Part shown: positions 1 through 64,000 of the stretch, piece by piece
Position numbering within the stretch: the first letter of the stretch is position 1
How the letters are laid out: each line of letters starts with the position of its first letter
From: Elizabethkingia sp. YR214
Lineage (GTDB): Bacteria; Bacteroidota; Bacteroidia; Flavobacteriales; Weeksellaceae
Length of the DNA stretch: 64,000 bases
Direction of reading: 5' to 3'
Assembly (NCBI RefSeq): GCF_003058195.1
Contig: NZ_QBUH01000002.1
Span: 434,001-498,000 of the forward strand
Position numbers and translations under genes: made by a program
The notes under the pieces: generated by a model
Seen by the model: the letters and a program-made list of their open reading frames with translations, nothing else
What the model was told of the DNA's origin: nothing
Database searches by the model: none

Positions 1-233
1 GCATTTTCCAACATAATTAAAGAATTTGTCCAGTCTCCGGTACTGTTCTTAAAAACCAGTTCGTCTACAATAACTTCAAAAACAACTTTTTCCTTTGTTT
101 TGTATAGTCGAAAGCTTACCTGATCATCTCCGCCAGAAACCACACCATCAATACTTTTCAGATCATAATTTTTAGGACTGGCATAGATCTTCTTTAAAAG
201 CATTTGGGCATCCTGCATTTTCAATTCCGGCAT
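1..233 (-). CDS. hypothetical protein, 5' part only
   Basis: An open frame on the minus strand starts at an ATG at 233 and runs off the left edge, giving about 77 N-terminal residues that begin MPELKMQDAQML. An in-frame TGA lies a few codons upstream, so the start is bounded. There is no signal peptide or membrane segment. The piece alternates charged and beta-like stretches (VSFRLYKTKEKVVFEVIVDEL). I do not recognise the family. The missing 3' part lies outside the window. Confidence 0.6.
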   Translation of the reverse strand, partial: MPELKMQDAQMLLKKIYASPKNYDLKSIDGVVSGGDDQVSFRLYKTKEKVVFEVIVDELVFKNSTGDWTNSLIMLEN

Positions 234-476
234 ATTATAAAGTTTGACAGTTCACAGAAACGATAGTTTTTTTTCATATAATGCATTTATTAATGCTTGT
301 GTAAAATTAAAAATTTTTATTTAAATCTATTGTTAACAATTTATAGATTTTGTTCTGCTTTAGGAATAATATATCTGTACAATCAGTTTCGGATAGCAAA
401 AAGAACCGTTTTAAAACAGGAAATCAGTATATTTAGCATTCCCTAATGTATATAAACAAGCAATGAATCGGCTTAT

Positions 477-959
477 ATGAAAACTGAATATCGAAATCTT
501 TTGCCACATGAAAGTAAAATTTACAGAATGATCCGCCTGGAAAGCCTTAGAGAATTTCCGGATGCATTTAGTGCCAGCTATGAGGAATCTGTAAAAATGG
601 AAAAACTCCGTCTGGAAGAAGATATAGAAAATCAGATACCGAAAAGATTCGTAACAGGAGCTTTTATTGATAATGAGCTATCGGGAATATGTGCTTTTGT
701 AAATATTGGAAATAACACAGGAAACATTCTACAGATGTACGTTAAAAAAGAATTTCAGGGTAGTAATATAGGAATGGGGCTTGTACAGACTGCTATCCAG
801 GAAGCAAAGAGCAGATTTATTAATATAGCAATAGAACTGGAAGTAAGGTCCGACAATGCCAAAGCTTTTAATCTTTATAAAAAAGCAGGATTCCAAGAGA
901 TTACTAATAATGAGACATCAGATATTATTATCATGAGATATTCTGGAAATATAATTTAA
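477..959 (+). CDS. GNAT family N-acetyltransferase
   Basis: A 160-residue cytosolic protein of the GNAT fold, expected to move an acetyl group from acetyl-CoA to an amine. The N-terminus (IRLESLREFPDAF) is typical of small GNATs whose first helix bears on the acceptor site. Motif A is visible as QMYVKKEFQGSNIGMGL, with the Q/R-x-x-G-x-G/A pyrophosphate loop around residues 97-103. Motif B follows as NAKAFNLYKKAGFQE, the usual Y-x-x-x-GF ending. The gene stands alone and its 3' end nearly meets the convergent gene at 962. The acceptor (antibiotic, polyamine or protein N-terminus) cannot be told from sequence. Confidence 0.9.
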   Translation: MKTEYRNLLPHESKIYRMIRLESLREFPDAFSASYEESVKMEKLRLEEDIENQIPKRFVTGAFIDNELSGICAFVNIGNNTGNILQMYVKKEFQGSNIGMGLVQTAIQEAKSRFINIAIELEVRSDNAKAFNLYKKAGFQEITNNETSDIIIMRYSGNII

Positions 960-961
960 TA

Positions 962-2068
962 TCATTTTTTTGCTGGAGCAGGCGGCATTGGAGGAGAAAG
1001 AATTGTTGTAGTAGGTATTTTTTCATACTGGGCCTCCAATCCGGATTTTGGCAGACCATTGTAACGATAGCTTTTACCAGAAGCATCATTACATTTGCTG
1101 AAAAATACTGTAGAGAGTGAAATTTCTTTATCCAATATTCTGCTGTAGGATCTCGATTCCGGTTGTATTTTTGAGAATTTTCGGACATAACGGGCATCAC
1201 GAAACGGGTTGTCATTATAATATTCCGCGTTTTCTTCTATATTCTTACCAATGTATTGGTTAGAACCTGAATCATAATTATAAACTGACATATCCGGATT
1301 TGGAATTACACTATAATGTTTGTTGGCAATTATAAAGTCTTCTTTTTTCTCCTTGTATTTGGAATAGCTGTTTTTCATATCCAGAAGTTCTTTCCATTGG
1401 CTTTGCTTTTCCTCATATTTTTGATAGCCATTTTCTCCACCGAAGTTAGATAACTTTAATACTGTTCCTTTTTCATTAGTTTCCATTATGCCACTGAAGT
1501 TTTCATATTCGGGTCTTGGCTGGTTATAAACAAATATGAAGTCATTATAGCCTTTATCATTCTTATACTTCCAGGCGTTATATGGTCTTATCATATTGCT
1601 AAATTCCTTATCAGCAAGACTGTAAAGTGTAAATTTTTTTATATTTTTCTGTATTTCGGATACAAAAGGTCCGGAGAAGCAGTTAGGATTGTCATTAAAA
1701 ATATTTTGTACAGTATTAGCATTGTTAAAACGGATTAGTGTTTTACTTCCTCTTTCAAACCCTGCGTAGTCAATTCTGATATCAGAACCTAAGGATTTAT
1801 TCTGTGTAGCATATACCTCAAACAACTCTCGTTTTTCCGGAAAGAAAAGCAATACATCTTTATCAAAACGATATTCACCAAATACAGCTGTGGAATATCC
1901 GTATAAAATAAAAGTACCATCATCAAAAAGGTATACACCATCATTACTGCCATATCCACCTGCATATTGAATATATCTCGGATCTTTTTTATTCTCCTGT
2001 GCAAAAATATTTAGAGCAAATAATAAAGAAAGTATTAATGTGATCTGATATTTCATCTGTTTATTCAT
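962..2068 (-). CDS. exported protein of unknown function
   Basis: A 368-residue protein with a clear signal peptide (MKYQITLILSLLFALNIFA followed by Q). Translation could begin at the fifth codon (2056), which gives a more compact signal sequence. There is no lipobox, so a periplasmic or secreted soluble protein is expected. The mature part is rich in Tyr, Asn and Lys, has long polar stretches, and ends in a proline-rich tail (SPPMPPAPAKK). I recognise no catalytic motif or family. It is convergent with the acetyltransferase gene and divergent from the fucosidase gene, so it is probably a single-gene transcript. Confidence 0.75.
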   Translation of the reverse strand: MNKQMKYQITLILSLLFALNIFAQENKKDPRYIQYAGGYGSNDGVYLFDDGTFILYGYSTAVFGEYRFDKDVLLFFPEKRELFEVYATQNKSLGSDIRIDYAGFERGSKTLIRFNNANTVQNIFNDNPNCFSGPFVSEIQKNIKKFTLYSLADKEFSNMIRPYNAWKYKNDKGYNDFIFVYNQPRPEYENFSGIMETNEKGTVLKLSNFGGENGYQKYEEKQSQWKELLDMKNSYSKYKEKKEDFIIANKHYSVIPNPDMSVYNYDSGSNQYIGKNIEENAEYYNDNPFRDARYVRKFSKIQPESRSYSRILDKEISLSTVFFSKCNDASGKSYRYNGLPKSGLEAQYEKIPTTTILSPPMPPAPAKK

Positions 2069-2210
2069 TTGGATTATGACAAATATACTCTATATCACGT
2101 TAAAGAGAAATTGGAAATTCTATCTGCAAAGTAGTTTATAAAAGTCCATCAGGTAAAAATGTTTTATAAACCCCTTATTTTGCGTAATTTTAGGCAGAAA
2201 AAGTAAAACC

Positions 2211-4052
2211 ATGAAGAACAGAATTACCAGTTTACTGTTATTAGGCCTTAGTATAGGGAGTATAACAGCACAGGAAAAGAAAAATAACGATGAAGCAAAA
2301 ATGCAATGGTTCCGGGATGCCAAACTAGGGGTATTCATCCATTGGGGAATCTATTCTGTAAACGGAATATCGGAATCCTGGTCCTTTTTTAATAATTACA
2401 TTAATCATGATAATTACATGAAGCAATTGGGAGGATTCAATGCTTCCCGCTATAATCCTGATGAATGGACAAGACTGATTAAAGAATCTGGGGCAAGATA
2501 TTCAGTAATTACTACAAGACACCATGACGGAATTTCTCTATGGGATTCGAAATCAGATAAAGCGATCACGAGCTTTAAAGACGCTGCTGCTAAAGAAGAT
2601 TTAATAGGTCCTTTCGTTGCCGATTTAAAAAAAGCTGGATTGAAAACCGGACTTTATTATTCGCTCCCGGATTGGAGCCATCCATATTATGACGTGAATA
2701 CACGTACAAAAAAGCGTTATGACATTGCAAAAGATCCAGTACGCTGGCAGAACTTTATCAAATATTATCAGGGACAACTAAGCGAATTGTCAACACAATT
2801 CAAACCTGATTTAATATGGTTTGATGGGGACTGGGAGCATACATCGGCAGAATGGCAGGCACCACAAACATTGGCTAATCTCAGAAAATACAATCCTAAT
2901 ATTATTATTAATTCTCGACTGAACAATCATGGAGATTATGAAACTCCGGAGCAGGGGATACCTGTAGTAGCTCCCCAGAGTAAATATTGGGAATTGTGTT
3001 ATACAATGAATGATTCCTGGGGATATCAGCCATTCGACAGAAATTACAAATCACCAAATATGATTGTAAGAACTCTTGCTGATGTAATCAGTATGGGCGG
3101 AAATCTTCTTATCGATATAGGACCTAAGGCCGATGGTAGCATTCCTGCAGAACAGGTTAAAATCCTTGAAAATCTTGGAAGATGGACGAAGAAAAATTCA
3201 GATGCTATTTACACAACCCGTCAGGGATTGGCATTCACTAATTACAGAGGAAAATCTTCTTTGTCTGTTGATGGAAAAAAACTATTCCTGTATCTGGAAG
3301 AAGCAAAAGATTTTGCGAAAATTTATGGACTTACTTCAACTCCTGTTTCTGCACAGGTTATCGGAGATACCAATGCTAAAGTAAATTATAACCTGGATCA
3401 GAACGGTAATCTTACACTTTTATTTGCAAACACACAGTTTGATAAAGATGTAACTGTTGTACAGCTTAACTTTAACGAGCCAGTGAAAGTAACCGGTAAA
3501 ATAACTGATCCTGCACCAGCTCTTCAGAGTGTACTGGAATATTCTGATGAAAAGAAAGCGGCTTACGAAATAGCCAACCAATTACATAAAGGTACCAATC
3601 TGCTGGATAATGTCGGAATTACCCAGGATGGCATGGATATGAAAATAAAGAAAACTTCCAAAACAAACCCTGAAGTATTGAACTGGATTAGTAAAAATGC
3701 TGAAGCTTTATACGAAACCGGAGCAGGACTTCCGGATGGACATTATTCCGGAATGAGTGCATTGTCGAAAGATAAACAAACACTTTATTTATTTGTAGAA
3801 GGAACTCCTACAGGGCCAATAGCATTGAAGGGGCTGAAAAATAACATTTCCAGAATAAGAATCGCCGGAGAAGGATCCATAATCCCGCATCGTATTTATA
3901 ATAAATTATACTGGAGTGCTGTTCCGGGTATTGTTTATGTAGATGTACCGAAAGAAAGACTGGATAAAAACCTTACAGTAATTGCTGTTCTTCTGGATAA
4001 ACCTGTTGACTTGTACCGTGAGAAGATAGGTGCTGTAGAAAGCAATTTATAA
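2211..4052 (+). CDS. alpha-L-fucosidase, glycoside hydrolase family 29
   Basis: A 613-residue exported retaining alpha-L-fucosidase that removes fucose from host or plant glycans. A signal peptide (residues 1-20, ending SITAQ) lacks a lipobox, so the enzyme is likely periplasmic. The catalytic barrel begins at KMQWFRDAKLGVFIHWG. The conserved RHHDGISLWDS segment lies near residue 103, and the nucleophile is Asp205 in IWFDGDW, the family's W-x-D position. The C-terminal 250 residues look like beta-sandwich accessory domains. A strong terminator follows. No SusC/D or sulfatase gene is adjacent, so it is not in an obvious polysaccharide locus. The family is certain; linkage preference is not visible. 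Confidence 0.95.
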   Translation: MKNRITSLLLLGLSIGSITAQEKKNNDEAKMQWFRDAKLGVFIHWGIYSVNGISESWSFFNNYINHDNYMKQLGGFNASRYNPDEWTRLIKESGARYSVITTRHHDGISLWDSKSDKAITSFKDAAAKEDLIGPFVADLKKAGLKTGLYYSLPDWSHPYYDVNTRTKKRYDIAKDPVRWQNFIKYYQGQLSELSTQFKPDLIWFDGDWEHTSAEWQAPQTLANLRKYNPNIIINSRLNNHGDYETPEQGIPVVAPQSKYWELCYTMNDSWGYQPFDRNYKSPNMIVRTLADVISMGGNLLIDIGPKADGSIPAEQVKILENLGRWTKKNSDAIYTTRQGLAFTNYRGKSSLSVDGKKLFLYLEEAKDFAKIYGLTSTPVSAQVIGDTNAKVNYNLDQNGNLTLLFANTQFDKDVTVVQLNFNEPVKVTGKITDPAPALQSVLEYSDEKKAAYEIANQLHKGTNLLDNVGITQDGMDMKIKKTSKTNPEVLNWISKNAEALYETGAGLPDGHYSGMSALSKDKQTLYLFVEGTPTGPIALKGLKNNISRIRIAGEGSIIPHRIYNKLYWSAVPGIVYVDVPKERLDKNLTVIAVLLDKPVDLYREKIGAVESNL

Positions 4053-4074
4053 TATTACTGATATAAAATTTACT

Positions 4075-4105
4075 AAGCACTCTGAATTACGCAGAGTGCT
4101 TTTTT
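4075..4105 (+). terminator. intrinsic terminator after fucosidase gene
   Basis: A 9-10 bp hairpin (AGCACTCTG paired with CAGAGTGCT, 7-base loop) is followed directly by a T tract. It lies 23 bases after the fucosidase stop codon. Confidence 0.9.
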
Positions 4106-4181
4106 ATGTAAAAAAAATAATAGCACTTATTATTTATTATAGTTAAGTTTATGCATAGATAAAAGATTAAAAAATAAAACC

Positions 4182-4433
4182 ATGAAAAATGAAAACTTTA
4201 GTGATCTGAGCACAGAAGAGTTACTGAAAAAACAAAAAACAATAAAGCCTTTAACAATAACGCTTATCGGAACATTAATATTATTATTTGTGTTATCCTT
4301 ATTCATTACCTTTAAAAAGGGGTTTACGGCTTTATTGGTAGTGCCTATCGCATTGTCACCTATTGTCATTCTGAATCTGAATAATCTTAAAAACATCCAG
4401 AAAGAAATTAATTCGAGAAAGAACCAAAACTAG
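4182..4433 (+). CDS. small two-helix membrane protein
   Basis: An 83-residue protein with a polar N-terminus (MKNENFSDLSTEELLKKQKT), two hydrophobic segments at about 22-42 and 48-66, and a basic C-terminal tail (NLKNIQKEINSRKNQN). The layout suggests a helical hairpin in the inner membrane with both ends in the cytoplasm. Flavobacterial relatives with the same FSDLSTEELLK opening are, as I recall, labelled 'redox-active disulfide protein 2'. This copy has no cysteine, so that name would be misleading. No partner gene is adjacent. Function unknown. Confidence 0.75.
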   Translation: MKNENFSDLSTEELLKKQKTIKPLTITLIGTLILLFVLSLFITFKKGFTALLVVPIALSPIVILNLNNLKNIQKEINSRKNQN

Positions 4434-4666
4434 CCATTAAACATAATTGTGGATCTAAATAGTATGACTTAATAGATTTTACCAAAGGATATCTCGTAGA
4501 ATGATTGATAAACAGGAGAAGAATTTCTTCTTAAAATAGCTTATAGCGTACAGGAAAAAAGCATTTGAACGACTATTCAACCAGTTGATAATAAAATATT
4601 TAATATTTTATTTCATCTCTGAAAAATAAATTTCATTCATACTAAAAATAAAAAATAGAAAAATCG
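4434..4666. other. intergenic region with a palindrome, upstream of typA
   Basis: No open frame of note. It holds a perfect AT-only inverted repeat at 4590-4612 (AATAAAATATT, one base, AATATTTTATT), about 55 bases upstream of the typA -7 box. It could be an operator or simply an AT-rich melting site. Confidence 0.4.
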
Positions 4667-4674
4667 TAACTTTG
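4667..4674 (+). promoter_or_regulatory. typA promoter -7 box
   Basis: TAACTTTG matches the Bacteroidota -7 consensus TAnnTTTG exactly and sits 18 bases before the typA ATG. No clear -33 TTG is seen. Confidence 0.75.
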
Positions 4675-4692
4675 CGTCCGTAAAAATCCTTT

Positions 4693-6498
4693 ATGCAGCA
4701 AATTAGAAATATTGCAATTATTGCGCACGTTGACCACGGTAAAACAACCCTGGTTGATAAAATTATCCACGCAACCCACATTTTCAGAGAAAACCAGGAA
4801 AGCGGAGAGCTTATCATGGACAACAATGATCTGGAAAGAGAACGTGGTATTACCATCTTATCAAAAAACATCTCTGTTACTTACAAAGATGTAAAGATAA
4901 ACGTTATCGATACTCCTGGTCACGCCGATTTTGGTGGTGAAGTAGAGCGTGTATTGAAAATGGCGGATGGTGTTGTACTATTGGTTGATGCTTTCGAAGG
5001 AGCGATGCCACAAACACGTTTCGTACTTCAAAAAGCTCTTGAGCTTGGATTGAAGCCAATGGTGGTTATCAATAAAGTAGACAAACCAAACTGTCGTCCT
5101 GAAGAAGTTCATGACCAGGTATTCGATTTATTCTTCAACCTTGATGCTACTGAAGAGCAATTAGATTTCCCTACATTCTACGGATCATCTAAACAAGGTT
5201 GGTTCAATAGCTCTTTAGAGCAAACTGACAGCATTTTACCATTATTAGATGGTATTCTGGAATATGTTCCGGAACCTAAAGTAGAAGAAGGTAACCTGCA
5301 AATGCAGATTGTATCTTTAGATTACTCTTCATTCTTAGGTAGAATTGCAATTGGTAAAGTTATAAGAGGAAGTCTTAAAGAAGGTCAATGGATTGGTCTT
5401 GCACAAGAAGGCGACAAAATTGTAAAAGGAAAAGTTAAAGAATTATACGTATTCGAAGGATTAGGTAAGAAAAAGGTTACTGAAGTACAAGCAGGTGATA
5501 TCTGTGCTGTAGTTGGTTTCGATGCTTTCCAGATTGGTGATTCTTTCGTAGATCTTGAAAACCCTGAACCATTACCAAGAACATCTATCGATGAGCCTAC
5601 GTTAAACATGACATTCTCTATTAACAATTCTCCTTTCTTTGGTAAAGACGGTAAATATGTTACCTCTAACCACCTTAGAGAAAGATTAGAAAAAGAATTA
5701 GAGAAAAACTTAGCACTAAGAGTTCAGCAGACTGGCGATGCTAATACATTCCTTGTATTCGGTAGAGGTATTCTTCACTTATCTGTTCTAATTGAAACGA
5801 TGAGAAGAGAAGGTTACGAAATGACAATTGGTCAGCCTCAGGTTATCCTTAGAGAAATTGATGGTGTACAATGCGAACCTTATGAATCTTTAGTAGTAGA
5901 TGTACCTGAAGAATTTGCTTCAAGAGTTATCGACCTTGCTACACAAAGAAAAGGTGACCTTCACATTATGGAAACTAAAGGTGAAATGCAGCATATGGAG
6001 TTCGAAATTCCTTCAAGAGGTCTTATCGGATTACGTTCTCAGATGCTTACAGCAACTGCAGGTGAAGCTATTATGGCACACCGTTTCACTGAGTACAAGC
6101 CTTTCAAAGGTGCTATTCCGGGAAGAAACAATGGTGTATTAGTAAGTAAGACACAAGGGCCTGCAACAGCATATTCTATTGAAAAACTACAAGATAGAGG
6201 TAAGTTCTTCGTAGATCCGGGTGAGGAAATCTATGCAGGTATGATCGTAGGAGAACAAAATAAGCCAGGAGATCTTGTTGTAAATATTGTTGAAGCTAAG
6301 CAGCTAAACAATATGCGTGCTTCCGGAAAAGATAAAGATGGTGGTATTGCTCCAAAAATATTGTTCTCACTGGAAGAATGTATGGAATATATCCAACACG
6401 ATGAGTGTATCGAGGTAACGCCTAACTTCATTCGTATGAGAAAGAAAATTCTTAGCGAAGAAGAAAGAAAACGTGCAGAAAGAATGGCTAAAGATTAA
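4693..6498 (+). CDS. typA: translational GTPase TypA/BipA
   Basis: A 601-residue ribosome-associated GTPase that acts in the cytosol in stress adaptation and 50S subunit assembly. The P-loop AHVDHGKTT lies at residues 10-18, the switch I region RERGITI near 50, DTPGH (G3) near 73 and NKVD (G4) near 127. EF-G-like domains follow, including the family-typical [21 protein letters not shown] segment near residue 434. Length matches the family. It is monocistronic, with its own -7 box and a terminator. The start is fixed by the usual [17 protein letters not shown] opening. Confidence 0.98.
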
Positions 6499-6522
6499 TT
6501 TTAATCTTAAAGCTTCATATAT

Positions 6523-6549
6523 AAAGCCCCCTTTCGAGGGGCTTTTTTA
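6523..6549 (+). terminator. intrinsic terminator after typA
   Basis: AAAGCCCC pairs with GGGGCTTT across a 7-base loop and a T tract follows. Confidence 0.93.
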
Positions 6550-6725
6550 TTTAGTATAAACTGTGATGTCACATCTATCAATACAACTGATAAGTCATTC
6601 ATTTTTTCTATTATTTCCTTTATGGTTTAAAATTTGTTACCTATTATATAATTTGAGTTTAGACAGCCTTAGTATTTAGAAAAAAAAGGCTATCTTTATT
6701 TTTAAGATTAAAACATAATAGTATT

Positions 6726-7166
6726 ATGAAAATGATTTATCTGAAAAGGTTAATGGTAGTAGCAGGTATAGTTGTTGTGGGTATGGTAGCTGCGCAAAAA
6801 CAAACCATTACCAAAGCACAATTACCGTCCAATGCTCAGGATTTCCTGAATAAATACATCAGTGGTAAGCCATTTATTTATATTAAAAATGCAGAAAATC
6901 CTAATGATGTAGATTTCACTGTAAAATATAGTAACGGAGTAGAAGTAGAGTTTCACAATGATGGTGAATGGGAAGAAGTAGATGGTAAAGGAAATACAAT
7001 TTCTACAGGTTTTCTTCCGGGATCTTTAACCAATTATACGAACTCTAATTACAAAGGAGACCCTATTGTATGGGTAAGCCGTGAAAAAGGAAAGTATGAA
7101 GTAAAACTAAAAAGCGGACTTAATTTAGAATTTGAATTGAATGGAACGTTTTCCAAAATTAATTAA
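6726..7166 (+). CDS. PepSY-like (DUF2874) exported protein
   Basis: A 146-residue protein with a signal peptide (residues 1-23, ending VAAQ) and two short beta-rich repeats of the kind found in DUF2874 / PepSY-like proteins. The first contains VDFTVKYSNGVEVEFHNDGEWEEVDGKG and the second KYEVKLKSGLNLEFELNGTFSKIN. The D-G-x-W/F turn after each hairpin is the family hallmark. It is expected in the periplasm, where related domains bind ligands or modulate other proteins; no enzyme activity is expected. A weak -7-like TATCTTTA lies about 35 bases upstream, and a terminator follows. It is probably a single-gene unit. Confidence 0.85.
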   Translation: MKMIYLKRLMVVAGIVVVGMVAAQKQTITKAQLPSNAQDFLNKYISGKPFIYIKNAENPNDVDFTVKYSNGVEVEFHNDGEWEEVDGKGNTISTGFLPGSLTNYTNSNYKGDPIVWVSREKGKYEVKLKSGLNLEFELNGTFSKIN

Positions 7167-7208
7167 GGCTACTGCATTTATTAATCGATATTTTTAAATT
7201 TATTATAC

Positions 7209-7234
7209 AAAGCTGCAAGATTTTGCAGCTTTTT
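7209..7234 (+). terminator. intrinsic terminator after PepSY-like gene
   Basis: A 10-bp stem (AAAGCTGCAA with TTGCAGCTTT) and a 4-base loop, followed by T residues. Confidence 0.9.
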
Positions 7235-7257
7235 CATTTTTCAATTTGCATTATTTA

Positions 7258-7265
7258 TATATTTG
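7258..7265 (+). promoter_or_regulatory. promoter -7 box of the permease gene
   Basis: TATATTTG, an exact -7 consensus, lies 17 bases before the ATG at 7283. Confidence 0.75.
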
Positions 7266-7282
7266 GGATCAAATTATAAACT

Positions 7283-8659
7283 ATGCAAAGACTCAAACTA
7301 TGGGATGCCACTATGATCGTTATGGGATCTATGATCGGTAGCGGAATTTTTATTGTTTCATCTGATATTATGAGGCAACTCGGATCCGGATGGTGGCTAT
7401 TAGTTGTCTGGCTTATCACAGGAGTTATCACAGTATCAGCAGCATTATGCTATGGCGAATTATCCGCTATTTTTCCAAAAGCAGGAGGGCAATATACTTA
7501 TCTGACGGAAGTTTTTGGAAAGCTTACGGGCTTTTTATACGGATGGGGGCTATTTACAGTTATACAAACCGGGACTATTGCTGCGGTAGCTGTCGCATTC
7601 AGTAAGTTTACAGCCTATCTTATTCCACAGCTCAACGATGCTGCACCTTTGTTTCAGCAAGGCAGTTTTAAAATTACCTGGCTCCAGATTTTAGGTATTG
7701 GTATTATTTTGTTGCTTACCTATATTAATACCAGGGGTATCAAAAGTGGCAAACTGATACAATCCGTCTTTACGGCTTCTAAAATTATAGCACTTTTAGG
7801 ACTGATAGTTTTGGGACTTATATTTATTAAAGATTCGCACCTGAGCGAAAATTTAAATATTGGCTCTAAAGCTTTCCAGAATCTGAAAGGAGAAGGGTGG
7901 ATGCCTATTAGTGGCAAAGCTATTTTGGGTGGAATTGCCGCAGCGATGGTAGGTTCTGTCTTTAGTAGTGTTGCATGGGAGAGTGTAACTTTTGTTTCTG
8001 GCGAAATCGAAAATCCTAAACGAAATGTAGTTCGTGCCATGGTTATTGGTACTGCGTCTGTTATTATACTTTATTTTTTATGTAATGTAGTTTATCTAAG
8101 CGCGTTATCCCGTGATGAAATCGCTTTTGCTGCTAATGATCGCGTTGCGGTAGCTGCCGCAGAAAAAATTATGGGAAATGCAGGGACCATTATCATGGCC
8201 GTTCTTGTCATGATCTCTACATTTGGTTGTATCAACGGACTTGTTTTATCCGGAGCCCGTGTTTTTCAGACAATGGCGAAGGATGGGCTATTTTTTAGTT
8301 CAGCTATTAAAAATAATAAAAACAATGTTCCGGAGAAGTCTCTATGGCTGCAGGGAATATGGGCTTCATTACTATGCCTTAGCGGCCAGTACGGAGACAT
8401 TCTGGATATGATTTCCTTTGTTATTGTATTGTTTTATATGCTTACTGTTTTTGCGGTAATATGGCTGAGATTCAAAAAACCTTTTATTCCTAGATCTTAC
8501 AAAACTTTTTTATATCCTATAACGCCTTTGCTTTATCTCGTTATAGGAATTATGTTCTGTGTACTTCTTATTATTTACAAACCTAACTATACATGGCCGG
8601 GATTTATCCTCCTTCTTTTGGGATTACCGGTATATTTCCTGATCAGAAAGAAGGTGTAG
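7283..8659 (+). CDS. APC family amino acid permease
   Basis: A 458-residue inner-membrane transporter with about 12 hydrophobic segments. The first carries the signature GSMIGSGIFIVSS, whose unwound Gly-rich stretch binds the substrate amino and carboxyl groups in this superfamily. The SGARVFQTMAKDGLFF segment near residue 322 is also typical. It resembles the LAT-like and serine/threonine-exchanger branch more than GABA or lysine permeases, but the substrate cannot be assigned. It has its own -7 box and is followed closely by two small genes that might be cotranscribed. Confidence 0.93.
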   Translation: MQRLKLWDATMIVMGSMIGSGIFIVSSDIMRQLGSGWWLLVVWLITGVITVSAALCYGELSAIFPKAGGQYTYLTEVFGKLTGFLYGWGLFTVIQTGTIAAVAVAFSKFTAYLIPQLNDAAPLFQQGSFKITWLQILGIGIILLLTYINTRGIKSGKLIQSVFTASKIIALLGLIVLGLIFIKDSHLSENLNIGSKAFQNLKGEGWMPISGKAILGGIAAAMVGSVFSSVAWESVTFVSGEIENPKRNVVRAMVIGTASVIILYFLCNVVYLSALSRDEIAFAANDRVAVAAAEKIMGNAGTIIMAVLVMISTFGCINGLVLSGARVFQTMAKDGLFFSSAIKNNKNNVPEKSLWLQGIWASLLCLSGQYGDILDMISFVIVLFYMLTVFAVIWLRFKKPFIPRSYKTFLYPITPLLYLVIGIMFCVLLIIYKPNYTWPGFILLLLGLPVYFLIRKKV

Positions 8660-8684
8660 TTTATGTAGATTAAAGTTTAAAAAT

Positions 8685-9047
8685 ATGTGTAAATATTGCT
8701 TTGAAAATGAATTGATGAGTTTTAAAAATGAGGAACTAAGCAATGATATCGATTTAAGAATTTCGTTACTTCTCTCTACTAAAACGATAAATTTTGAGAG
8801 AGAAGTAAAATCTGAAAAAGAGATTTTCAATAGTTATGAGATTTATAAATGCAGAAGTTGTAATCAGAAATGGGCTTACTCTGCAGCAGAACTATATTGG
8901 AGAGGATTTTTGCTTAAAGAAGAAAATCTTACACATTATCTGACAACAGTAAGAAATTCTGATAAAAGGAAAAAGACTACATACTTGGCAATTATTCTGA
9001 CATTAATAATATCAATTACTGTTTTATTTTGGATAATCAAGTTCTGA
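8685..9047 (+). CDS. small zinc-ribbon-like protein with C-terminal membrane anchor
   Basis: A 120-residue protein opening MCKYC, with a second cysteine pair CRSC near residue 56. Two C-x-x-C knuckles about 50 residues apart suggest a split zinc ribbon. The last 22 residues (TYLAIILTLIISITVLFWIIKF) form one membrane helix, so the soluble part probably faces the cytoplasm as a tail-anchored protein. It starts 26 bases after the permease stop with no clear promoter between, so cotranscription is possible. I do not recognise a named family. Confidence 0.7.
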   Translation: MCKYCFENELMSFKNEELSNDIDLRISLLLSTKTINFEREVKSEKEIFNSYEIYKCRSCNQKWAYSAAELYWRGFLLKEENLTHYLTTVRNSDKRKKTTYLAIILTLIISITVLFWIIKF

Positions 9048-9091
9048 TTTTTATTCTTAAATTTAGTTTAGATAACTTTATATAATTATTT

Positions 9092-9313
9092 ATGGAAGAG
9101 TTTATTAGAATATATCAGTCAAACATATTATTTCAGGTAGAAATTATGAAAGGAAAGCTTGCGGCTAATGGTATTGAAAGCTATGTGAAAAACGAATTTG
9201 TAAATAATCTTTCTGTAATGCCGGTTAATCAGGATTACATACTTTATGTTGCTGAAGAGAATGCTGCCGAAGCCGAAAGAATTATTAGTGAAACCGATGA
9301 TGCAGAAAGCTGA
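9092..9313 (+). CDS. DUF2007 family small protein
   Basis: A 73-residue cytosolic protein of the DUF2007 type (putative signal-transducing protein, with a ferredoxin-like fold). Typical elements are the N-terminal strand FIRIYQSNILFQVEIMKGKLAANGI, a hydrophobic middle strand (YILYVAEENAAEAERII) and an acidic C-terminus. Known members are short and of undefined role. TAACTTTA lies shortly upstream as an imperfect -7 box. hemN begins 57 bases downstream from its own promoter. Confidence 0.85.
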   Translation: MEEFIRIYQSNILFQVEIMKGKLAANGIESYVKNEFVNNLSVMPVNQDYILYVAEENAAEAERIISETDDAES

Positions 9314-9357
9314 TTTTAATTTGGTTAAAATTCCATGCAAAAGCCTGTTATATTTTG

Positions 9358-9365
9358 TAATTTTG
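9358..9365 (+). promoter_or_regulatory. hemN promoter -7 box, possibly leaderless
   Basis: TAATTTTG is an exact -7 consensus and ends only four bases before the hemN ATG. Transcription would therefore begin at or next to the start codon. Confidence 0.7.
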
Positions 9366-9369
9366 CAGT

Positions 9370-10728
9370 ATGAATTCATTAGTAGATAAATACAATATAC
9401 CTGGCCCTCGCTATACATCTTATCCAACCGTTCCTTACTGGGATCTTGAAAGCTTTTCTGTAGAGGGTTGGAAGAAGTCGGTGATACGTTCTTTTAAAGA
9501 ATCGAATGCAGGAGAAGGGATCAGTATTTATATTCATCTTCCTTTTTGTGAAGCCTTATGTACTTTTTGTGCATGCCATAAAAGAATCACAAAACAACAC
9601 TCTGTAGAAGAACCATATTTGGAAACTGTTCTGAAAGAATGGCAACTTTACCTGAATCTTTTCGACGAAAAACCGAAGTTAAAAGAACTTCACTTAGGAG
9701 GCGGAACTCCTACATTCTTTTCTCCGGAAAATCTTAAGAAACTTCTTAGCGGAATTTTTGAAACTGTAGAAATTGCGGAGCATCCGGAATTTAGTTTTGA
9801 AGGACATCCGAATAATACAACATATGATCACCTTAAAACACTTTACGATTTGGGCTTCAGAAGAGTAAGCTTTGGTGTACAGGATTATAATGAAAAGGTA
9901 CAAAAAGCCATCAACAGAATACAGCCTTTCGAAAATGTGAAAAACGTAACGGAATGGGCTCGTGAAATTGGCTATACAGGAATCAGTCACGATCTTGTAT
10001 TTGGTTTGCCTTTCCAAAATTGGGAGTGTATGGAAAATACTATTCGTAAAACGTTGGAACTAAAGCCAGACAGATTGGCATTCTATTCATACGCACACGT
10101 TCCATGGATAAAAGGAGTAGGGCAAAGAGGTTTTGATGAAAACGATCTACCTTCCGGTGATGAGAAACGTAGATTGTATGAAGATGGTAAAAGTTTACTG
10201 GAAGAATTAGGCTATTTCGAAATAGGAATGGACCATTTCGCATTACCACATGATGATCTTTATCAGTCTATGAAGAAAGGAAAGCTTCATCGTAACTTTA
10301 TGGGGTATACCTCTTCTAAAACTCAGCTAATGGTAGGTTTAGGAATGTCCGGAATATCTGACAGCTGGTATGCATTTGCGCAAAATGAAAAAACAGTAGA
10401 GGGATACGAACAAATGGTCAACAACGGTGAGTTTCCGGTAGTAAAAGGCCATATTCTGAATGAAGAAGATCTTATTATTCGTAAACATATTCTGAACCTG
10501 ATGTGCAGACTGGAGACATCTTGGGATGCAGAAACAGCTTTTCCTGAGTTTGAAAATGCAATGGAAAAATTACAGGAAATGCAGAAAGATGGTTTAGTTG
10601 AACTGTCTGAAAATGGTATAAAAATAACTGAAGAGGGAAGAGCCTTTACCCGAAATGTCACCATGACATTTGATTTGAGAATGTTACGGAAACAACCGGG
10701 AACAAGGATATTCTCCATGACCATCTAA
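9370..10728 (+). CDS. hemN: oxygen-independent coproporphyrinogen III oxidase
   Basis: A 452-residue radical-SAM enzyme that decarboxylates two propionates of coproporphyrinogen III to give protoporphyrinogen IX in haem synthesis without oxygen. The cluster-binding C-x3-C-x2-C-x-C motif reads CEALCTFCAC (Cys60, Cys64, Cys67, Cys69), as in true HemN and unlike the HemW paralogue. YIHLPFC before it and GGGTPTFF near residue 112 (SAM binding) also match. Length fits E. coli HemN (457). The gene has its own promoter and is not clustered with other haem genes here. Confidence 0.96.
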   Translation: MNSLVDKYNIPGPRYTSYPTVPYWDLESFSVEGWKKSVIRSFKESNAGEGISIYIHLPFCEALCTFCACHKRITKQHSVEEPYLETVLKEWQLYLNLFDEKPKLKELHLGGGTPTFFSPENLKKLLSGIFETVEIAEHPEFSFEGHPNNTTYDHLKTLYDLGFRRVSFGVQDYNEKVQKAINRIQPFENVKNVTEWAREIGYTGISHDLVFGLPFQNWECMENTIRKTLELKPDRLAFYSYAHVPWIKGVGQRGFDENDLPSGDEKRRLYEDGKSLLEELGYFEIGMDHFALPHDDLYQSMKKGKLHRNFMGYTSSKTQLMVGLGMSGISDSWYAFAQNEKTVEGYEQMVNNGEFPVVKGHILNEEDLIIRKHILNLMCRLETSWDAETAFPEFENAMEKLQEMQKDGLVELSENGIKITEEGRAFTRNVTMTFDLRMLRKQPGTRIFSMTI

Positions 10729-10798
10729 AATATTCAAAAAGCTTCTTGGCGATAATGGTATCGCGAATACAAGAAACTAATATGTTAATTCTGCAGAA

Positions 10799-11464
10799 CT
10801 AGTTATAAATCCACATTAATACTGGTTTTGCAGAATTTTTTAATTTAAAATCAATAATTTTCATTGCATTATTAGATACTGTAGGGCATCCCCAACCTTC
10901 CGGACTGCCTTTAGGGAAAACTTCTTCATCACTCATTTTATCCCACGAGTGAAATACAATAACGCGTTTTACAGCGTTACTATTTGTTTCCTCCAATCCA
11001 TGCATTATATATTTTACATTAATTCCCCAATTGCTATATCCACGGGCCCCAATTTTATATTTACCCAGGGAGGATAGATGACTTCCATCTTCATTACTGA
11101 ACTCAGCTTTTCCTGCAGATTTATCAGAAGACCAGCTATTGGTACCACAACCATGTCCTACAAGATATTCTTCAGCAATTTTATTTTCCCTGAAATCCCA
11201 GATAAAAAAACGATTAACACCGGAATGTATACTCATGTCTATCAGGACACAGAAATCGGTATTAAATTTATTTTGTTTATTATATAATAATGCTTCTTCC
11301 GCTTTTTGTTTTAGCTTTTTAATATCTATTTCCTGCTTTACAATTGGCTTTTCATCATTCTTTATAACAATTGGTGTATGTGGAGTCTTTTTCTCTTCTT
11401 TTTCTTGGCAATTGGTGGCTAAAAAAGCCATAAAAAAAAATAAAAATATTTTTTTAGACATCAT
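10799..11464 (-). CDS. murein L,D-transpeptidase catalytic domain lipoprotein (YkuD_2 type)
   Basis: A 221-residue lipoprotein. The signal peptide ends in ATNC, with lipid attachment at Cys19, followed by a Lys/Glu-rich linker to about residue 60. The rest matches the YkuD_2 branch of L,D-transpeptidase domains: FCVLIDMSIHSGVNRFFIWD, then VGHGCG, a conserved His in VIVFHSWD, and the catalytic-type Cys in GSPEGWGCPTVS. A role in peptidoglycan cross-linking or in attaching proteins to it is inferred; activity of this subfamily is poorly known. It is convergent with hemN. Confidence 0.88.
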   Translation of the reverse strand: MMSKKIFLFFFMAFLATNCQEKEEKKTPHTPIVIKNDEKPIVKQEIDIKKLKQKAEEALLYNKQNKFNTDFCVLIDMSIHSGVNRFFIWDFRENKIAEEYLVGHGCGTNSWSSDKSAGKAEFSNEDGSHLSSLGKYKIGARGYSNWGINVKYIMHGLEETNSNAVKRVIVFHSWDKMSDEEVFPKGSPEGWGCPTVSNNAMKIIDFKLKNSAKPVLMWIYN

Positions 11465-11613
11465 TGGTTTTGTATTAATGGCAAAAATAAAGATAATTAA
11501 GACAGAATTATTATTACTCTTATAATTTCAGGTATACATTACTGTCAAATTTATATTCTTACCGCACTTAGGAGCAGTTAAAAAGAAAATTGTTAAAATT
11601 TACTAAAAATCAT

Positions 11614-11621
11614 TATATTTG
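11614..11621 (+). promoter_or_regulatory. secDF promoter
   Basis: TATATTTG at 11614-11621 is an exact -7 box. A TTG at 11590-11592 lies 21 bases upstream, matching the expected -33 element. The leader is about 35 bases. Confidence 0.8.
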
Positions 11622-11663
11622 CGCCTTATAATCAATGAAAAATAGTCGTTAAATCATAAAAAA

Positions 11664-14558
11664 ATGCAAGGAAAAGGACTCATTACCACTATTGCAATCA
11701 TCCTCGGATTGATATGCATTAATGAACTCCTGCCGAGTTTCTATGCGAATAGAATTGAGAAAGAGGCACAAGCTCTTTCCGGAGGCAATGAAGTTAAATA
11801 CAAAAAGGAATTAGAAAAGTTGTCCAAAGACACGCTTAATCTGGGGTTCACAAAACTAGATTATCGTTCGGCCAAGGAAAAAGAAATGAAACTTGGTCTG
11901 GATTTGAAAGGAGGGATCAACGTTTTGTTGGAAATTAATCAAAGAGACCTGGTTAATGATTTAACGAATTATTCCACAAACCCTGTTTTAGTAGAAGCTC
12001 TGAACAGAACAGATGCTGCTCAAAAATTCTCTACTAAGACATACATCGATAACTTTTTTGTTCAGTTTGATGCTGTAAACAAGGAGAAAGGAACAAATGT
12101 AAAACTTTCTAATCCAGAAGTTTTTGGTACTCAGAAATTAAGTGATCAGATTAAATTCAATACACCTGATGACGAAGTAAAAAAGATTATTTCTAAAAAA
12201 ATTGATGCCTCTGTAGGTTCAGCTTTCGAAGTAATCCGTACACGTATCGATAAACTAGGTGTAACACAACCGAACGTACAAAGAGTACCTGGAACAGGTC
12301 GTATTTTGGTTGAAATGCCTGGTATCAAAGATATTGACAGAGTAAAGAAATTGCTACAGACTTCTGCAAGACTACAGTTCTGGGAGGTACAGACTGCTGG
12401 TGAAATTGCTCCGTACTTCCAACAACTTACTTCTGTTGTAATGACAAAAGGAGATTCTATTGGTATTAATAAGAACATGAATCTTATCAATACTCTGGAT
12501 ATGCAGAATGGTGCAAGACAGAATGGAGTAGGTAACGTTAAGCTTTCGGATACAGCTACTGTAAATAAATTATTAAATAGTGCTCAGGCTATTAAAGCTC
12601 GTCCTGCTAACCTTAGATTCACTAAGTTTATGTGGGCTGCAAAACCTGAATCTAATACTCCGGATAATTTGACATTATATGCAATCCGTGGAACAGCAAA
12701 CAACAAAGCTCCGCTTGATGGCGCTGTAAAAGATGCACGTGTTAACTATGACCAAATCGGAAGAATTGAGATCGGAATGCAGATGGATTCTGATGGTACT
12801 AAAGTATGGAAAACACTTACTGAGAAAAACATTGGAAGACCAATCGCTGTAACTTTGGATGACAATGTATATACTGCTCCTAATGTAAATACAGCAATTC
12901 CTAACGGACAATCTGTAATTACAGGTAACTTCAGTCAGGATGAAGCTAAAGACTTAGTAGATGTACTAAACTCAGGTAAACTTCCTGCTACTGCAAAAAT
13001 TGTTCAGGCAGATGTTGTTGGACCTTCATTAGGTGCTGAATCTATCAATGCTGGTGTAATGTCATTCATTATTGCGTTTGCCCTTATCATGGTATATATC
13101 ATTTTCTACTATGGTATGGCTGGTGTTTATGCAGTAATTGCGATGATCATTAACTTATTCTATGTGTTCGGTATTATGGACTCTATCGATGCTACACTTA
13201 CCTTACCAGGTATCGCAGGTATCGTATTATCCATGGCCATGGCAGTAGATACGAACGTAATCATCTACGAGAGAACGAAAGAAGAATTATTTGCAGGAAA
13301 AGGAATCCGTGAAGCATACAACGATGGTTTCAAGCACGCTTTATCTGCGATTATTGACGGACACGCAACAACATTACTAACAGCTGTTGTATTATATATT
13401 TTCGGTACAGGACCTATCCAAGGATTTGCTGTAACTTTAATTATCGGTATTCTGATGACGTTCTTTACTTCGGTATTATTATCGAGAGTAATGATCTTCA
13501 GTAGACTTGGAAAAGGTAAAGAGATTTCAGTTTGGACATCTTTCTCAAAAAATCTTTTCAGAAATATCTGGATAGACTTTATTGGAAAAAGAAAATGGTC
13601 TTACATCTTCTCTACTGTATTGATGGTTATCTGTATTGCATCTATTGTTACAAAAGGCTTCAAATTTGGGGTTGACTTCAAAGGAGGAAGAAGTTATGTT
13701 GTAAGATTTGATAAGCCGGTTGTCGCTTCCGATATTCAGGAAGAGTTGGCTCCGATATTTAAAACTAATGACGGTAAAAATGAAGCTGTGGATGTTAAAA
13801 CATTTGGTAACTCTAATCAGCTTAGAATAACAACTGACTACAAAATTGATGACGTTAACACAACTGTTGATTCTGAGATTGAACATAAATTATATGATGG
13901 ATTAAAGAAACACCTTCCGGCTAACGAAACATTCGAAGCTTTCAAAAGTTCTGATGTTGGACATGCAGGAATCGTTTCTTCTACGAAAGTAGGACCTACA
14001 GTAGCAGATGACATTCAGGTTCACGGTACATTAGCAGTTCTTGCTGCTTTAGCGGGAATCTTCATCTACATCTTATTAAGATTTAGAAAATGGCAATTCT
14101 CTCTTGGTGCTGTTGTGGCATTGTTCCACGATGCGGTAGTAATTTTAGGAGTATTCTCCTTATTCTACACAGTAGCGCCATTCAATATGGAGATCAACCA
14201 GGATTTCATTGCAGCCGTACTAACGGTATTAGGATATTCCATTAACGATACGGTAATTGTATTTGACCGTATCCGTGAATACCTTAGAGAAAGAAAATCT
14301 ATCAGCCTTGCAGGTCTGTTTGATGATTCCATCAGCAGCACGTTAGGTAGAACATTCAACACTTCATTCACTACGATATTGGTTATCCTTGCGATCTTCC
14401 TTTTCGGAGGTGATAATATGAAGGGCTTCATGTTTGCATTATTAATCGGTATTGGTTTCGGTACTTATTCATCCATCTTCATCGCATCAGCAATTGCTTA
14501 TGACTGTTTGAAAGGACGAAGAAAAGACGCCCCGCCAGTACATGAGATAAATAAATAA
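11664..14558 (+). CDS. secDF: protein translocase subunits SecD/SecF, fused
   Basis: A 964-residue fusion of SecD and SecF, the inner-membrane RND-type partners of SecYEG that use proton flow to pull proteins across. The SecD half has one N-terminal helix, the signature MKLGLDLKGG near residue 74, a large periplasmic domain, and the helix bundle with VLSMAMAVDTNVIIYER. The SecF half begins near residue 640 with FGVDFKGGRSYVVRF and repeats the bundle with YSINDTVIVFDRIRE. The two Asp-containing helices are the proton path. Fused SecDF is usual in Bacteroidota. It has its own promoter and terminator. Confidence 0.98.
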   Translation: MQGKGLITTIAIILGLICINELLPSFYANRIEKEAQALSGGNEVKYKKELEKLSKDTLNLGFTKLDYRSAKEKEMKLGLDLKGGINVLLEINQRDLVNDLTNYSTNPVLVEALNRTDAAQKFSTKTYIDNFFVQFDAVNKEKGTNVKLSNPEVFGTQKLSDQIKFNTPDDEVKKIISKKIDASVGSAFEVIRTRIDKLGVTQPNVQRVPGTGRILVEMPGIKDIDRVKKLLQTSARLQFWEVQTAGEIAPYFQQLTSVVMTKGDSIGINKNMNLINTLDMQNGARQNGVGNVKLSDTATVNKLLNSAQAIKARPANLRFTKFMWAAKPESNTPDNLTLYAIRGTANNKAPLDGAVKDARVNYDQIGRIEIGMQMDSDGTKVWKTLTEKNIGRPIAVTLDDNVYTAPNVNTAIPNGQSVITGNFSQDEAKDLVDVLNSGKLPATAKIVQADVVGPSLGAESINAGVMSFIIAFALIMVYIIFYYGMAGVYAVIAMIINLFYVFGIMDSIDATLTLPGIAGIVLSMAMAVDTNVIIYERTKEELFAGKGIREAYNDGFKHALSAIIDGHATTLLTAVVLYIFGTGPIQGFAVTLIIGILMTFFTSVLLSRVMIFSRLGKGKEISVWTSFSKNLFRNIWIDFIGKRKWSYIFSTVLMVICIASIVTKGFKFGVDFKGGRSYVVRFDKPVVASDIQEELAPIFKTNDGKNEAVDVKTFGNSNQLRITTDYKIDDVNTTVDSEIEHKLYDGLKKHLPANETFEAFKSSDVGHAGIVSSTKVGPTVADDIQVHGTLAVLAALAGIFIYILLRFRKWQFSLGAVVALFHDAVVILGVFSLFYTVAPFNMEINQDFIAAVLTVLGYSINDTVIVFDRIREYLRERKSISLAGLFDDSISSTLGRTFNTSFTTILVILAIFLFGGDNMKGFMFALLIGIGFGTYSSIFIASAIAYDCLKGRRKDAPPVHEINK

Positions 14559-14560
14559 CA

Positions 14561-14588
14561 AAAAGCCCCGAGATTCGGGGCTTTTTTT
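14561..14588 (+). terminator. intrinsic terminator after secDF
   Basis: AAAAGCCCCGA pairs with TCGGGGCTTTT across a 3-base loop, followed by a T tract. Confidence 0.93.
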
Positions 14589-14630
14589 ATTATTAATTTT
14601 AAAATAAACAATATTATAGTAACAATTCAT

Positions 14631-14638
14631 TATTTTTG
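14631..14638 (+). promoter_or_regulatory. promoter -7 box of the MFS gene
   Basis: TATTTTTG, an exact -7 consensus, 17 bases before the ATG at 14656. Confidence 0.7.
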
Positions 14639-14655
14639 TTGCGCTTTTTTAAATT

Positions 14656-15867
14656 ATGGAAAATAAAAAGACGAACACCGCGATAGGCTTTATATTCATC
14701 ACTATGCTTATCGATATAACAGGATGGGGTATTATTATCCCGGTTATACCCAAGCTAATAGAAGAACTTATTCATGGTGATATTAGTGAAGCTGCAAAGT
14801 ATGGAGGCTGGCTAAGCTTTGCTTATGCATTTACTCAGTTTATCTTTGCACCTCTTGTCGGAAACCTTAGTGATAAATATGGAAGACGCCCCATTATCCT
14901 GATATCTTTATTAGGCTTTGCTATAGACTATGTATTTCTGGCATTATCACCTAATATTATCTGGTTGTTTATAGGACGTGTAATAGCAGGTATGACAGGA
15001 GCGAGTATAACAACCGCGAGTGCTTATATCGCCGATATTAGTACGGAAGAAAACCGTGCGAAAAATTTTGGACTTATAGGTGCTGCTTTTGGAATGGGAT
15101 TTATTATAGGTCCTGTACTAGGAGGACTTTTGGGACAGTTCGGTTCCAGAGTTCCTTTTTACGCTGCAGCTGTCCTTTGTTTAATCAATTTCATCTACGG
15201 TTACTTTATTCTTCCGGAATCTTTGGATAAAGACCACAGAAGAGAATTTGAGTGGAAGAGAGCTAACCCTATAGGATCATTGTTTATGTTGAAAAAGCAC
15301 CCTAAAATGTCGGGGCTAATATTAGTACTTATTCTAATCTATATTGGAGCACATGCGGTACAAAGCAACTGGTCTTATTTCACCATGTACATGTTTGGAT
15401 GGAAAGAAAAAGAAGTAGGATTATCCCTTGGACTTATAGGGTTATTAGTAGGGCTTGTACAAGGACTGCTTATACGCTGGATAAATCCTAAAATAGGAAA
15501 TGAAAGAAGTATCTATTACGGACTTGGATTATATGCAGTAGGAATGTTACTATTTGCTTTTGCTACTGAAAGCTGGATGATGTTTGCCTTTTTGGTACCT
15601 TACTGTTTAGGTGGTATATGTGGACCTGCATTACAATCTGTAATTACCGGAAATGTATCCAAACAGGAACAAGGTGAGTTACAGGGAGCATTAACCAGTC
15701 TTATGAGTGCTACTGCTATTGTAGGACCTCCATTAATGACAAACCTGTTTTTCTACTTTACACATGATCAGGCGCCTTTTCAGTTTCCGGGAGCTCCGTT
15801 TTTCTTAGCGTTTATAATGTTGGGAATGGGGGCACTGATTGCTTACTTTAACTTTAAAAAGAAATAA
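14656..15867 (+). CDS. Tet-like MFS efflux transporter
   Basis: A 403-residue 12-helix transporter of the TCR/Tet branch of the major facilitator superfamily (drug:H+ antiporter, 12 helices). Motif A is GNLSDKYGRRP between helices 2 and 3, with a degenerate repeat after helix 8. The antiporter motif C appears as GMGFIIGPVLGGLLG in helix 5. Helix 1 has the acidic residue seen in TetA (MLIDITGWGIIIPVIP). Length is close to TetA (about 400). No TetR-type gene is adjacent, so a chromosomal pump with an unknown natural substrate is likelier than acquired tetracycline resistance. Confidence 0.9.
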   Translation: MENKKTNTAIGFIFITMLIDITGWGIIIPVIPKLIEELIHGDISEAAKYGGWLSFAYAFTQFIFAPLVGNLSDKYGRRPIILISLLGFAIDYVFLALSPNIIWLFIGRVIAGMTGASITTASAYIADISTEENRAKNFGLIGAAFGMGFIIGPVLGGLLGQFGSRVPFYAAAVLCLINFIYGYFILPESLDKDHRREFEWKRANPIGSLFMLKKHPKMSGLILVLILIYIGAHAVQSNWSYFTMYMFGWKEKEVGLSLGLIGLLVGLVQGLLIRWINPKIGNERSIYYGLGLYAVGMLLFAFATESWMMFAFLVPYCLGGICGPALQSVITGNVSKQEQGELQGALTSLMSATAIVGPPLMTNLFFYFTHDQAPFQFPGAPFFLAFIMLGMGALIAYFNFKKK

Positions 15868-15915
15868 AATTGCTGAAATTAAACTTAAAAGCAGCAAGGT
15901 TAAGAATATCTTTTG

Positions 15916-15923
15916 TAATTTTG
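15916..15923 (+). promoter_or_regulatory. tatA/B promoter -7 box, possibly leaderless
   Basis: TAATTTTG, an exact -7 consensus, ends four bases before the ATG at 15928, the same spacing as at hemN. Confidence 0.7.
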
Positions 15924-15927
15924 ATTC

Positions 15928-16356
15928 ATGGAACTTAGCATAGGAGAAATGTTAGTGGTGGCATTAGTCATCGTAGTATTATTTGGACCGGATAAAATAC
16001 CGAGCATCGCACGCGAATTAGGACAAGGTGTCCGTAAAATGAAAGGTGCAATGGAGGATATTAAAACGGAGATTATGAAGGAGGCTGATAATCCGATTTC
16101 AGACATTAAAAAAGAGATTGATAAAGTAAAGCAGACTGTTACTGATATTAATCCACTTAATGATGTACAAAAGCAGATAGAGGATATGAAAAACTCTGTA
16201 AACCCAATGGATCAGAACGTAGCTGATACTTCTTCTCCTGCTCCGGAAAAAACTACAAATACAATAGCTCATACAGAAACTGAACAAATAGTAGCAACGA
16301 CCGAGAAAAAAGTTGATCCTTTAAGCGATGAACATGTTGGTCCGGTAAGCCGATAG
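15928..16356 (+). CDS. twin-arginine translocase protein TatA/TatB-like
   Basis: A 142-residue single-span protein of the Sec-independent Tat pathway, which exports folded proteins. One N-terminal helix (residues 5-20) is followed by the hinge FGPDKIP and an amphipathic helix IARELGQGVRKMKGAMEDIK. The polar residue in the membrane helix is Glu7 and the hinge has a Gly-Pro pair, both TatB-like features. The long charged C-terminus (to residue 142) also suits TatB. Bacteroidota often carry one or two such proteins, so A versus B is left open. No tatC is nearby. It ends 3 bases before the PAP2 gene and is clearly cotranscribed with it. Confidence 0.92.
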   Translation: MELSIGEMLVVALVIVVLFGPDKIPSIARELGQGVRKMKGAMEDIKTEIMKEADNPISDIKKEIDKVKQTVTDINPLNDVQKQIEDMKNSVNPMDQNVADTSSPAPEKTTNTIAHTETEQIVATTEKKVDPLSDEHVGPVSR

Positions 16357-16359
16357 AAT

Positions 16360-16914
16360 ATGGAAGAAATCGTTCATTCGGATAAAGAACTGTTATTATA
16401 CCTAAACGGTCTTGGATCACCAGGTTTCGATTCTTTTTGGATGTATATGACTAAACCATTGGTTTGGATACCTCTGTATCTTTTATTAATGTTTCTGGTT
16501 TATAAGAAATACTCTGTAAAGAATTTTTTATTTATACTGCTTTTTATAGCTGTCGGAATTACAGCAAGCGATCAGATCGCAAATATTTTTAAATATGGCT
16601 TCCTGAGACTAAGACCTTGTCACGATCCGGAACTTATTAATCATATGCGGTTAGTTACCTGTGGTGGAAAATATGGATTCTACTCTGCGCATGCGAGTAC
16701 TACATTTTTTCTGGCTACATTTCTAAGTTTTCTTATCGGACGAAATTATAAGTTCCTGCCTTACTTGCTCTTTTTATGGGCAGTGATAGTTTCTTACAGC
16801 AGAATCTATTTAGGTGTTCATTTTCCGGGAGATGTTATTACCGGAGCTGTAATGGGATTTTTATTAGGTGGGTTATTTTCCACACTGGCACTGAGATACG
16901 TTAGTAAAAAATAA
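16360..16914 (+). CDS. PAP2 family membrane phosphatase
   Basis: A 184-residue membrane phosphatase with about five helices and the three-part PAP2 site: KYGFLRLRP (K-x6-RP) near residue 79, the YSAHAS core replacing PSGH, and SRIYLGVHFPGD (SR-x5-H-x3-D) near 148. The two His and the Arg form the phosphohistidine centre. Likely substrates are undecaprenyl pyrophosphate or phosphatidic or phosphatidylglycerol phosphates; sequence does not decide. It lies 3 bases after the Tat gene and ends at a strong bidirectional terminator. Confidence 0.93.
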   Translation: MEEIVHSDKELLLYLNGLGSPGFDSFWMYMTKPLVWIPLYLLLMFLVYKKYSVKNFLFILLFIAVGITASDQIANIFKYGFLRLRPCHDPELINHMRLVTCGGKYGFYSAHASTTFFLATFLSFLIGRNYKFLPYLLFLWAVIVSYSRIYLGVHFPGDVITGAVMGFLLGGLFSTLALRYVSKK

Positions 16915-16920
16915 TATATA

Positions 16921-16951
16921 AAAAGGTTCTTCAAAACGAAGAACCTTTTTT
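16921..16951. terminator. bidirectional terminator
   Basis: A 12-bp stem (AAAAGGTTCTTC with GAAGAACCTTTT, 5-base loop) has T tracts on both strands. It serves the PAP2 gene (+) and rlmH (-). Confidence 0.92.
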
Positions 16952-16972
16952 AGTTTTATCTCTTAAAGATTA

Positions 16973-17446
16973 TTAATCGTTATGATAGGGTTTCCCCTGA
17001 AGAATGGTAGAAGCACGATAAATTTGTTCTACAAAAAACAACCGAATCATCTGATGGGTGAATGTCATTTTTGACAATGAAATTTTTTCCTGAGCTCTGC
17101 TATAGATGTCTTCAGAAAACCCATAAGCTCCTCCTACAAGAAATGCAAGATGTCGGGTAGACATATTCATCCAATTATCTATTTTGGATGCAAATTCACG
17201 GGATGTAAACTGTTTTCCCTTCTCATCTAATAACACAACAGTATCTGTATTATCTAGATAATTAAGAAATAGCTTAGCTTCTTCTTTTTTTAACTGAATA
17301 TCAGTAAGGTTTTTGGCATTTTTAACGTCCGGTATCTCAATAAATTCAAAATTGAAATGTTTCGGAAGACGCGGAATGTAATAAGCAATGAGTTTCTTAA
17401 TTTCAGCATCATCGGTTTTGCCAATACATATCAGACTTATACGCAT
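16973..17446 (-). CDS. rlmH: 23S rRNA (pseudouridine1915-N3)-methyltransferase RlmH
   Basis: A 157-residue SPOUT-fold enzyme that methylates pseudouridine 1915 in helix 69 of 23S rRNA. Diagnostic segments are LLDEKGKQFTSREFA, the knotted SAM-binding part LAFLVGGAYGF, LSLSKMTFTHQMIRLFFVEQIYRA near the end, and the C-terminal PYHND. Length equals the usual 155-159. The gene is divergent from the YihY-type gene, with promoters that interlock (see 17452-17473). Confidence 0.97.
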   Translation of the reverse strand: MRISLICIGKTDDAEIKKLIAYYIPRLPKHFNFEFIEIPDVKNAKNLTDIQLKKEEAKLFLNYLDNTDTVVLLDEKGKQFTSREFASKIDNWMNMSTRHLAFLVGGAYGFSEDIYSRAQEKISLSKMTFTHQMIRLFFVEQIYRASTILQGKPYHND

Positions 17447-17451
17447 TTTAG

Positions 17452-17473
17452 TATCTTTGCTTTTGCAAATATA
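17452..17473. promoter_or_regulatory. interlocked divergent promoters
   Basis: Plus strand -7 box TATCTTTG at 17452-17459 drives the gene at 17479. Minus strand -7 box TATATTTG at 17473-17466 drives rlmH at 17446. Each box ends 19 bases before its ATG, and the two boxes are six bases apart. Each predicted start site falls in or next to the other promoter. Confidence 0.75.
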
Positions 17474-17478
17474 GATGA

Positions 17479-18474
17479 ATGCCTTTAAAAATGCCTCAAC
17501 TTATCATTAGATTTCGTGATTTTCTGGACAGCATACACCTTCCTATGCTGGGAATTTCATTGCTGAAGATGTTTGAAATCTACGGAGAAGGTATTTTTAA
17601 AAACCCTGTTATCAGACAGGCAGCAGCAATTTCGTGGGCTTTTTTCCTAAGCTTGTTTCCATTTTTATTATTTCTGCTTTCAATTCTTCCGTATCTACCG
17701 CATTATGACAAGCTCCAGTTTTACATATTCGATGTTATGCTGGCCAATATACTACCAGCAGATATTAAAGTATATGTTACCGAATATTTGCAGGATACCC
17801 TGATTCCGAATCTTAAAGGCATCAGTAACTTTGTAACCATCATACTGGCATTAATATTTGGCACAAATGGAACACACGCCCTGATTATGGGGTTTAATCT
17901 GAATACAGATGTAAAACGTACTTTCTTCCGAAATTATGGTATTGCACTGCTTATCACTATTGCTTTTGTAAGTATTACGGTTTTGTCTCTTTTGGGAATT
18001 TATTATGCAGAAGTTGTAATGAAGTTGTTTAATCCGGTAAACAGCATTTCCTGGTTGGTCAACAACCTAACTAAAATAATCAGTTTCATTTCATTCCCTT
18101 TATTCTATTTTATTTTGCTGGCTTTATTTTATTGGGTAGGCTGTCTAAAAATCAAAAGATTCAGAGAGGCTATTCCCGGGGCTATTTTCAGCACTTTGCT
18201 ATTTGGCTTTATTACTTATGTTTTTGCCTTTTATGTACGGGATATCGCCCGTTATAACTTCTTATATGGTTCTATTGGATCCATAATCCTGGTTATGATC
18301 TGGGTAAATCTTAATATTATTCTTATTTTGTTTGGTAACGAGCTTAATCTGGCAATAAAAAAGGTGAAAATGGACAAAAAGATAGGAGATGAGCTGGCAG
18401 CACAAATAGAACAGCAACAGTTTCTGCAAACTTCAACAGGCCCCAATAATAACGATCACAATATCCAGTTATAA
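17479..18474 (+). CDS. YihY/BrkB family membrane protein
   Basis: A 331-residue inner-membrane protein of the YihY/virulence factor BrkB family with about six helices. The N-terminal AAISWAFFLSLFPFLLFLLSILPYLP corresponds to the family's conserved first span. The later GSIGSIILVMIWVNLNIILILFGNELN is its last conserved helix pair. It was once annotated as ribonuclease BN, which is now known to be wrong. The cytosolic tail is charged and Gln-rich. Function is undefined. It is transcribed away from rlmH. Confidence 0.92.
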   Translation: MPLKMPQLIIRFRDFLDSIHLPMLGISLLKMFEIYGEGIFKNPVIRQAAAISWAFFLSLFPFLLFLLSILPYLPHYDKLQFYIFDVMLANILPADIKVYVTEYLQDTLIPNLKGISNFVTIILALIFGTNGTHALIMGFNLNTDVKRTFFRNYGIALLITIAFVSITVLSLLGIYYAEVVMKLFNPVNSISWLVNNLTKIISFISFPLFYFILLALFYWVGCLKIKRFREAIPGAIFSTLLFGFITYVFAFYVRDIARYNFLYGSIGSIILVMIWVNLNIILILFGNELNLAIKKVKMDKKIGDELAAQIEQQQFLQTSTGPNNNDHNIQL

Positions 18475-18477
18475 AAA

Positions 18478-18507
18478 GGGCCGTGATAAGCGAACTTATA
18501 CACGGCC
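18478..18507 (-). terminator. terminator of btuB-like gene
   Basis: Read on the minus strand, GGCCGTG-TATAAG, a TTCG tetraloop, CTTAT and CACGGCC form a long stem with one bulged base. CTTTTTAT follows. The plus strand has no T tract, so it serves the minus-strand gene. Confidence 0.85.
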
Positions 18508-18533
18508 GAGGATAGATGATTTGGTATCTTTTA

Positions 18534-20444
18534 TTAGAATCTGTAAGAGACTCCTAATGTATAATTTCTGTTCTTGGTTGTATAACCGATTACATCTATA
18601 TAATCTTTATTGAAAAGATTACCGATATTAAGATAAGCATCAATATTATGTACGATCTTCTGGTTGATATTCAGGTTGAACAAATTGAAATCTGCTACTT
18701 TAACATTTTTGGTACTAAATGAAGCAGAGTCATAATATGCATCATTTCTCTTGCCTACAAACTGGTGAGAAACTGTAATTCTTGTTGATGCAAAAGGCTT
18801 CACTTCTACATAAGAATTAACTCTTTGTTTAGGCTGGCGCAGCATTGTTGCCTCTTTGTCCTTTTCTACAAAGCTATAGTTCCCTCCAAATTTAACCATA
18901 TCAATGATCTGATAGTCGAACCCAACTTCAAATCCTTTTACTTTATTCTCGTCTATATTCTGGAAGCTCCCTGTGTAATCAGGATTAGATATATAAGCGA
19001 ATGCATCTTTTTCTTTTCTCTGGAATAAGCTTACATTAAAGTTTAGGCTTCTGTCTTTTTTTCCGAAACTTAAATCGATTTCATGGGACTGATTTCTTTC
19101 TGGCTTTAGATCAGGGTTTGGTAAAGTCCAAGGAAGTGATCCGTAGTTTTGGTATAGAGTAGGTGCAATAAATGCTGTAGCAAAGGAATAGCCAATCTTA
19201 AAATAAGTATCGCTGAATTCTTTTATGTAATAAGGATTTACACTATAAACCCAGTGATTTCCAAATTTAGAGTTATCAGTCATTCTGGCACCTGCATCCA
19301 AGTTAAAACCTTTATAGTTTGCATTAAAATTAGCGTAGGCATCAAAACTATGAAGCTTTGTATCACCACTTTTAAGCACTTCCTCCATGTTATCTTTACC
19401 AAATGGAAGAGATTTTGAACTCATCTTCTGGTCTTCATACTGTACTCCAACTGTAAAGTTGAAATAATCATTCACTTTATAATTATTATAAAGTTCTGCA
19501 ATAAAGTTTTTACCATTGTAAGAGAACTGATCCTGATAAGAAGCACCTTTCATACTTTGCCCAAGTCTGTCTATATCTGTATAACGGGTATTGAATACAA
19601 TTTTACCATTATTATATCTATAGTTAGCATTACCTCCTACATAGAATTGTTTGTCATTTCCACGGTTCTGGCCATCAGTGAAAGCTCCTGTATCATATAA
19701 ATAAAGATTATGATTCCAGCCACTATTGATGTTAACATCAAAATTGTTCCCTGAGTAACCTACACCAGCAGAAAGATTTTGTCTTTCCCAGCCATCTTTA
19801 TCAAAATTTTTGTCCCCTTTAGCTGAAGATAATCCTTGAGATTTTTCATTGAAGGCATTGACCTGATAATTAAATTTATTAATCTTTCCTCTTAATGCTG
19901 CATCCTGTGCGTATGTATCATAAGAACCTGCTCTTGCAGTAAGAGCTCCTTCAATAGCTTTTTGTGATGCTTTTTTTGTTTTTACATTGATTACCGAAAC
20001 AGTAGCGTTGGATCCATATAATACAGAAGAAGCACCATTCAATACTTCAATACTTTCAATACTTTCCAAAGCCAGTAAACGAAGGTCTGCTGCAGTATAG
20101 TCATTACCTGTTACATCTCTTAACGGAACACCGTCCAATAATATAACTACATTAGCACTTTTTCCGCCTCTAATCTTCATTAGTTTAGGTTCGGTTGCAT
20201 TGTTGAAATTACCTGTAATCTGGAATCCCGCAACCTGATCCAATACATCACTAAGGTTTTGTCCTTTATACTTTTCCAGATCTTTAGCTGAAATAAGGGT
20301 TACATTTTTGCCCGTTTTATAAAGTTTTTGTGGTGTTTTAGAAGCAATAGTTACCTCTTCAATCTGACCACTTTTTTCTTCCTGAGCGTATAATCCGGAA
20401 CCAACAAGAAGGAGTGCTCCGATTACAAATAGTTTTTTATTCAT
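18534..20444 (-). CDS. btuB: TonB-dependent receptor, vitamin B12 transporter BtuB type
   Basis: A 636-residue outer-membrane receptor. It has a signal peptide (1-20), a short TonB-box region (QIEEVTIASKTPQK), and a plug domain with MKIRGGKSANVVILLDGVPLRD and LESIESIEVLNGASSVLYGSNA. A 22-strand barrel follows, ending in an aromatic (SYRF). The length and compact plug are like BtuB (594 in E. coli). A cobalamin riboswitch in its leader makes corrinoid uptake the clear role, powered by TonB. No btuCDF or other B12 gene lies in this window, so the rest of the path is elsewhere. It ends at a minus-strand terminator. Confidence 0.93.
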   Translation of the reverse strand: MNKKLFVIGALLLVGSGLYAQEEKSGQIEEVTIASKTPQKLYKTGKNVTLISAKDLEKYKGQNLSDVLDQVAGFQITGNFNNATEPKLMKIRGGKSANVVILLDGVPLRDVTGNDYTAADLRLLALESIESIEVLNGASSVLYGSNATVSVINVKTKKASQKAIEGALTARAGSYDTYAQDAALRGKINKFNYQVNAFNEKSQGLSSAKGDKNFDKDGWERQNLSAGVGYSGNNFDVNINSGWNHNLYLYDTGAFTDGQNRGNDKQFYVGGNANYRYNNGKIVFNTRYTDIDRLGQSMKGASYQDQFSYNGKNFIAELYNNYKVNDYFNFTVGVQYEDQKMSSKSLPFGKDNMEEVLKSGDTKLHSFDAYANFNANYKGFNLDAGARMTDNSKFGNHWVYSVNPYYIKEFSDTYFKIGYSFATAFIAPTLYQNYGSLPWTLPNPDLKPERNQSHEIDLSFGKKDRSLNFNVSLFQRKEKDAFAYISNPDYTGSFQNIDENKVKGFEVGFDYQIIDMVKFGGNYSFVEKDKEATMLRQPKQRVNSYVEVKPFASTRITVSHQFVGKRNDAYYDSASFSTKNVKVADFNLFNLNINQKIVHNIDAYLNIGNLFNKDYIDVIGYTTKNRNYTLGVSYRF

Positions 20445-20468
20445 TAATAAAATTTAGCTAATACTGTA

Positions 20469-20536
20469 TTCGGAGAAATAAGAATAAACAACCCTGAGTA
20501 TCTAGGGCAGATTATAATTCAAGCTTTTCCTCCGAA
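20469..20536 (-). promoter_or_regulatory. possible expression platform of the cobalamin riboswitch
   Basis: Between aptamer and start codon, TTCGGAG (20536-20530 on the minus strand) can pair exactly with CTCCGAA (20475-20469). The second arm lies about 25 bases before the ATG. No T tract follows, so if used it would act on translation or through an alternative fold. This is inference from base pairing only. Confidence 0.35.
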
Positions 20537-20558
20537 AGTTGTTAATTAATAATTATTG

Positions 20559-20708
20559 TTTCAGGCAGGTCTCCTGGCTTTCACATTTCTGTGCCTTCCC
20601 GTAATTACAGTGGCTTTGTACAGAAATACTTTAGTGATCTACAGTTGCGGGGACAGCTCTGGTGTTGCACCAGATTCCCTTTTCATCGGACAATGCCGAA
20701 CCTGAAAT
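20559..20708 (-). ncRNA. cobalamin riboswitch
   Basis: The minus strand carries the classic B12 aptamer. The B12 box AGCCAGGAGACCTGCC is at 20579-20564, the core CTGTCCCCGCAACTGT at 20656-20641, and the loop GGTGCAACACC at 20671-20661. Stem P1 closes between 20707-20701 (TTTCAGG) and 20565-20559 (CCTGAAA). The -7 box just upstream places the transcript start at the 5' edge of P1. Binding of adenosyl- or other cobalamin is expected to switch off the downstream receptor gene. Confidence 0.96.
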
Positions 20709-20713
20709 TTTTG

Positions 20714-20721
20714 CAAATATA
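20714..20721 (-). promoter_or_regulatory. promoter -7 box of riboswitch-btuB transcript
   Basis: TATATTTG on the minus strand lies between the end of the cytidine deaminase gene (20728) and the aptamer. Confidence 0.75.
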
Positions 20722-20727
20722 AGAAAG

Positions 20728-21213
20728 TTATAAATAATTTTTGTCGAAAGAAAAAGGCAGCAAATCTTTTACACTGTAGCATTTAACTGTTTTTCCTTGT
20801 GTAGACGCAAAATAAATTTCAATAGGGGAGCTTTGCTTGCTCTCATACTCTAATATAGATTGTCTGCATGAACCACATGGTGGAATCGGAATATTATTAT
20901 CGGCTACTTCATTTTTGGGGCCACCAACTACAAATATCTTTTTAATTTCCTGTCCGGGATGGTTTGCTGCCAGCCAGTATATGGCAGTTCTTTCAGCACA
21001 TAATCCTGAAGGATATGCTGCATTTTCCTGATTGTTACCGACAATAATTTCGCCATTTTCAAGAAGGATTGCACATCCTACAAAAAACTCCGAGTATGGA
21101 GCATAAGCTGTTTTACGGATTTCAGAAGCTGTTTCGAATAGCTTCTTTTCAGTATCGTCTAATTCCGATATGTTTTTATAAACTTCAAATTGAATGTTTA
21201 AATCTTGTTTCAT
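20728..21213 (-). CDS. cdd: cytidine deaminase
   Basis: A 161-residue homotetrameric-type cytidine deaminase, converting cytidine and deoxycytidine to the uridines in pyrimidine salvage. Zinc ligands are Cys72 in CAERTAIY, with Glu74 as the proton shuttle, and Cys113 and Cys116 in PCGSCRQ. The substrate-binding segment YAPYSEFFVGCAIL near residue 37 is conserved. The start follows an in-frame ATG with a -7-like TTTATTTG six bases upstream. The 3' end lies just before the btuB promoter, so the two genes are adjacent but separately controlled. Confidence 0.96.
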   Translation of the reverse strand: MKQDLNIQFEVYKNISELDDTEKKLFETASEIRKTAYAPYSEFFVGCAILLENGEIIVGNNQENAAYPSGLCAERTAIYWLAANHPGQEIKKIFVVGGPKNEVADNNIPIPPCGSCRQSILEYESKQSSPIEIYFASTQGKTVKCYSVKDLLPFSFDKNYL

Positions 21214-21548
21214 TCGTTACAAATAAAGGGAGGTAAAATTAATCATAAATATCGAAATACAAACTATTATAATAAAGTCTGTATTCTTAATCCGTATACA
21301 GAAAGAAAATCAGTCATTTGTAATACCTGAAGAAAGCTGATAATCCTACATTATATTATGATTCAACTTCTCCCAAAAACTTTATCAACCGATACTGTTT
21401 TAATGAAATTTAATATAGAGAGCGTAGGAAATTTTATATTTTCTAAAGCTTCGTTTTTACATTATTTATCAAACATAAAGTTAATGAAATGCTAAACAGG
21501 TGTTAATGTTAACTTAAAATACGAGGGATACTTTTGCAAAAAAACTGA
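21214..21548. other. intergenic region with SusC promoter and dyad
   Basis: There is no gene. The exact -7 box TACTTTTG at 21529-21536 lies 12 bases before the SusC ATG. A 12-base palindrome GTTAATGTTAAC at 21502-21513 covers the -33 position. The rest, also the upstream region of cdd, shows nothing else I can interpret. Confidence 0.6.
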
Positions 21549-24524
21549 ATGAAACGAGTATTATTATCTGCTTCAGTTGTATTACTACCATTTTTACCTT
21601 ACGCACAGGAAGTTAGTAAAAAAGATACACTGAAACAGAAAGAGAAGAACATCGAAGGAGTTGTAATTACCGCCTTGGGAATTGGTAAGAAAGCTAAGAA
21701 AATTGGTTATTCCACTCAGGAGATCAATACCAAACAGTTCGAAACTGTAACTACACCCAGTGTAGGAAATCTTTTTGCAGGGCAGGTTGCCGGGCTTAAT
21801 GTTTCCAACCCTCCGGGAATGCAGCAAAAACCAACTTTTACATTGCGTGGAAACTCTAACGTTATTATTGTAATAGATGGCGTTATTGTAGACGATAAAA
21901 CGTTCCAGGCACTGGATCCTTCTAACATCGAGAATATTAACGTACTAAAAGGAGCCACAGCTTCTGCATTATATGGTTCCAGAGGAAGATATGGAGCTAT
22001 TTTGGTAACCACCAAAAGTGCTAAGAAAAGTGGTTTTACAGTTGAATTTGGTCAGAATACGATGTTTACAGCTGGCTTTACCAACCTTCCTAAAACACAA
22101 ACAGAGTACGGAAACGGTTCTCACGGTAAGTATGAATTCTGGGATGGTGCCGATGGTGGTATCAATGACGGAGATATGATCTGGGGTCCAAAATTTGTTC
22201 CCGGAAGAAAGCTTGCACAGTGGAACAGCCCAATACTAGACAAGCAAACTGGCCAGGTAATTCCGTGGTATGGTAATGTTGCCAACACTCCGTATAATGA
22301 TAAATCAAGATACGAAAGAGTACCTACAGACTGGACCTACCATGATAATCTGAATACGTTTATGACACCTTCGTTTATCAATAATACGAACTTCGCAGTC
22401 AATTATAAGCATAATAAAGATACCTACAGACTTTCCGGAAACTTCATGAATTTTGATGACAGAATTCCTGAGTCTTATCTTAGAAAATATGGAGCCAACT
22501 TTTCCAGTAATACATACATCACGGACAAGTTAAGTTTTAATACAAAATTAGCTTACAACAGGACGACTACACCAAGTATGCCTAACTACAATTATGATCC
22601 AAGCGGACATATGTATACCATACTTATCTGGATGGGTGGTGATGTAGACGGAAGAGACCTTAAAAATAATCTTTGGGTAAAGGGTAGAGAAGGCTATCAA
22701 CAGGCAAACTGGAACTACGCATGGTACAACAATCCATGGTTTGGTGCTAAAAATTTTAAAAACAGTGTTGCTACAGATGTCTATAGTGCCCAGACAGGAT
22801 TAACTTATGAAGCATCCGATGATTTTACAGTGAAAGGTAAAATATCCTATGTAGAGAACGATACTAAAAATGAATTAAAGAGTCCATATTCTTATTTCAA
22901 TTACGATGCTCCAAGAAATGGCCGTTACAGAGTAACAAACTCTAAAACTATAAACCTGAACTACGATGTCCTTGCTACATATAATAAGGCTATCACTGAC
23001 AATATCAACTTAACAGTTAATGCCGGAGGATCAGGATTCTATTATAAATATAAAGATGATATAACATCAGTTGACGGGCTAAAAGTTCCTGGAGTATATT
23101 CTTTTGATAACTCGATAAAGCCTTTAACGCGTGACTATAATATCAACGAAAAATTAATTTATAGTGCTTACGGTACTGTCGATTTAGAGTTCTATAAGAC
23201 TTTATTTGTGAATGTTTCAGGAAGAAATGACTGGTCATCCACATTACCAAAAAGTAACAGATCTTATTTCTATCCGTCTGCTTCCTTCAGCTTATTACTT
23301 AATAATATAATCCCAATGCCAAAGGCTTTTGATATTGTAAAACTTTATGGTTCCTGGGCACAGATTGCATATGACTTCGACCCTTATGCGATCAGAAATT
23401 ATTATCTGAACAATGGCGGAAATACCTTTAATGGAAACCCTTACTATACTTATTCATCGGTACTAAACAAAGAAGGAAATATAGGCCCTGAAAAAACAAG
23501 ATCTTATGAAGCCGGTTTGAATATTGGTATGCTGAATAACAGAATTAGCCTGGATGTAGCATATTACAATACACTGGACTATAACAATATTCTAAGATTC
23601 CCGGGTTCACAGACATCTGGTTTTGCTACAGAAGTGGTAAACGGAAATAAGTATACTACAAATGGGGTAGATATCTCTTTAAGCCTTATACCTATTAAGA
23701 ATAGTAATTTCCAATGGAAATCTTTGCTTAACTGGAGCAAATCGGTTCAGAAAATTACCGAAATCTATCAGGGAAGAGATAACTATAATAACATTAAGCT
23801 TAACGAACGTACTGACAGTTTCTACGGTTATACCTGGAAAAAGAATGCTAACGGAGCGCTTATTTTAGATGCTAATACAGGCCTTCCAACAAGAGCCGAT
23901 GCTCCTTCTTATCTTGGACATTTTAATCCGGACTGGACATTTGGTTTTACCAACACTTTCAAATACAAAAACCTTAGCTTAACTGTAGGTATTGATGGTA
24001 GCTTTGGTGGTGTGATGGAATCTGTAGTTGTAGAGAAAATGTGGTGGGGAGGTAAGCATCCAAATTCTGTACAATATAGGGATGCAGAATACGATCAGGG
24101 TAAATATACATTTGTACCAAACGGAGTTAATTACAATCCGACAACTAATACTTATACACCACATACAAAAGCAATAAGCTTCCAGGATTGGGCGCAGAAC
24201 TACCCATACCGTGCAATGGTAACAGAAAGCGAGAGCAAAGAATATGCAAATGTTTTCGACAGATCATTCATCAAACTTCGTTCTGTAGTGTTAGAATATG
24301 ATTTTACATCAATACTAAATCCTAAAGGCTTTGTGAAAGGACTTACTGTAAACTTATCCGGATACAATCTGGCGATGTGGAAGAAATCTAAAAACCTTTA
24401 TTCCGATCCTGATTATAAGATTGGAGGAACTGGTATTGGTTCAGGCAGAAATTCTAATTCATCTAATGATATTCAGGATCCTGCAAGCAGATGGTTTGGT
24501 GTTGGTTTTAACTTAAAATTCTAA
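21549..24524 (+). CDS. SusC/RagA family TonB-linked outer membrane protein
   Basis: A 991-residue outer-membrane nutrient transporter. After the signal peptide (1-19) there are only about 30 residues before the plug, so the N-terminal carboxypeptidase-regulatory-like domain common in SusC proteins is absent. A TonB-box-like IEGVVITALGIGKKAKK leads into the plug (SVGNLFAGQVAGLNVSNPPG, TLRGNSNVIIVIDGVIVDD, IENINVLKGATASALYGSRG). A large barrel ends in FNLKF. It is paired with the SusD-like lipoprotein 6 bases downstream. No glycosidase, protease or regulator is in the pair, so the imported oligomer (glycan or peptide) is unknown. Confidence 0.95.
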   Translation: MKRVLLSASVVLLPFLPYAQEVSKKDTLKQKEKNIEGVVITALGIGKKAKKIGYSTQEINTKQFETVTTPSVGNLFAGQVAGLNVSNPPGMQQKPTFTLRGNSNVIIVIDGVIVDDKTFQALDPSNIENINVLKGATASALYGSRGRYGAILVTTKSAKKSGFTVEFGQNTMFTAGFTNLPKTQTEYGNGSHGKYEFWDGADGGINDGDMIWGPKFVPGRKLAQWNSPILDKQTGQVIPWYGNVANTPYNDKSRYERVPTDWTYHDNLNTFMTPSFINNTNFAVNYKHNKDTYRLSGNFMNFDDRIPESYLRKYGANFSSNTYITDKLSFNTKLAYNRTTTPSMPNYNYDPSGHMYTILIWMGGDVDGRDLKNNLWVKGREGYQQANWNYAWYNNPWFGAKNFKNSVATDVYSAQTGLTYEASDDFTVKGKISYVENDTKNELKSPYSYFNYDAPRNGRYRVTNSKTINLNYDVLATYNKAITDNINLTVNAGGSGFYYKYKDDITSVDGLKVPGVYSFDNSIKPLTRDYNINEKLIYSAYGTVDLEFYKTLFVNVSGRNDWSSTLPKSNRSYFYPSASFSLLLNNIIPMPKAFDIVKLYGSWAQIAYDFDPYAIRNYYLNNGGNTFNGNPYYTYSSVLNKEGNIGPEKTRSYEAGLNIGMLNNRISLDVAYYNTLDYNNILRFPGSQTSGFATEVVNGNKYTTNGVDISLSLIPIKNSNFQWKSLLNWSKSVQKITEIYQGRDNYNNIKLNERTDSFYGYTWKKNANGALILDANTGLPTRADAPSYLGHFNPDWTFGFTNTFKYKNLSLTVGIDGSFGGVMESVVVEKMWWGGKHPNSVQYRDAEYDQGKYTFVPNGVNYNPTTNTYTPHTKAISFQDWAQNYPYRAMVTESESKEYANVFDRSFIKLRSVVLEYDFTSILNPKGFVKGLTVNLSGYNLAMWKKSKNLYSDPDYKIGGTGIGSGRNSNSSNDIQDPASRWFGVGFNLKF

Positions 24525-24530
24525 AAAACA

Positions 24531-26012
24531 ATGAAAAAATATATTATATCAGTTCTTGCAGTACCTTTTTTAATGCTGAGTTCTTGTGAATCTGACTTAA
24601 CAAAAATTAATGAGAACCCTAAGGATCCTGCGAATGTAGATCCTAGTGTATTGCTTACGAATGTAACGAGGCAATCTTTCCCGGTTGACAATAGCTCTAA
24701 CTCAGCTTTGAGAATGCTTGTGAATACTGGAGAAGAGAATGACTATCAATATCTAAAATGGAATAATGCTTCTTTTGATGCCTACAAAAACATTTTGCTG
24801 AATGATGTAAAAATGATGGAGGAAGCTGCAAAAAGCAATAATAAAAACTATCAGGCTATTGGTAAATTTTTCCGCGCCCTTCATTTCTATAACCTTAGTA
24901 TGAGGGTAGGAGATATTCCATATTCTGAGGCTTTAAAAGGAGAGACTGACAATATAAGATTACCGAAGTACGACAAACAGGAAGATGTCTTCGCTGGAAT
25001 CCTTGCTGAGTTGAAGGAAGCTAATTCATTAATCAATACCAATGATAAAATTGGTGGAGACATTGTTTATAACGGAAACATCGAAAGGTGGAAAAAGTTA
25101 ATCAACTCATTTCGTTTAAAAATCCTTATTACACTTTCTAAAAAAGCTAAAGCAGGAAATATTGATATTAAAAGTGAATTTGCAAGTATTGTAAATTCTG
25201 AAAGATTAATGGAATCAAATAGTGATAATGGACAATTGACTTTCTTTGATTTAGCAAACAGCCGTTATCCAACTTTCAACAGCAGTTCTTATGGTTCCAG
25301 CTTATATATGTCCGATACATTTATTCAGTATTTCAAGGACAGAAAGGATCCAAGAATCTTCACATTTGCAGAGCAAACTACTTCTGCAAAAGAAAAAAAT
25401 CTCGCGCTGACGGATTATAATGCATATCAGGGCGGAAATCCTATTTCACCTTATTCAGATAATGCAAAACTAATAGACCAGAAGATTATCTCGAAAGTAA
25501 AAACACGTTTCTATCTGGATCCGATAAATGAGCCAAGTAACATTCTGAGCTATTCGGAGCTAAACTTTATTTTGGCAGAAGCTGCAGTAAGAGGATGGAT
25601 TAATCAAAGTGGAGCAAAGCAATACTATGAAAACGCAGTTAAGGCCAGCTTCGACTTTTATAAAGCCAATGTAAAAGATTCGGATAAGCTATTTGCAGGT
25701 TTTGATATTACCAATTATTTAAACAGTACACCTGTTGCCTATAATACAGGTGAAAGTACTGATAAACAAATGGAAAGAATTCTTACCCAGAAATATATGA
25801 CGATGTTCCATCAGAGTCAGTGGACTGGTTATTATGATGCACTTCGTACAGGATATCCAAAATTACCAATCGTTAGCGGTGGTGTATTCCCCAAAAGATT
25901 CAGATATCCTCAGGATGAATACAATACTAATTCACAAAATCTGAATGCAGCGATCAGCTCTCAGTATGGCGGGAAAGATGATATTTTCCAGACACCATGG
26001 TGGTTACAATAA
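24531..26012 (+). CDS. SusD/RagB-like nutrient-binding lipoprotein
   Basis: A 493-residue lipoprotein that forms the lid over the SusC channel. The lipobox is LSSC, with Cys19 lipidated, and acidic and polar residues follow, in keeping with export to the cell surface. The body is helical with TPR-like pairs; FFRALHFYNLSMRVGDIPYSEAL and SELNFILAEAAVRGW match the SusD-like_2 subfamily. It begins 6 bases after the SusC stop and is followed by a terminator, so the operon has just two genes. Confidence 0.94.
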   Translation: MKKYIISVLAVPFLMLSSCESDLTKINENPKDPANVDPSVLLTNVTRQSFPVDNSSNSALRMLVNTGEENDYQYLKWNNASFDAYKNILLNDVKMMEEAAKSNNKNYQAIGKFFRALHFYNLSMRVGDIPYSEALKGETDNIRLPKYDKQEDVFAGILAELKEANSLINTNDKIGGDIVYNGNIERWKKLINSFRLKILITLSKKAKAGNIDIKSEFASIVNSERLMESNSDNGQLTFFDLANSRYPTFNSSSYGSSLYMSDTFIQYFKDRKDPRIFTFAEQTTSAKEKNLALTDYNAYQGGNPISPYSDNAKLIDQKIISKVKTRFYLDPINEPSNILSYSELNFILAEAAVRGWINQSGAKQYYENAVKASFDFYKANVKDSDKLFAGFDITNYLNSTPVAYNTGESTDKQMERILTQKYMTMFHQSQWTGYYDALRTGYPKLPIVSGGVFPKRFRYPQDEYNTNSQNLNAAISSQYGGKDDIFQTPWWLQ

Positions 26013-26044
26013 TTTTTTCTTCATAATTACACTTTATTTTTAAC

Positions 26045-26076
26045 AAAAGTCAGGGTTTTAGATCCTGACTTTTTAA
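26045..26076 (+). terminator. terminator after SusD-like gene
   Basis: AAAAGTCAGG pairs with CCTGACTTTT across a 9-base loop, and T residues follow. Confidence 0.88.
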
Positions 26077-26263
26077 TTATATATCGACAAAAGTGATACT
26101 ATGGAAAAGCTATAAATCAGTATAGATGAAACTATTAACTGTTATCTGTATAGAATAAGTGAATTAAAGCAGATTAAATTGAAAGTTAAAAATAGAAAGA
26201 ATTACAGAGCTCCATAGTGAATTAAGAAGCCTGTACTATTTTAATGCTAAAATTAAAGTATTA
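26077..26263. other. intergenic, nothing recognised
   Basis: AT-rich stretch between the SusD terminator and a small minus-strand frame. It contains no RNA gene or clear repeat. Fragments of open frame are too short to support. Confidence 0.4.
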
Positions 26264-26446
26264 CTATTTCGCTTTAGCTTTTACTTTAATAGCTTTTATT
26301 ACAGAATATAAAACATTAAGCATAAGCACAACAGGAATAATCCCGCCTACGATCATATTCATTCTGATGGTTGTAGAAAATCCCAAAGCTAAACCTGATG
26401 TAAGTAAAATCATTAGCAGTCCAGAGATAAATAAAGTATTCTTCAA
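26264..26446 (-). CDS. predicted small membrane protein
   Basis: A 60-residue frame with two hydrophobic helices (about 3-23 and 31-50) separated by a short polar turn, and a basic tail ending KAKAK. Charge layout follows the positive-inside rule. A 68-residue frame on the opposite strand (26244-26450) overlaps it fully but lacks such organisation. I prefer the minus-strand frame. No family is recognised. It would be transcribed away from the blaI-like promoter. Confidence 0.5.
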   Translation of the reverse strand: MKNTLFISGLLMILLTSGLALGFSTTIRMNMIVGGIIPVVLMLNVLYSVIKAIKVKAKAK

Positions 26447-26544
26447 TTGATTTGGATTTGAGTTAACGAAATTAACAAAATATTAGATATTCTTTATAGA
26501 TATATTAACTATTTTATGTTAAAAAATCATAAATTTTAAATACT

Positions 26545-26558
26545 ACTAAAATTTTAGT
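26545..26558. promoter_or_regulatory. operator-like dyad 1 upstream of blaI-like gene
   Basis: The perfect 14-base palindrome ACTAAAATTTTAGT abuts the TTG (26558-26560) that fits the -33 element. It is a likely repressor site. Confidence 0.6.
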
Positions 26559-26579
26559 TGATCGAATCAAAAATTTATT

Positions 26580-26587
26580 TACATTTG
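26580..26587 (+). promoter_or_regulatory. blaI-like promoter
   Basis: TACATTTG is an exact -7 box with a TTG 19 bases upstream (26558-26560). It sits between the two ACTAA/TTAGT dyads. Confidence 0.75.
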
Positions 26588-26591
26588 TTAT

Positions 26592-26605
26592 ACTAAGTTT
26601 TTAGT
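26592..26605. promoter_or_regulatory. operator-like dyad 2 over the transcription start
   Basis: ACTAA-GTTT-TTAGT repeats the half-sites of dyad 1. Its centre is 47 bases from that of dyad 1, and it covers the predicted start site. Confidence 0.6.
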
Positions 26606-26620
26606 TATAAAGTAATCCCT

Positions 26621-26986
26621 ATGAAAAATAAAAGTCTTACAAAAGCAGAAGAACAGATTATGCAGTATATGTGGCAACAAAAAAAAGCATTCCTGAAGGA
26701 TATTCTGGATTTGTTTCCTGAGCCTAAGCCGCACACCAATACTGTTTCCACACTTATCAAAATTCTTATAGAAAAAGGATTTGTAGACTATACCTTACAT
26801 GGTCGTCAGCACGAATACTTTCCATTAGTTTCTAAAGAAGCCTATAGCGGAAAGTCATTAAAGGGATTGATGAAAAATTATTTTGACGGATCTTACCGTA
26901 ATGTAGTTTCATTTTTGGTAGAAAAAAATGAAATGAGCGTAGAAGATCTGGAAATGCTTTTACAGGAACTTAAAGATAAAGAATAA
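26621..26986 (+). CDS. BlaI/MecI family transcriptional repressor
   Basis: A 121-residue winged-helix repressor. The N-terminal domain (LTKAEEQIMQYMWQQKKAFLKDILD, then TVSTLIKILIEKGFVDYTLHGRQHEYFPLVS) carries the recognition helix and wing. The C-terminal helices (residues 75-121) form the dimer interface that BlaR-type proteases cut in staphylococci. Its stop codon overlaps the ATG of the M56 protease gene by one base, the classic repressor-sensor pair. Two ACTAA/TTAGT dyads bracket its promoter, suggesting autoregulation. In Bacteroidota such pairs are common without any beta-lactamase, and none is seen here. Confidence 0.95.
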   Translation: MKNKSLTKAEEQIMQYMWQQKKAFLKDILDLFPEPKPHTNTVSTLIKILIEKGFVDYTLHGRQHEYFPLVSKEAYSGKSLKGLMKNYFDGSYRNVVSFLVEKNEMSVEDLEMLLQELKDKE

Positions 26987-29235
26987 TGGAAATACTACTA
27001 TACCTTGGAAAAATGCTGTTATGCTCTGCTATTATGTGGAGTTATTATCTGCTTTTCTTAAAAGATAAAACCTTCCATCACTATAACAGGTTTTACCTTT
27101 TAGCAACAATAGTGATAAGTTTATTTTTACCATTATTAAAGGTAGAATACTTCACTATAGAAACTGACAACAGGATATTTCTTCTTCTCCAAAGTTTCAG
27201 TTTACAAACAGGAAACCAGGCAACTGCTGGTTTTGATTGGAAAAGCATCGCACTTTTCATCTTATTAGTAGTATCTATAGTTCTCTTTATAAGATTACTG
27301 ATTGGCATTTATAAGATCAATCGAATGAAAAATCAGTATCACGGAAAAGAACTAAAAGGCGTTCGCTTCTATATTACAGACCTGCATGATGCTCCGTTTT
27401 CATTTTTCAAAAACCTTTTTTGGAAAAAATCTATTGAAATAGATTCGGACCTTGGAAAACAAATACTGAAACATGAAATGGTACATATAGAACAGAAACA
27501 CAGCTGGGACAAGTTATTTATAGAATTTGTACAGGCCGTATTCTGGTTCAATCCAATTTTTTACTGGCTTAAGAAAGAGCTATTCTTAATCCACGAATAT
27601 CTTGCCGATAAAAAGGCAGTAAAACAGAATGACACAAAGGCATTTGCGCAGATGCTTTTAGCAAGTAAATTTTCCGGAACACCTTTACCTGCAACAAGTC
27701 CATTCTTATCCTCTAACCTCAAAAAAAGATTACAAATGATCACTAAACCTCATTACACCAAATTTAGTTATGCGCGCAGGGTAATGGCACTTCCGGTTTT
27801 ATTCGGAATTTCATTCACCTATTTAGTTACGGCTAAAAATAAAGAAATTGCCAAAACCAACCGTGAGATCGCTGTAGCTATTAATGCACTTCAACAAGAC
27901 ACTATCGGATCAGGGAATAATAAGAATGTTCACATCCAGATTAAAGAAAATAATAACAGAGGTTCTCTTTTAACAAAAATAGAGCAGGCTTCTGATAATT
28001 CAATTTTCAAAATCAATGGTAAAGCAGTTACCAAATCCGAGTTTACCGAATTCTATCACCAAAACAAAAATGCCCGCTATGCTTACAATCATTCTGGAAA
28101 TTCTGGTTCAAGTACTACAATTTTTGATGCTTATGATCTAAATTCAAAAGATCTGTCTGCAGATGATAAGAGAAAAATTGCTGAAAGCGACAGACGTTTT
28201 GCAGAGTCTTCAAAACGTTTTGAGAAAAATAATAAAAGATTCCAAAATAATCAACGAAGTATTATTTATAATGGTAACTATGTTCGTTATGAAGATATGA
28301 CAGCTGAACAGAAAAGGGATTTTAATAAAGCTATGAAAGAAGCTCAGAAAGCAAAAGATTATATTAATTCTGCCGATTATAAGAAAATAATAGCTGATGC
28401 TAAAAAAGCCGGTGAAGAAGGCAGAAAAGCCGCAGAGAAAGCAAGAGCTTATCTTAATTCTGATGAGTACAAAAAGATAATTGAAGATTCCCGTAAAGCT
28501 GCTGATATAGGAAGACAAGAAGCTGAAAAAGCAAGAGCCTATCTTAACTCTGCCGAATATAAGCAAATAATGGAAAATGCCAGGAGAGAATCAGAAAAAG
28601 CTAGGAATTACATGAACTCTGCCGAATATAAGCAGATAATGGAGAACGCTAGAAAGGCAGCTGAAGACGGAAGAAAGCAGGCAGAAAAAGCTCGTGAATA
28701 CCTTAACTCTCCGGAATATAAAAAAATGATGGAAGAAAGCAGATTGGCTGCCCAAAACTGGAGTAGTAAGTTTAAGGACAGCTTTAAAAATGTAGACTTT
28801 TCCGGAACATTTATGACGAAAGAAAAACAAAATAAAGTTTTAGAAGAGTTAAAGAATAGTTTGAAAGATAAAAACATGAAGGATGAAGATATTCAGAAGA
28901 TTCTTGAAAATGTAAAGAAAAACTTTAGCAATTCTTCGAAGTTTGGTACTGCCATAAATATCTCTGCAAAAACAGACTCACCTTTTGTTATGGCAGTAGC
29001 TGGTAATGAACCTAAAAGTTATAGCTTTACTTCAACATATTCCACAACAGGAGACGATGTTGGTAAGCCATCTTTGAAAATATCTTCCTTTGGAAAAGAT
29101 ACCGAAGTTTATGTAGATGGAGTAAAAGTGGATTATGATGCTATGAAAGATATCAATCCAAAAGATATACAAAGCGTAAGCATTACAAAAAGTACCGGCA
29201 AAAAAAGCATTATAAAAATTCAGAAAAAATCATAG
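26986..29235 (+). CDS. BlaR1-like M56 family metallopeptidase with repeat-bearing C-terminus
   Basis: A 749-residue membrane protease. Helices lie at about 5-24, 36-52 and 88-107. The zinc site is HEMVH (His163, Glu164, His167) with a third-ligand candidate in HEYLADKKAV (Glu204). A fourth helix (264-283) leads into a long outer part with no penicillin-binding domain. Residues 456-592 form five helical repeats, three of 30 residues, one shortened to 23 and one incomplete, with the core Y-x-NS-x-x-YK-x-I/M-M/I. The tail (about 706-738: VYVDGVKVDYDAMKDINPKD then IQSVSITKS) resembles the strand-turn of a TonB-receptor plug. Site-1 proteolysis of the repressor is the expected role; the signal sensed is unknown. 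Confidence 0.92.
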   Translation: MEILLYLGKMLLCSAIMWSYYLLFLKDKTFHHYNRFYLLATIVISLFLPLLKVEYFTIETDNRIFLLLQSFSLQTGNQATAGFDWKSIALFILLVVSIVLFIRLLIGIYKINRMKNQYHGKELKGVRFYITDLHDAPFSFFKNLFWKKSIEIDSDLGKQILKHEMVHIEQKHSWDKLFIEFVQAVFWFNPIFYWLKKELFLIHEYLADKKAVKQNDTKAFAQMLLASKFSGTPLPATSPFLSSNLKKRLQMITKPHYTKFSYARRVMALPVLFGISFTYLVTAKNKEIAKTNREIAVAINALQQDTIGSGNNKNVHIQIKENNNRGSLLTKIEQASDNSIFKINGKAVTKSEFTEFYHQNKNARYAYNHSGNSGSSTTIFDAYDLNSKDLSADDKRKIAESDRRFAESSKRFEKNNKRFQNNQRSIIYNGNYVRYEDMTAEQKRDFNKAMKEAQKAKDYINSADYKKIIADAKKAGEEGRKAAEKARAYLNSDEYKKIIEDSRKAADIGRQEAEKARAYLNSAEYKQIMENARRESEKARNYMNSAEYKQIMENARKAAEDGRKQAEKAREYLNSPEYKKMMEESRLAAQNWSSKFKDSFKNVDFSGTFMTKEKQNKVLEELKNSLKDKNMKDEDIQKILENVKKNFSNSSKFGTAINISAKTDSPFVMAVAGNEPKSYSFTSTYSTTGDDVGKPSLKISSFGKDTEVYVDGVKVDYDAMKDINPKDIQSVSITKSTGKKSIIKIQKKS
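28351..28761 (+). repeat. in-frame tandem repeats inside the M56 gene
   Basis: Five tandem units of about 90 bases encode AKDYINSADYKK..., ARAYLNSDEYKK..., ARAYLNSAEYKQ..., ARNYMNSAEYKQ... and AREYLNSPEYKK.... The third unit is 69 bases, lacking seven codons. All length changes keep the frame. Confidence 0.9.
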
Positions 29236-29238
29236 TAG

Positions 29239-29263
29239 AAAGGCTGCATAAGCAGCCTTTTTT
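29239..29263 (+). terminator. terminator between M56 gene and GLPGLI genes
   Basis: A 9-bp stem (AAAGGCTGC with GCAGCCTTT, 4-base loop) and a T tract. The next ATG is only 14 bases on, leaving no room for a promoter between. Confidence 0.88.
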
Positions 29264-29277
29264 CAAACACCAAAGCC

Positions 29278-30099
29278 ATGAAATTCACAATTACTTTTTT
29301 ATTGTGCATTAGCATTTTTATGCACTCTCAGACCCGACGATATATCTACCAGCTTACCTATACAGATAATGTTACTAAGAATAGTAAGCGAAATATCAAT
29401 ATGGTACTGGATATTAATCCTAAGGATGTTAAATTCTATGAATATGGGTTTCTGGAAACGGATTCTTTAAATCAGCTTCCGGATGCAATAAGACATTATA
29501 GAGGCAGCGAAACCAAACAATTATTAAAGAGAGATACAAATTCTTTTAATAACACTAATTTTTATAGAGTCAGTGACTATTTTGTTTTTCCTTCAGAAGA
29601 TCCTATACAATGGACTTTAAAAAATGAGACTAAACAAATAGATCAATATAAAGTCCAAAAAGCAACAACTGATTTTGGTGGAAGGAAATGGACAGCTTGG
29701 TTTGCTCCGGATATTCAGATTAATGAAGGTCCTTACAAGTTCAGAGGTTTACCCGGATTAATTTTCGAAATATCAGACAATGAAGAGCATTTTCATTATA
29801 AATTAGTGAAAAATAAAAATTTCAGCAAAACTCAGTCTACCGAGAATTTTTTAGAAACCTATTATGGCCAAACACCCACAAAAATATCTATGGTCATGTA
29901 TAAAAAATTATTTCTAGACTATTACAATGATCCTTTTGCATGGGCCAGGTCGGCACCTGAGGGCAGATGGAGTATAAAAATAGGAGATAAAGAGTATAAG
30001 ACAAAAGCCGATCTAAAAGAAGCAACCGAAAATTCACAAAAAACAATGCGTGACAGCTACAATCCAATTGAAAAGAATAACGCAGTAATATTAAAATAA
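29278..30099 (+). CDS. GLPGLI family exported protein, copy 1
   Basis: A 273-residue protein of the GLPGLI family, named for its signature, seen here as YKFRGLPGLIFEISD near residue 155. A signal peptide (1-17, HSQ) sends it to the periplasm. The stretch before the signature, FGGRKWTAWFAPDIQINEGP, is shared by all four copies. Function is unknown. This is the most divergent of the quartet, lacks the VLDDRK segment of the others and ends NPIEKNNAVILK. It begins just after a terminator and is followed by copy 2 with a one-base gap. Confidence 0.93.
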   Translation: MKFTITFLLCISIFMHSQTRRYIYQLTYTDNVTKNSKRNINMVLDINPKDVKFYEYGFLETDSLNQLPDAIRHYRGSETKQLLKRDTNSFNNTNFYRVSDYFVFPSEDPIQWTLKNETKQIDQYKVQKATTDFGGRKWTAWFAPDIQINEGPYKFRGLPGLIFEISDNEEHFHYKLVKNKNFSKTQSTENFLETYYGQTPTKISMVMYKKLFLDYYNDPFAWARSAPEGRWSIKIGDKEYKTKADLKEATENSQKTMRDSYNPIEKNNAVILK

Positions 30100-30100
30100 T

Positions 30101-30949
30101 ATGAAGAAAATTCTCTACTTATTCCTTGCCGGATATGGTATACTATATGCGCAGAATCAGAAATTTGTATATGAATACAAGTTTATATCAGATTCTACTA
30201 ATGTAAGAGATATTAAATCCGAAATCACCCATCTGGAAGTTACTCCAAAAGGTTCACTGTTTTATAGTTATGAAGTTTACAAAAGCGATTCTTTGGCGAA
30301 AGCAGATCTGGAAAGACAGCTTAAAGCAACAGGTAGCATCAATGTTAAAACTAATATGCGAAAAGGGAAATTCAGAGATAGAATATTTAAAACCTATCCT
30401 GATTTTAAGATCACACAGGAAAGTTCTACAACAGGAAAAGCTTTAAAGATTATCGATGATCGTAAACTCGATTGGAAAATATTGCCGGACAAACAAAAAA
30501 TAGGAAACTATGAGACACAAAAGACTGAGACTACCTTTGCCGGAAGAAAGTGGACAGCATGGTTTACCACTGAAATTCCGTTTCAGGATGGTCCATATAA
30601 ATTCCATGGGCTTCCTGGTTTTATTGTGAAAATTGAAGATACAAGCAAGTCTCATGTATTTGAACTGAAAGAGGTAAGTAAATTGGTAACTCCTTTCAAT
30701 GAAGAATTGACTTTATTCCAGAAAGCTGTAGATGTACCTTATCCCCAGTATGTGAAAATCTACAAAATGTATCGAAAAGATCCTACAGCAGAGTTTAAGC
30801 AAAGAATGGCTACTATTTCGAATCAAGTTATAAGAGATTCCAGTGGTAATCCTATAGACATGAATAAAATAATGAAAGAGCGTGAGCAACAAGATTTGGA
30901 AAGGCTGAAAAAGGACAATAATATTCTAGAATTGGATTTATTAAAGTAA
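30101..30949 (+). CDS. GLPGLI family exported protein, copy 2
   Basis: A 282-residue GLPGLI protein. It has a signal peptide (1-17, LYAQ), an N-terminal beta-rich part opening FVYEYKFISDS, the segment IDDRKLDWKILPDKQKIGNYETQK, and the core FAGRKWTAWFTTEIPFQDGP. The signature reads GLPGFI, a Leu-to-Phe change. The C-terminal third is charged and helical and ends DNNILELDLLK. The core is nearly identical to that of copy 3 while the flanks differ, which points to duplication followed by divergence at both ends. It is cotranscribed with its neighbours. Confidence 0.93.
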   Translation: MKKILYLFLAGYGILYAQNQKFVYEYKFISDSTNVRDIKSEITHLEVTPKGSLFYSYEVYKSDSLAKADLERQLKATGSINVKTNMRKGKFRDRIFKTYPDFKITQESSTTGKALKIIDDRKLDWKILPDKQKIGNYETQKTETTFAGRKWTAWFTTEIPFQDGPYKFHGLPGFIVKIEDTSKSHVFELKEVSKLVTPFNEELTLFQKAVDVPYPQYVKIYKMYRKDPTAEFKQRMATISNQVIRDSSGNPIDMNKIMKEREQQDLERLKKDNNILELDLLK

Positions 30950-30951
30950 TT

Positions 30952-31839
30952 ATGAAAAATGCAATATCAATTTTTTGCTTGCTTATTGTATTAACTGTAC
31001 AAGGGCAGGTTCAGCGGTTTATTTATGAATATAAATTTACCAATGACTCTTTGAAAAAAGATTCTTTGAAATCTGAATATATGTTTCTGGATGTTTTGAA
31101 AACTGGCTCAAAGTATTATAGCAAGAAACAATTTGATTCTGATTCTATTCAGACTATTGCAATCATTAAGCAAATGAAAATGAACCCTGGTAGTATTTCT
31201 GTGAGCAAAAGCTTTGGTGAAGGTGGTATAGATTATATTATAGAAAAAAGCTACCCGGATTTTAAAATTGGATTCAACACCTCTGTAGGAATGGGTATTG
31301 GAAATACAGATTATAAAGTTTTAGACGATCGTAAACTTAGCTGGAAAATATTATCGGATAAGCAAAAAATAGGAGAGTTCGATACTCAGAAAGCTGAGAC
31401 AACTTTTGCCGGAAGAAAATGGACAGCATGGTTCACTACTGAAATTCCGTTTCAGGACGGCCCTTATAAATTTCATGGACTTCCTGGACTTATTGTAAAA
31501 ATTGAGGATTCAAAGCACACCCATATAATGGAGCTAAAGGCGGTAAAGAAAATTCCTGAACGAGAGTTGACAAAAGAAGAAACAGACGCAATTGCTTATA
31601 AAGAAAAAATGGGCAAGAGATTACCTGTGAATCAAAGTCAGTATAAAAGACTCATAGAACAGTACAAAAACGACCCTGTGCAAGGCTATCGCGAAATGAT
31701 GAACAAACCGAACATGAAAGTAAGCATTAATATAGATGGACGTATTATTAGTGACAATGCCGAAATTCTAAAGCAGATGGAAAAAACAGCCAAAGAACAA
31801 ATAAAAAATGAAAACAACCTTATAGAACAACAATTATAA
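30952..31839 (+). CDS. GLPGLI family exported protein, copy 3
   Basis: A 295-residue GLPGLI protein with signal peptide (1-18, VQGQ), the FIYEYKFTNDS opening, VLDDRKLSWKILSDKQKIGEFDTQK and FAGRKWTAWFTTEIPFQDGP, then the exact GLPGLIVKIED. The C-terminal helical part (residues 190-295) is the most variable and ends ENNLIEQQL. It starts two bases after copy 2 and ends nine bases before copy 4, firmly within the operon. Confidence 0.93.
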   Translation: MKNAISIFCLLIVLTVQGQVQRFIYEYKFTNDSLKKDSLKSEYMFLDVLKTGSKYYSKKQFDSDSIQTIAIIKQMKMNPGSISVSKSFGEGGIDYIIEKSYPDFKIGFNTSVGMGIGNTDYKVLDDRKLSWKILSDKQKIGEFDTQKAETTFAGRKWTAWFTTEIPFQDGPYKFHGLPGLIVKIEDSKHTHIMELKAVKKIPERELTKEETDAIAYKEKMGKRLPVNQSQYKRLIEQYKNDPVQGYREMMNKPNMKVSINIDGRIISDNAEILKQMEKTAKEQIKNENNLIEQQL

Positions 31840-31848
31840 ATATTCTGT

Positions 31849-32730
31849 ATGAAAAAATTATTATTTCTTTTCATCTTTTCTATAGCATTCTATACAAATA
31901 TAGTAGCCCAAAGGTTTACCTATGAATATAAATATGCAATTGATTCTACCCGAAAAGATTCATTAACAACTGAACATATGATTCTTGATATAAGTAAATC
32001 AGGTTCTAAATTTTATAGTAAGGCCAAGTATGAAAATGACAGCATTATAAAAGCCGAAGTCGAAAAACAAATGAAAACAGGCGCTTCCAATATTCAGATG
32101 AAATCAGGTTACAAGGGAAGTGTTAATTTCTCTGTAGAAAAGAGCTATCCGGATTACAAGACTTATCTTCTAACCAATGTCGGAGCAGTTGGAGGAATGT
32201 CAAGATATAAAGTTCTGGACGACCGTAAAATAGAGTGGAAAATATTAAAAGACCAGCAGAAAATAGGTGAATTCAATGCTCAAAAAGCGGAAACAAACTT
32301 TGCCGGGAGGAAATGGATTGTATGGTTTACCACCGATATCCCTTTTCAGGATGGGCCATACAAATTCCGTGGACTTCCTGGTTTGATTGTGAAAATTGAA
32401 AGCGCGGATAAAACCCACAATATGGAATTGAAGGGAGTAAAAAAAATGACGGACGAACAGCTCACTGCCAGTAGTTCACCCGAATTATCTATATTGAGAA
32501 ATAAGCCTCTGGATATTTCCCAATCACAGTATGTTAAGCTTATGGATCAGTATAAAAAAGATCCAGGACAGAGCATGCGGGAAATCCTTAACAGACCTGG
32601 TGTAAAGATGAAATTTAATGTAAATGGTAAAGACGTTACAGATCCAAATGATATGATCCGACAGATTGAAAAAACAGCAAAAGAAAAACTAAAGAGAGAA
32701 AATAATCCGATTGAACTAAAACTCAATTAG
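31849..32730 (+). CDS. GLPGLI family exported protein, copy 4
   Basis: A 293-residue GLPGLI protein. It has a signal peptide (1-20, VAQ), FTYEYKYAIDSTRKDS, VLDDRKIEWKILKDQQKIGEFNAQK, FAGRKWIVWFTTDIPFQDGP and GLPGLIVKIES. The C-terminus ends NNPIELKLN, the end motif common in this family. It is the last gene of the block and is closed by a terminator. The VLDDRK / FAGRKW / GLPGLI order is the same as in copies 2 and 3. Confidence 0.93.
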   Translation: MKKLLFLFIFSIAFYTNIVAQRFTYEYKYAIDSTRKDSLTTEHMILDISKSGSKFYSKAKYENDSIIKAEVEKQMKTGASNIQMKSGYKGSVNFSVEKSYPDYKTYLLTNVGAVGGMSRYKVLDDRKIEWKILKDQQKIGEFNAQKAETNFAGRKWIVWFTTDIPFQDGPYKFRGLPGLIVKIESADKTHNMELKGVKKMTDEQLTASSSPELSILRNKPLDISQSQYVKLMDQYKKDPGQSMREILNRPGVKMKFNVNGKDVTDPNDMIRQIEKTAKEKLKRENNPIELKLN

Positions 32731-32735
32731 AAAAT

Positions 32736-32760
32736 AATCCGGCTTACAGGCCGGATTTTT
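32736..32760. terminator. terminator closing the GLPGLI block
   Basis: AATCCGGC pairs with GCCGGATT across a 6-base loop, followed by TTT. It is convergent with the hydroxyproline operon, for which the reverse reading is weaker. Confidence 0.85.
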
Positions 32761-32779
32761 ATTTATAATATTCTTACAT

Positions 32780-34045
32780 TCAACTGAATCTTTCAGGCCT
32801 AAAAATATCAATATCAACAGATAGCTTATCTCCATTAGCAATTTCAGAAATGGTTCTTCCGAATACAGGTCCCAAACTTAATCCCATCATTCCGCCACCG
32901 CCTGCAATTATAAGATTTTTCAATTTAGAAGAAGCTCCCAAATAGGGTAGTCCATCCGGAGCACATGGTCTGTAGCCATACCAGATATCTGATTCTTTTG
33001 GAAGAGCCACATTGAAATCGGGCATATACTTTGGAATAGATGCCACAATACCCTCAACCCGGTTCATATTAATTTTATGCTGATGTTGTGCAAGTTCCAT
33101 TGTACCACCGAAACGTATCTTTCCACCCATAGGTGTTACGGCAACTCTTGCTTCCAGTAATAATGCAGCATGCTCTAGTTTGCTTTTCGGATCATCTGGA
33201 GTATGAATGAAAGAATAGCCTTTTCCAGGCATTAACTGAATTTTGATCCCGGCTTTTTGAGCTAACTCAGGAAGAAATGAGCCACCTGTCATGATAATCT
33301 GATCTCCTGTAAACTTTATTCCATTAGCAATGACAGCATTTATCTTATTTCCGGATATTTCAAACCCTGAAACACGATGTTGGGTATGAAAAACAACATC
33401 TTTATTCTTAAGATAAGAAATCAACTGTGACATTAGCTTCATTGGATTTAAATGTCCGTCGCATTTGTAATTTACCCCACCTATAACATCCAAATTAATG
33501 TTGGGCTCCAATTCCTGAATTTCTTTTTGATCCAGAATTTCTATTTCTAAACCCAACTCTCTGGCAGCATGAGCCAACTCGGCTTCTTCCTCAGCAACTT
33601 TTTCAGTTTTATAGAGCATCAGAATACCATTCTGATTCAGTTCAAAATTAAAACCATCTGTCTTTGCCAATTCATTATACAATGCACTACTGGCCAGATT
33701 AAGATCTCTGATTGCAGCTGCAGAAGCATCTACATGTTTCTGATTAGAATGTTTTAAGAATTGTAACCCCCAGGAAATAAGCTTGCTGCTTATTGTAGGT
33801 TTTACATAAAATGGACTCTTGCTATTGAACATCCAGCGGATTCCCTGTGCAATAACGCCAGGAGCAGCCAATGGTGTAAAATGACTAGGAACAAGCATCC
33901 CTGCATTCCCATATGAACAATTATTAGACAAATCATTTTGTTCCAATATCTCTACCTGCCAGCCTTTCTGTAACAAATAATAAGCGGAACTTAGTCCTGC
34001 GATTCCTGCACCTATAACAAGTGCCTTTCCTTTATTTTCTGTCAT
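32780..34045 (-). CDS. FAD-dependent D-hydroxyproline dehydrogenase (DadA-like)
   Basis: A 421-residue flavoprotein of the D-amino-acid dehydrogenase family. The N-terminal dinucleotide fold is ALVIGAGIAGLSSAYYLLQKG with an acidic strand end EILEQ. The C-terminal FAD-contact segment reads NLIIAGGGGMMGLSLGPVFG. In this operon it should oxidise cis-4-hydroxy-D-proline to 1-pyrroline-4-hydroxy-2-carboxylate, passing electrons to the respiratory chain as the single-subunit type does. It is the last gene, 11 bases after the epimerase stop. D-alanine or D-proline activity remains possible by family. Confidence 0.9.
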   Translation of the reverse strand: MTENKGKALVIGAGIAGLSSAYYLLQKGWQVEILEQNDLSNNCSYGNAGMLVPSHFTPLAAPGVIAQGIRWMFNSKSPFYVKPTISSKLISWGLQFLKHSNQKHVDASAAAIRDLNLASSALYNELAKTDGFNFELNQNGILMLYKTEKVAEEEAELAHAARELGLEIEILDQKEIQELEPNINLDVIGGVNYKCDGHLNPMKLMSQLISYLKNKDVVFHTQHRVSGFEISGNKINAVIANGIKFTGDQIIMTGGSFLPELAQKAGIKIQLMPGKGYSFIHTPDDPKSKLEHAALLLEARVAVTPMGGKIRFGGTMELAQHQHKINMNRVEGIVASIPKYMPDFNVALPKESDIWYGYRPCAPDGLPYLGASSKLKNLIIAGGGGMMGLSLGPVFGRTISEIANGDKLSVDIDIFRPERFS

Positions 34046-34056
34046 ATACGTTATAA

Positions 34057-35055
34057 TTACATAACCTGGAATCCTAGCCAGTAAGGATCTTCATCGTCGA
34101 TAATGATATGATTATAACCTGTAATTCTTGCCCATCCTTCAACTGAAGGGATAATAGCAGGTTTCCCATTTATAGTTGTTGTTCCTTCAATTCTTCCAAC
34201 AAATTGAGAACCAATATAGCTTTCATGGATAAACTCTTCACCTTCTTTCAATTTGCCTTTAGCATACCACTGAGCCATTCTTGCAGACGTCCCGGTACCA
34301 CAAGGGGAGCGGTCTAATGCATTTTCACCGACCAAAACAGCATTTCTGCCACTGGCTTTAGGATCTGTAGGATTTCCTGTCCACTGAATATGACTCAAGC
34401 CATTTATATTTTCATCCTCAGGATGTATAAAACTGTATTTCTCATTTAACAATTTTCTAATCAGCTTTCCATAATGGATTAACTGGCTCGCAGTGAAATC
34501 CGAGATGTCTTTAAAATTTTCCTGTGGATCAATAATTCCGTAAAAATTACCACCATAGGCGACATCAACTTTTATCGATCCCAAATCCGGACATTCAACT
34601 ACCAGATCTTCTGCGTATAGAAAAGATTTTACATTTGTCAGCTTTACAGACTTCACTTTCTTTCCTTCCTGTATATAGTCGATAAGAACCAAGCCTGCTG
34701 GTGTTTCTAACCGCAGTTTACCCGGCATTTTCGGAATTACCAAACCTTCTTCTATAGCAATAGTTACAGTACCAATGGTTCCATGTCCACACATAGGCAG
34801 ACAGCCACTGGTCTCGATATACAATACCCCGGTATCATTAGCATCATCTATAGGCGGGTAGAGTATACTGCCACTCATCATATCATGCCCGCGAGGTTCA
34901 AACATAAGTCCCTTTCGGATCCAATCATATTCTTTCATAAAATGAAGCCTGCGTTCCATCATGGAATTTCCTTTTAAAACAGGACCACCGCCTGCAACAA
35001 GCCGCACAGGACAGCCACAGGTATGGGAATCTATACAAAAAAATGTTCTGTTCAT
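34057..35055 (-). CDS. 4-hydroxyproline 2-epimerase (proline racemase family)
   Basis: A 332-residue cofactor-free epimerase that inverts C2 of trans-4-hydroxy-L-proline to give cis-4-hydroxy-D-proline. Both catalytic cysteines are present, Cys89 in LPMCGHGT and Cys252 in DRSPCGTGTSA. This separates it from trans-3-hydroxyproline dehydratases, which have Thr at the second site. The surrounding degradation genes favour hydroxyproline over proline as substrate. It lies 4 bases after the aldehyde dehydrogenase stop. Confidence 0.93.
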   Translation of the reverse strand: MNRTFFCIDSHTCGCPVRLVAGGGPVLKGNSMMERRLHFMKEYDWIRKGLMFEPRGHDMMSGSILYPPIDDANDTGVLYIETSGCLPMCGHGTIGTVTIAIEEGLVIPKMPGKLRLETPAGLVLIDYIQEGKKVKSVKLTNVKSFLYAEDLVVECPDLGSIKVDVAYGGNFYGIIDPQENFKDISDFTASQLIHYGKLIRKLLNEKYSFIHPEDENINGLSHIQWTGNPTDPKASGRNAVLVGENALDRSPCGTGTSARMAQWYAKGKLKEGEEFIHESYIGSQFVGRIEGTTTINGKPAIIPSVEGWARITGYNHIIIDDEDPYWLGFQVM

Positions 35056-35059
35056 CGTT

Positions 35060-36541
35060 TTAAATTTTTAATGATCCTAAATTTGTCTCACCATCCACAA
35101 TTCTATTAATCTGCAAAGGATTTTCATTTTTCAGCTCCTCCGGTAAAAATTCATCCGGCCAGTTTTGGAAGGCTATTGGTCTAAGAAATCGTTTTACAGC
35201 ATCGGGTCCTACAGATGTAAAACGGGCATCAGTAGTAGAGGGGTATGGGCCGCCATGCTGCATTGCATAAACGACTTCTACACCGGTTGGCATCCCATTG
35301 AACAAAAGCCTTCCACATTTGTCTTTTACAACATTTATTATATCAATATTCTCACGTATATCTTCATTTGTTGCAGCAATAGTAGCCGTTAGCTGGCCTT
35401 TTAACTGTTTTGCAATCTGAAGTATTTCTTCTCTGTTTTCACACTTGACAATAATCCCAAACGGCCCAAATACTTCTTCGCTCAGAATTTTATTTTTAAT
35501 AAAGCTTGCTGCAGTTGTTTCAATAACTATAGAACGTCCTTCCCATTGATTAATATCATTATTAACTTCCGAAACAATAGCAATATCGGACTGGGAACAA
35601 ACTCTTTTTTTATTGCTTTCAAAACTTTCAAAAATCCCTTTATGCAGCATATTGACAGGAACTATATTTGGAATTTCATTTTGTAATGTTGCTTTAAAGC
35701 GTTCTAACCCTGATCCATTTTGTACAATAAAAACTCCCGGATTGGTACAAAATTGTCCAACACCTAAAGTTAAAGAAATAGCATATTCCTTTGCCAATTC
35801 TTCTGCTTTAGAGTCTAATTGATTCTGAAATGCAAAAACAGGATTGATACTGCCCATTTCAGCAAATACAGGAATAGGTTCTTCGCGCTGATTGGCAAGA
35901 TCAAGTAATGCTTTTCCACCAACAAATGAGCCTGTAAATGCCACAGCTTTTACTTCTTTATGCTGAACTAAATAAATACCTGTATCATTAGATTTTCCGG
36001 TGACGTGACTGAATACTCCTTCCGGCCAGCCGAATTCTTTTACAACTTCAGTTATTGCATCTGCCATTATTTGTGAGGTTTCAGAGTGTGCAGGATGTGC
36101 TTTAACAATCACTGGACAACCAGCTCCAATAGCACTGGCTGTATCACCTCCGGCTGTTGAAAAAGCAAAAGGGAAATTACTGGCTCCAAAAACTACAACA
36201 GGACCAAGACCTATATTATATTTACGTAAATCGGCTTTTACCTGGTTCGGTTGTGGTAAATCTATTCTGGCCTCCGTATAAATACCTTTTGCTACAGCTT
36301 TAGCATAACTTCTCCATTGTCCAATAGTTCTGGCTTTCTCTCCGGTTAGTCTGGCAAATGGTAAAGATGTTTCGGCATGCGCTGTCGCTAGCAAAACTTC
36401 ATTTAAAGCTTCTATTTTATCGGCTACAGCATTCATAAAGATTTCCCGATCTTTTATAGTTGTATCCTTCAGAAACTGATAAGCTTCTGTGGCCAGTAAA
36501 ATTCTCTCATCAATACTCTGGGAGGACGTTTCTTTAATCAT
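35060..36541 (-). CDS. 2-oxoglutarate semialdehyde (2,5-dioxovalerate) dehydrogenase
   Basis: A 493-residue aldehyde dehydrogenase of the NADP-linked ketoglutarate-semialdehyde branch. Visible features are the cofactor-binding FGASNFPFAFSTAGGDTASA and AFTGSFVGGKAL, the general base Glu in FAEMGSINPVF, and the catalytic Cys265 in GVGQFCTNPGVF. It performs the last step of the pathway, giving 2-oxoglutarate. It is the second gene of the operon, 16 bases after the deaminase. Confidence 0.92.
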   Translation of the reverse strand: MIKETSSQSIDERILLATEAYQFLKDTTIKDREIFMNAVADKIEALNEVLLATAHAETSLPFARLTGEKARTIGQWRSYAKAVAKGIYTEARIDLPQPNQVKADLRKYNIGLGPVVVFGASNFPFAFSTAGGDTASAIGAGCPVIVKAHPAHSETSQIMADAITEVVKEFGWPEGVFSHVTGKSNDTGIYLVQHKEVKAVAFTGSFVGGKALLDLANQREEPIPVFAEMGSINPVFAFQNQLDSKAEELAKEYAISLTLGVGQFCTNPGVFIVQNGSGLERFKATLQNEIPNIVPVNMLHKGIFESFESNKKRVCSQSDIAIVSEVNNDINQWEGRSIVIETTAASFIKNKILSEEVFGPFGIIVKCENREEILQIAKQLKGQLTATIAATNEDIRENIDIINVVKDKCGRLLFNGMPTGVEVVYAMQHGGPYPSTTDARFTSVGPDAVKRFLRPIAFQNWPDEFLPEELKNENPLQINRIVDGETNLGSLKI

Positions 36542-36557
36542 AGATTTATGTTTGAGA

Positions 36558-37463
36558 TTAATCTAATACAGGGCGATTTATTATACCATCAGTAATTATT
36601 TTATTAATTCTGCCAGCTTCTTCTCCTTGTAGTTCAAGTCTCGGAGCTCTTACATAAGGATTACTAATTCCTTCGGCAGCGGCTGCAAGTTTGATATACT
36701 GAATAAGTTTAGGGTGTATATCCAGTTCCAGTAAAGGCATAAACCAACGATAAATAGCGACAGCTTTATCATAATTTCCGGATTTAACATGATTATACAT
36801 TGCCATAGTTTCATTTGGAAAAGCATCTACAAGTCCTGCTACCAAACCATCTGCGCCCAGCATTAAAGTTTCCAGACAGATTGTATCCACACCTCCCAGT
36901 ATTTTAATTCTATTATCAAATCGGTTAATCATTCTGGTAACATTTGCCAAATCTCTTGTCGATTCTTTAACAGCCTGAATAGTAGGGCAGGCTACTAGCT
37001 CTTCAAACATTTCCAGGGTAACATAAATACCGTAATCTACAGGATTATTATAAATAAGGATTGGAAGATCTGTGGCAGATGCTACGGATTTAAAATACTC
37101 TGTTACTTCATAATTATCTGCTTTATAACGCATAGGCGGAAGCAGCATCAATCCGTCAGCACCTAATTCTTTAGCTTTTTTTGCATAGCTAATCGCGCTT
37201 TTTGTTGTATTTTCTGCAAGGTTAAGAATAACCGGAATTCTTCCGGCCGTGATTTTTTTAGCATATTTCAGAAGCTCAAATTTTTCTTCCGTTTCCAGTA
37301 CACTGGCTTCTCCTAATGTACCGGCAAGGATAATACCGTGTACACCGGCTTTAATCTGAGCCTCAGTATTTTTAGCAAACATCTCAAAATCTATTTCACC
37401 TTCCTTTGTAAAAGGAGTTAACACAGCTGGGTAAATTCCTTCCCAGTTAAGTTTTGTACTCAT
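36558..37463 (-). CDS. 1-pyrroline-4-hydroxy-2-carboxylate deaminase (DapA superfamily)
   Basis: A 301-residue TIM-barrel enzyme of the dihydrodipicolinate synthase family. The Schiff-base lysine is Lys166 in IQAVKEST and the partner Tyr138 lies in LIYNNPVDYG. The N-terminus GIYPAVLTPFTKEGEID is typical. Its place as first gene of a complete hydroxyproline set assigns it to deamination of 1-pyrroline-4-hydroxy-2-carboxylate to 2-oxoglutarate semialdehyde rather than lysine synthesis. The start follows an exact -7 box and two putative AraC-type half-sites. Confidence 0.9.
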   Translation of the reverse strand: MSTKLNWEGIYPAVLTPFTKEGEIDFEMFAKNTEAQIKAGVHGIILAGTLGEASVLETEEKFELLKYAKKITAGRIPVILNLAENTTKSAISYAKKAKELGADGLMLLPPMRYKADNYEVTEYFKSVASATDLPILIYNNPVDYGIYVTLEMFEELVACPTIQAVKESTRDLANVTRMINRFDNRIKILGGVDTICLETLMLGADGLVAGLVDAFPNETMAMYNHVKSGNYDKAVAIYRWFMPLLELDIHPKLIQYIKLAAAAEGISNPYVRAPRLELQGEEAGRINKIITDGIINRPVLD

Positions 37464-37481
37464 ATCAAATATTTATTTTTC

Positions 37482-37489
37482 CAAAACTA
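37482..37489 (-). promoter_or_regulatory. hydroxyproline operon promoter -7 box
   Basis: TAGTTTTG on the minus strand, an exact -7 consensus, 18 bases before the ATG at 37463. No -33 TTG is visible, which fits an activator-dependent promoter. Confidence 0.72.
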
Positions 37490-37515
37490 ATAGAATTTAA
37501 AATCCCTAAATGTTA

Positions 37516-37545
37516 ATATTTTAATAGATTCTAACCATATTTTAA
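37516..37545 (-). promoter_or_regulatory. direct repeat, likely AraC-family binding site
   Basis: On the minus strand TTAAAATAT occurs twice with starts exactly 21 bases apart (37545-37537 and 37524-37516), two helical turns. It lies just upstream of the -7 box, over the -33 region. AraC-type activators typically use such direct half-sites. Confidence 0.6.
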
Positions 37546-37559
37546 CACCTGTATAATTT

Positions 37560-38438
37560 TCAATCAGTTATAGTCTCTTTATACCTCTTTAAATATTCTT
37601 TAGGTGAATATTTCATAATTGTACGGAATACACGATTAAAATTGGTTAAACTATTAAATCCACTATTGAATGCAATAGAATAAATACTATTCATTCCTGA
37701 AGATGTAAGTAATTTACAGGCACGTTGTACACGCAGCTCATTAAGATATTGGATATAAGTAATACCTGTCCGTTTTTTAAAAGATCTGCAAAATGCCTGT
37801 GGTGTAAGGCAGGCCTGTTCTGCAATATCATCCAAAGTAAGCTTTTGCTGGGCAAAGTTTTTCCTGATATAACTCTGAGCATCTATGATTCTCTTATCGT
37901 TATCGGAAATATGACCTGAAAAATTCTTACCAGCAGACAACGGAATATGAAGCGCTTTGTTCAGCATAAGATCATTCAGAATTTTTATAAAGCACATAAT
38001 CTGTTCAACACCCTGCATCTTTTGCAATTCTTTTATTTTGTCACTTATATTGGCTTTTAGTTCTTGTGCTACCTGGAAGCCCACTTCGGAACCGGATATA
38101 AAATCCTTTAATTCTTCAAATTCGGGTAAATTAAAAATTCCGGAAATCTTTTTATAGGGATCAAAAAAAATAGATACCGCATGTACTTTGTGTTTTTCAT
38201 TTTTCTTAAAATCGGCTTTAAAAACATGAGCCTGATTAGCTCCCAGATAAAAGATATCTCCTTCTTTAAAGCTGAGTAGATTTTGTTCAATGGCTAATGT
38301 CCCGTGTCCTTTTACAATCCACATAATCTGTGTTTCATCGTGACGATGAAAATAAGGATAAAAATGAGTCATTATATCTTCCTGAATACTAATACTTTTA
38401 TTGGTATTGGCAGGTACAGAGAACTGAAGACTTTTCAT
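37560..38438 (-). CDS. AraC family transcriptional regulator
   Basis: A 292-residue regulator with an N-terminal cupin (HRHDETQIMWIVKGHGTLAI, GDIFYLGANQAHVFKAD) for effector binding. The C-terminal double helix-turn-helix reads KLTLDDIAEQACLTPQAFCRSFKKRTG, then IYSIAFNSGFNSLTNFNRVFRTIMKYSPKEYLKRY. It lies directly upstream of the hydroxyproline operon in the same direction, with a 96-base gap holding that operon's promoter and repeat sites. It is divergent from the Xaa-Pro aminopeptidase gene. Control of the operon by hydroxyproline is inferred. Confidence 0.92.
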   Translation of the reverse strand: MKSLQFSVPANTNKSISIQEDIMTHFYPYFHRHDETQIMWIVKGHGTLAIEQNLLSFKEGDIFYLGANQAHVFKADFKKNEKHKVHAVSIFFDPYKKISGIFNLPEFEELKDFISGSEVGFQVAQELKANISDKIKELQKMQGVEQIMCFIKILNDLMLNKALHIPLSAGKNFSGHISDNDKRIIDAQSYIRKNFAQQKLTLDDIAEQACLTPQAFCRSFKKRTGITYIQYLNELRVQRACKLLTSSGMNSIYSIAFNSGFNSLTNFNRVFRTIMKYSPKEYLKRYKETITD

Positions 38439-38461
38439 ACAAAAAACTAAACTTTAGATAA

Positions 38462-38473
38462 GGTGTTAAAATA
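38462..38473 (+). promoter_or_regulatory. second copy of candidate AraC-regulator word
   Basis: GGTGTTAAAATA in the regulator/peptidase intergenic region is identical over 12 bases to the minus-strand sequence at 37549-37538 upstream of the hydroxyproline operon. Confidence 0.5.
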
Positions 38474-38613
38474 CTGCCGAATTTAAGCAAAATATAAACA
38501 TTGAATGTCATATTAAAATCCAATCTTTACAAGCGGTTTATTTTTCATAAACAATACCTTGTAAACATTATAAAATCGTAACTTTAAACCTTTAAACAAC
38601 CAATATTCATAAT

Positions 38614-40008
38614 ATGTTTTCACCACAAACTTACCAGAATAGAAGAACCGTATTGAAAGACAATGTTGCTAACGGAATCTTACTATTTTTAGGGAACATA
38701 GAAAACCCTGTAAATTTTGAACACAATCCTTATTACTTCCGCCAGGATAGTACATTCTTATATTACTTTGGCATTCAGGAACCCAGGATTGCAGCTATTA
38801 TTGATATAGACGAAAATAAAACTATTATCTTCGGAGATGAACTTAGCATAGACGATATCGTATGGATGGGCAGGCAAGAAACGCTGAAAGAAAAGAGTTT
38901 GAAATCTGATGTACAAGAAACTCTTCCATATGCAGAGCTTTATAAATATGTACAAAAGGCTCAGGCTTTAGGAAGAAAAGTACATTACCTTCCGCCATAT
39001 CAGTCTTCTAATAAAATTTTGCTAGGTGATCTTCTTGGAATTAAAATTGTAGAATTACAACCATCTGTTGATCTGATTAAGGCAATTGTAAAACAACGTT
39101 CTATAAAAGAACAGCAAGAAATTGCACAAATAGAAGAGGCCATAAATGTATCCAATGAAATGCATTTGTTGGCAATGCGTATTGCCAGACCAGGTGTCAA
39201 AGAATATGAAATTGCCAATGCAATTCAGCATCTTGCTGCAAATAAGGAATGCCAAATGTCCTACCCGCCAATTGTGACAATAAACGGAGGTATACTTCAT
39301 AACCATTATCGTCTGAATACTCTAAAGAGTGGTGATCTTTTCCTCAATGATTCCGGTGCAGAAACTTCAATGGGGTACGCTGGCGACCTTACCAGAACAT
39401 TTCCGGTAGACAACAACTTTACAGCTAAGCAAAAAGAGATGTATGAAATAGTTTTGAATGCTTTTAACAATGCACAACAACTATTAAAGCCCGGAGTTAA
39501 GTTTAAAGATATTCACCTGAAAGCTTCTCAATATCTGGTAGAAGGCCTTATTGATTTAGGATTAATGAAAGGAAATCCTGAAGAAGCTGTAAAAAATCAT
39601 GCCCATACTTTATTCTTCCAATGCGGATTAGGACATATGATGGGATTGGATGTACACGACATGGAGGATTTGGGTGAACAATATATCGGCTATACCGAAG
39701 AAGAACCGAAAGACACCAAAACTTTTGGACTTAAATCTCTACGTTTAGGTAAAACACTGGAAACCGGATTTGTATTAACCGTTGAACCAGGCATCTATAT
39801 GATCCCGGAACTAATCAATATATGGCAGGCAGAAAATAAAAATGCTGAATTTATTAATTACGATAAAGTAAATGAGTACCGGAATTTCGGAGGTGTACGT
39901 GTTGAAGACGATTTCCTGATTACAAATGAAGGATACAGACTTTTAGGAAACGGACTAATTAAAACGGTTGACGAAATTGAAGACTACAGAACCCAACATT
40001 TAGCTTAA
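38614..40008 (+). CDS. Xaa-Pro aminopeptidase (M24B, aminopeptidase P type)
   Basis: A 464-residue cytosolic metallopeptidase that removes an N-terminal residue preceding proline. An aminopeptidase-P N-terminal domain (residues 1-160, FRQDSTFLYYFGIQEP) precedes the pita-bread catalytic domain. Metal ligands lie in LNDSGAE (Asp), YAGDLTRTFP (Asp), GLGHMMGLDVHD (His), TVEPGIY (Glu) and GVRVEDD (Glu). It has no signal peptide. It is followed after 13 bases by the DPP IV gene and is divergent from the AraC regulator. The pair would supply proline or hydroxyproline from peptides. Confidence 0.95.
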   Translation: MFSPQTYQNRRTVLKDNVANGILLFLGNIENPVNFEHNPYYFRQDSTFLYYFGIQEPRIAAIIDIDENKTIIFGDELSIDDIVWMGRQETLKEKSLKSDVQETLPYAELYKYVQKAQALGRKVHYLPPYQSSNKILLGDLLGIKIVELQPSVDLIKAIVKQRSIKEQQEIAQIEEAINVSNEMHLLAMRIARPGVKEYEIANAIQHLAANKECQMSYPPIVTINGGILHNHYRLNTLKSGDLFLNDSGAETSMGYAGDLTRTFPVDNNFTAKQKEMYEIVLNAFNNAQQLLKPGVKFKDIHLKASQYLVEGLIDLGLMKGNPEEAVKNHAHTLFFQCGLGHMMGLDVHDMEDLGEQYIGYTEEEPKDTKTFGLKSLRLGKTLETGFVLTVEPGIYMIPELINIWQAENKNAEFINYDKVNEYRNFGGVRVEDDFLITNEGYRLLGNGLIKTVDEIEDYRTQHLA

Positions 40009-40021
40009 TTAAATAGCAGAT

Positions 40022-42193
40022 ATGAAGAACATAAAAAAACTAGTTAATCTGGCGTTTTGTTATTTGTGCATGTCTCCTTTGATAGCACAGAACAAACAAT
40101 GGACGCCAGATGGTAATGCGTATTATTCGTTTACCAAAAACGGAATCGAGGTTGTAGATCTTGTTAATTCCGGAAAAAATCAACCTTTTCTACCAAAAGA
40201 AGCACTTATTCCTGCGGGAAGCTCAACACCGCTGAATGTGCAAAGTTTTCAGGTATCTCCGGATGGAAATAACCTGTTATTATTTGCTAATACGAAACGT
40301 GTATGGCGGGTGAATACAAAAGGGGATTATTGGGTTTTTAATAAAAACACAAAAAAACTTACGCAGCTGGGCAAAGGTTTACCTGAAGCCTCTCTTATGT
40401 TTGCTAAGTTTTCACCAAACGGCAAGAAAGTGGCCTATGTTTCTAAGCACAATATTTATATCGAGGATCTTGCAAATAATAAACTAAATAAAATAACCAA
40501 CGATGGTACCGACAGAATGATTAACGGAACATTCGACTGGGCATATGAAGAAGAATTTGGGGCCAAAGACGGTTTCAGATGGTCTCCGGATGGTAACAAA
40601 ATTGCTTATTGGAAGTTGGATGCCAATGGTACTAAGAACTTTTTGATGATTAATAATACCGATAGCCTGTATTCATTTACGATTCCGGTAGAATATCCAA
40701 AAGTAGGAGAGAACCCTTCAGGTTGCAGCATTTGGTTTTATGATCTTTCTACAAACACCACAAAAAAAGCCAATATAGAAGGCGATGAAGTACAACATTA
40801 TATTCCGAGAATGGAATGGGTACTGGACTCTAAATCAATAATTCTACAACAGCTGAACAGAAAACAAAACCAAAGTAAAATTATTCTGACAAACGCTTCT
40901 ACAGGAGTTAGTAAAGCAATCCAGTCGGAATCTGATCCGGCATGGATTGATGTAAAAACAATGTGGAATGATGGTGATCCAAGCGGATGGGATTGGATCA
41001 ATAACGGGAAGGAATTCCTTTGGTTATCCGAAAAGGATGGCTGGAGACATATCTATAAAATAGACTTGAACGGAAAAGAAACATTAATTACAAAGGATGC
41101 TTTTGATGTTATAAAGCCAGAGTTTTTTGATGTTCCGAATAAATTAATTTATTTCTCAGCCTCACCTAAAAATGCTGCTCAGGAGTATTTATATAAAGTA
41201 AGTCTGGATGGTGGGAAAGCAGAAAGAATTACACCGGAAGCCTATCCCGGATCTAACAAATATACAATATCACCAAACGGAAAGCTTGCTATATTCAATA
41301 ACAGTAGCGTAGATGGAGTCTCTGCTGGTACTGTGATTTCTCTTCCTGATCATAAAGAATTGGTAGCTGCAAAAAGATCTGCTAAAGCAGATCCTGCAAA
41401 ATCCAAAGCAGAATTCTTCCAAATAACAACTCAGGATGGTGTTACTTTAGATGGATGGGTAGTAAAGCCTAAGAACTTTGATCCGACAAAAAAATATCCA
41501 ATTGTCTTCACAGTATATGGTGAGCCTGGATCCCAAACAGTAACTGATAACTTCTATACGGGCTGGAACAGTTTATACATCGGCGATATGGCTCAGGATG
41601 GCTATTTATATGTTTCTCTTGAAAATCGTGGTACACCAGCTCCAAAAGGACGTGAATGGAGAAAATCTGTTTACCGCAAAATTGGACAGCTTAATATTCG
41701 TGATCAGGCAATGGGAGCTAAGGTTTTATTTGCAAAATGGCCATATATAGATACTTCCAGAGTTGCTGTATGGGGCTGGAGTGGTGGTGGATCTTCCACA
41801 TTAAATCTTTTAGGTCAATATCCGGAAATTTACCAAACAGGAATCGCCATTGCACCTGTAGCCAATCAGCTATTCTACGATAACATTTATCAGGAAAGAT
41901 ATATGGGCCTTCCACAAGAAAACAGAGAAGATTTTGTAAAAGGTTCTCCATTGGCTTATGCTAAAAACCTGAAAGGAAATCTTTTATTGGTACATGGGAC
42001 TGGAGACGACAATGTACACTATCAAAATACTGAAGTGTATATTAATGAGTTGGTGAAATACAACAAACAATTCCAGTTGATGTCTTATCCTAACAGAACG
42101 CATTCTATTAGCGAAGGGGAAGGAACATCACTTCACCTGGCTACGATGTTTACGAAATATTTAAAAGAACACTGTCCTCCGGGAGGAAGGTAA
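40022..42193 (+). CDS. dipeptidyl peptidase IV, S9 family
   Basis: A 723-residue exported serine peptidase that releases X-Pro or X-Ala dipeptides from N-termini. It has a signal peptide (1-22, IAQ) and an N-terminal beta-propeller with the double-Glu motif DWAYEEEFG that fixes the substrate amino group. A C-terminal hydrolase domain follows. The catalytic Ser587 lies in GWSGGGSS (classical DPP IV has GWSYGG), the Asp in GTGDDNVHYQN and the His in RTHSI. With the aminopeptidase upstream and hydroxyproline catabolism nearby it fits breakdown of collagen-like peptides. A terminator follows. Confidence 0.94.
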   Translation: MKNIKKLVNLAFCYLCMSPLIAQNKQWTPDGNAYYSFTKNGIEVVDLVNSGKNQPFLPKEALIPAGSSTPLNVQSFQVSPDGNNLLLFANTKRVWRVNTKGDYWVFNKNTKKLTQLGKGLPEASLMFAKFSPNGKKVAYVSKHNIYIEDLANNKLNKITNDGTDRMINGTFDWAYEEEFGAKDGFRWSPDGNKIAYWKLDANGTKNFLMINNTDSLYSFTIPVEYPKVGENPSGCSIWFYDLSTNTTKKANIEGDEVQHYIPRMEWVLDSKSIILQQLNRKQNQSKIILTNASTGVSKAIQSESDPAWIDVKTMWNDGDPSGWDWINNGKEFLWLSEKDGWRHIYKIDLNGKETLITKDAFDVIKPEFFDVPNKLIYFSASPKNAAQEYLYKVSLDGGKAERITPEAYPGSNKYTISPNGKLAIFNNSSVDGVSAGTVISLPDHKELVAAKRSAKADPAKSKAEFFQITTQDGVTLDGWVVKPKNFDPTKKYPIVFTVYGEPGSQTVTDNFYTGWNSLYIGDMAQDGYLYVSLENRGTPAPKGREWRKSVYRKIGQLNIRDQAMGAKVLFAKWPYIDTSRVAVWGWSGGGSSTLNLLGQYPEIYQTGIAIAPVANQLFYDNIYQERYMGLPQENREDFVKGSPLAYAKNLKGNLLLVHGTGDDNVHYQNTEVYINELVKYNKQFQLMSYPNRTHSISEGEGTSLHLATMFTKYLKEHCPPGGR

Positions 42194-42200
42194 TAAATAA

Positions 42201-42230
42201 AAAATCCCACATTTCTGTGGGATTTTTTAT
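42201..42230. terminator. bidirectional terminator
   Basis: An 11-bp stem (AAAATCCCACA with TGTGGGATTTT, 4-base loop) has T tracts on both strands, between DPP IV (+) and the transaldolase-like gene (-). Confidence 0.92.
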
Positions 42231-42248
42231 TTTATGCTATTTGATTAA

Positions 42249-42902
42249 CTATCCAAGTTTCTTAGCATCAGCTACAAACTGAGCAAGACCAAGATCTGTT
42301 AATGGGTGCTTTAATAAGCCAAGGATTGAAGGTAACGGAGATGTAATAACATCTGCACCAATCTTAGCACAGTTAATAATGTGCATAGGACTACGGATAG
42401 ATGCTGCTAAAATCTCAGTATCGTACATATAGTTGTTATAGATTGTTCTGATTTCCTCGATTAGGTTAAGACCGTCAGTAGAAATATCATCAAGACGTCC
42501 TAAGAAAGGAGAAACATAAGTAGCTCCGGCTTTAGCAGCTAAAAGCGCCTGACCTGCTGAGAAAATCAATGTACAGTTCGTTTTAATTCCTTTATCAGAA
42601 AAATATTTCAACGCCTTTACACCATCTTTAATCATAGGGATTTTTACTACGATATTTGGGTGGATAGCAGCTAATTCTTCTCCTTCTTTAATCATTTCCT
42701 CGTAAGTAGTAGAAAGAACTTCGGCAGAAATATCACCATCTACAATCTCGCAGATTGTTTTATAATGCTGCTTAATAGCCTCAGCTCCGCTAATACCTTC
42801 CTTCGCCATCAAAGACGGGTTAGTCGTTACACCATCAAGAATTCCTAAATCTTGTGCTTCTTTAATCTGCTCTAAATTGGCTGTGTCGATAAAAAATTTC
42901 AT
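42249..42902 (-). CDS. transaldolase-like protein (fructose-6-phosphate aldolase type)
   Basis: A 217-residue TIM-barrel aldolase of the short transaldolase (TalC/FSA) group. The start is set at 42902, where [16 protein letters not shown] matches the family opening; the longer frame to 42929 adds nine unusual residues. The Schiff-base lysine is in [11 protein letters not shown], with [14 protein letters not shown] near residue 24 and [12 protein letters not shown] for phosphate binding. In species without long transaldolases this type acts in the pentose phosphate pathway, otherwise as a fructose-6-phosphate aldolase; sequence alone does not settle which. Confidence 0.93.
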
Positions 42903-43000
42903 TTCTCTTTTAGATTTATAAACTTTCACAAAGATACGATTTGCTTTGGCATTCCGAAAAAATAATCTTAGTTCTTCCTTTTACTATCCTATAAAAGCTT

Positions 43001-43008
43001 TATTTTTG
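43001..43008 (+). promoter_or_regulatory. pepE promoter -7 box
   Basis: TATTTTTG, an exact -7 consensus, 22 bases before the ATG at 43031. It rules out the longer start at 43010. Confidence 0.72.
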
Positions 43009-43030
43009 TTTGTCTATACAACACATATAT

Positions 43031-43729
43031 ATGAACATACTCTTAGCGTCCACATCTACATTATTTGGCGGACAATATTTAGAATACATTCGAGAAGAAA
43101 TTATAACACTATTCAACGGAGCAGACGAAATTATCTTTGTACCATTCGCACGTCCGGGAGGTATTTCTCATGATGAATATACAGATAAAGCAAGAAGTTT
43201 TTTTTCTACAATTAATATAAAGGTAAAAGGATTGCATGAATTCGATAATCCTGTAGAAGCATTAAACCAAGCTAAAGGCTACTTTACGGGCGGAGGTAAC
43301 ACATTCCTTTTGGTAAAGACCTTGCACGAACAGGGATTACTTTCTGTACTGAAACAAAACGTAGAAAGTGGCAAACCTTATATGGGCGCCAGTGCCGGAT
43401 CTAATATCGGAGGTCTTAATATGAGAACGACCAATGATATGCCTATTGTATATCCACCAAGTTTTGAATGTATGGGATTGGTGCCTTTTAACCTGAATCC
43501 GCATTATCTTGATCCTAATCCGGAATTACATCATAATGGAGAAACCAGAGAAACCCGTATTCTTGAATTCTTAACACAGAATGATACTCCGGTTGTGGGA
43601 TTGCGTGAAGGAAACTGGATCCGAAGAATTGGTGATAAAATAACAACCGAAGGTTCCGAATTAACCAGAATTTTTGAAAAAGGTAAAGAACCTTATGAAA
43701 TAGAAGCAGGGAGCGAACTGAGATTTTAA
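43031..43729 (+). CDS. pepE: dipeptidase E, S51 family
   Basis: A 232-residue cytosolic serine peptidase that cleaves dipeptides with N-terminal aspartate. The nucleophile Ser121 lies in MGASAGSNIGG (Ser120 in E. coli PepE, 229 residues). The family-conserved NPHYLDP and FTGGGNTF loops are present. The start at 43031 is chosen because the -7 box sits at 43001-43008 and the family begins MxxLLxSxS. The gene is divergent from the transaldolase-like gene and ends at a shared terminator. Confidence 0.94.
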   Translation: MNILLASTSTLFGGQYLEYIREEIITLFNGADEIIFVPFARPGGISHDEYTDKARSFFSTINIKVKGLHEFDNPVEALNQAKGYFTGGGNTFLLVKTLHEQGLLSVLKQNVESGKPYMGASAGSNIGGLNMRTTNDMPIVYPPSFECMGLVPFNLNPHYLDPNPELHHNGETRETRILEFLTQNDTPVVGLREGNWIRRIGDKITTEGSELTRIFEKGKEPYEIEAGSELRF

Positions 43730-43736
43730 AATAAAA

Positions 43737-43769
43737 AAAAAGAGACTGAATTAATCAGTCTCTTTTTTA
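43737..43769. terminator. bidirectional terminator
   Basis: A 13-bp stem (AAAAAGAGACTGA with TCAGTCTCTTTTT, 5-base loop) between pepE and the convergent thioesterase gene. Confidence 0.92.
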
Positions 43770-43777
43770 TTCTATAA

Positions 43778-44182
43778 CTAAAAATGTTTATCCATAAGTT
43801 CCATTAACCAGTCTGGACACTTGACAACTTTATTTTTTTCGGCATCCAAAAAGAAAAGGGTAGTGGATGCTTCTGTTAGTTTTTCACCCTCTTCATTATA
43901 TATTTCATAATCGAAAATGATCCGAACTCTCGGACGCTCTTTTACCTTCACTTCAATCCTAAGTTCCTGATCATAAAGAGCTGGCTTCAGATATTTAATA
44001 TTATACTCCGAAACCGGAAGCCAAATTCCACGTTTTTCAATCTCATCATATGACATTCCAATACCCCGAAAAAGTTCTACACGAGCCACCTCAAAATAGG
44101 TTGCGTAGTTACCATAGTATACATATTTCATGGGGTCAGTTTCAGCGTATCTAACTCTTAATGTGCAAGTTGTACTAATCAT
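43778..44182 (-). CDS. acyl-CoA thioesterase, hotdog fold (YbgC/FadM type)
   Basis: A 134-residue hotdog-fold thioesterase of the 4-hydroxybenzoyl-CoA thioesterase family. The active-site segment RYAETDPMKYVYYGNYATYFEVARVE carries the catalytic Asp (residue 16) and the family's hairpin-helix. It probably hydrolyses short or medium acyl-CoA, or clears misacylated carriers. It is divergent from dnaA across a 128-base region. Confidence 0.92.
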   Translation of the reverse strand: MISTTCTLRVRYAETDPMKYVYYGNYATYFEVARVELFRGIGMSYDEIEKRGIWLPVSEYNIKYLKPALYDQELRIEVKVKERPRVRIIFDYEIYNEEGEKLTEASTTLFFLDAEKNKVVKCPDWLMELMDKHF

Positions 44183-44310
44183 TTTAAGTCTTTATCTATA
44201 CTTACAAATATATTTTTTAATAAGCAAGAGTCAAATATTTTTTTTTACTAATTTTAATTTTCATATTTGTCATCCTGTTATTTTCAAGACGCAAAAACTA
44301 CTATCTTTCT

Positions 44311-45765
44311 ATGGAGCAGAACATTACTTTGATTTGGGACAATTGCCTCAGCTTTATGAGGGATAATCTCAATTCTATTGAGGAAAAAGAAGGTGTTAAT
44401 AAATTAGACGACTCCTTCGATTTACTCTTTTCAAAAGTAAAGCCTGTTTCTTTATTAGAAAAGAACCTTACTTTACAGGTTCCAAGTGATTTCTATCGTG
44501 AATATATTGAAGATAATTACCTATCTCTTCTTTCAGCAGCTTTAAAGAAAAACATCGGTAAAGGTGTAAAGCTTTGGTATTCTGTAATGGAGAACAAACC
44601 GGTAGGGAAAGTTCCACCAGTAACTATACAGATGAAAGGTCAGTCTATACAGACACCAAGACCTCAGGAAGTAAGAAATCCTGCTTACGCTCAGAATGTA
44701 GTAAATCCATTTGTGGTTCCGGGAATTAAAAAAGTTAATATAGACAGCCAGCTGAATCCTTCATTATCTTTTGATAACTTTATAGAAGGAGAAAGCAATA
44801 AATTCGCTTCTACAGTAGCAAGAACTATTGCTAAGAGACCAGGAGCAACGTCCTTTAACCCATTATTCCTTCACGGAGGTGTTGGGGTAGGAAAAACCCA
44901 CATTGCACATGCAATCGGATTGGAGGTTAAAAATCTTTATCCGGAAAAAGTGGTACTATATGTATCTTCCGAAAAGTTTATTCAGCAGTTCGTATCTGCA
45001 GCGAAAGCTCAGAACAAAACAGACTTTGCCAACTTCTATCAGATGATAGATGTATGGATTATCGACGATGTTCAGTTCTTATCTAGCAAAGTTGCAACAC
45101 AGGATATGTTCTTCCATATTTTCGATCATCTTCACCAAAATGGTAAGCAGATTATCCTGACTTCGGATAAGGCACCTGCTGACATTCAGGATATTCAGGA
45201 AAGAATTGTTTCCCGATTCAAGTGGGGATTATCTGCAGAAATAAAATCACCGGATTATGATACCAGAAAGAAAATCGTTGTAAACAAATTACACCGTGAT
45301 GGTATTGTACTGGACAATGAGCTTATAGATTACCTTGCAACAGAAGTTAACTCTAATGTGAGAGAACTTATTGGTATTATCAATTCAGTTATAGCACACT
45401 CTATGATTGTTAAGTCTGAACTTACAATCGGATTGTTGAAAGATACAATTAGTAAGATTGCTGCTAATCAGAAAAAGACAATAAATATCGCTTATATTCA
45501 GGATGTAGTTTGTAAATACTTTGGTCTTCAAAAAGACAGACTACTATCCAAAACCAGAAAACGTGAGGTAGCATTACCTCGTCAGCTGGCTATGTATTTT
45601 GCTAAAGAATACACCAATGCTACTTTTACAAAAATCGGTGAAGAGATGGGTGGTAAAGACCATTCAACAGTAATGTATGCATGTGATACAATCCGTGACG
45701 TTGCAAAAGTGGACAAGGAAATGAAGAAATTCATTAAAGAAATTAAGGACAAGATATTTGAATAA
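44311..45765 (+). CDS. dnaA: chromosomal replication initiator protein DnaA
   Basis: A 484-residue AAA+ initiator. Domain I (residues 1-90) binds helicase partners, and a short proline-rich linker follows. The Walker A site HGGVGVGKTH is at 188-197, Walker B VWIIDDVQF near 250, and a sensor region RIVSRFKWGLSAEI follows. The C-terminal domain IV contains the DnaA signature GGKDHSTVMYACDTI that contacts DnaA boxes. The start at 44311 gives the usual MEQN-type beginning. No cluster of DnaA boxes is evident around it, so the replication origin is not placed here. Confidence 0.98.
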   Translation: MEQNITLIWDNCLSFMRDNLNSIEEKEGVNKLDDSFDLLFSKVKPVSLLEKNLTLQVPSDFYREYIEDNYLSLLSAALKKNIGKGVKLWYSVMENKPVGKVPPVTIQMKGQSIQTPRPQEVRNPAYAQNVVNPFVVPGIKKVNIDSQLNPSLSFDNFIEGESNKFASTVARTIAKRPGATSFNPLFLHGGVGVGKTHIAHAIGLEVKNLYPEKVVLYVSSEKFIQQFVSAAKAQNKTDFANFYQMIDVWIIDDVQFLSSKVATQDMFFHIFDHLHQNGKQIILTSDKAPADIQDIQERIVSRFKWGLSAEIKSPDYDTRKKIVVNKLHRDGIVLDNELIDYLATEVNSNVRELIGIINSVIAHSMIVKSELTIGLLKDTISKIAANQKKTINIAYIQDVVCKYFGLQKDRLLSKTRKREVALPRQLAMYFAKEYTNATFTKIGEEMGGKDHSTVMYACDTIRDVAKVDKEMKKFIKEIKDKIFE

Positions 45766-45829
45766 TAGCTATTAACTGACAGTTTGCTTTTATGGTAAAC
45801 TGTATATTTCTTCTGTAAATTATACTAGC

Positions 45830-46279
45830 ATGAAAATTTTAATGGTCTGCTTGGGAAATATTTGCCGGTCTCCTTTAGCTGAAGGAATTCTGAAATCTAA
45901 ACTTCCGGATCATTATATAGTAGACAGCGCCGGGACAATATCTATGCATGAAGGCAGTCATCCTGATAAACGCTCTATTAAAGCTGCAGCACTACACAAT
46001 ATAGATATTTCCAAACAACGCTCCCGTCCCATTCAGCCCAAAGATTTAGAGTCTTTTGACAGAATATACTGTATGGATCGTAATAACCTGAAAGACGTAT
46101 CTTCCATAGCTAAAAATGGAGAGCAAAAGCAAAAAATATCTTTGATACTCGGTGTTCTTAATGATAAGAACACCACAGAAGTTCCCGATCCATATTGGGG
46201 AAATCAACAGGATTTTGAAGATATATTCCAATTACTGAACAAAGCCTGTGATATTATAAAATCTCAACTCTCAGAATAA
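45830..46279 (+). CDS. low-molecular-weight protein tyrosine phosphatase
   Basis: A 149-residue phosphatase of the arsenate-reductase-like fold. The phosphate loop C-x5-R is VCLGNICRS (Cys7 nucleophile, Arg13) at the very N-terminus, and the general acid Asp lies in VPDPYWG near residue 121. Such enzymes dephosphorylate tyrosine kinases of polysaccharide export, but no such locus is present here. It is followed after 11 bases by the RsmI-like gene, so a two-gene operon is likely. Confidence 0.95.
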   Translation: MKILMVCLGNICRSPLAEGILKSKLPDHYIVDSAGTISMHEGSHPDKRSIKAAALHNIDISKQRSRPIQPKDLESFDRIYCMDRNNLKDVSSIAKNGEQKQKISLILGVLNDKNTTEVPDPYWGNQQDFEDIFQLLNKACDIIKSQLSE

Positions 46280-46290
46280 AAACAGAACCA

Positions 46291-46989
46291 ATGCTTTTCT
46301 TATTACCTGCATATCTTTCAGAAAATACACCCGTAGAACATTTTGGCTCAGCAATCAAAGAATATATCTTGCAGACAGATTATTTCTTTGTAGAAAATGA
46401 AAAGACAGCCCGTAAGGTCATTAAATTCTTTACTCCTGAAAAAAAACAGTCTGACTTAAAATTGTTTTTACTCGATAAATATTCTGAAACTGCAGACCTA
46501 AAGGAAGCCCAGGAACTTATGAAAAAAGGACAGGACTTTTGTCTGCTGTCTGAAGCTGGATTGCCTTGCATTGCAGATCCCGGAAATATAATGGTAGCAT
46601 GGGCGCACCGTAATAACATAAAAGTAGTTCCGGTTAACGGACCAAGTTCTATTATATTGGCCCTAATTTCCAGTGGATTCAACGGACAGCAATTTACTTT
46701 CCATGGTTATTTGCCTATAGATAGAGGAGAGAAAAGAAAACAGATTCTTCATTTGGAGTCACTTGTTCAGAAGACGGGTTATACTCAGATTTTCATGGAA
46801 ACTCCGTATCGTAACAATCAGTTGCTGGAGGAACTTACCAAAACACTAAATGGTAAAACACTACTTTCCGTAGCTGCTAATATCAATGACCCGGAAGGAG
46901 AATTTATTAAAACCCAGTCTATTAATGATTGGAAAAACTATAAAACCGATCTGCACAAGATTCCTGCTATTTTTGTTTTAGGAAAATAG
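46291..46989 (+). CDS. RsmI-like tetrapyrrole methylase family protein
   Basis: A 232-residue SAM-dependent methyltransferase of the tetrapyrrole-methylase superfamily, nearest to RsmI, which makes the 2'-O-methyl of 16S rRNA C1402. The core motif is LLSEAGLPCIADPG where RsmI usually has SDAGTPxISDPG, and VPVNGPSSIILALISSGF and ETPYRNNQLLEEL are well kept. The N-terminus lacks the usual GNLGD-type loop, having LLPAYLSENTP instead. It may be the divergent Bacteroidota paralogue rather than RsmI itself. It is cotranscribed with the phosphatase gene. Confidence 0.85.
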   Translation: MLFLLPAYLSENTPVEHFGSAIKEYILQTDYFFVENEKTARKVIKFFTPEKKQSDLKLFLLDKYSETADLKEAQELMKKGQDFCLLSEAGLPCIADPGNIMVAWAHRNNIKVVPVNGPSSIILALISSGFNGQQFTFHGYLPIDRGEKRKQILHLESLVQKTGYTQIFMETPYRNNQLLEELTKTLNGKTLLSVAANINDPEGEFIKTQSINDWKNYKTDLHKIPAIFVLGK

Positions 46990-47039
46990 GCCGTTTCAGC
47001 TAAACTTTTTTTACCTTTAATGCATTGAATTTTCTGTGT

Positions 47040-48164
47040 ATGAAGGCATTTTTATCATGGCCGTTTTATCTAAAACTGGCTTCAGTACTTATTAGCATAA
47101 TGATCTTGGGCTACCTGGCTATTCAGGGACAAGATTTAATCATTCCGATGATTATGGGATTATTATTTGCAATATTACTTGTACCTGTATGCAACTTTCT
47201 GGAAAAAAAATTACGATTTAACCGTTCTATATCTGCAATTGTAGTAAGTGTATTAGGATTGGCCCTAATAGGACTTATACTATATCTTATAGGGATACAA
47301 ACTACTAGTTTTTCAGAAGACTGGCCAGCTTTTCAAAAACAGATTACTGCAGCTTTTGATAGTATTCAGGATTGGGTTGCCCACAAATTCGGAGTGCAAA
47401 AGCATAAACAACTTACTTATATCAATGACCTTGCACAAAAATCATTAAGTACGGGAACAGTTATTGTCGAAAAAATGCTGAAGTCAATCACTTATATTCT
47501 GATGCTGATTGGTCTTACATTTCTGTTTACATTATTTATTCTGATATATCGGAGACAACTGGTTCGCTTTATCATTATGTGTTTTGCAGATAAGCACAAA
47601 GCTGTAGTGATGGATGTTGTAAACAGTATTCAGTATATGGTAAAAAAATACCTGATAGGCCTTATTATACAAATGGTTCTGGTAACCATATTGTCTTTTA
47701 TAGCTTATACTATTATTGGAATAAAGTATAATTTCCTTTTGGCTATTATCACGGGAATATTCAATGTATTACCATATCTGGGAATTTTAATAGCTACTGT
47801 ATTAGGTGTTTTTGTAACCTTCGCAACTTCCTCAGCAGCCAATGTATTATGGGTTTTAATAGGTATGGTTGCTGTACATGCTGTGGATGGCAATATTATC
47901 ATGCCTAAAATTGTAGGATCACAGGTTAAACTAAATTCACTGATTGTAATTATTGGACTTATAGTAGGGGAAAGTATATGGGGCGTTATGGGAATGTTCC
48001 TTACAATTCCAATTATGGCCATTGCAAAAATTATTTTCGACAGGGTGGAAGACCTTAAACCATGGGGTTATCTGATGGGGGATGACGACGATGAAAAAGG
48101 ATACGGAAAAGGAGAACTCTTGCCAATTGAAGATGACGAAACTGAAATGGAAATAGAAAAATAA
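47040..48164 (+). CDS. AI-2E family transporter
   Basis: A 374-residue inner-membrane protein with about eight helices of the AI-2E (PerM/TqsA) family. The first pair of helices (residues 8-50), a soluble middle part (WPAFQKQITAAFDSI...) and the conserved GIFNVLPYLGILIATVLGV and VHAVDGNIIMPKIVGSQVKLNSL are typical. The start is set at the ATG at 47040; the longer frame would need a TTG. The C-terminus is acidic. Members export diverse small molecules or ions, so quorum-signal transport should not be assumed. Confidence 0.92.
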   Translation: MKAFLSWPFYLKLASVLISIMILGYLAIQGQDLIIPMIMGLLFAILLVPVCNFLEKKLRFNRSISAIVVSVLGLALIGLILYLIGIQTTSFSEDWPAFQKQITAAFDSIQDWVAHKFGVQKHKQLTYINDLAQKSLSTGTVIVEKMLKSITYILMLIGLTFLFTLFILIYRRQLVRFIIMCFADKHKAVVMDVVNSIQYMVKKYLIGLIIQMVLVTILSFIAYTIIGIKYNFLLAIITGIFNVLPYLGILIATVLGVFVTFATSSAANVLWVLIGMVAVHAVDGNIIMPKIVGSQVKLNSLIVIIGLIVGESIWGVMGMFLTIPIMAIAKIIFDRVEDLKPWGYLMGDDDDEKGYGKGELLPIEDDETEMEIEK

Positions 48165-48175
48165 ATAAAACCTCT

Positions 48176-48748
48176 ATGTATAACAAATCTGTTATATACC
48201 TATTCTTTATGCTTTTGGGCGGGTTTGTCCATAGCCAGCAGAAAACAGTAATTCATCAAATTGCAAAAGGTGATCTTAATAAGGATGGAATTACTGATTT
48301 GGCTATTGTAAAGGCTGGAAAGAATGGAGATATAACCAATTACATTCTCGAGATTTACTTTCTGGATAAAGAAGGTAACAAAAAGCTGATCGTAAATGCA
48401 GAAAAAGCCATTGAAGCTTCGCAGCACGGAACCGGAGATAATCTTGAAAATGTTGAGATTGTAAAGGGAACTGTTCATATTAATTATAGCTTCCTTAGAG
48501 GTCAATCCAAGCATATTTTCAGGTATCAGAATAACGGATTCGAATTAATTGGTTTTAGTTATGGTATATCCGACGGACAAGGACATCTTACAGATGTAGA
48601 GTTCAATCTTTCTACCGGCAGATATATTAGTAAATTATCTAATTACGAAACCGGAGAAACAGAAAGTAAAGAGGATAAAATTGTTAAAATAAGACCTCTC
48701 CCTAATCTTAGAAATTTTGAGCCTTACAGAAGCAAATACTTTTATTAG
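48176..48748 (+). CDS. exported protein with calcium-loop-like motif
   Basis: A 190-residue protein with a signal peptide (1-20, VHSQ). Just after it, GDLNKDGITDLAIVKAG has the D-x-N-x-D-G-x-x-D pattern of an EF-hand-like or FG-GAP-type calcium loop. The rest is beta-rich (YILEIYFLDKEGNKKLIV, VHINYSFLRGQSKHIFRYQNNGFELIGF). It follows the AI-2E-family gene by 11 bases, so it is likely cotranscribed. I do not recognise a named family; surface or periplasmic location is inferred. Confidence 0.75.
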   Translation: MYNKSVIYLFFMLLGGFVHSQQKTVIHQIAKGDLNKDGITDLAIVKAGKNGDITNYILEIYFLDKEGNKKLIVNAEKAIEASQHGTGDNLENVEIVKGTVHINYSFLRGQSKHIFRYQNNGFELIGFSYGISDGQGHLTDVEFNLSTGRYISKLSNYETGETESKEDKIVKIRPLPNLRNFEPYRSKYFY

Positions 48749-49074
48749 TATCCTCATATTTGGATATCATATTTAAAAGCTATAACTTAGTCTCTGATAT
48801 TGAAGAATATTGAAATGAACTTTTCTAATCAACTTCAGAGTTGTTTTGGTATTGTAATTCTTACATACCTTCACGACGATAAATTCTTACAAAACTCTAA
48901 GGAGTTTATTCATTAATCCCTGCCGAAGTTCGGAGCAGGGCTATCTCTTTATTTTTATAATTCAATTCTATTTTGGTGTATTTCTACATCGGATAAATTA
49001 CAGCATATAATTTATCCGGATTCCGGGCTATAAAAAGTATGCACCACCAATCAAACCTATTAATTTTAAGAAAA
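48749..49074. other. intergenic region with three hairpins
   Basis: No gene. AAACTC/GAGTTT pairs at 48892-48907. An imperfect CCCTGCCG...CGG-AG-CAGGG hairpin lies at 48918-48940. CGGATAAATTA pairs with TAATTTATCCG at 48990-49018. None is followed at once by a T tract. A small RNA or a structured leader for the Gre-like gene is possible. Confidence 0.35.
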
Positions 49075-49455
49075 ATGTCAGAACATATTATTGTAACAAC
49101 CGGAATTTATGATGTAATCAAAGATCAGCTAAGAAGAAAAAGAGTAACACCAGAACAGGAGATAAGATTAGCAAATGAGCTTAAAACTGCTAAACAGGTG
49201 CTTAGAAGAGATCTTCCAAAAGAAGTTGTAACCGTTAACAGAAGAGTTGTTATAAAGGATCATACTGCTGATACAGAAAAAGAATACATTTTTGTGCCCT
49301 CTACAAAAGCAAAGCCACAGAAGAATAAATATTCCATACTTTCGGATATAGCATTGGCAACAGTAGGCTACAAGGTAGGAGATGTTATAGAATGGCCATT
49401 TGTAGATGGTGAACGAAAAATAGAAATATTGAAAGTAGAACCTTTCGAGAACTAA
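49075..49455 (+). CDS. GreA/GreB-family (Rnk-like) RNA polymerase-binding protein
   Basis: A 126-residue protein whose C-terminal half matches the FKBP-like GreA/GreB C-terminal domain (YSILSDIALATVGYKVGDVIEWP, then a final KIEILKVEP). The N-terminal part is one short helical segment (EQEIRLANELKTAKQVLRRDL), much shorter than the GreA coiled coil, so it resembles Rnk. It probably binds RNA polymerase near the secondary channel without full transcript-cleavage activity. The start is placed at 49075 (MSEHIIVTTG), as the longer frame begins in the structured intergenic region. Confidence 0.85.
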   Translation: MSEHIIVTTGIYDVIKDQLRRKRVTPEQEIRLANELKTAKQVLRRDLPKEVVTVNRRVVIKDHTADTEKEYIFVPSTKAKPQKNKYSILSDIALATVGYKVGDVIEWPFVDGERKIEILKVEPFEN

Positions 49456-49511
49456 AATAGTCTGATTTTAAGATAAATAAATTGCTTAATCCAAGTCAAT
49501 TTTAAATAAAT

Positions 49512-49534
49512 AAGGCTGGCAAATTGCCAGCCTT
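49512..49534. terminator. bidirectional terminator
   Basis: AAGGCTGGC pairs with GCCAGCCTT across AAATT. T-rich sequence follows on each strand. Shared by the Gre-like gene and prfC. Confidence 0.85.
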
Positions 49535-49539
49535 TATAA

Positions 49540-51138
49540 TTAATCCTCATTTCTAAATTCACTGATAAAGTGAAGTTTGATATTTGGGAATTTTTCCTGA
49601 TTCATTGTAATAGTAAATGAAGAATCGGCTAAGAATACCAACTGATCATATTTGTCTCTGGCTAAGAAACGTTGTCTTAGTCTTGCGAATTCTTTAAACT
49701 CTTCAGACTTCTCATCAGCTTCTACCCAACAAGCTTTGTGAATGTTAATGGGCTCATAAGAACATTTTGCTCCATATTCATGCTCCAAACGGTACTGAAT
49801 AACTTCATACTGTAATGCACCTACGGTACCAATAATCTTACGCCCGTTCATTTCCATTGTAAATAACTGTGCAACACCTTCATCCATTAGCTGGTCTATA
49901 CCTTTTGCTAGCTGCTTTGCTTTCAACGGATCATCATTGTTAATGAAACGGAAATGTTCCGGCGAGAAAGAAGGAATACCACGGAAGCTCATTACTTCTC
50001 CGGCTGTCAGTGTATCTCCGATACGGAAGTTTCCGGTATCGTGCAGACCAACAATATCTCCAGGGAAACTCTCGTCTACAATCTCTTTTTTATCTGCAAA
50101 AAATGCATTCGGAGATGCAAATTTCATTTTTTTATTTTCTCTTACCAGCAGGTAATTTTCGTTTCTTTTGAAAGTTCCCGATACAATCTTTACGAAAGCA
50201 AGCCTGTCACGGTGCTTAGGATCCATATTAGCGTGAATTTTGAATACGAAACCACTGAATTTTGCTTCTTCAGGTTCTACAAGTCTTTTATCACTTTCTT
50301 TAGGTTGCGGCATTGGAGCAATTTCGATAAACGCATCCAAAAGTTCTCTTACTCCAAAGTTATTCAATGCAGAACCAAAGAATACTGGCTGAAGATCTCC
50401 TTTCATATATGCTTCACGATCGAATTCAGGATATACAGAAGTAGTTAATTCAATTTCTTCACGAAGTGCACTAGCAGCTTTCTCACCAACTAATTCATCT
50501 ACTGTCGGATCATTAACATCTTCAATCTTAATGGCTTCACCTACTTTTTGTTTTTTATCCTCTAAGAATAACTGGATATTATTCTCCCAGATATTGTAAA
50601 TTCCCTGGAATTCAGCACCCATACCAATTGGCCATGAAAGTGGTGTTACGTGAAGTCCTAATTTTTGTTCCACTTCATCCAGCAAATCGAAAGCATCTTT
50701 ACCTTCACGGTCCAATTTATTAATAAAAACCAGCATCGGGATATTACGCATACGACAAACCTTAACTAGTTTCTCAGTTTGTTCCTCAACCCCTTTAGCA
50801 ACGTCTATTACTACAATTACACTATCTACTGCAGTAAGTGTACGATACGTATCTTCAGCAAAATCCTTGTGCCCGGGTGTATCAAGAATATTAATCTTGT
50901 GATCTTTATATTCAAATGCCAGAACAGAAGTCGCAACGGAAATACCTCTCTGACGTTCAATTTCCATAAAGTCAGAAGTAGCCCCTTTTTTAATTTTATT
51001 GCTTTTTACAGCTCCTGCTTCCTGGATAGCACCACCAAAAAGTAAGAGTTTTTCAGTCAATGTTGTTTTCCCCGCATCGGGGTGGGAGATAATCCCGAAG
51101 GTTTTACGTTTTTGTATTTCTTGTAGTAAGTTCGACAT
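49540..51138 (-). CDS. prfC: peptide chain release factor 3
   Basis: A 532-residue translational GTPase that recycles release factors 1 and 2. The P-loop ISHPDAGKTTLTEKLL is near residue 18, the switch I region RQRGISVATSV near 62, DTPGHKDFAEDTYR near 86 and NKLDREGKDAFDLLDE near 140. The EF-G-like remainder is full length (E. coli 529). The start at 51138 (MSNLLQEIQKRKTFGI) fits the family; the longer frame would need a TTG just upstream. No clear -7 box is seen. Confidence 0.97.
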   Translation of the reverse strand: MSNLLQEIQKRKTFGIISHPDAGKTTLTEKLLLFGGAIQEAGAVKSNKIKKGATSDFMEIERQRGISVATSVLAFEYKDHKINILDTPGHKDFAEDTYRTLTAVDSVIVVIDVAKGVEEQTEKLVKVCRMRNIPMLVFINKLDREGKDAFDLLDEVEQKLGLHVTPLSWPIGMGAEFQGIYNIWENNIQLFLEDKKQKVGEAIKIEDVNDPTVDELVGEKAASALREEIELTTSVYPEFDREAYMKGDLQPVFFGSALNNFGVRELLDAFIEIAPMPQPKESDKRLVEPEEAKFSGFVFKIHANMDPKHRDRLAFVKIVSGTFKRNENYLLVRENKKMKFASPNAFFADKKEIVDESFPGDIVGLHDTGNFRIGDTLTAGEVMSFRGIPSFSPEHFRFINNDDPLKAKQLAKGIDQLMDEGVAQLFTMEMNGRKIIGTVGALQYEVIQYRLEHEYGAKCSYEPINIHKACWVEADEKSEEFKEFARLRQRFLARDKYDQLVFLADSSFTITMNQEKFPNIKLHFISEFRNED

Positions 51139-51336
51139 ATTGAATTTTAATGAGTGCAAAAATCGGGAATTTTTACGAGCAAATCAAATGATCTTGTTAT
51201 ATTATAAAACTTACTATTATAAATAGTAGTGCTATAATCCTATTTATAATAAAATCAGATATAAGATAATCACAATAACTCTGCACTTCTCTGATAAATA
51301 AAGGCAGGTACATTAGCAAAAAAGAAGTGCAAACAT

Positions 51337-51344
51337 TATCTTTG
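51337..51344 (+). promoter_or_regulatory. CPBP protease promoter -7 box
   Basis: TATCTTTG, an exact -7 consensus, 17 bases before the ATG at 51362. Confidence 0.72.
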
Positions 51345-51361
51345 TTGTTCAAATCATTTTA

Positions 51362-52192
51362 ATGGATAAAGATTTACATCCCGGAAGAAATTATCTATTT
51401 GGCTGGAAAGAAGCTATACTTTTAGCAGTTACATTTCTCTTTATACAGTTTTTACTGGCAGGCTGGTCGGCCTTCGAAATGTTTATACTTCATAATGATC
51501 TGGCTTATAAAGATTACTTTATTATCATTTCTTATGTCCTAACTTTTACAGGATGTATATTTGCATTCGATCAGTTTATTGTAAAACCTACAGGCAGCAG
51601 GCTTAGTTTTAATATGCGTACTTCGCCTTTTTCCACCTATCTGCTTGTATTTCCATTAATGATAGGCGGAATATTTATTGCCGAATATACTTCCGGATTA
51701 CTTCCTACAACAGGAGATTTTTTTGGACCTTGGTATGAACAAGTAACCAGTCTTTTTGCAAGAATGTCTCTGGATCCGTTTACAATGATTTTAATGACCA
51801 GTTTTTTCGCTCCGATACTCGAAGAAATACTTTTCAGAGGTATTATACAGAAAGGACTAATTAATAAAGGTGTTTCCCCGACTAAAGCCATTATTATCTC
51901 AGCTATAGTTTTTGGAGTTGTTCACGGAAACCCTTGGCAGTTTATGGGAGCAGCAATTTTGGGTAGTGTAATGGGACTGGTTTATTATAAAACCAAAACA
52001 TTATTACTCCCAATTCTTTTACATGCCTTTAACAATCTGATATCGTCACTGCTTGTCATTTATACCAAACAGGAATCCTATTCCGAATTTTTCGGAGTTT
52101 CTGAATCCTATTTATTATTAATTGGTATAGTTCTGACAGCTATTTTTGGCTACTTATTTATTTATAAAAATAAAATTCATTATAACGATTAA
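51362..52192 (+). CDS. CPBP family intramembrane glutamic protease
   Basis: A 276-residue protein with about eight helices and the three motifs of the CPBP (CAAX protease and bacteriocin-processing; Abi) family. These are EEILFRGIIQKGL (EE-x3-R), FGVVHGNPWQFMGAAILGSVMGLVYYKT, and LLPILLHAFNNLISS. The conserved Glu pair and His residues form the active site. It is expected to cut peptides within the membrane; the target is unknown. It is followed after 5 bases by rdgB and may share its transcript. Confidence 0.93.
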   Translation: MDKDLHPGRNYLFGWKEAILLAVTFLFIQFLLAGWSAFEMFILHNDLAYKDYFIIISYVLTFTGCIFAFDQFIVKPTGSRLSFNMRTSPFSTYLLVFPLMIGGIFIAEYTSGLLPTTGDFFGPWYEQVTSLFARMSLDPFTMILMTSFFAPILEEILFRGIIQKGLINKGVSPTKAIIISAIVFGVVHGNPWQFMGAAILGSVMGLVYYKTKTLLLPILLHAFNNLISSLLVIYTKQESYSEFFGVSESYLLLIGIVLTAIFGYLFIYKNKIHYND

Positions 52193-52197
52193 CGAAG

Positions 52198-52764
52198 ATG
52201 GAAATTCTAGTTGCAACACACAACCAACACAAGAAAGAAGAAATTCAGCAAATTTTACCGGATTACAATATCACAAGTCTTACTGATTATGATCTGTTTG
52301 AAGAGATCATTGAAGATGGCGATAGTTTTGAAGCAAATGCTAAACTAAAAGCTAAATATTGTTTTGAGAAGACAGGAAAACCGAGTCTTGGAGACGATAG
52401 CGGATTGGTAGTCCCTGCACTAGACGGAAGACCAGGAATCTACTCTGCAAGATATGCAGGAGATCATGATTTCAAGGCAAATATTGTAAAAGTCCTAGGC
52501 GAAATGGAGGACAGAACTGATCGTGAAGCCTACTTTATCACTGTTCTTTGTCTTATTTCTGAGGGAAAAGAAGAATACTTTGAAGGCAGAGTATATGGCA
52601 CTTTAACATACAAACCAAGCGGGGAAAAAGGCTTTGGATATGATCCTATTTTTATTCCTAAGGATCACAGCATTACATTTGCTGAAATGCCTGCAGAAGA
52701 AAAAAATAAAATCAGCCACAGAGCCAATGCTTTAAAGAAGTTTTTAGACTATTTAAAAGCATAA
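52198..52764 (+). CDS. rdgB: non-canonical purine NTP pyrophosphatase (RdgB/HAM1)
   Basis: A 188-residue house-cleaning enzyme that hydrolyses dITP, ITP and XTP to monophosphates, keeping deaminated purines out of DNA. Family hallmarks are the N-terminal VATHNQHKKEEIQ, the metal site LGDDSGLVVPALDGRPGIYSARYAG, GEKGFGYDPIFIP, and the C-terminal SHRANALKKF. Length is standard. It lies directly after the CPBP gene, while rnz begins from its own -7 box 33 bases later. Confidence 0.97.
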   Translation: MEILVATHNQHKKEEIQQILPDYNITSLTDYDLFEEIIEDGDSFEANAKLKAKYCFEKTGKPSLGDDSGLVVPALDGRPGIYSARYAGDHDFKANIVKVLGEMEDRTDREAYFITVLCLISEGKEEYFEGRVYGTLTYKPSGEKGFGYDPIFIPKDHSITFAEMPAEEKNKISHRANALKKFLDYLKA

Positions 52765-52768
52765 AGCG

Positions 52769-52776
52769 TATATTTG
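52769..52776 (+). promoter_or_regulatory. rnz promoter -7 box
   Basis: TATATTTG, an exact -7 consensus, 21 bases before the TTG start at 52798. Confidence 0.7.
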
Positions 52777-52797
52777 TTATAAAATTAAGTATAAATT

Positions 52798-53712
52798 TTG
52801 GGGGCATATCTCACTATTTTAGGTTATAATTCAGCAATACCAACCGTTAAATCTTCACCTACAGCACAATTCCTGGAAATGGATGAACGCTGCTTTCTTA
52901 TCGACTGTGGTGAAGGAACACAGGTACAACTGAGAAAAGCTAAAGCAAAGTTTTCTAAGATCAATCATATTTTCATCTCTCATCTTCATGGAGATCATTG
53001 TTTCGGGTTGCCTGGACTTATTGCGTCGTTCCGGCTTTTAGGAAGAGACCAGGAATTACACGTTTATGGACCGAAAGGAATCAAGAAGATGTTGGAAACG
53101 ATATTTGAAATTACTGAAACCCATCGTGGTTTTCCAATTATTTATCATGAACTGGAAGGATATCTGTCTCAGAAAGTTTATGAAGACGATAAATTGGAAG
53201 TATGGACTATACCTTTAGATCACCGAATTTACTGTAACGGGTATCTTTTCAGAGAGAAACCAAAAGACAGACGGCTGAATATGGTAGAGATTTCTAAATA
53301 TTCTGAAATTGAAATATGTGATTATCATAATCTGAAACGTGGTAAAGACTTTGTTTTGTCTGATGGATATGTACTGAAAAATGAAGTATTAACTACAGAT
53401 CCGGAACCGCCTGTATCTTATGCTTTTTGTTCTGATACCAGATTCAAAGAGGATATCATTCCGATAATTGAAAATGTAGATTTGTTATATCATGAATCTA
53501 CTTTTCTGCACGATCTAAAAGAAATGGCTGACTATACAGGACATACTACAGCGAAAGAAGCTGCAATAATTGCACAAAGGTCTGGTGTTAAGAAACTTAT
53601 TTTAGGACATTTTTCTAACCGGTATGCAGACCTGACTGTCTTTACAGATGAAGCCCGTGAATATTTTCCAAATACATTTTTGCCAATAGCTTTAGAGCCT
53701 GTAAAAGTATAA
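52798..53712 (+). CDS. rnz: ribonuclease Z, TTG start
   Basis: A 304-residue metallo-beta-lactamase-fold endonuclease that trims tRNA 3' ends. Zinc motifs are SHLHGDH (His62, His64, Asp66, His67), FCSDTRF and LILGHFSNRY. The start is TTG at 52798: the family opening LTILGYNSAIPT begins five codons later, an in-frame TAA lies two codons upstream, and no ATG is available between. An exact -7 box lies just upstream. It is followed after one base by the TIGR02757 gene, with likely translational coupling. Confidence 0.95.
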   Translation: MGAYLTILGYNSAIPTVKSSPTAQFLEMDERCFLIDCGEGTQVQLRKAKAKFSKINHIFISHLHGDHCFGLPGLIASFRLLGRDQELHVYGPKGIKKMLETIFEITETHRGFPIIYHELEGYLSQKVYEDDKLEVWTIPLDHRIYCNGYLFREKPKDRRLNMVEISKYSEIEICDYHNLKRGKDFVLSDGYVLKNEVLTTDPEPPVSYAFCSDTRFKEDIIPIIENVDLLYHESTFLHDLKEMADYTGHTTAKEAAIIAQRSGVKKLILGHFSNRYADLTVFTDEAREYFPNTFLPIALEPVKV

Positions 53713-53713
53713 A

Positions 53714-54481
53714 ATGACCGAAAAAGAAATTTTTGCATTTCTGGATGAGAAAGCAGATGCTTTCAATCAGCCGGAATATATAAACAGCGACCCACTCCAG
53801 ATTCCACATCGTTATTCTGTGAAACAGGATATCGAAATTTCCGGATTCTTTGCAGCTACATTAGCTTGGGGAAACAGAAAAAGCATTATTACTAATGCTA
53901 CAAAGATTATGGACTTCATGGGAAATTCTCCCCATGATTTTGTAATGAATGCCAAAGAGTCTGATTTTGAAAGTATAAAAGATAAAGCTGTACACAGAAC
54001 ATTCAATGGGGAAGACCTGAAGCAGTTTGTTTTCAATCTGCAAAGACTCTATCAGGAGCAGAAATCCCTTGCTTATTTTTTCCAGCCAAAAGATGGTGAA
54101 CAAAATTTCTATCATGCCTTGGAACGTTTCCGAACAGCATTTTTGAATGAAAATAATCACCGTTGTTACAAGCACGTAAGCAGTACATATAAAAACTCTG
54201 CAGCAAAGCGCCTGATTATGTATCTGAGATGGATGGTAAGAAAGGATAAAAGAGGAGTAGACCTGGGAATATGGTCTGAACTAGATCAGAGCAAGTTATC
54301 ATGTCCTTTAGATGTCCATTCCGGAAATATTGCCAGACAATTGGGAATACTGAACAGAAAACAGAACGACTGGAAAGCTGTTGAAGAATTAGATATAAAA
54401 CTTAGAGCTTATAATTCCGAAGATCCTGCACTTTATGATTTTGCACTTTTCGGATTAGGAGTAACAAAAGAATTGGGATAG
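53714..54481 (+). CDS. TIGR02757 (DUF2400) family protein
   Basis: A 255-residue cytosolic protein of the TIGR02757 family, which looks helical throughout. Family segments are NSDPLQIPHRYSVKQDIEISGFFAATLAWGNRKSII near the start and RLIMYLRWMVRKDKRGVDLGIWSELDQSKLSCPLDVHSGNIARQ in the last third. The latter recalls helix-hairpin-helix DNA glycosylase folds, but I know of no proven activity. It begins one base after rnz, so the two are cotranscribed. Confidence 0.92.
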   Translation: MTEKEIFAFLDEKADAFNQPEYINSDPLQIPHRYSVKQDIEISGFFAATLAWGNRKSIITNATKIMDFMGNSPHDFVMNAKESDFESIKDKAVHRTFNGEDLKQFVFNLQRLYQEQKSLAYFFQPKDGEQNFYHALERFRTAFLNENNHRCYKHVSSTYKNSAAKRLIMYLRWMVRKDKRGVDLGIWSELDQSKLSCPLDVHSGNIARQLGILNRKQNDWKAVEELDIKLRAYNSEDPALYDFALFGLGVTKELG

Positions 54482-54507
54482 AGTAGTATACTAAGACTTC
54501 TCTTCTG

Positions 54508-54552
54508 AATATACAAGCGCCATAGATTTTGAATCTATGGCGCTTGTATATT
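54508..54552. repeat. perfect 21-bp inverted repeat
   Basis: Arms 54508-54528 and 54532-54552 are exact reverse complements around a 3-base TTG centre. The core is CAAGCGCCATAG. No T tract follows on either strand, so it is not a standard terminator, although its place after a convergent gene end suggests a transcription or mRNA-end role. Confidence 0.85.
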
Positions 54553-54569
54553 GATAGAGACATAAAAGA

Positions 54570-54590
54570 GCCGGAAGATTCTCTTCCGGC
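54570..54590 (-). terminator. terminator of Bax-inhibitor-1 gene
   Basis: GCCGGAAGA pairs with TCTTCCGGC across 3 bases. Read on the minus strand, TCTTTTATG follows. Confidence 0.8.
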
Positions 54591-54617
54591 CTATAGTTTT
54601 TATATTTTGACAATGTC

Positions 54618-55343
54618 TTAATCGTTGCTTCTTCCGCCTCCGAATAATCTTAGAAGGAATAAGAACAAGTTGATAAAGTCTAAGTAAAGAGTTAAAGCTC
54701 CCATAATAGCCATTCTTCCCATTAAAGATTCATCTCCGTTTAGTTCAAGGAAATAATTTTTAATTTTCTGAGTATCATAAGCGATAAGTCCTACAAACAC
54801 TGCAACACCTACGTAAGTTGTAATCCAGTAGATCATTGGACTCTTTAAGAATAAGTTTACTAAAGAAGCAATGATTATACCTACCAACAACATCATCATG
54901 ATTTTACCAATCTTTGTCAAATCTGTTTTGGTAACATATCCGTAAACACTCATTACAGCAAATGTACCAGCTGTAACAAAGAATGTTAATGCAATAGAAG
55001 AGAAAGTATAGATTAAGAATATTAATGATAATGTTAAACCATTTAATACTGCATAACCCATAAATGCAGCAATTGCAGTAGTCGTAGACATTTTAGCAAT
55101 TCTGGCGGATAACCAGATTACCAATCCAAACTCAGCAATGATTAATCCATAAAAAAGAAGTTTATTGGCCATAATTGCAGTAATAAGAGTTTCGCTCCCT
55201 GCAACCAAATAAGCAATTAAACCAGTTACCACTAAAGCCAGTGACATCCATCCATAAACTTTCGACATGTACTTCGCCTGACTTGCTTTCAGCTCTTCAG
55301 GAACTACCTGAATTGTCCTTGGTTCGTAAGTGTTTTGTTCCAT
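54618..55343 (-). CDS. Bax inhibitor-1/YccA family membrane protein
   Basis: A 241-residue protein with seven helices of the Bax inhibitor-1 (TMBIM) family, related to E. coli YbhL and YccA. Conserved parts include the first helix YMSKVYGWMSLALVVTGLIAYLVAG and the last segments (AYDTQKIKNYF, MGALTLYLDFINLFLFLLRLFGG), where the family's pH-sensing Asp pair lies. It may act as a calcium leak channel or modulate FtsH. The start is set at 55343 because the exact -7 box at 55371-55364 lies upstream of it and inside the longer frame. Confidence 0.95.
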   Translation of the reverse strand: MEQNTYEPRTIQVVPEELKASQAKYMSKVYGWMSLALVVTGLIAYLVAGSETLITAIMANKLLFYGLIIAEFGLVIWLSARIAKMSTTTAIAAFMGYAVLNGLTLSLIFLIYTFSSIALTFFVTAGTFAVMSVYGYVTKTDLTKIGKIMMMLLVGIIIASLVNLFLKSPMIYWITTYVGVAVFVGLIAYDTQKIKNYFLELNGDESLMGRMAIMGALTLYLDFINLFLFLLRLFGGGRSND

Positions 55344-55363
55344 TTCGTTATTTTGATTAAATA

Positions 55364-55371
55364 CAAATATA
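55364..55371 (-). promoter_or_regulatory. Bax-inhibitor-1 gene promoter -7 box
   Basis: TATATTTG on the minus strand, an exact -7 consensus, 20 bases before the ATG at 55343. Confidence 0.75.
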
Positions 55372-55577
55372 ATTATTTCCATTGATTAAATCAACTTCTA
55401 TACCACGGATTAGGCTAAGACAATATGACACTAAAATTTAAATTATAAAATAGAGAAATTTTATAAAATAGTTCTGTAAATAAATACATTACATCCGGAG
55501 TGAATTTATCTCACATAATATTGATAAATTTTAATTATTCCAGTCTCTTATTTGTTTATTTTTACCAAAATTTTTTT

Positions 55578-57470
55578 ATGCCGAAAAATTATTTTCTACC
55601 TTTCACAATTCTCTGTATTTCTGCCTTATATGGACAAGAGTATGCCGTAGGCAATATAAAAGACGAATTGAAAAAGAAAGCAAATGCTGTTATAAGAAAG
55701 AATCAGCAAGATATTACAATAAAATCCATCGATCAGATGGAAATAAAATATTCAAAAGCCACAACTGTTCTTAACCAAAGCGGAGCAGAACTTGCTTATA
55801 TAAGTATTCCTTATGACAAATTATCCAGACCCAGCCAAATAAAGGTCAGCATACTGGATGAAAATGGCAAACAGATTAAAACTTATTCAAAGTCTGATTT
55901 TAAAGATTATAGCCACGGTCAAAATTTTGTTTTATATACTGATGACAGGGTGTTATTTCTAACCCCTGAAGCTTCTACGTTTCCGTATACTGTAGTTGCA
56001 GAATATACTGTGAATACCAGTAATACAATTTTTTTTCCGAGCTTCATACCATTTCATACCTATAAAACATCTTTAGAGAAAGCCAGTATTAATATCAAAA
56101 ACATCTCTGGCATTAATTTAAGAACCAAGGTTAATCCTAGCTTTATAGCAACCCCTTCGGAACAAAAAACTAATGACATCATTAGCTATACCTTTACAAA
56201 TGTTCCGGCTGTCGAAAATGAAGTAAAGTCTCCGGATATAGATCAGATGCTTCCCAAAGTACAATTTTCACTCGATCAGTTTAGTCTCGAAGGTAAAAAA
56301 GGAGATTTTAAAGACTGGAACAGCTTTGGAAAATGGTACTACACCAATCTTCTCCAACCATCGTCTGTTCTTACAGATGAATTGAAAAAAGAAATTGCAG
56401 CACTCAATCTTCAGGGGAGTACTGAAGAAAAAGTAAGAAGTCTCTATCAGTATATGCAGAATAAGACCCGTTATATAGCTGTTGCTATTGGAATTGGTGG
56501 TTGGCAGCCTATGCCGGCAGATGATGTCCGTAAAAAAAGCTATGGCGACTGTAAGGCATTATCTAATTATATGAAAACGCTTCTGGATGCCGCCGGAATA
56601 AAATCTTATTATGCAATTATAAACAGCGATGACAGTGTTATAAATTTTGATGAAGATTTTCCAAAAATGGGAGGCAATCATGCTATTCTAATGATACCTA
56701 CAGAAAAAGACAATATCTGGTTGGAAAATACTTCACAGAAAATGGCTTTTAACCATTTAAGCTATTCAACTACTGCAAGAAATGTTTTAGCGGTAGATGA
56801 GAGTGGAATAAAAATTATAAAAACGCCTGTATATGATGCCGGAAAAAACAGGAGCATCATGAAAGCTGAAATAACAATAAACAATGAAGGGGGCGTTAGT
56901 GGTAAATCTAATTTTAGTCTTACAGGGTGGCAATATGATATGTACTTGTCATTAGACGGTCAGAGTAATAAAGAAGCTTCTGATGCTTTAAAGAGCAGAT
57001 TTAGTGAGTTGAATTATGAAACAGCAAGTATTAACAATTTCAAGAACAACCGTAATGATGCCGTTATGTCATTCGATTTTGATTATCAGGTAAAAAATTA
57101 TTCAAAAAAAATTGGTCAGGATTTACTTTTCCGGGCAATTCCGTTCAATGAATTAACATCCATCAATAATACTGAAGAGCGAAAATTACCCTTTGAAAAT
57201 GCTTTTGCCTATACCGATGATTATGAAATTATATATAATATTCCTACTGGATATAAAATATCGGAAATTCCACAACCACAATCCATAAGCTCTGCTTATG
57301 GCAACTATTCCTTGAAGGCAATTACTAATGATAAAAACCAGATTATCATTAAACGACAAATTACAATTAACAGAGGAAGTTATCCAAAAGAACAGTTTGC
57401 AGATTATCTCGCATTTCGTAAAAAAATTGTCAGTGCCGACAACTCTAAAATGCTAATTATTAAAAACTAA
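55578..57470 (+). CDS. DUF3857 and transglutaminase-like domain protein
   Basis: A 630-residue exported protein. The start is placed at 55578, where MPKNYFLPFTILCISALYGQ forms a proper signal peptide; the longer frame adds 26 poor residues. A DUF3857 beta-domain comes first (about 40-260), then a transglutaminase-like domain with Cys in SYGDCKALSNYMKTLLDAAGI, His in GGNHAILMIP and an acidic position in IWLENTSQ. A C-terminal beta domain follows. The triad looks intact apart from Glu for Asp. Periplasmic peptide or cross-link chemistry is possible, but no substrate is known. The next gene, 5 bases on, is a degenerate relative. Confidence 0.88.
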   Translation: MPKNYFLPFTILCISALYGQEYAVGNIKDELKKKANAVIRKNQQDITIKSIDQMEIKYSKATTVLNQSGAELAYISIPYDKLSRPSQIKVSILDENGKQIKTYSKSDFKDYSHGQNFVLYTDDRVLFLTPEASTFPYTVVAEYTVNTSNTIFFPSFIPFHTYKTSLEKASINIKNISGINLRTKVNPSFIATPSEQKTNDIISYTFTNVPAVENEVKSPDIDQMLPKVQFSLDQFSLEGKKGDFKDWNSFGKWYYTNLLQPSSVLTDELKKEIAALNLQGSTEEKVRSLYQYMQNKTRYIAVAIGIGGWQPMPADDVRKKSYGDCKALSNYMKTLLDAAGIKSYYAIINSDDSVINFDEDFPKMGGNHAILMIPTEKDNIWLENTSQKMAFNHLSYSTTARNVLAVDESGIKIIKTPVYDAGKNRSIMKAEITINNEGGVSGKSNFSLTGWQYDMYLSLDGQSNKEASDALKSRFSELNYETASINNFKNNRNDAVMSFDFDYQVKNYSKKIGQDLLFRAIPFNELTSINNTEERKLPFENAFAYTDDYEIIYNIPTGYKISEIPQPQSISSAYGNYSLKAITNDKNQIIIKRQITINRGSYPKEQFADYLAFRKKIVSADNSKMLIIKN

Positions 57471-57475
57471 TATTA

Positions 57476-59413
57476 ATGAATAAACTAATTTTACTTGCTT
57501 GTTCAGGAATTTTCACAATGAGTTATGCTCAAAAAGATAAGTTTCTGAACTATCCTAAAGTATCTGAGAATGATATGAAAAAAGAAAAATCGGCCATCGA
57601 TCCAAGTGCCGGTGCTGAAATTTTGTATCGCTCAGTGCATTACTTCATAGACCCGAGTAGCAATATGCTGAATCAGGAAGTCTACAGCCAGGTAAAAATC
57701 TATGATAAAAATAAAGCAAAAGATTATCTTACAGTAGAACTGAATCTATATAAATCTACAAAATCTTCCGACGCAGAAATTCTTACTGCTTTAAAAGGAA
57801 CAACTTATAATTTTGTCAACGGAAAAGTAGAGGTCGACAAAGTAGAAAAAGAAGATAAGTTTAAATCTAAAGAGAGTAAAAACTACGAGGTTTCCAAGTT
57901 TACATTTCCTAATGTGAAAGATGGTTCTGTATTGGAATTTAAATACAAAAGAATATCACCATTTTTCTGGTATGTTCCAACAACAACGATTGAAAAGGAT
58001 ATTCCTGTAGTCTATACAGAATATGTATTCGATATGCCAAAGTACTTTGGTTATAATATCAATTATACGGGTAGCTTAGCTCCAAAAAATAGGCATATTG
58101 CTGAGGAATTTTTATTTGGGGTAGAAGGCAGAACTTATCGTTTCGGATTTGAAAATCTTAAACCATTTGAGGAAGAAGAATATGTACTGAATAGTGAAAA
58201 CTACAAAACCAAAGTTTCTGCTGAGCTAAACTCTGTAGCATATAGAAGTGGGGAGGTCAAAAACTATGCAATGAGCTGGGAAGATATACGAAAGCAACTA
58301 TATGAGCGTGATGACTTCGGCAGGGAACTGAAAAAGAAGCTTCCTTCTGGCTTTATTCCGGCTGACATCCTGGCTGAAAAAGACCAAATGGAGAAAGCAA
58401 AAAAAATACTTACTCTTGCTCAAAAAAGCTTTAAGTGGGACCGCACACATGACTTTACATCAGACAATGGTAGCAATAATCTTATTAAAACAAAAATCGG
58501 AAATGTAGGAGATATTAATCTGACTCTTGTAAAGATGCTTCGCGAAGCAGGCATCCCAACTAATCCATTAGTATTGTCTACAATCAACAATGGTTTTATC
58601 AGCTATAATCCTTCTATCAACAGCCTTAATTATGTTATTGCATGTTCCGAAATCGATGGAAAACTTTACATTTTGGATGCTTCTAATAAACAATCTCTTA
58701 TCAATATATTGCCTCCTAAAATATATAATTACAGAGGATTTATTATGAAAGATAAAGAGGTAAAAGAAGTAAATCTGGAAAATGAAAACAGTAGTAAAAC
58801 ATTTTTAACGGTAAATGCCACACTTAATCCTGATGGTACAATTAAAGGTAATTTTTCTGACAAAGACACCTCTTTGTATTCTATGGTCAATAATGAACGC
58901 TATGAAGATGACAAAGAGGATTACCAAAAATCATATTATAAAGATCGTTACAAGTTTCCGTTTACCGATATTAAAACAGAACTTTTACCCAATAATGATT
59001 TAGAAACAACATTCAATTTCACAGCCGATAACATGGTGGATGCAGTAGGGAATAAGTTTATCATCAACCCTTTATTATTCTTAAATACTGAAAAGAATCC
59101 GTTTGATCAGAAAGGAGAAAGAACAATGCCTATTGAGCTTTTAACAGGTTACGAAAAGATAAAAAATGTTTCTCTTACTATTCCAGATGGCTATGTTGTA
59201 GAAAACCTTCCAAAATCTAAAAGAATAGTTACAGAAGATAAAGAAATCTCTTATACCTATGAGGTTTCTCAGGATAAAAATAAGATTAATATAAAAACTT
59301 CAACGATTGTAGTAAGCAGCAATTATCCTAAAGAGTATTATGTTGCTTTCAAGCAAGTTTGGGATACCATGCTAAAAAAAGAAGGTGAGCTGATTACCGT
59401 CGTGAAAAAATAA
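57476..59413 (+). CDS. DUF3857 protein with degenerate transglutaminase domain
   Basis: A 645-residue exported protein with signal peptide (1-18, SYAQ) and the same DUF3857 / transglutaminase-like / beta layout as its upstream neighbour. The catalytic Cys is replaced: GNVGDINLTLVKMLREAGI aligns with GDCKALSNYMKTLLDAAGI, putting Ile at the Cys site. The His region reads LNYVIACSEI, with Tyr or Val instead. The third element KLYILDASN is kept. A binding or structural role is therefore likely. It is cotranscribed with the upstream gene and followed by a strong terminator. Confidence 0.88.
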   Translation: MNKLILLACSGIFTMSYAQKDKFLNYPKVSENDMKKEKSAIDPSAGAEILYRSVHYFIDPSSNMLNQEVYSQVKIYDKNKAKDYLTVELNLYKSTKSSDAEILTALKGTTYNFVNGKVEVDKVEKEDKFKSKESKNYEVSKFTFPNVKDGSVLEFKYKRISPFFWYVPTTTIEKDIPVVYTEYVFDMPKYFGYNINYTGSLAPKNRHIAEEFLFGVEGRTYRFGFENLKPFEEEEYVLNSENYKTKVSAELNSVAYRSGEVKNYAMSWEDIRKQLYERDDFGRELKKKLPSGFIPADILAEKDQMEKAKKILTLAQKSFKWDRTHDFTSDNGSNNLIKTKIGNVGDINLTLVKMLREAGIPTNPLVLSTINNGFISYNPSINSLNYVIACSEIDGKLYILDASNKQSLINILPPKIYNYRGFIMKDKEVKEVNLENENSSKTFLTVNATLNPDGTIKGNFSDKDTSLYSMVNNERYEDDKEDYQKSYYKDRYKFPFTDIKTELLPNNDLETTFNFTADNMVDAVGNKFIINPLLFLNTEKNPFDQKGERTMPIELLTGYEKIKNVSLTIPDGYVVENLPKSKRIVTEDKEISYTYEVSQDKNKINIKTSTIVVSSNYPKEYYVAFKQVWDTMLKKEGELITVVKK

Positions 59414-59435
59414 AGAAACAACCTTTCGAAAAATG

Positions 59436-59463
59436 AAAGAGAGGCTAGAAGCCTCTCTTTTTT
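59436..59463. terminator. bidirectional terminator
   Basis: An 11-bp stem (AAAGAGAGGCT with AGCCTCTCTTT, 3-base loop) followed by T residues, between convergent genes. Confidence 0.92.
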
Positions 59464-59497
59464 ATTAATAGTATTATAAACTTATATCTTACAAATA

Positions 59498-60466
59498 CTA
59501 TAAGCTATTTTTCTTAAGAGATTCAATAATCTCATCAATATATCCAAAAGCTACAGATACTACAGTATCTGCTGCACCATAATAAACACATACTTTTTCG
59601 CCATCCTGTAATGCAGCACATGGAAAAACTACATTCGGGACGTCGCCTGCCAGTTCATAACCAGCAGCAGGAGCTAGGAGGTAATCTTTACTGCGATACA
59701 GAACTTTATCCGGATTGTCCTTGTCTAAAATAGCCGCTCCCATGGAATAACGGAAACCATTACAGGTATTAATTACACCGTGATAAAACATTAACCATCC
59801 TTCTTTGGTAAGGAAAGGTACTGTACCAGCCCCAATTTTTGTACACTGCCATGCACTATCCTGAAAAGGAGCTACTTTCATTACACTACGGTGTTCTCCC
59901 CAGTACTTCATATCCGGGCTGAAACTTATATAAATATCTCCGAATGGCGTATGCCCATTATCACTAGGTCTGCTGAGCATAGCATATCTGCCGTTAATTT
60001 TTTCCGGAAAAAGTACACCATTTCTGTTGAATGGAAGAAAGGCATTTTCACACTGGAAAAATTCTTTAAAGTCAAAAGTATATGCAATTCCAATTGTTGG
60101 TCCATGATAGCCATTACACCAGGTAATCCAATAGCGGTCTTCAATAAAAGTAACTCTTGGATCATATTTGTAGTCAGACTCTATCATTTGCGTATTGCCA
60201 GCCTGCATTACAATTGGGTCGTGATTAATATCCCAATTAATACCATCCTTGCTAAAGCCTGCAAATATATTCATCTGCACAGCTTTATTATCACATCTAA
60301 ATACTCCGGCAAAACCATCTTCAAAAGGTACAACTGCACTGTTGAAAATACTGTTTGAGCTGGGAATATGATAGCGTCCTATAATGGGATTATTACTATA
60401 TCTCCACATTACATCTGTACAGTTTTCAGGTCTTTCCTGCCACGGAATTTCTATTTTTGTCGACAT
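59498..60466 (-). CDS. glycoside hydrolase family 130 phosphorylase
   Basis: A 322-residue cytosolic five-bladed propeller enzyme of GH130, which cleaves beta-mannosides by phosphorolysis to give mannose 1-phosphate. The proton donor Asp102 lies in [55 protein letters not shown] and the phosphate-binding Arg and His positions are conserved. It has no signal peptide, so the substrate must be imported, and the MFS gene directly upstream is the evident importer. The acceptor (mannose, glucose or N-acetylglucosamine) is not visible. Confidence 0.94.
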
Positions 60467-60481
60467 ATAATTATCTATATT

Positions 60482-61774
60482 TTAATTTGTTATATTTTTA
60501 GAAGTTTCATCATAAGTAAAAGGCACGAAATAAGTAATCAGCAGTGCCGGTATTGTAGCAATCAGTACAAAAATAAAGAAATGTTTGTATCCAACCATGT
60601 CACTGATATAGCCACTCAGCATTCCTGGCAGCATTACTCCAAGATTCATAATTCCTGTGCCAAAAGCATAATTGGCCATTTTATATTTTTCCGGGGCAAT
60701 TTGCTGCATCATAAATAGCATAATTCCTACAAATCCGAATCCATAACCAAAATATTCAACTACAATACCCAATGTAATCAGGTAAACATTTTCAGGCTGC
60801 CAGCAGGCTAGGAATACATAAACAATATAGGGAAAATTGAATACACAACATAAGGTAAATAAAGACTTTTTTAGTCCTCTTTTAGACACATACAAACCGG
60901 AAATAAGAGATCCGGCAATAAATGCTATAGCTCCTGCAGTCCCATATACAAGACCTATTTCTTCTGTAGAAAGTCCTAGTCCGCCTTCACTACGATTTGC
61001 TTTTAGAAAAAGCGGTACAATTTTCACAGCAAAGCCTTCTGCAAAGCGGTACAAAATAATAAAACAGATATAGTAGAATATATGCTTCTTTGTAAAGAAG
61101 TTTTTAAAGATAAATAAGAGCTCCTTAAAACGATCTTTCAGCGTAACATCTGTAAACTCGCGAACCTTTCCGGAAGGTAGCTGTCTTATATTGAACAGAC
61201 CAATAAGCAGCATAATTCCGCCATAGATAAGCATAATAACGGTCCATCCCGGAGTTACACCCATTGTTTTTTCCAGGATTCCGGCTAAATAAATAATAAG
61301 TCCGCTGGTAAAAACCTTTGCCACATTATAGGCTGCTCCCTGCCAGCCAATATAGCGTGATTGTTTTGCTGAATCCAGTGTATCCATATAAAGTCCATCA
61401 CCTGCGATATCGTGTGTAGCACCGCTAAAAGCCATTAATGAAAATATAGCTATAGAATAAGCAAAATAATGGGGTAGTGATAAAGAAATGCAGACCAAAC
61501 CAAAACAAACAGCTGTAAATATTTCTGTAAAGACTACAAAATACTTTTTGGTTTTAAACATTTCCAGTACAGGGCTCCAGAGTGGTTTTATAGTCCAGGG
61601 AAGCATAATAAGAGAAGTCCAGAAAGCTATGCTTTTATCAGGGATCCCCATACTCTTGTACATTATAGATGATGCTACTGAAATAGCAACAAAGGGCAAC
61701 CCCATAGCGAAATATAAACTTGTTATCCAAAAAGCTGGATTACTACGTTTCTCCTTATTTATCATTACATCCAT
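60482..61774 (-). CDS. MFS transporter, likely oligosaccharide importer
   Basis: A 430-residue 12-helix transporter of the AmpG/PucC-like sugar branch of the major facilitator superfamily. The opening FWITSLYFAMGLPFVAISVASSIMYKSMGIPDKSIAFWTSL and the central AFSGATHDIAGDGLYMDTLD are typical. The basic loop between helices 6 and 7 separates the two halves. It is the first gene of a two-gene operon with the GH130 phosphorylase 15 bases on. The start may be the first or fourth codon. Uptake of a mannosyl disaccharide is inferred from that pairing. Confidence 0.9.
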   Translation of the reverse strand: MDVMINKEKRSNPAFWITSLYFAMGLPFVAISVASSIMYKSMGIPDKSIAFWTSLIMLPWTIKPLWSPVLEMFKTKKYFVVFTEIFTAVCFGLVCISLSLPHYFAYSIAIFSLMAFSGATHDIAGDGLYMDTLDSAKQSRYIGWQGAAYNVAKVFTSGLIIYLAGILEKTMGVTPGWTVIMLIYGGIMLLIGLFNIRQLPSGKVREFTDVTLKDRFKELLFIFKNFFTKKHIFYYICFIILYRFAEGFAVKIVPLFLKANRSEGGLGLSTEEIGLVYGTAGAIAFIAGSLISGLYVSKRGLKKSLFTLCCVFNFPYIVYVFLACWQPENVYLITLGIVVEYFGYGFGFVGIMLFMMQQIAPEKYKMANYAFGTGIMNLGVMLPGMLSGYISDMVGYKHFFIFVLIATIPALLITYFVPFTYDETSKNITN

Positions 61775-61834
61775 TAAAGAATTAACAAAGATTAAAGATA
61801 AAAGTTTTATTTCAATTATTAACCTATGCCTGTA

Positions 61835-61872
61835 ATAAAAAACTCTGGTAAATTTAAAATTTTACCAGAGTT
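61835..61872 (-). terminator. rsmA terminator
   Basis: On the minus strand a 12-bp stem (AACTCTGGTAAA with TTTACCAGAGTT, 8-base loop) is followed by six T residues. Confidence 0.88.
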
Positions 61873-61917
61873 CTATTTTATTAAATGATAAATACAGATA
61901 AAATACCTGCTTCAAAA

Positions 61918-62685
61918 TTACTTATTCTCTTTCCAAAGCTTTGTAATATAGATAAAATCCTGTACGCTAAGCTCTTCAGCACGTTTACTCATGAATTCAT
62001 GATCTGCTAAAGCTTCAGGAATTCCCAAGACTTTCCAGGAATTACGAAGTGTTTTTCGGCGCTGATTGAATCCTGCTTTTACGATCTGCTTAAACAATAC
62101 TTCGTTTCCTTCCAGTCCTTCTTTAGGATTTCTGATAAGACTTATAACTCCGGATTTCACCTTTGGTGGAGGGTTAAAGACATTTTCATGAACTGTGAAA
62201 AGATATTTCACATCATAGTATGCCTGAACCATTACTGATAATATTCCGTAATCCTTTGTTCTGGGTACAGCAGCAGTACGTTCTGCAACTTCTTTCTGAA
62301 ACATTCCGGTCATTTCCGGAATACGCTCGTAGTTGTCAATAATCTTGAACAGAATCTGTGATGAGATATTGTACGGGAAATTTCCGATTACAGCTACCTG
62401 ACCTTCAAAATTCTGTGGTATATCAAGTTTCAGAAAGTCATTCAGGATATGATTTTCAAGTTTTGGATAATGGAGCTTCAGATAGGCGACCGATTCCTGA
62501 TCAATTTCGGCAACAAAAGTTTCCTGTTCTTTATCTAGTAAATATTTGGTCAGTACTCCCATACCTGGGCCAACTTCCAGAACTGCATCGTATCCGTCTC
62601 CGGATAAACCATTTGCAATTTTGGATGCGATGTTTTCATCGGTTAAGAAATGCTGTCCAAGGTGTTTTTTAGCGGTTACTTTCAA
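61918..62685 (-). CDS. rsmA: 16S rRNA dimethyladenosine transferase
   Basis: A 255-residue SAM-dependent enzyme that dimethylates A1518 and A1519 of 16S rRNA late in 30S assembly. Motif X is KKHLGQHFLTD, motif I LEVGPGMGVLTKYLL, and motif IV IGNFPYNISSQILFKI. FQKEVAERTAAVPRTKDYGILSVMVQ and VFNPPPKVKSGVISL complete the signature. Length is standard. The gene stands alone between its terminator and the divergent ftsX gene. Loss of this activity gives kasugamycin resistance in other bacteria. Confidence 0.97.
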   Translation of the reverse strand: MKVTAKKHLGQHFLTDENIASKIANGLSGDGYDAVLEVGPGMGVLTKYLLDKEQETFVAEIDQESVAYLKLHYPKLENHILNDFLKLDIPQNFEGQVAVIGNFPYNISSQILFKIIDNYERIPEMTGMFQKEVAERTAAVPRTKDYGILSVMVQAYYDVKYLFTVHENVFNPPPKVKSGVISLIRNPKEGLEGNEVLFKQIVKAGFNQRRKTLRNSWKVLGIPEALADHEFMSKRAEELSVQDFIYITKLWKENK

Positions 62686-62777
62686 TTGAGTTTTAGGATT
62701 TAATTAACATTCATTTTTCCTCTGTCAGGTGCAAATTTCGGAAGTTTTTTTCTATTTTAGCAGAAAATTAATCTTGA

Positions 62778-63677
62778 ATGGCAAAAAGTGTAGACGATTT
62801 TAATAAGAAAAGACTCAGATCCAGCAACATAACTGTTGTAATTAGTATTGCGCTGGTTTTATTTTTAATTGGTCTTTTTGGTTTAATCTTAATTAATGCC
62901 CAGAAATACTCTGACTATATTAAAGAGCAATTGGTAGTAAATGCTTATTTCGATGAGCATCTGGATGTTAAAGACAGTACTAAAATTGCAAAATTAAATC
63001 AGGAAACTTTTGAAGCTGTTCAGAAGTTGCCATTTGTAAAGAAAGCTACATTTATTACTCAGGATCAGGCTGCAAAAGAAGCTAAGAAAAGTTTAGGAAT
63101 CGACAGTGATGCTCTTTTTGAAGAGAACATTTTCCCTGCCTCTATAGAAGTTGCTTTAAAGCCTGAATTTGTAGATCCTGCTAAGATTAACGGTGTTGTC
63201 AAGCAGCTATCTCAGGTACAAGGCATTAAAGAAGTAAAAAATGACAGCAGTCTTACAATTGATGTTTACAATAATCTGAACAGGATCTTAACATGGATTC
63301 TTGCATTCTCTATTATCTTCCTAGTTGTTGCAATTGTACTTATTAATAACTCTATCCGTCTGAAAATATTTTCTAAGAGATTTACCATTAAAACCATGCA
63401 GCTGGTAGGTGCACAGCGCCGCTTTATCCTAATGCCTTTTATTAAGGAAGCTATTATTCTCGGGCTTATAGGAGCTGTAATTGGTTTAACTGTTCTTTTC
63501 GCAGGATGGTATTATTTCACTACTGAGATTGGATCTGTATTTATTACTGATCAGACCAAATTCGTTTATCTTATCATCTTAGTTTTGGGAGTGGGAGTAT
63601 TAATTACTGTTTTAAGCACTATTTTTGCAACCTGGAGATTCCTAAGAAGTAGAATCGACACTTTATATTATTCTTAA
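62778..63677 (+). CDS. ftsX: cell division protein FtsX-like permease
   Basis: A 299-residue membrane protein with the FtsX layout: one N-terminal helix (residues 19-42), a periplasmic domain (VVNAYFDEHLDVKDSTKI... to about 165), then three helices carrying the FtsX permease motif LKIFSKRFTIKTMQLVGAQRRFILMPFIKEAIILGLIGA. With FtsE it forms an ABC-type complex that activates septal peptidoglycan hydrolases. ftsE is not adjacent. It leads a tight run: DUF3098 starts 2 bases later and uppP overlaps that by one base. Confidence 0.95.
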   Translation: MAKSVDDFNKKRLRSSNITVVISIALVLFLIGLFGLILINAQKYSDYIKEQLVVNAYFDEHLDVKDSTKIAKLNQETFEAVQKLPFVKKATFITQDQAAKEAKKSLGIDSDALFEENIFPASIEVALKPEFVDPAKINGVVKQLSQVQGIKEVKNDSSLTIDVYNNLNRILTWILAFSIIFLVVAIVLINNSIRLKIFSKRFTIKTMQLVGAQRRFILMPFIKEAIILGLIGAVIGLTVLFAGWYYFTTEIGSVFITDQTKFVYLIILVLGVGVLITVLSTIFATWRFLRSRIDTLYYS

Positions 63678-63679
63678 TA

Positions 63680-63967
63680 ATGAGCAAAAAAAATCAAAAT
63701 ATCGTATCAACTGACTCAACACAGGAGAACACTTTTTACTTTGGTAAGAAAAATTTCAAATTTATGCTTATCGGGTTGGCTTGTATTATTGTAGGTTTCT
63801 TTTTGATGATGGGACCGGATGCTAATACAACACCTGATGGTAAATATGACCCTAACTATTGGAACGAGGGGATCAATTCAATTCGCAGAATCAGAATTGC
63901 ACCATTCCTTGTTATTGCTGGTTTTGTTATTGAAATTTATGCCATCTTAATTCGTAAAAAAGACTAA
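63680..63967 (+). CDS. DUF3098 family membrane protein
   Basis: A 95-residue protein with two helices (about 28-46 and 74-91) and the DUF3098 core NFKFMLIGLACIIVGFFLMMGPDANTTPDGKYDPNYWNEGINSIRRIRIAPFLVIAGFVIEIYAI. In flavobacteria this small gene commonly sits between ftsX and uppP, as here. A link to cell-envelope growth is suggested by position only; no activity is known. Confidence 0.93.
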   Translation: MSKKNQNIVSTDSTQENTFYFGKKNFKFMLIGLACIIVGFFLMMGPDANTTPDGKYDPNYWNEGINSIRRIRIAPFLVIAGFVIEIYAILIRKKD

Positions 63968-64000
63968 TGGATATTATTCAGGCGATTATTTTAGCTATTG
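63967..64000 (+). CDS. uppP: undecaprenyl-diphosphatase UppP, first codons only
   Basis: The ATG at 63967 overlaps the DUF3098 stop by one base. The eleven codons before the window edge read MDIIQAIILAI, the usual UppP N-terminus. The gene order ftsX - DUF3098 - uppP supports the call. The product would recycle the lipid carrier of peptidoglycan synthesis. The rest is outside the window. Confidence 0.75.
   Translation, partial: MDIIQAIILAI

Follow-up and report, generated by a model that had tools for sequence, protein, structure and literature searches.

The closest described counterparts of the locus analysed here are the staphylococcal BlaI-BlaR1 and MecI-MecR1 systems, which likewise combine a PF03965 repressor with an M56 protease carrying an HEXXH motif and have an autoregulated promoter flanked by palindromic operators. 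In bla and mec the operator takes the form ACTACA-N2-TGTAGT, and the zinc site of BlaR1 faces the cytoplasm. A second precedent is RseB-RseA/MucB-MucA, in which, as may be the case here, a LolA-like periplasmic protein is encoded with a proteolytic envelope sensor. RseB and MucB shield the envelope sensor from proteolysis until they bind lipid (PMC7400510).

The available portions of the literature naming GLPGLI list such genes among those regulated by other regulators. In the Riemerella anatipestifer PhoP regulon, 5 of the 50 direct targets are GLPGLI genes; the regulator there is a different one, and the accessible part of that account does not draw a link to BlaI-M56 (PMC9603813). Our literature search found no link between GLPGLI and BlaI or M56. 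RNA-Seq of an R. anatipestifer LPS mutant placed a BlaI-family gene among those raised more than fivefold (PMC5294843); as this species has two BlaI genes, the raised one is not assignable, and the lead was set aside.

Gene order and conservation of the locus

The window is a 64,000-nt stretch of the Elizabethkingia sp. YR214 genome. A first-pass annotation described a BlaI repressor, an M56 sensor and four tandem GLPGLI genes on one strand at 26621-32730, with gaps of 1-9 bases among the four. Open reading frames and family profiles (PF03965, PF05569 and TIGR01200) bear out these coordinates and families.

26621..26986, + strand: BlaI/MecI-type repressor, 121 aa (PF03965, E 8e-29; MecI structures, E 6e-11)
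26986..29235, + strand: M56 (BlaR1-type) membrane metalloprotease with a long C-terminal tail, 749 aa (PF05569, E 1e-12)
29239..29260, + strand: terminator-like hairpin AAAGGCTGC-ATAA-GCAGCCTTT followed by a T run, in the gap between M56 and GLPGLI 1; probable attenuator
29278..30099, + strand: GLPGLI 1, 273 aa, on the chromosomal GLPGLI branch and not the M56-linked one (TIGR01200, 161 bits; tree)
30101..30949, + strand: GLPGLI 2, 282 aa, M56-linked branch (TIGR01200, 166 bits; tree)
30952..31839, + strand: GLPGLI 3, 295 aa, M56-linked branch (TIGR01200, 162 bits; tree)
31849..32730, + strand: GLPGLI 4, 293 aa, M56-linked branch, structure modelled (TIGR01200, 175 bits; model pLDDT 85)
32736..32757, + strand: terminator-like stem-loop at the end of the unit

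The M56 start codon shares 1 base with the blaI stop codon, 42 bases separate M56 from GLPGLI 1, and the gaps between successive GLPGLI genes measure 1, 2 and 9 bases. Upstream lies a SusC/SusD pair, ending at 26012 and found at that place in Elizabethkingia only; downstream is a convergent gene set. The claim that no other target gene adjoins therefore holds in cis, but a TonB-dependent receptor gene elsewhere in the genome is a predicted target in trans (see below). The genome encodes 17 GLPGLI proteins, 3 BlaI proteins and 2 Pfam M56 proteins. Given the 17 GLPGLI and 3 BlaI genes, four GLPGLI genes in a row behind one blaI are not a product of chance, and the arrangement recurs in other genera. 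A plasmid search returned no match.

The repressor matches PF03965 (Penicillinase_R) at 100.7 bits against a cut-off of 22.6, over profile positions 1-114 of 115; the residues aligned with the N-F scissile bond of BlaI/MecI are F-L. The M56 protein scores 48.1 bits against PF05569 (cut-off 31), and its HEXXH motif, HEMVH at residues 163-167, is invariant in all 33 M56 relatives. The closest named relative in the survey, from E. miricola, is 89% identical.

The neighbourhood survey that the first-pass annotation had suggested found the linkage to be conserved. Directly behind M56, 1-4 GLPGLI genes were present in 41 of the 44 family neighbourhoods, a set that includes the window and is restricted to loci with room downstream of M56; genes further out vary between genera. 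In a separate named sample, GLPGLI linkage was found at 65/74 loci and BlaI lay upstream at all 74. We note that the two samples share some species, so they are not additive, and that both are biased to close relatives of the window M56. Near BlaI-M56 pairs of other families of the class, GLPGLI genes were found in none of 40 fetched 20-kb neighbourhoods, as judged with a family-built profile that very distant GLPGLI proteins could escape. The second BlaI-M56 pair of Elizabethkingia likewise had none (0/3 loci). At five family loci the fetched stretch has the two regulator genes but lacks GLPGLI genes; there, the pair must either serve other targets or be decaying. By these sequence comparisons, the unit is conserved in Elizabethkingia, Chryseobacterium and relatives.

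All four GLPGLI proteins are clear members of the family (TIGR01200 / PF09697 Porph_ging), here tied to a BlaI-M56 regulator; their TIGR01200 scores of 161-175 bits compare with a cut-off of 50, and inspection by eye shows signal peptides at their N-termini. In a tree of 81 GLPGLI proteins, window genes 2, 3 and 4 group with M56-linked genes of other genera, and GLPGLI 1 groups with four other chromosomal GLPGLI proteins of this genome. From this placement, GLPGLI 1 looks like a later recruit to the unit, gained within Elizabethkingia.

Operators and predicted outputs of BlaI

Two palindromic ACTA-N6-TAGT elements, predicted to be BlaI operators, bracket the blaI promoter. We take the promoter to be of the Bacteroidota type, assigning its -7 and -33 elements on the general consensus for that group.

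26545..26558, + strand: operator 1, ACTAAAATTTTAGT, its end running into the -33 TTG (26558-26560); conserved in the family
26580..26587, + strand: -7 box TACATTTG of the Bacteroidota-type promoter
26592..26605, + strand: operator 2, ACTAAGTTTTTAGT, 4 bases past the -7 box and 47 bp from operator 1

Paired operators stand upstream of nearly every family blaI that was fetched, mostly spaced 45-47 bp. Within this genome, the exact pair is confined to two places, one upstream of blaI and the other upstream of a TonB-dependent receptor gene; a -7 box followed after four bases by an operator is likewise seen at these two alone. The receptor gene, on contig C10, encodes a 713-residue outer-membrane protein that matches OMP_b-brl_3 at 292 bits. 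The same geometry is found at the receptor site in four Elizabethkingia genomes, that of the window and three others. In Riemerella columbina, the operator pair precedes two TonB-dependent receptors, one of them 34% identical to the Elizabethkingia receptor over 726 columns. On this evidence, the receptor is a predicted trans target of BlaI in Elizabethkingia.

Regulon sites were sought by pattern matching. Across 100 family genomes, the -7/operator pattern had about as many matches away from blaI as control matches, so single sites with no other support may be chance. Sites were accepted when both operators and the promoter geometry were present, or when a relevant gene followed immediately. 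A different site, CTACATTTGTAG, stands at the genome's second BlaI-M56 pair, and the two circuits thus look separate. Sister species have two extra operator pairs, before a flavodoxin-fold gene and before an S12 hydrolase gene; in both, the -7 box is matched only approximately, and these pairs may be sites of another regulator.

The strongest non-experimental evidence that BlaI controls the GLPGLI genes comes from loci where the two are detached. The GLPGLI genes of Halpernia humi and Frigoriflavimonas asaccharolytica form a separate unit upstream of blaI instead of following M56. Each of these units starts with its own TANNTTTG-N4-ACTA-N6-TAGT promoter, with the operator ending 18 bases (Halpernia) or 23 bases (Frigoriflavimonas) before the first GLPGLI gene, and the Halpernia promoter matches that of the adjacent blaI almost letter for letter. 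Each unit has one clear operator rather than two. These operator-bearing promoters indicate that the GLPGLI genes are predicted BlaI outputs and not mere neighbours. Together with the conserved linkage and the autoregulatory operators, they lend good comparative support to one part of the first-pass interpretation, that the GLPGLI proteins are what the signalling unit puts out. Its other part, in which the sensor's outer repeat and plug-like domain would watch the GLPGLI proteins as a ligand, stays a conjecture.

We therefore favor, as the likely reading, a BlaI/BlaR1-type derepression circuit with the GLPGLI set as its output. From the gene order, operators, conservation and predicted fold, which can be read from the sequence, we infer a course of events as follows. 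BlaI, bound to the two ACTA-N6-TAGT operators, would keep the blaI-M56-GLPGLI unit low and, in Elizabethkingia, also the distant TonB-dependent receptor gene. M56 would be an inner-membrane protein whose zinc site faces the cytoplasm and whose tail, helical and plug-ended, extends into the periplasm. Its trigger is probably an envelope signal rather than penicillin; once switched on by it, M56 would inactivate BlaI, presumably by cleavage, and the exported GLPGLI proteins would be made, in an amount relative to the regulators that the hairpin past M56 may set. The GLPGLI proteins would then have their site of action in the periplasm or at the outer membrane, where the binding of some amphipathic or polymeric ligand is their most likely activity.

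Sensor tail, GLPGLI fold and alternative readings

The N-terminal 310 residues of M56 are about 52-65% identical across the family; the tail is not conserved, except for its last 50 residues. Two parts of it can be distinguished.

28342..28785, + strand: helical repeat part of the M56 tail, about residues 453-600 (repeat units; model helices, low confidence)
29083..29232, + strand: plug-like C-terminal segment of M56, about residues 700-749 (Pfam Plug in relatives; hhalign)

The repeat tail of the first-pass description is confirmed: residues 459-572 hold five units, each built on a Y-[L/I/M]-N-S core, at spacings of 30, 30, 23 and 30 residues; the E. miricola protein has one unit more. TRF detected no DNA tandem repeat beneath these protein repeats. 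The structure model of M56 is poor (pLDDT 61, pTM 0.27), and PDB matches of the tail were discarded as chance-looking helical matches. For the plug-like end, also part of that description, support is weak but recurrent: Pfam Plug matches 8 of 33 relatives (best E 2.5e-4), although not the window M56 itself, and hhalign of the tail end against receptor plugs gives 75%.

In other families, M56 tails read by eye are plug-like, TonB-like, amidase-like or M23-like, or carry a sorting signal. From these sequences, it seems common for M56 sensors of Bacteroidota to have envelope-facing parts. A plug-like tail is thus not a GLPGLI-specific device, as such tails occur in other families with no GLPGLI gene nearby, and this idea was dropped.

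The closest structural match of the GLPGLI 4 model (pLDDT 85) is to the PNGase F-II N-terminal domain (Z 15.6, rmsd 3.5, 177 residues); the PNGase F-II structures 4r4z, 4r4x and 7zgn give Z 14.9-15.6 over 166-177 residues. Profile similarity to this domain is weak (E 0.008), and a direct PDB search with one GLPGLI protein returned no match. More weakly, the model also resembles LolA (Z 7-8.4, rmsd 3.8-5) and RseB/MucB (Z about 7-9), with no convincing match to the RseB C-terminal domain.

The likeness to RseB and MucB (Z 7-8) raises the possibility that the GLPGLI proteins have a second role within the sensor, binding the long, exposed M56 tail, quieting the protease and letting go upon meeting a lipid or other envelope ligand, which would close a feedback loop. 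We hold this reading only tentatively, and retain it because of the guard role of RseB and MucB described above. Gene number in Chryseobacterium is in keeping with it: M56 has been duplicated in tandem at least twice, independently, and each of the seven double-M56 loci in the by-genome sample has two GLPGLI genes. However, one named double-M56 locus (L246) has a single GLPGLI gene, plug-like tails occur where there are no GLPGLI genes, and the RseB C-terminal domain lacks a clear counterpart. A Z of about 8 is also within the range of common arrangements, and PNGase F-II is a far better match. A more specific form, in which RseB-like GLPGLI co-sensors free the M56 tail on binding an outer-membrane lipid, glycan or receptor part and so set their own level and that of the receptor, appears unlikely. 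If true, it would describe a protease-repressor envelope-stress circuit made from penicillin-resistance parts, and a first role for the GLPGLI family.

The hairpin after M56, which the first-pass annotation did not mention, is the main argument against simple co-transcription, as it could stop most transcripts before they reach the GLPGLI genes. Comparable hairpins of differing sequence, with folds counted by eye, are present in about 21 of 39 family gaps, the window included. This would suit a looser tie, in which the regulatory transcript ends at the hairpin and a BlaI-independent promoter within the M56 gene serves the GLPGLI genes. From the end of the T run to the GLPGLI 1 ATG there are only 14 bases, however, so that transcripts from any upstream promoter, such a one included, must pass the hairpin. 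It is also absent from family gaps of 12-17 bases, and the detached GLPGLI units have a BlaI-type promoter. We regard a loose tie as quite improbable; the data suggest instead that the hairpin is an attenuator holding GLPGLI below the regulators, or an RNA stability element.

That the unit responds to beta-lactams, as the BlaI and M56 family names imply, is very improbable. A similar operator pair does precede the gene of an S12 serine hydrolase (beta-lactamase family) in three sister species, but in this genome that gene is absent apart from a 29-residue remnant, and no PBP or beta-lactamase gene adjoins the unit. A family search of the M56 tail found neither a penicillin-binding (transpeptidase) nor a beta-lactamase family. 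Processing of GLPGLI proteins by M56 has gene adjacency in its favor and is hardly credible, since by BlaR1 topology the zinc site is cytoplasmic and the GLPGLI proteins, with their signal peptides seen by eye, are exported.

Comparison with known systems

This genome alone has 17 genes for GLPGLI proteins, which are numerous in these bacteria and lack a known role; the conserved regulator and its defined operator offer a handle on them, and knowing which signal sets off M56 would hint at their function. More broadly, BlaI-M56 switches in Bacteroidota may respond to envelope signals that are not beta-lactams; the family concerned counts human and poultry pathogens among its members.

The derepression circuit that we favor should, by analogy, work like the BlaR1 system, and the bla/mec operator form fits the ACTA-N6-TAGT of the window unit. 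In contrast to BlaR1 and MecR1, the window M56 has a helical-repeat and plug-like tail in place of a penicillin-binding sensor domain; with the penicillin sensor missing, the unit is not a BlaR1 system by membership. Its predicted outputs differ from those of BlaI-BlaR1 as well, being the GLPGLI proteins and a TonB-dependent receptor, and its neighbours are GLPGLI and SusC/D genes. Compared to RseB-RseA/MucB-MucA, to which the fold match here is Z about 8, the M56 protease would act on a repressor, whereas the protein cut there, by DegS or AlgW, is an anti-sigma factor. With the N-terminal domain of PNGase F-II, the GLPGLI proteins share a predicted fold and not the glycosidase domain, none of which was detected by family search in these 273-295-aa proteins.

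Operator pairs before other genes

In sister species, operator pairs (in the main unit, two ACTA-N6-TAGT sites, the predicted BlaI target) recur before two other genes, where the -7 box is matched only nearly and the sites may belong to another regulator:

L185:6844-6905 (also L188, L191), operator pair with promoter-like site before a flavodoxin-fold gene
Upstream of G000:C2:50963-51556 (L208), counterpart site in Elizabethkingia sp. YR214
L186:7185-7245 (also L189, L192), operator pair resembling the main unit's, directly 5′ of an S12 serine hydrolase gene

At the flavodoxin-fold gene, the operator pair and promoter-like site are followed by a strong terminator-like hairpin and then the gene; this is possibly a short regulated RNA. 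The YR214 counterpart carries a mismatch in one operator arm. The S12 arrangement occurs in three sister species, and the gene is missing from the YR214 genome, where a 29-residue remnant lies at G000:C6:197235-197321.

GLPGLI genes outside the BlaI/M56 unit

L201:5982-6019 (genome G058), operator pair with -7-like box before a GLPGLI gene
L015:1498-3620, GLPGLI gene followed directly by a TonB-dependent receptor gene, YR214
G000:C6:73351-73761 (L019), 567-residue protein with a GLPGLI-like part

In the genus of G058, M56 does not adjoin GLPGLI genes; the operator pair at this locus precedes one of them. The next gene encodes a protein of 897 residues that begins with a carboxypeptidase-regulatory-like domain and appears receptor-like by eye. 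An adjoining TonB-dependent receptor gene was found at one of the 13 other GLPGLI loci of YR214. The 567-residue protein is probably the YR214 PNGase F-II homologue.

Other BlaI-M56 systems

G000:C1:523035-523373 (L038), second BlaI-M56 pair of YR214

Here the M56 tail is TonB-like, the operator, CTACATTTGTAG, differs from the main unit's and overlaps the -7 box, and uvrB lies downstream; no GLPGLI gene is present at this locus. In another family of the order (L117, L125), BlaI-M56 is followed by a DUF4407 gene, and blaI is preceded by doubled CTACA-N2-TGTAG sites. In other Bacteroidota families (L114, L115, L118, L147 and others), M56 C-terminal ends look amidase-, M23-, TonB C-terminal- or sorting-signal-like, an appearance suggesting a varied set of envelope sensors.
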